Of a stretch of DNA of 5,007 nt, positions 1 through 5,007 are shown piece after piece. Source of the stretch: JBHIBR01 sp046759145 [NCBI: Nitrospinota bacterium] (lineage in GTDB: Bacteria > UBA8248); contig JBHIBR010000165.1 in the NCBI GenBank assembly GCA_046759145.1, positions 1 through 5,007 on the forward strand, written 5' to 3'. Positions within the stretch are counted from its first letter, which is position 1; each line of letters begins with the position of its first letter. The translations under genes and the position numbers were made by a program. Under the pieces are notes generated by a model. The model searched no databases and was not told the origin of the DNA. It saw only the letters and a program-made list of their open reading frames with translations.

Positions 1-473
1 TGGCGGGCGACGAGATGGACGAGAGCATCCAGCGCCACCTGCGCACCCGGTTCAAGCTGGCGGTGGGCCCCTATGAGGCGGAGCGGATCAAGATGGCCAT
101 CGGCTCCGCCTGGCCGCTGCCGAAGCGGCTCTACGCCGAGTGCAAGGGGCTCAACCTGCTGCGGGGCGTCCCCACCACCGTGCGCCTCTCGGACGAGACG
201 GTGCGGGAGGCGCTCGAGGGGCCGGTGGCAGCCATCGTCCAGAGCATCCGCCATGCCCTCTCGCGCTCCTCGCCCGAGCTCGCCGAGGACATCACGCGAA
301 GGGGCATCGTCCTGGCGGGCGGGGGGAGCCTGCTCAAGGGCCTCGGCACTCGGCTCCACCACGAGACCGGGCTACCCATCTACCGGGCCAAGGACCCCCT
401 CACCGCTATCGTGCGGGGGACGGGTTTGGTGCTGGAAAACTACAAGGAGCTCAAACGGGTCTGCGTCAGTTGA
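1..473 (+). CDS. mreB: Rod shape-determining protein MreB, C-terminal part (5' truncated by window edge)
   Basis: MreB is the bacterial actin homologue that polymerises under the inner membrane and guides the elongasome during lateral wall synthesis. The frame is open from base 3 and reads AGDEMDES at once, matching the (V)GGDE.DE motif in the middle of MreB; about 156 C-terminal residues are present of a usual ~340. Also visible are the nucleotide-pocket segment EAERIKMAIGSAWP, the VP.T...S.E.VREAL.GP stretch, the subdomain IA signature RGIVLAGGGSLLKGL with its glycine triplet, and the ending DPLTAIVRGTGLVLEN. The ATG at 15 is internal, not the true start. MreB is usually followed by mreC and mreD; here a GC-rich inverted repeat and convergent genes follow, so this copy is not in a standard mreBCD operon. 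The sequence is fairly divergent (for example LRTRFKLAVGPYEAE). Family assignment is secure; whether it is the only MreB of the organism is unknown. Confidence 0.95.
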   Translation, partial: AGDEMDESIQRHLRTRFKLAVGPYEAERIKMAIGSAWPLPKRLYAECKGLNLLRGVPTTVRLSDETVREALEGPVAAIVQSIRHALSRSSPELAEDITRRGIVLAGGGSLLKGLGTRLHHETGLPIYRAKDPLTAIVRGTGLVLENYKELKRVCVS

Positions 474-494
474 CCCCCTCAATCGGTCCTCCCT

Positions 495-534
495 GCCGGG
501 GGGCCGGCCCCAAGCGCTGTACCGGCCCCCCGGC
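495..534 (+). terminator. GC-rich 13-bp inverted repeat, probable terminator between convergent genes
   Basis: GCCGGGGGGCCGG (495-507) and CCGGCCCCCCGGC (522-534) are perfect reverse complements, with a 14-nt loop that contains the small palindrome AGCGCT. The stem starts 21 nt after the mreB stop and lies between converging genes, as expected for a terminator. No T-run follows on either strand, so it is not a canonical intrinsic terminator. It could be a bidirectional GC-rich transcription end or an mRNA 3' stabiliser. Confidence 0.5.
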
Positions 535-723
535 CCCTCCCCTCCTCGTCCTGAGGGCCTTCCAGCACCCGCCCGTCCCCTTCGCGCGCTCTCGGGAGAG
601 GGGGGCCTCTGACCTCTAGCCCGTGAGCCGCTCCGCCCCCTGAGCACAGATACCATCCAGCGCTCCCCAGAGGGCTTCCAGGGCCTCCTCGGCCGCTCGC
701 AGGGGGCCCTCTCCGAATTCATA
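535..723. other. Intergenic sequence between the mreB hairpin and the Nudix gene
   Basis: No independent gene is supported here. On the minus strand the Nudix reading frame stays open after its stop for 35 codons (723 to 619), ending at a TAG at 616-618. The stretch has coding-like codon choice and an alanine- and leucine-rich amphipathic character, but no ATG, GTG or TTG start in frame. It may be the remnant of a longer C-terminus. The remainder is GC-rich with only short imperfect inverted repeats around 577-605. Confidence 0.4.
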
Positions 724-1158
724 TCATCGGGCCTCCAGCACCGCCCGGAGCGCTTCCGCGAGGCGGGGTACGGTGGGGAGCCTCTCCAGCTCTTCGGGCG
801 CCACCCAGCGCGCCTCGCGGCTCTCCCAGTCGAGGCGGATGGCGTCTGTCCCGGCGTCGAAGAGGAAGGGATGGACGGTCCAGCTCCGGTCTTCTTCCGG
901 GTCGTAGAAGGTGAAGGGCTCCCCCTCGCGCTGGAGGGAGAGCTGGCTGGCGCTCAGCCCGACCTCTTCCTCCACCTCCCTCAAAGCGCGAGCCAGGGGG
1001 GAGGGGTCCTCGGGCTCCAGGTAGCCCGACACCCCCGACCAGCGCCCCCGGTAGGTCCCCACCCGGCCGCTCCGCCGCAGCAGCAGCACTTTCCCCCGGT
1101 AGCGCAGGAAGGCTGTCACCACCGCGCGTGCCGGGGAAGGGGAACGATTGGAGGGCAT
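724..1158 (-). CDS. Nudix hydrolase
   Basis: A 144-residue protein of the size typical for single-domain Nudix hydrolases, which cleave nucleoside diphosphate-linked compounds (NDP-X) with Mg2+ or Mn2+. It opens with the usual first strand (RAVVTAFLRYRGKVLLLRRS, residues 11-30), then the WSGVSGYLEPED loop. The metal-binding half of the Nudix box, REVEEEVGL, is intact at residues 60-68. The first half is atypical: from G45 the box has D51 in place of the conserved Glu and one extra residue before the REVEEE core. That arrangement recalls Nudix domains I associate with archaeal proteins, some linked to eIF-2B-like domains; this is recollection. The C-terminal REARWVAPEELERLP is the standard family helix. 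The substrate cannot be deduced. The ATG at 1158 has only a weak GGGA upstream. It lies 55 nt downstream of the leuC-like gene on the same strand with no clear terminator between, so co-transcription is plausible. See the finding on the open frame after its stop. Confidence 0.88.
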   Translation of the reverse strand: MPSNRSPSPARAVVTAFLRYRGKVLLLRRSGRVGTYRGRWSGVSGYLEPEDPSPLARALREVEEEVGLSASQLSLQREGEPFTFYDPEEDRSWTVHPFLFDAGTDAIRLDWESREARWVAPEELERLPTVPRLAEALRAVLEAR

Positions 1159-1213
1159 CGATCAGGGTCCCGCTAGAATATGCGCTCCCCGCTGCGAGGA
1201 TGTTCCCTTGGCC

Positions 1214-2482
1214 TCAGGGCGTAGCCCCCACCTCCTCGGGCGGGGTGATGCGCCCCGTGAGGGCGGAGGCGGCCGCCACCGCCGGGTTGGAGAGGTAGGT
1301 CATGGCCTTGGGCGAGCCCTGGCGGCCGCGGAAGTTGCGGTTGCTGGTGGAAAGGCACACCTCTCCATCGCCCAGCACCCCCATGTAGGCGCCGATGCAG
1401 GGCCCGCAGGTGGGGGGCGAGACGGCCGCCCCGGCCTCCAGGAACACCTCGGTGAGGCCCTCCTTCGCCATCTGGCGGGCGATCTCGGCCGTAGAAGGTA
1501 TCACGACCACCCGCAGGCCCCCGGCCACCTTCTTTCCCCGCAAGACCCGGGCCGCGACCCTGAGGTCCTGGATCCAGCCGTTGGCGCAGGAGCCGATGTA
1601 AACCTGGTCGAGGCGGACGTGGCGAAGCTCCTCCACCGCCTTGACGTTCTCGGGCTTCCAGGGCTCGGCCACGAGGGGCGGGAGCCCCTCGACGTCAAAG
1701 TCGTAGACCCGTTCGTAGTCCGCGTCGCGGTCGCTGTAGAGGGGCTCGAATGGCCGCCTCGCCCGCTCCCGGGCGTAGTCCAGGGTCTTTGCGTCGGGGG
1801 GCACTATCCCGCTCTTTGCCCCCGCCTCGACGGCCATGTTACAAAGGGCAAAGCGCTCCTCGGGCTCCAGCCGGTCCACCGCCGCTCCGGAGAACTCCAT
1901 GGCCTTGTAGGTCGCCCCGCCCACGCCGATCTGGCTGATGGTGTAGAGGATGAGGTCCTTCCCCGTCACCCAGGGCGAGGGAGAGCCCCGGAAGTCAAAG
2001 CGGAGGGTAGGGGGAACTCTCAGCCAGGTCCTCCCGGTCGCGAAGATGGCGGCGATGTCGGTCGAGCCCATGCCCGTGGCGAAAGAGCCCATCCCCCCCG
2101 CCATGCAGGCGTGGCTGTTCCCCCCTACCAGGAGTTCCCCCGGAAGGGCGAGGCCCTGCTCGATGACCAGGGTGTTGTGAATCGCCGCCTCGCCCGCCTC
2201 GTAGAAGCGCACGCCGTACCTCGCACAGGCGTAGCGCAGGGCGGAGATGATGTTCGCCGAGGCGATGTCCTTCCCCGGCTCGTTCACCATGGCGCACACG
2301 AAGAGGCGCTCAGGGTCGAACACGCGCTCCACCCCGTACTCTTCCAGCAGGCGGAAGGTGAGGGGACCGCCCAGGTCGTCGGAATAACTCTGGTCCACCC
2401 GAACCTGGACCAGCTCCCCCGGCCGCACCCCGTCCCGCCCGGCGTGGGCGGCCAGGATCTTCTCCGTGATGGTCATGCCCAT
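1214..2482 (-). CDS. Archaeal-type LeuC/HacA-like dehydratase large subunit (aconitase superfamily) with altered active site
   Basis: The 422-residue length and opening MGMTITEKIL match archaeal-type 3-isopropylmalate or homoaconitate dehydratase large subunits, which use a [4Fe-4S] cluster and need a separate small subunit. Retained: cluster cysteines C299 (SCANG), C359 and C362 (CGPC); N215/E219; H102; S123-H124; and N381, R382, R387 in NRNFRGRQG. Changed by my alignment to classical members: the catalytic Asp-His pair (D100-H101 of mitochondrial aconitase) is M65-V66; the Asp of the DSH motif is N122; the Thr of the HD.TGP motif is G38. The codons read cleanly and the frame is intact, so this is not an obvious pseudogene. 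It may therefore be a paralogue with a different substrate or chemistry rather than the leucine-pathway enzyme, so no symbol is given. No leuD lies beside it. GAGGC sits about 9 nt before ATG 2482; a second ATG at codon 3 has poorer spacing. The Nudix gene follows. Confidence 0.88.
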   Translation of the reverse strand: MGMTITEKILAAHAGRDGVRPGELVQVRVDQSYSDDLGGPLTFRLLEEYGVERVFDPERLFVCAMVNEPGKDIASANIISALRYACARYGVRFYEAGEAAIHNTLVIEQGLALPGELLVGGNSHACMAGGMGSFATGMGSTDIAAIFATGRTWLRVPPTLRFDFRGSPSPWVTGKDLILYTISQIGVGGATYKAMEFSGAAVDRLEPEERFALCNMAVEAGAKSGIVPPDAKTLDYARERARRPFEPLYSDRDADYERVYDFDVEGLPPLVAEPWKPENVKAVEELRHVRLDQVYIGSCANGWIQDLRVAARVLRGKKVAGGLRVVVIPSTAEIARQMAKEGLTEVFLEAGAAVSPPTCGPCIGAYMGVLGDGEVCLSTSNRNFRGRQGSPKAMTYLSNPAVAAASALTGRITPPEEVGATP

Positions 2483-2542
2483 GGGATTTTGCCTCGCCGG
2501 GCCCCAGGGGGCCGCTGTCTACATTGACGAAGCGGAGACCGA

Positions 2543-2580
2543 CACTTGCACTATAGCATAGGGTCTCAGGCCTCTTGTGC
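2543..2580 (-). promoter_or_regulatory. Possible promoter of the leuC-like gene
   Basis: On the minus strand the hexamer TATAGT (complement of 2550-2555) is one base from the -10 consensus and lies about 70 nt before the start codon. An overlapping TATGCT is an alternative. No convincing -35 hexamer stands at the expected distance, so this is tentative. Confidence 0.25.
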
Positions 2581-2679
2581 TGAATAAGATTTAGGCCGGC
2601 GAATGGGCACGATCGCGACGGGTACGCCCCTTCCGAGCCCGAACCGTAGGGTGAGTTCAAAGATACTGTGACGCCAGAA

Positions 2680-2708
2680 TTGACAAAAATCACAAGCCCG
2701 AGTAGCCT
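2680..2708 (+). promoter_or_regulatory. Possible sigma-70-like promoter of the DUF4760-like gene
   Basis: A perfect -35 hexamer TTGACA (2680-2685) is followed after 17 nt by TAGCCT (2703-2708), which matches the -10 consensus at only three positions. TAGAAT at 2731-2736 is a better -10 but has no -35 at the right distance. The gene almost certainly needs its own promoter, since its upstream neighbour is divergent. Confidence 0.25.
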
Positions 2709-2767
2709 CGGGGCGACGGCCGGTCACCAATAGAATGCTTTAGGGGAAGCTATCCCCGCCTTAGTTC

Positions 2768-2818
2768 CCGAAGCTCTGGGCGTGACTGGCCAGTCAGGCG
2801 CCTGGGGCAGTGCTTCGG
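2768..2818 (+). promoter_or_regulatory. Long imperfect hairpin in the leader of the DUF4760-like gene
   Basis: CCGAAGC (2768-2774) pairs with GCTTCGG (2812-2818). Inside it, TCTGGGCG (2775-2782) can pair with CGCCTGGG (2799-2806) allowing G-T wobbles, and at the tip sits the perfect 14-bp palindrome TGACTGGCCAGTCA (2783-2796). Unpaired bases are a GG bulge (2797-2798) and a 5-nt bulge (2807-2811). A second palindrome, CAGGCGCCTG (2795-2804), overlaps the first. The hairpin ends 2 nt before the likely ribosome binding site at 2821. It could be a translational control element, an attenuator, or, as DNA, a dimeric regulator's operator. Confidence 0.5.
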
Positions 2819-2820
2819 AC

Positions 2821-2826
2821 GGGGGA
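2821..2826 (+). promoter_or_regulatory. Ribosome binding site that decides the DUF4760-like start
   Basis: GGGGGA stands 7 nt before the GTG at 2834, a good Shine-Dalgarno position. The earlier in-frame GTG at 2810 lies inside the leader hairpin and has only a GGGG placed too close to it. The later start is therefore preferred. Confidence 0.55.
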
Positions 2827-2833
2827 CTGCCGA

Positions 2834-3481
2834 GTGGGCAACCGGGCACCTGAAACGCCGGTGCAATTAACGCTCCGCCTACCACCCCGGCTGCTTGTCT
2901 TCCTAGGAATAGGTTGGGCGCTCACGCTACTGGCCTTCATCATTGTGCCAACTTGGCGGCCCGTTATCATCTTCGCAGCTTCATCCCTGGGAGGAATCGC
3001 GACTTTGGGCGGAGCATTCTACCTGGCGCGGGGTTTAGTGCAGACGGCCCAACAACGCGAAAGGGCTGAGCAGATCGCAGTCGAACAACGGGAAAGAGAT
3101 CAGCGCCGGCGGCAGATCGAGGCCGCTTTCCACTATATGGAACGTTGGAACAACCCCCAATTTTATCACGTGCGCTCTGCATTCAGGGAAATCCTTCGGG
3201 TGGGCATGGCCGAGACAGAGGGAACGAGGCGCGTCATGGACAGGCTAGCGGCAGACGACTCCCTCCGCTCGAATGTAATGGACGTGATGAACTTCTTCGA
3301 AGAAGTAGCTGTGGCTATTGACCTTCAGATCGCGGACGAGGAACTATTGAGACGGGTCTTCCGGGGGATTCTGAGTTCGCTTTGGATGACGCTCGAACCT
3401 TTCGTAAACCAGCGTCGGACGATGCTACGCAATCCCCGAGTGTTTGTAGAATGTGAGGCATTGCACAAGCGCTGGGCGTAG
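2834..3481 (+). CDS. DUF4760-like membrane protein of unknown function
   Basis: Taking GTG 2834 as start gives 215 residues (223 from GTG 2810). Two hydrophobic segments near the N-terminus, about residues 19-39 (around LLVFLGIGWALTLLAFIIVP) and 44-64 (around VIIFAASSLGGIATLGGAFY), are joined by a short PTWR turn. A very charged Q/R/E-rich helix, likely coiled coil, follows at about 68-98. The soluble C-terminal domain has features I associate with DUF4760: ERWNNPQFYHVRSAFREI, then NFFEEVAVAIDLQIADEELLRRVFRGI, then an FVECEALHKRW ending. This suggests a hairpin-anchored protein with a cytoplasmic helical domain. The family has no established function. Codon use is less GC-biased than the neighbours (for example GTA, CTA and TTG codons occur), and the gene stands alone between a hairpin and its own terminator. 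That fits horizontal acquisition. Coding status is firm; the family call is by recognition of motifs and is fairly confident. Confidence 0.82.
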   Translation: MGNRAPETPVQLTLRLPPRLLVFLGIGWALTLLAFIIVPTWRPVIIFAASSLGGIATLGGAFYLARGLVQTAQQRERAEQIAVEQRERDQRRRQIEAAFHYMERWNNPQFYHVRSAFREILRVGMAETEGTRRVMDRLAADDSLRSNVMDVMNFFEEVAVAIDLQIADEELLRRVFRGILSSLWMTLEPFVNQRRTMLRNPRVFVECEALHKRWA

Positions 3482-3488
3482 GATCGAA

Positions 3489-3516
3489 AAAGGCTACCCT
3501 TCGCCGGGTAGCCTTT
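3489..3516 (+). terminator. Intrinsic terminator of the DUF4760-like gene
   Basis: AAAGGCTACCC (3489-3499) and GGGTAGCCTTT (3506-3516) form a perfect 11-bp stem with the 6-nt loop TTCGCC, starting 7 nt after the stop codon. The right arm ends in TTT followed by CACTT, so the T-run is short, but the A-rich left arm and compact stem are typical. Confidence 0.8.
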
Positions 3517-3877
3517 CACTTGGCCAAACATCGAAACTCGTTCTCTCAAACACCCGTATCAAATTCGCGCCAAATCATTCCGTCCCTCCTCGGGAAGGGA
3601 GGCTACCAATGCTTTCGACTTGCTTCTTCTCCCTTCAGCAATACATAATTTAGCGCGTTCGCTTGAATCCGTCAAGCAAAAAGCGCGCCGTTTGCGAGGA
3701 ACAGATCATTGCCTCCGGGCACCGGGTCGACTCCACCGGGGACGGCCGCGGATCTTTATTGGGACAGCCGCTCTGGCCAGGCTCTGGTAACGAACCTTCC
3801 GCTTCGGGCGGAGAAGGCAAATGCCGGCCCGGAGGCCGCCCCTTTGCGCTCCAACGGGCCCGGTGCCACCCTCTCCG
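3517..3877. other. Gene-free stretch between convergent genes
   Basis: No convincing gene is present. Up to about 3700 the sequence has low GC for this window; it then returns to high GC. A 14-codon ORF at 3609-3653 follows a purine-rich GGGAAGGGAGG but is too short to support. Minor hairpins are GCTTGA(ATCCG)TCAAGC at 3661-3677 and TCCGC(TTCGG)GCGGA at 3798-3812; the latter could contribute to termination of the minus-strand PfpI gene, but no T-run follows it on that strand. The octamer AGGCTACC of the terminator stem recurs at 3600-3607. Confidence 0.5.
3653..3688. repeat. Two-part inverted repeat (stem-loop)
   Basis: The inner stem is GCTTGA (3661-3666) with TCAAGC (3672-3677) around a 5-nt loop. 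GCGCG (3653-3657) can pair outside it with CGCGC (3684-3688) across an A-rich internal loop. It lies where the low-GC central segment gives way to high-GC sequence. Its function is unknown; it may be a weak terminator or an insertion remnant. Confidence 0.35.
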
Positions 3878-4399
3878 CTACTTCTTCCCCTCCAGCCACT
3901 CGACGGTGGCCCTGAGGAAGGCCGGCAGGTCGCCCGGGTGACGCGAGGTGATGAGGTTTCCGTCCACGGCGACCTCCTGGTCCACGTAGTTGGCCCCGGC
4001 GTTCTTGAGGTCGTCCTTGATGGAGAAGAAGCAAGTGGCCGTGCGCCCCTTGACCACCCCCGCCGAGCAGAGCATCCAGCCCGCGTGGCAGATGGCCGCG
4101 ACGAGCTTCCCCTGCTCGAACATGGCCTGGGTGAGGCGCACCATGGGGGCGCTCCTGCGCATGAGGTCCGGGGCGTAGCCCCCCGGGATGACCAGGGCGT
4201 CGAAATCCTCCGGCTCCGCCTCCTCGGCCGAGAGGTCGGACTGGACGGGGTAGCCGTGCTTGCTTGCGTGCTGCTTCTTGTTCCCCACCACCTGGACTTG
4301 CGCCCCCTCCTCCAGGAGGCGGTAGTAGGGGTACCAGAGCTCCATCTCCTGGTAGGTGTCCTCGGCCAGAATGGCCACGCGCTTCCCCTTGAGCCGCAT
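3878..4399 (-). CDS. DJ-1/PfpI family protein (class I glutamine amidotransferase-like fold)
   Basis: From ATG 4399 the product has 173 residues, close to archaeal PfpI (about 166) and with the same motif order. RVAILAEDTYQEMELWYP carries the conserved Glu (E20, equivalent to E18 of DJ-1). HGYPVQSDL precedes DFDALVIPGGYAPDLMR, which holds an Asp where PfpI has its nucleophile-assisting Glu. The nucleophile elbow AAICHAGWML gives C104 and H105; then come GVVKGRTAT, IKDDLKNAGANYVDQEV, and the SRHPGDLPAFLRATVEWL ending. Family members include proteases, deglycases or glyoxalases, and chaperones, so the activity cannot be fixed from sequence. The protein is probably cytoplasmic, as no signal peptide is seen. 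The cupin gene lies 84 nt upstream on the same strand. An in-frame ATG at 4420 is disfavoured because the strong ribosome binding site lies inside that extension. Confidence 0.93.
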   Translation of the reverse strand: MRLKGKRVAILAEDTYQEMELWYPYYRLLEEGAQVQVVGNKKQHASKHGYPVQSDLSAEEAEPEDFDALVIPGGYAPDLMRRSAPMVRLTQAMFEQGKLVAAICHAGWMLCSAGVVKGRTATCFFSIKDDLKNAGANYVDQEVAVDGNLITSRHPGDLPAFLRATVEWLEGKK

Positions 4400-4406
4400 G
4401 GAAAAA

Positions 4407-4415
4407 CCCTCCTTT
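4407..4415 (-). promoter_or_regulatory. Strong ribosome binding site that decides the PfpI start
   Basis: On the minus strand AAAGGAGGG lies 7 nt before the ATG at 4399, nearly a full anti-Shine-Dalgarno match. It would fall inside codons 2-5 of a start at 4420, so the 4399 start is chosen. Confidence 0.8.
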
Positions 4416-4436
4416 CTCATTGGACCGACTGACCCT

Positions 4437-4466
4437 ACCCTAAGCGACTTCCCCGCGCCCAGTCAA
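4437..4466 (-). promoter_or_regulatory. Possible separate promoter for the PfpI gene
   Basis: On the minus strand TTGACT (complement of 4461-4466) is followed after 18 nt by TAGGGT (complement of 4437-4442), itself repeated in tandem as TAGGGTAGGGT. The -35 is good and the -10 weak. The 84-nt gap after the cupin leaves room for it. Confidence 0.28.
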
Positions 4467-4483
4467 CGGCCGCCCCCGCCCCC

Positions 4484-4888
4484 CTAGGGCTCCAGGATCT
4501 CGTAGGGGCTCTCGGTGGGCCAGCGGGGGAGGAGCCCCACGAACATGGGCCCCGCCACCACCAGGAGGCGGATGGTCTCCTCGCCCGCGTTGAAGACGCG
4601 GTGGGCGGAGTTCTCCCGGATGTAGACGGCATCCCCCGCCTCGAAGGGGTGCCTCTCCTCCTCGCTCTCCACCTCGCCCCGCCCCCGGAGGACGTAGTAG
4701 ACCTCCTCGCAGTTGTGCCGGTGGAGGGGGCTGTGGGCCCCCGGGTCCACCTCCACGATGCCCATGATCAGGGTGCGGCTCTCGCACCCCGTCTCGGGAT
4801 AGACGCACTTGAGGTCCCGCACCCCCCGGTGGCGCTCCATGGGGGCGCCCCGGAGGAACTTGGAAGATTTCACCACCACCCGGCCCAT
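4484..4888 (-). CDS. Single-domain cupin protein
   Basis: The product has 134 residues and one conserved cupin barrel, the Cupin_2 type. Motif 1 is complete: G50, H56 and H58 in HRHNCEE, E62, and G69, giving the usual two His and one Glu metal ligands. Motif 2 is GDAVYIRENSAHRVFN, with the third His ligand H96 and the closing N100. It has Arg and Asn where the motif usually has Pro and Gly, while the metal site is unaffected. A bound Fe, Mn, Ni or Zn ion is therefore likely. Small cupins range from dioxygenases and isomerases to sugar-binding sensors, so the reaction is unknown. Start ATG 4888 has GGAGG 6 nt upstream with a further AAGG, an excellent site. The stop of the preceding gene is 18 nt away, so these two are almost certainly one operon; the PfpI gene follows. 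Confidence 0.92.
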   Translation of the reverse strand: MGRVVVKSSKFLRGAPMERHRGVRDLKCVYPETGCESRTLIMGIVEVDPGAHSPLHRHNCEEVYYVLRGRGEVESEEERHPFEAGDAVYIRENSAHRVFNAGEETIRLLVVAGPMFVGLLPRWPTESPYEILEP

Positions 4889-4906
4889 CGCCTTCCTCCG
4901 CCCCCT

Positions 4907-5007
4907 CTACCCCTGCTCCGCCACGGTGAGGGCCACTAAGTCCCGGATTCTCTCCACCTCCTCGAGCCTCCGCACGGAGGCGAGGAGGTCATCCTGCCTC
5001 TCCGCCG
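4907..5007 (-). CDS. Unidentified protein, C-terminal 32 residues (5' part beyond window)
   Basis: On the minus strand a frame open from the window edge (first full codon ending at 5005) reads AERQDDLLASVRRLEEVERI, continues RDLVALTVAEQG, and ends at TAG (4907-4909). GC-rich third positions and the amphipathic, charged helical pattern support real coding; the other two frames of this strand hit stops. It ends 18 nt before the cupin start, and the cupin ribosome binding site fills the gap, so it is the upstream member of that operon. The fragment is too short to name a family; it looks like a C-terminal helix. Confidence 0.65.
   Translation of the reverse strand, partial: AERQDDLLASVRRLEEVERIRDLVALTVAEQG

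What the first reader, a model, noticed from the sequence alone, without database searches (positions are those of the whole stretch)
2117..2290. LeuC/HacA-like protein lacking the catalytic Asp-His pair but keeping the iron-sulphur site
Seen: C299, C359, C362 and the NRNFRGRQG arginines are intact, yet the position of the invariant DH pair (normally xDHxxPxKD) reads MVNEPGKD (codons 2285-2290 give Met-Val), GTDSHT reads GGNSHA (N122), and HDxTGP reads DDLGGP. Known: in aconitase D100-H101 and D165 organise proton transfer to the substrate hydroxyl. Inference: the cluster and carboxylate grip persist while the acid-base machinery is remodelled, so this may be a distinct dehydratase, an isomerase for another substrate, or a non-catalytic paralogue.
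Basis: partly seen in the sequence, partly recalled or inferred. Interest (0 to 1): 0.68.

Follow-up and report, generated by a model that had tools for sequence, protein, structure and literature searches.

The report
LeuC-like protein without its catalytic histidines
A bacterial relative of the leucine-pathway enzyme LeuC keeps the residues for its fold, its iron-sulphur site and its acid-gripping arginines but lacks the histidines and aspartates thought to do the chemistry, so it probably does something other than what its automatic annotation says.

Summary
Window 1214-2482 (-) encodes an intact 422-aa LeuC/HacA-type large subunit. The aconitase D100-H101 pair reads M65-V66 and D165 reads N122. 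All three cluster cysteines and S166, H167, N258, E262, N446, R447 and R452 are kept. Among 143 distinct homologues of 300 aa or more, the H101 and H147 columns are His in 143 of 143. Against 76 non-redundant relatives the window protein breaks 3 of 13 near-invariant active-site columns but 1 of 47 others (p 0.029; weaker at looser thresholds), so I read targeted remodelling, not decay. AlphaFold gives pLDDT 93 and the LeuC/HacA fold. It fails the LEU2 and HacA cut-offs but passes the looser subfamily ones. I read it as an iron-sulphur, carboxylate-binding paralogue that cannot run the canonical dehydration. Whether it is a sensor or partner protein, or a lyase that needs no His acid, is open. 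No sequence sharing its motifs turned up in what I could search; small subunit, genome and organism are unknown.

The parts
1214..2482 (-). LeuC/HacA-type aconitase-superfamily large subunit, 422 aa, catalytic acid-base residues replaced
   Evidence: GC at codon position 3 is 0.912, in line with most neighbouring genes
2285..2290 (-). M65-V66 at the place of the catalytic D100-H101 pair
   Evidence: His at V66 column in 143 of 143 relatives
2174..2179 (-). H102-N103; N103 lies in the H147 column
   Evidence: His in 143 of 143 relatives; one search aligns H102 instead, with gaps
2117..2119 (-). N122 at the place of D165 (GADSHT reads GGNSHA)
   Evidence: D in 142 of 143, G in 1
2378..2380 (-). 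D35 at the place of Q72 (Asn in most relatives)
   Evidence: N 129, H 5, T 4, Q 4, I 1
2111..2116 (-). S123-H124, kept S166-H167
1586..1588 (-). C299, kept cluster cysteine (C358)
1397..1408 (-). C359 and C362, kept cluster cysteines (C421, C424)
1322..1342 (-). N381, R382, R387 in NRNFRGR, kept carboxylate grip (N446, R447, R452)
1826..1840 (-). N215 and E219, kept (N258, E262)
724..1158 (-). NUDIX hydrolase gene 55 bases downstream on the same strand, possibly cotranscribed
   Evidence: link to function is inference only

Best explanation
It is a functional paralogue of the isopropylmalate/homoaconitate dehydratase large subunit that still folds normally, still carries a [4Fe-4S] cluster with an open iron and still grips a small carboxylate, but has given up the canonical dehydration/hydration step. 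The D100-H101 acid is replaced by Met-Val and the H147-D165 partners at the open iron by Asn-Asn. I think it most likely works as a ligand- and cluster-responsive binding protein (a sensor or a regulatory/partner large subunit) rather than as an alpha-hydroxyacid dehydratase. Shown: the residues kept and lost, a confidently predicted fold, and conservation of the scaffold. Inferred: cluster occupancy, ligand binding, loss of activity, regulatory role.
For: Five of 15 active-site columns in domains 1-3 are replaced and ten kept; no other of 144 aligned sequences deviates at more than three. Near-invariant columns broken: 3 of 13 active-site against 1 of 47 others at the 97% threshold, Fisher p 0.029. 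Fold predicted intact: pLDDT 93.4, Z 57.1 / 1.5 A to MJ1003 and 54.0 / 2.0 A to MJ0499. PMC8184944 (passages): H101 protonates the leaving hydroxyl, and the fourth iron sits in a network of D165, H167 and H147. End branch 1.61 against a median of 0.46. Falls below LEU2 (489.5 against 610.65) and HacA_Meth (398.9 against 550) but above the subfamily cut-offs.
Against: At 90% and 80% conservation thresholds the active-site enrichment weakens (p 0.075 and 0.062). In the earlier count (64 relatives, another alignment) the protein's total of breaks, 5 of 66, was not the highest: L118 had 6 of 70, L106 5 of 69, and a fragment 22 of 71. Its branch is long but seven other rows of the tree also exceed 1.5. 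It rests on one sequence with no sister. Keeping S166, H167, N258, E262, N446, R447 and R452 fits an enzyme at least as well as a sensor. AcnX shows that the superfamily can replace H101 by an unrelated Lys and H147 by Cys and stay catalytic (PMC8184944, passages). PMC5144071 (passages) says that mutating the aconitase His at its site 8, which it sets against the AcnX Cys, does not markedly change activity. No regulatory partner is visible in the window.
Confidence: 0.43

Rival explanations
1. A lyase or isomerase with new chemistry: the cluster still acts as Lewis acid and a separate small subunit still supplies the Ser base, but the substrate loses a better leaving group than hydroxide, or only a double bond moves, so no His acid is needed. 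The hydrophobic Met-Val makes room for the new group.
For: Ten of 15 active-site columns are kept, with 46 of 47 other near-invariant columns. AcnX is a precedent for re-invented acid-base residues (PMC8184944, passages). Relatives in other operons suggest the family moves to new substrates: tricarballylate-type cluster, CoA-transferase and HMG-CoA-lyase-type cluster.
Against: No small-subunit frame in the window and no obvious catabolic neighbours. AcnX type I keeps an acid at the D165 place (PMC8184944); here it is an amide.
Confidence: 0.33
2. Still an ordinary dehydratase: H102, one residue before N103, stands in for H147, D35 or another group stands in for the acid, and the reaction is canonical but slow or altered in specificity.
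For: phmmer pairs H102 with H147; the Asp of the DH pair is already Ser in 31 of 143 relatives, presumed active.
Against: The H101 column is His in 143 of 143, and the only His of this protein are 13, 102, 124 and 288; D165 is also lost.
Confidence: 0.12
3. A decaying gene or a sequence/assembly artefact.
For: No sequence with the same motifs found; long branch; no genome held for the window.
Against: Open frame of full length, codon composition like most neighbours (GC3 0.912; neighbours 0.882-0.970 apart from the DUF4760 gene at 0.637), no frameshift, 46 of 47 other near-invariant columns kept; M-V from D/S-H needs several base changes in two adjacent codons.
Confidence: 0.1

Closest known systems
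MJ0499 isopropylmalate/citramalate isomerase large subunit (PDB 4kp1, 4nqy)
   Same: Fold (Z 54.0, 43% identity), three cluster cysteines, NRNFRGR grip
   Different: MJ0499 has DH, CH and GADSHT where this has MV, HN (depending on the alignment) and GGNSHA
MJ1003 homoaconitase large subunit (PDB 4kp2)
   Same: Fold (Z 57.1, 38% identity)
   Different: DH pair and GGDSHT present there, MV and GGNSHA here
NCBIfam PRK00402 / hacA_fam / IPMI_arch subfamilies
   Same: Scores above all three cut-offs: 524.4/385, 508.5/385.7, 460.9/410.15
   Different: Below the function-naming models LEU2 and HacA_Meth; 7 of 8 genome-contig relatives tested exceed LEU2
Aconitase X (cis-3-hydroxyproline and phosphomevalonate dehydratases)
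   Same: A branch of the same superfamily in which the roles of H101 and H147 are taken by other residues (type I, PMC8184944, passages)
   Different: AcnX type I has other cluster ligands and keeps Glu at the D165 place; this keeps the standard ligands and has Asn; fold match only Z 19.4-19.9
Fungal AcoB, aconitase-family protein inactive on the substrates tested
   Same: Precedent for a family member with no activity found (PMC3556520, passages)
   Different: AcoB keeps virtually all catalytic residues (same passages)

Membership tests
Aconitase superfamily (Pfam PF00330) | Profile score and fold of domains 1-3 | tested here: met
   307.9 bits against 28.7; Z 42.3-57.1 to LeuC, HacA, mitochondrial aconitase and AcnB structures
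Aconitase superfamily, non-AcnX members | Three cluster cysteines | tested here: met
   C299, C359, C362
Aconitase superfamily, non-AcnX members | D100-H101, H147, D165 | tested here: not met
   M65, V66, N103, N122; the N103 assignment depends on the alignment; the Asp of the pair also varies in 32 of 143 relatives
Aconitase superfamily, non-AcnX members | S166, N446, R447, R452 and H167, N258, E262 | tested here: met
   S123, N381, R382, R387, H124, N215, E219
LEU2 3-isopropylmalate dehydratase large subunit (TIGR02083) | Equivalog cut-off 610.65 bits | tested here: not met
   489.5 bits; control: 7 of 8 genome-contig relatives pass, the eighth scores 608.5; two plasmid paralogues with other contexts score 495.1 and 460.6
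HacA_Meth homoaconitase (NF040615) | Equivalog cut-off 550 bits | tested here: not met
   398.9 bits; the ten relatives also fall below it
PRK00402 / hacA_fam / IPMI_arch subfamilies | Subfamily cut-offs | tested here: met
Isopropylmalate isomerase (LeuCD) | Small subunit LeuD supplying the Ser base | tested here: inconclusive
   No LeuD-like frame in the window, but only 36 of 80 relatives had one directly downstream by the script's rule (2 of 80 had no room; in six of the remaining 42 a LeuD-bearing frame overlaps or lies within about 410 bases), and the genome is not held
Isopropylmalate isomerase (LeuCD) | Activity on 3-isopropylmalate | not testable with these tools
   -
Aconitase X | AcnX cluster-ligand pattern and acidic residue at the D165 place | tested here: not met
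   All three standard cysteines present, N122 at D165; AcnX pattern as described in PMC8184944 and PMC10040528 (passages)

The most novel reading that the evidence does not exclude
A new reaction type on the aconitase scaffold: a [4Fe-4S] Lewis-acid enzyme with the standard cluster ligands and carboxylate grip but no His acid and no acidic partner at the open iron, eliminating a leaving group better than hydroxide or shifting a double bond.
Probability: 0.22. Interest if true: 0.75.

Novelty: new variant of a known kind. Interest (0 to 1): 0.5.

Why it matters
By the subfamily models it passes, automatic annotation would call this an aconitase/3-isopropylmalate dehydratase large subunit, which its active site contradicts. 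It would be a natural separation of the cluster and carboxylate-binding functions of aconitases from their acid-base chemistry, and so a ready-made test of what the open iron needs. PMC8184944 (passages) describes 20 active-site residues as conserved in aconitase enzymes other than AcnX (its text says more than 15 are identical); this protein is outside AcnX and departs at five of the fifteen positions I place in the large subunit, though two of the five (Q72, D100) also vary among ordinary relatives.

Tried and rejected
Genome searches: 95 genomes of the phylum of a Rokubacteria locus with the whole protein (20 of 95 matched, 25 places); then residues 28-135 at E limits from 1e-24 to 1e-19: 0 of 247, 0 of 3 (29), 20 of 301 (31; 15 of the 20 places fetched, 5 not read), 10 of 346 (32), 2 of 43 (33), 1 of 246 (34), 0 of 77 (46), 1 of 198 (47, sample overlapping), 2 of 388 (54). 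The fetched hits have His at the V66 column (the one fragment under 300 aa, L146, left out, reads ADH, EH and GADSHT). The phyla are inferred from the titles of the loci that gave the handles; Pseudomonadota, Acidobacteriota and others were not reached. Viral contigs: no relative. Plasmids: 564 records with a match, all under 60% identity, 33 with the fragment; eight records were read, and their nine proteins all carry the His. Phage records: 37 with a match, all under 60% identity, none read for the motif.

Rows dropped: the 143 homologues are distinct hit sequences of 300 aa or more from 149 loci; 7 identical rows and 1 fragment were left out.

False lead: local blastp rows seemed to show four Rokubacteria-phylum proteins (L094-L097) with a VN motif in place of DH. 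One search showed they read VNDHFVPAKD, with a normal DH; the motif was a gap artefact, and the motif columns are not used as evidence.

Taxonomy from the MreB fragment: 38 of 41 genomes matched, best identity 50%, so the organism's phylum stays unknown.

Orphan status as evidence: rejected, because many ordinary relatives also lack an adjacent small subunit. Promoter/terminator scan (0 promoters; 1 terminator-like site against 1.1 expected), Rfam (0 matches) and PADLOC (none for this protein; one weak 20.5-bit match for the NUDIX neighbour) added nothing for this gene.

Literature: searches. By title and start of abstract, no listed paper is about a LeuC-type protein lacking H101; two searches returned no paper. 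The library lacks most subscription journals. Four papers were seen as passages only: PMC8184944, PMC5144071, PMC10040528, PMC3556520. The list of fifteen domain 1-3 active-site positions is recalled; twelve were placed by counting along the aconitase alignment, while Q72, D100 and H101 lie before its start and were placed through the LeuC-type alignments and recall.

Full report
What is there. The window's minus strand 1214-2482 is an open frame of 422 aa. Its NCBIfam matches include PRK00402 (524.4 bits, cut-off 385), hacA_fam (508.5, 385.7) and IPMI_arch (460.9, 410.15), all passed; the function-naming models LEU2 (489.5, 610.65) and HacA_Meth (398.9, 550) are not. Pfam gives Aconitase; the closest solved sequences are the MJ0499 and MJ1003 large subunits. 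Codon-position-3 GC is 0.912, against 0.928 for the MreB fragment, 0.882 for NUDIX, 0.944 for PfpI, 0.970 for the cupin and 0.637 for the DUF4760 gene, so it looks like a native, maintained gene.

The active site. I aligned the protein with 143 distinct homologues of 300 aa or more drawn from the loci fetched (dropped rows listed). The fifteen active-site positions of domains 1-3 (list recalled; twelve placed by counting along the aconitase alignment) read: Q72 D35, D100 M65, H101 V66, H147 N103, D165 N122 (replaced); S166 S123, H167 H124, N258 N215, E262 E219, C358 C299, C421 C359, C424 C362, N446 N381, R447 R382, R452 R387 (kept). In the homologues H101 and H147 are His in 143 of 143, D165 is D in 142 of 143, and D100 is D in 111, S in 31, E in 1. 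By the script's 5% rule the window protein deviates at five positions; the next two sequences deviate at three, and 126 of the 144 at none. The H147 assignment is the least secure: the multiple alignments place N103 there, whereas phmmer places H102 there with gaps.

Targeted change or decay. With 76 relatives under 80% identity to each other, the window protein breaks 3 of 13 active-site columns conserved at 97% or more and 1 of 47 others (Fisher p 0.029). At 90% the figures are 3 of 13 and 6 of 95 (p 0.075), at 80% 5 of 15 and 22 of 158 (p 0.062). So the enrichment is nominal at the strictest threshold and short of 0.05 at the two others. An earlier count on another alignment and 64 relatives gave 5 of 66 broken (H66V, G100A, H103N, D122N, T127M); three other rows there had as many or more breaks in all, one of them a fragment. 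No relative had more active-site breaks than the window protein at any of the three thresholds, while some kept far fewer of the other columns, for example 26 of 100 broken in L113 at 90%. The extra breaks at 90% are G100A, T125A, T127M, A133S, G365A and M388Q, three of them in or beside the two changed motifs. A frameshift is excluded by reading the other frames.

Structure. AlphaFold2 on 39 sequences gives mean pLDDT 93.4, pTM 0.92. The fold is that of an ordinary LeuC/HacA large subunit. The AlphaFold alignment consists of ordinary relatives, so it says little about side-chain placement in the changed loops, and no coordinates were available to me.

Place in the family. In a quick IQ-TREE tree of 63 rows the protein is a lone end branch of length 1.61 (median 0.46) near the base of the LeuC-type rows; seven other rows, mostly plasmid paralogues, also exceed 1.5. 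The best identity in that tree is 55%, to L145 from the phylum of an Armatimonadota locus. The placement is open. No sequence with the same motifs was found in the collections I could search (details and gaps under Tried and rejected).

How it may work. In aconitase a Ser is the base, the cluster is the Lewis acid, H101 protonates the leaving hydroxyl, and D165, H167 and H147 surround the fourth iron (PMC8184944, passages). Here the base would lie on another, unseen subunit, the iron site and the carboxylate grip are kept, but the proton donor is gone and two partners at the iron are amides. A canonical dehydration is therefore unlikely. That the ten other active-site residues and 46 of 47 further near-invariant columns are kept argues that something still binds in the pocket. 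I favour a ligand- and cluster-responsive binding protein slightly over a lyase or isomerase that needs no His acid. [quoted passage not shown] PMC10040528 (passages) reports that phosphomevalonate dehydratase, an AcnX, has a Glu conserved among AcnX enzymes and uses a [4Fe-4S] cluster held by three cysteines. PMC3556520 (passages) reports fungal AcoB proteins that are inactive with either substrate tested although virtually all catalytic residues are kept, so absence of activity in this superfamily is not unheard of.

Limits. One sequence, no genome, no organism, no small subunit, no sister sequence. Cluster, ligand and function are all inferred.

Noticed in passing
2600-3800: Stretch of lower GC (about 0.55-0.60 against 0.67-0.71 on either side) holding a DUF4760 gene at 2810-3478 (+) with GC3 0.637; may be acquired DNA beside the LeuC-like gene.
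   Followed up: partly
L118 (G090) frame 4378-6513 (-): Another LeuC-type relative, from a genome of the Rokubacteria-locus phylum, deviating at three active-site columns: Q at Q72 (rare among relatives), E at D100 and G at D165 (ANGSHT), with both His kept.
   Followed up: no
L108 5998-9100: Skermanella mucosa plasmid pSM-2 carries two different LeuC-type large-subunit genes in tandem before one small-subunit gene.
   Followed up: no
L106 3385-9951: Hydrogenophaga plasmid cluster with tricarballylate dehydrogenase TcuA, LeuC-type large and small subunits, a PrpF-domain protein and tripartite tricarboxylate transporter proteins; suggests a LeuCD-type pair used on aconitate-like acids.
   Followed up: no
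L111 4784-10684: Peribacillus plasmid cluster: CoA-transferase, LeuC/LeuD-type pair, HMG-CoA-lyase-type protein, Asp/Glu racemase, tartrate dehydrogenase.
   Followed up: no
L001-L010, L032, L074 and others: 31 of 143 LeuC-type relatives, including Aquificota and Rokubacteria, have Ser-His instead of Asp-His at the catalytic pair.
   Followed up: partly
3-473: C-terminal part of an MreB gene, at most 50% identical to MreB of the 41 genomes tested (38 matched).
   Followed up: partly
phage records MT837267, MT837772, MT835515 and others: Records named Bacteriophage sp. from human faeces encode full-length LeuC-type matches; bacterial DNA in phage records is likely.
   Followed up: no
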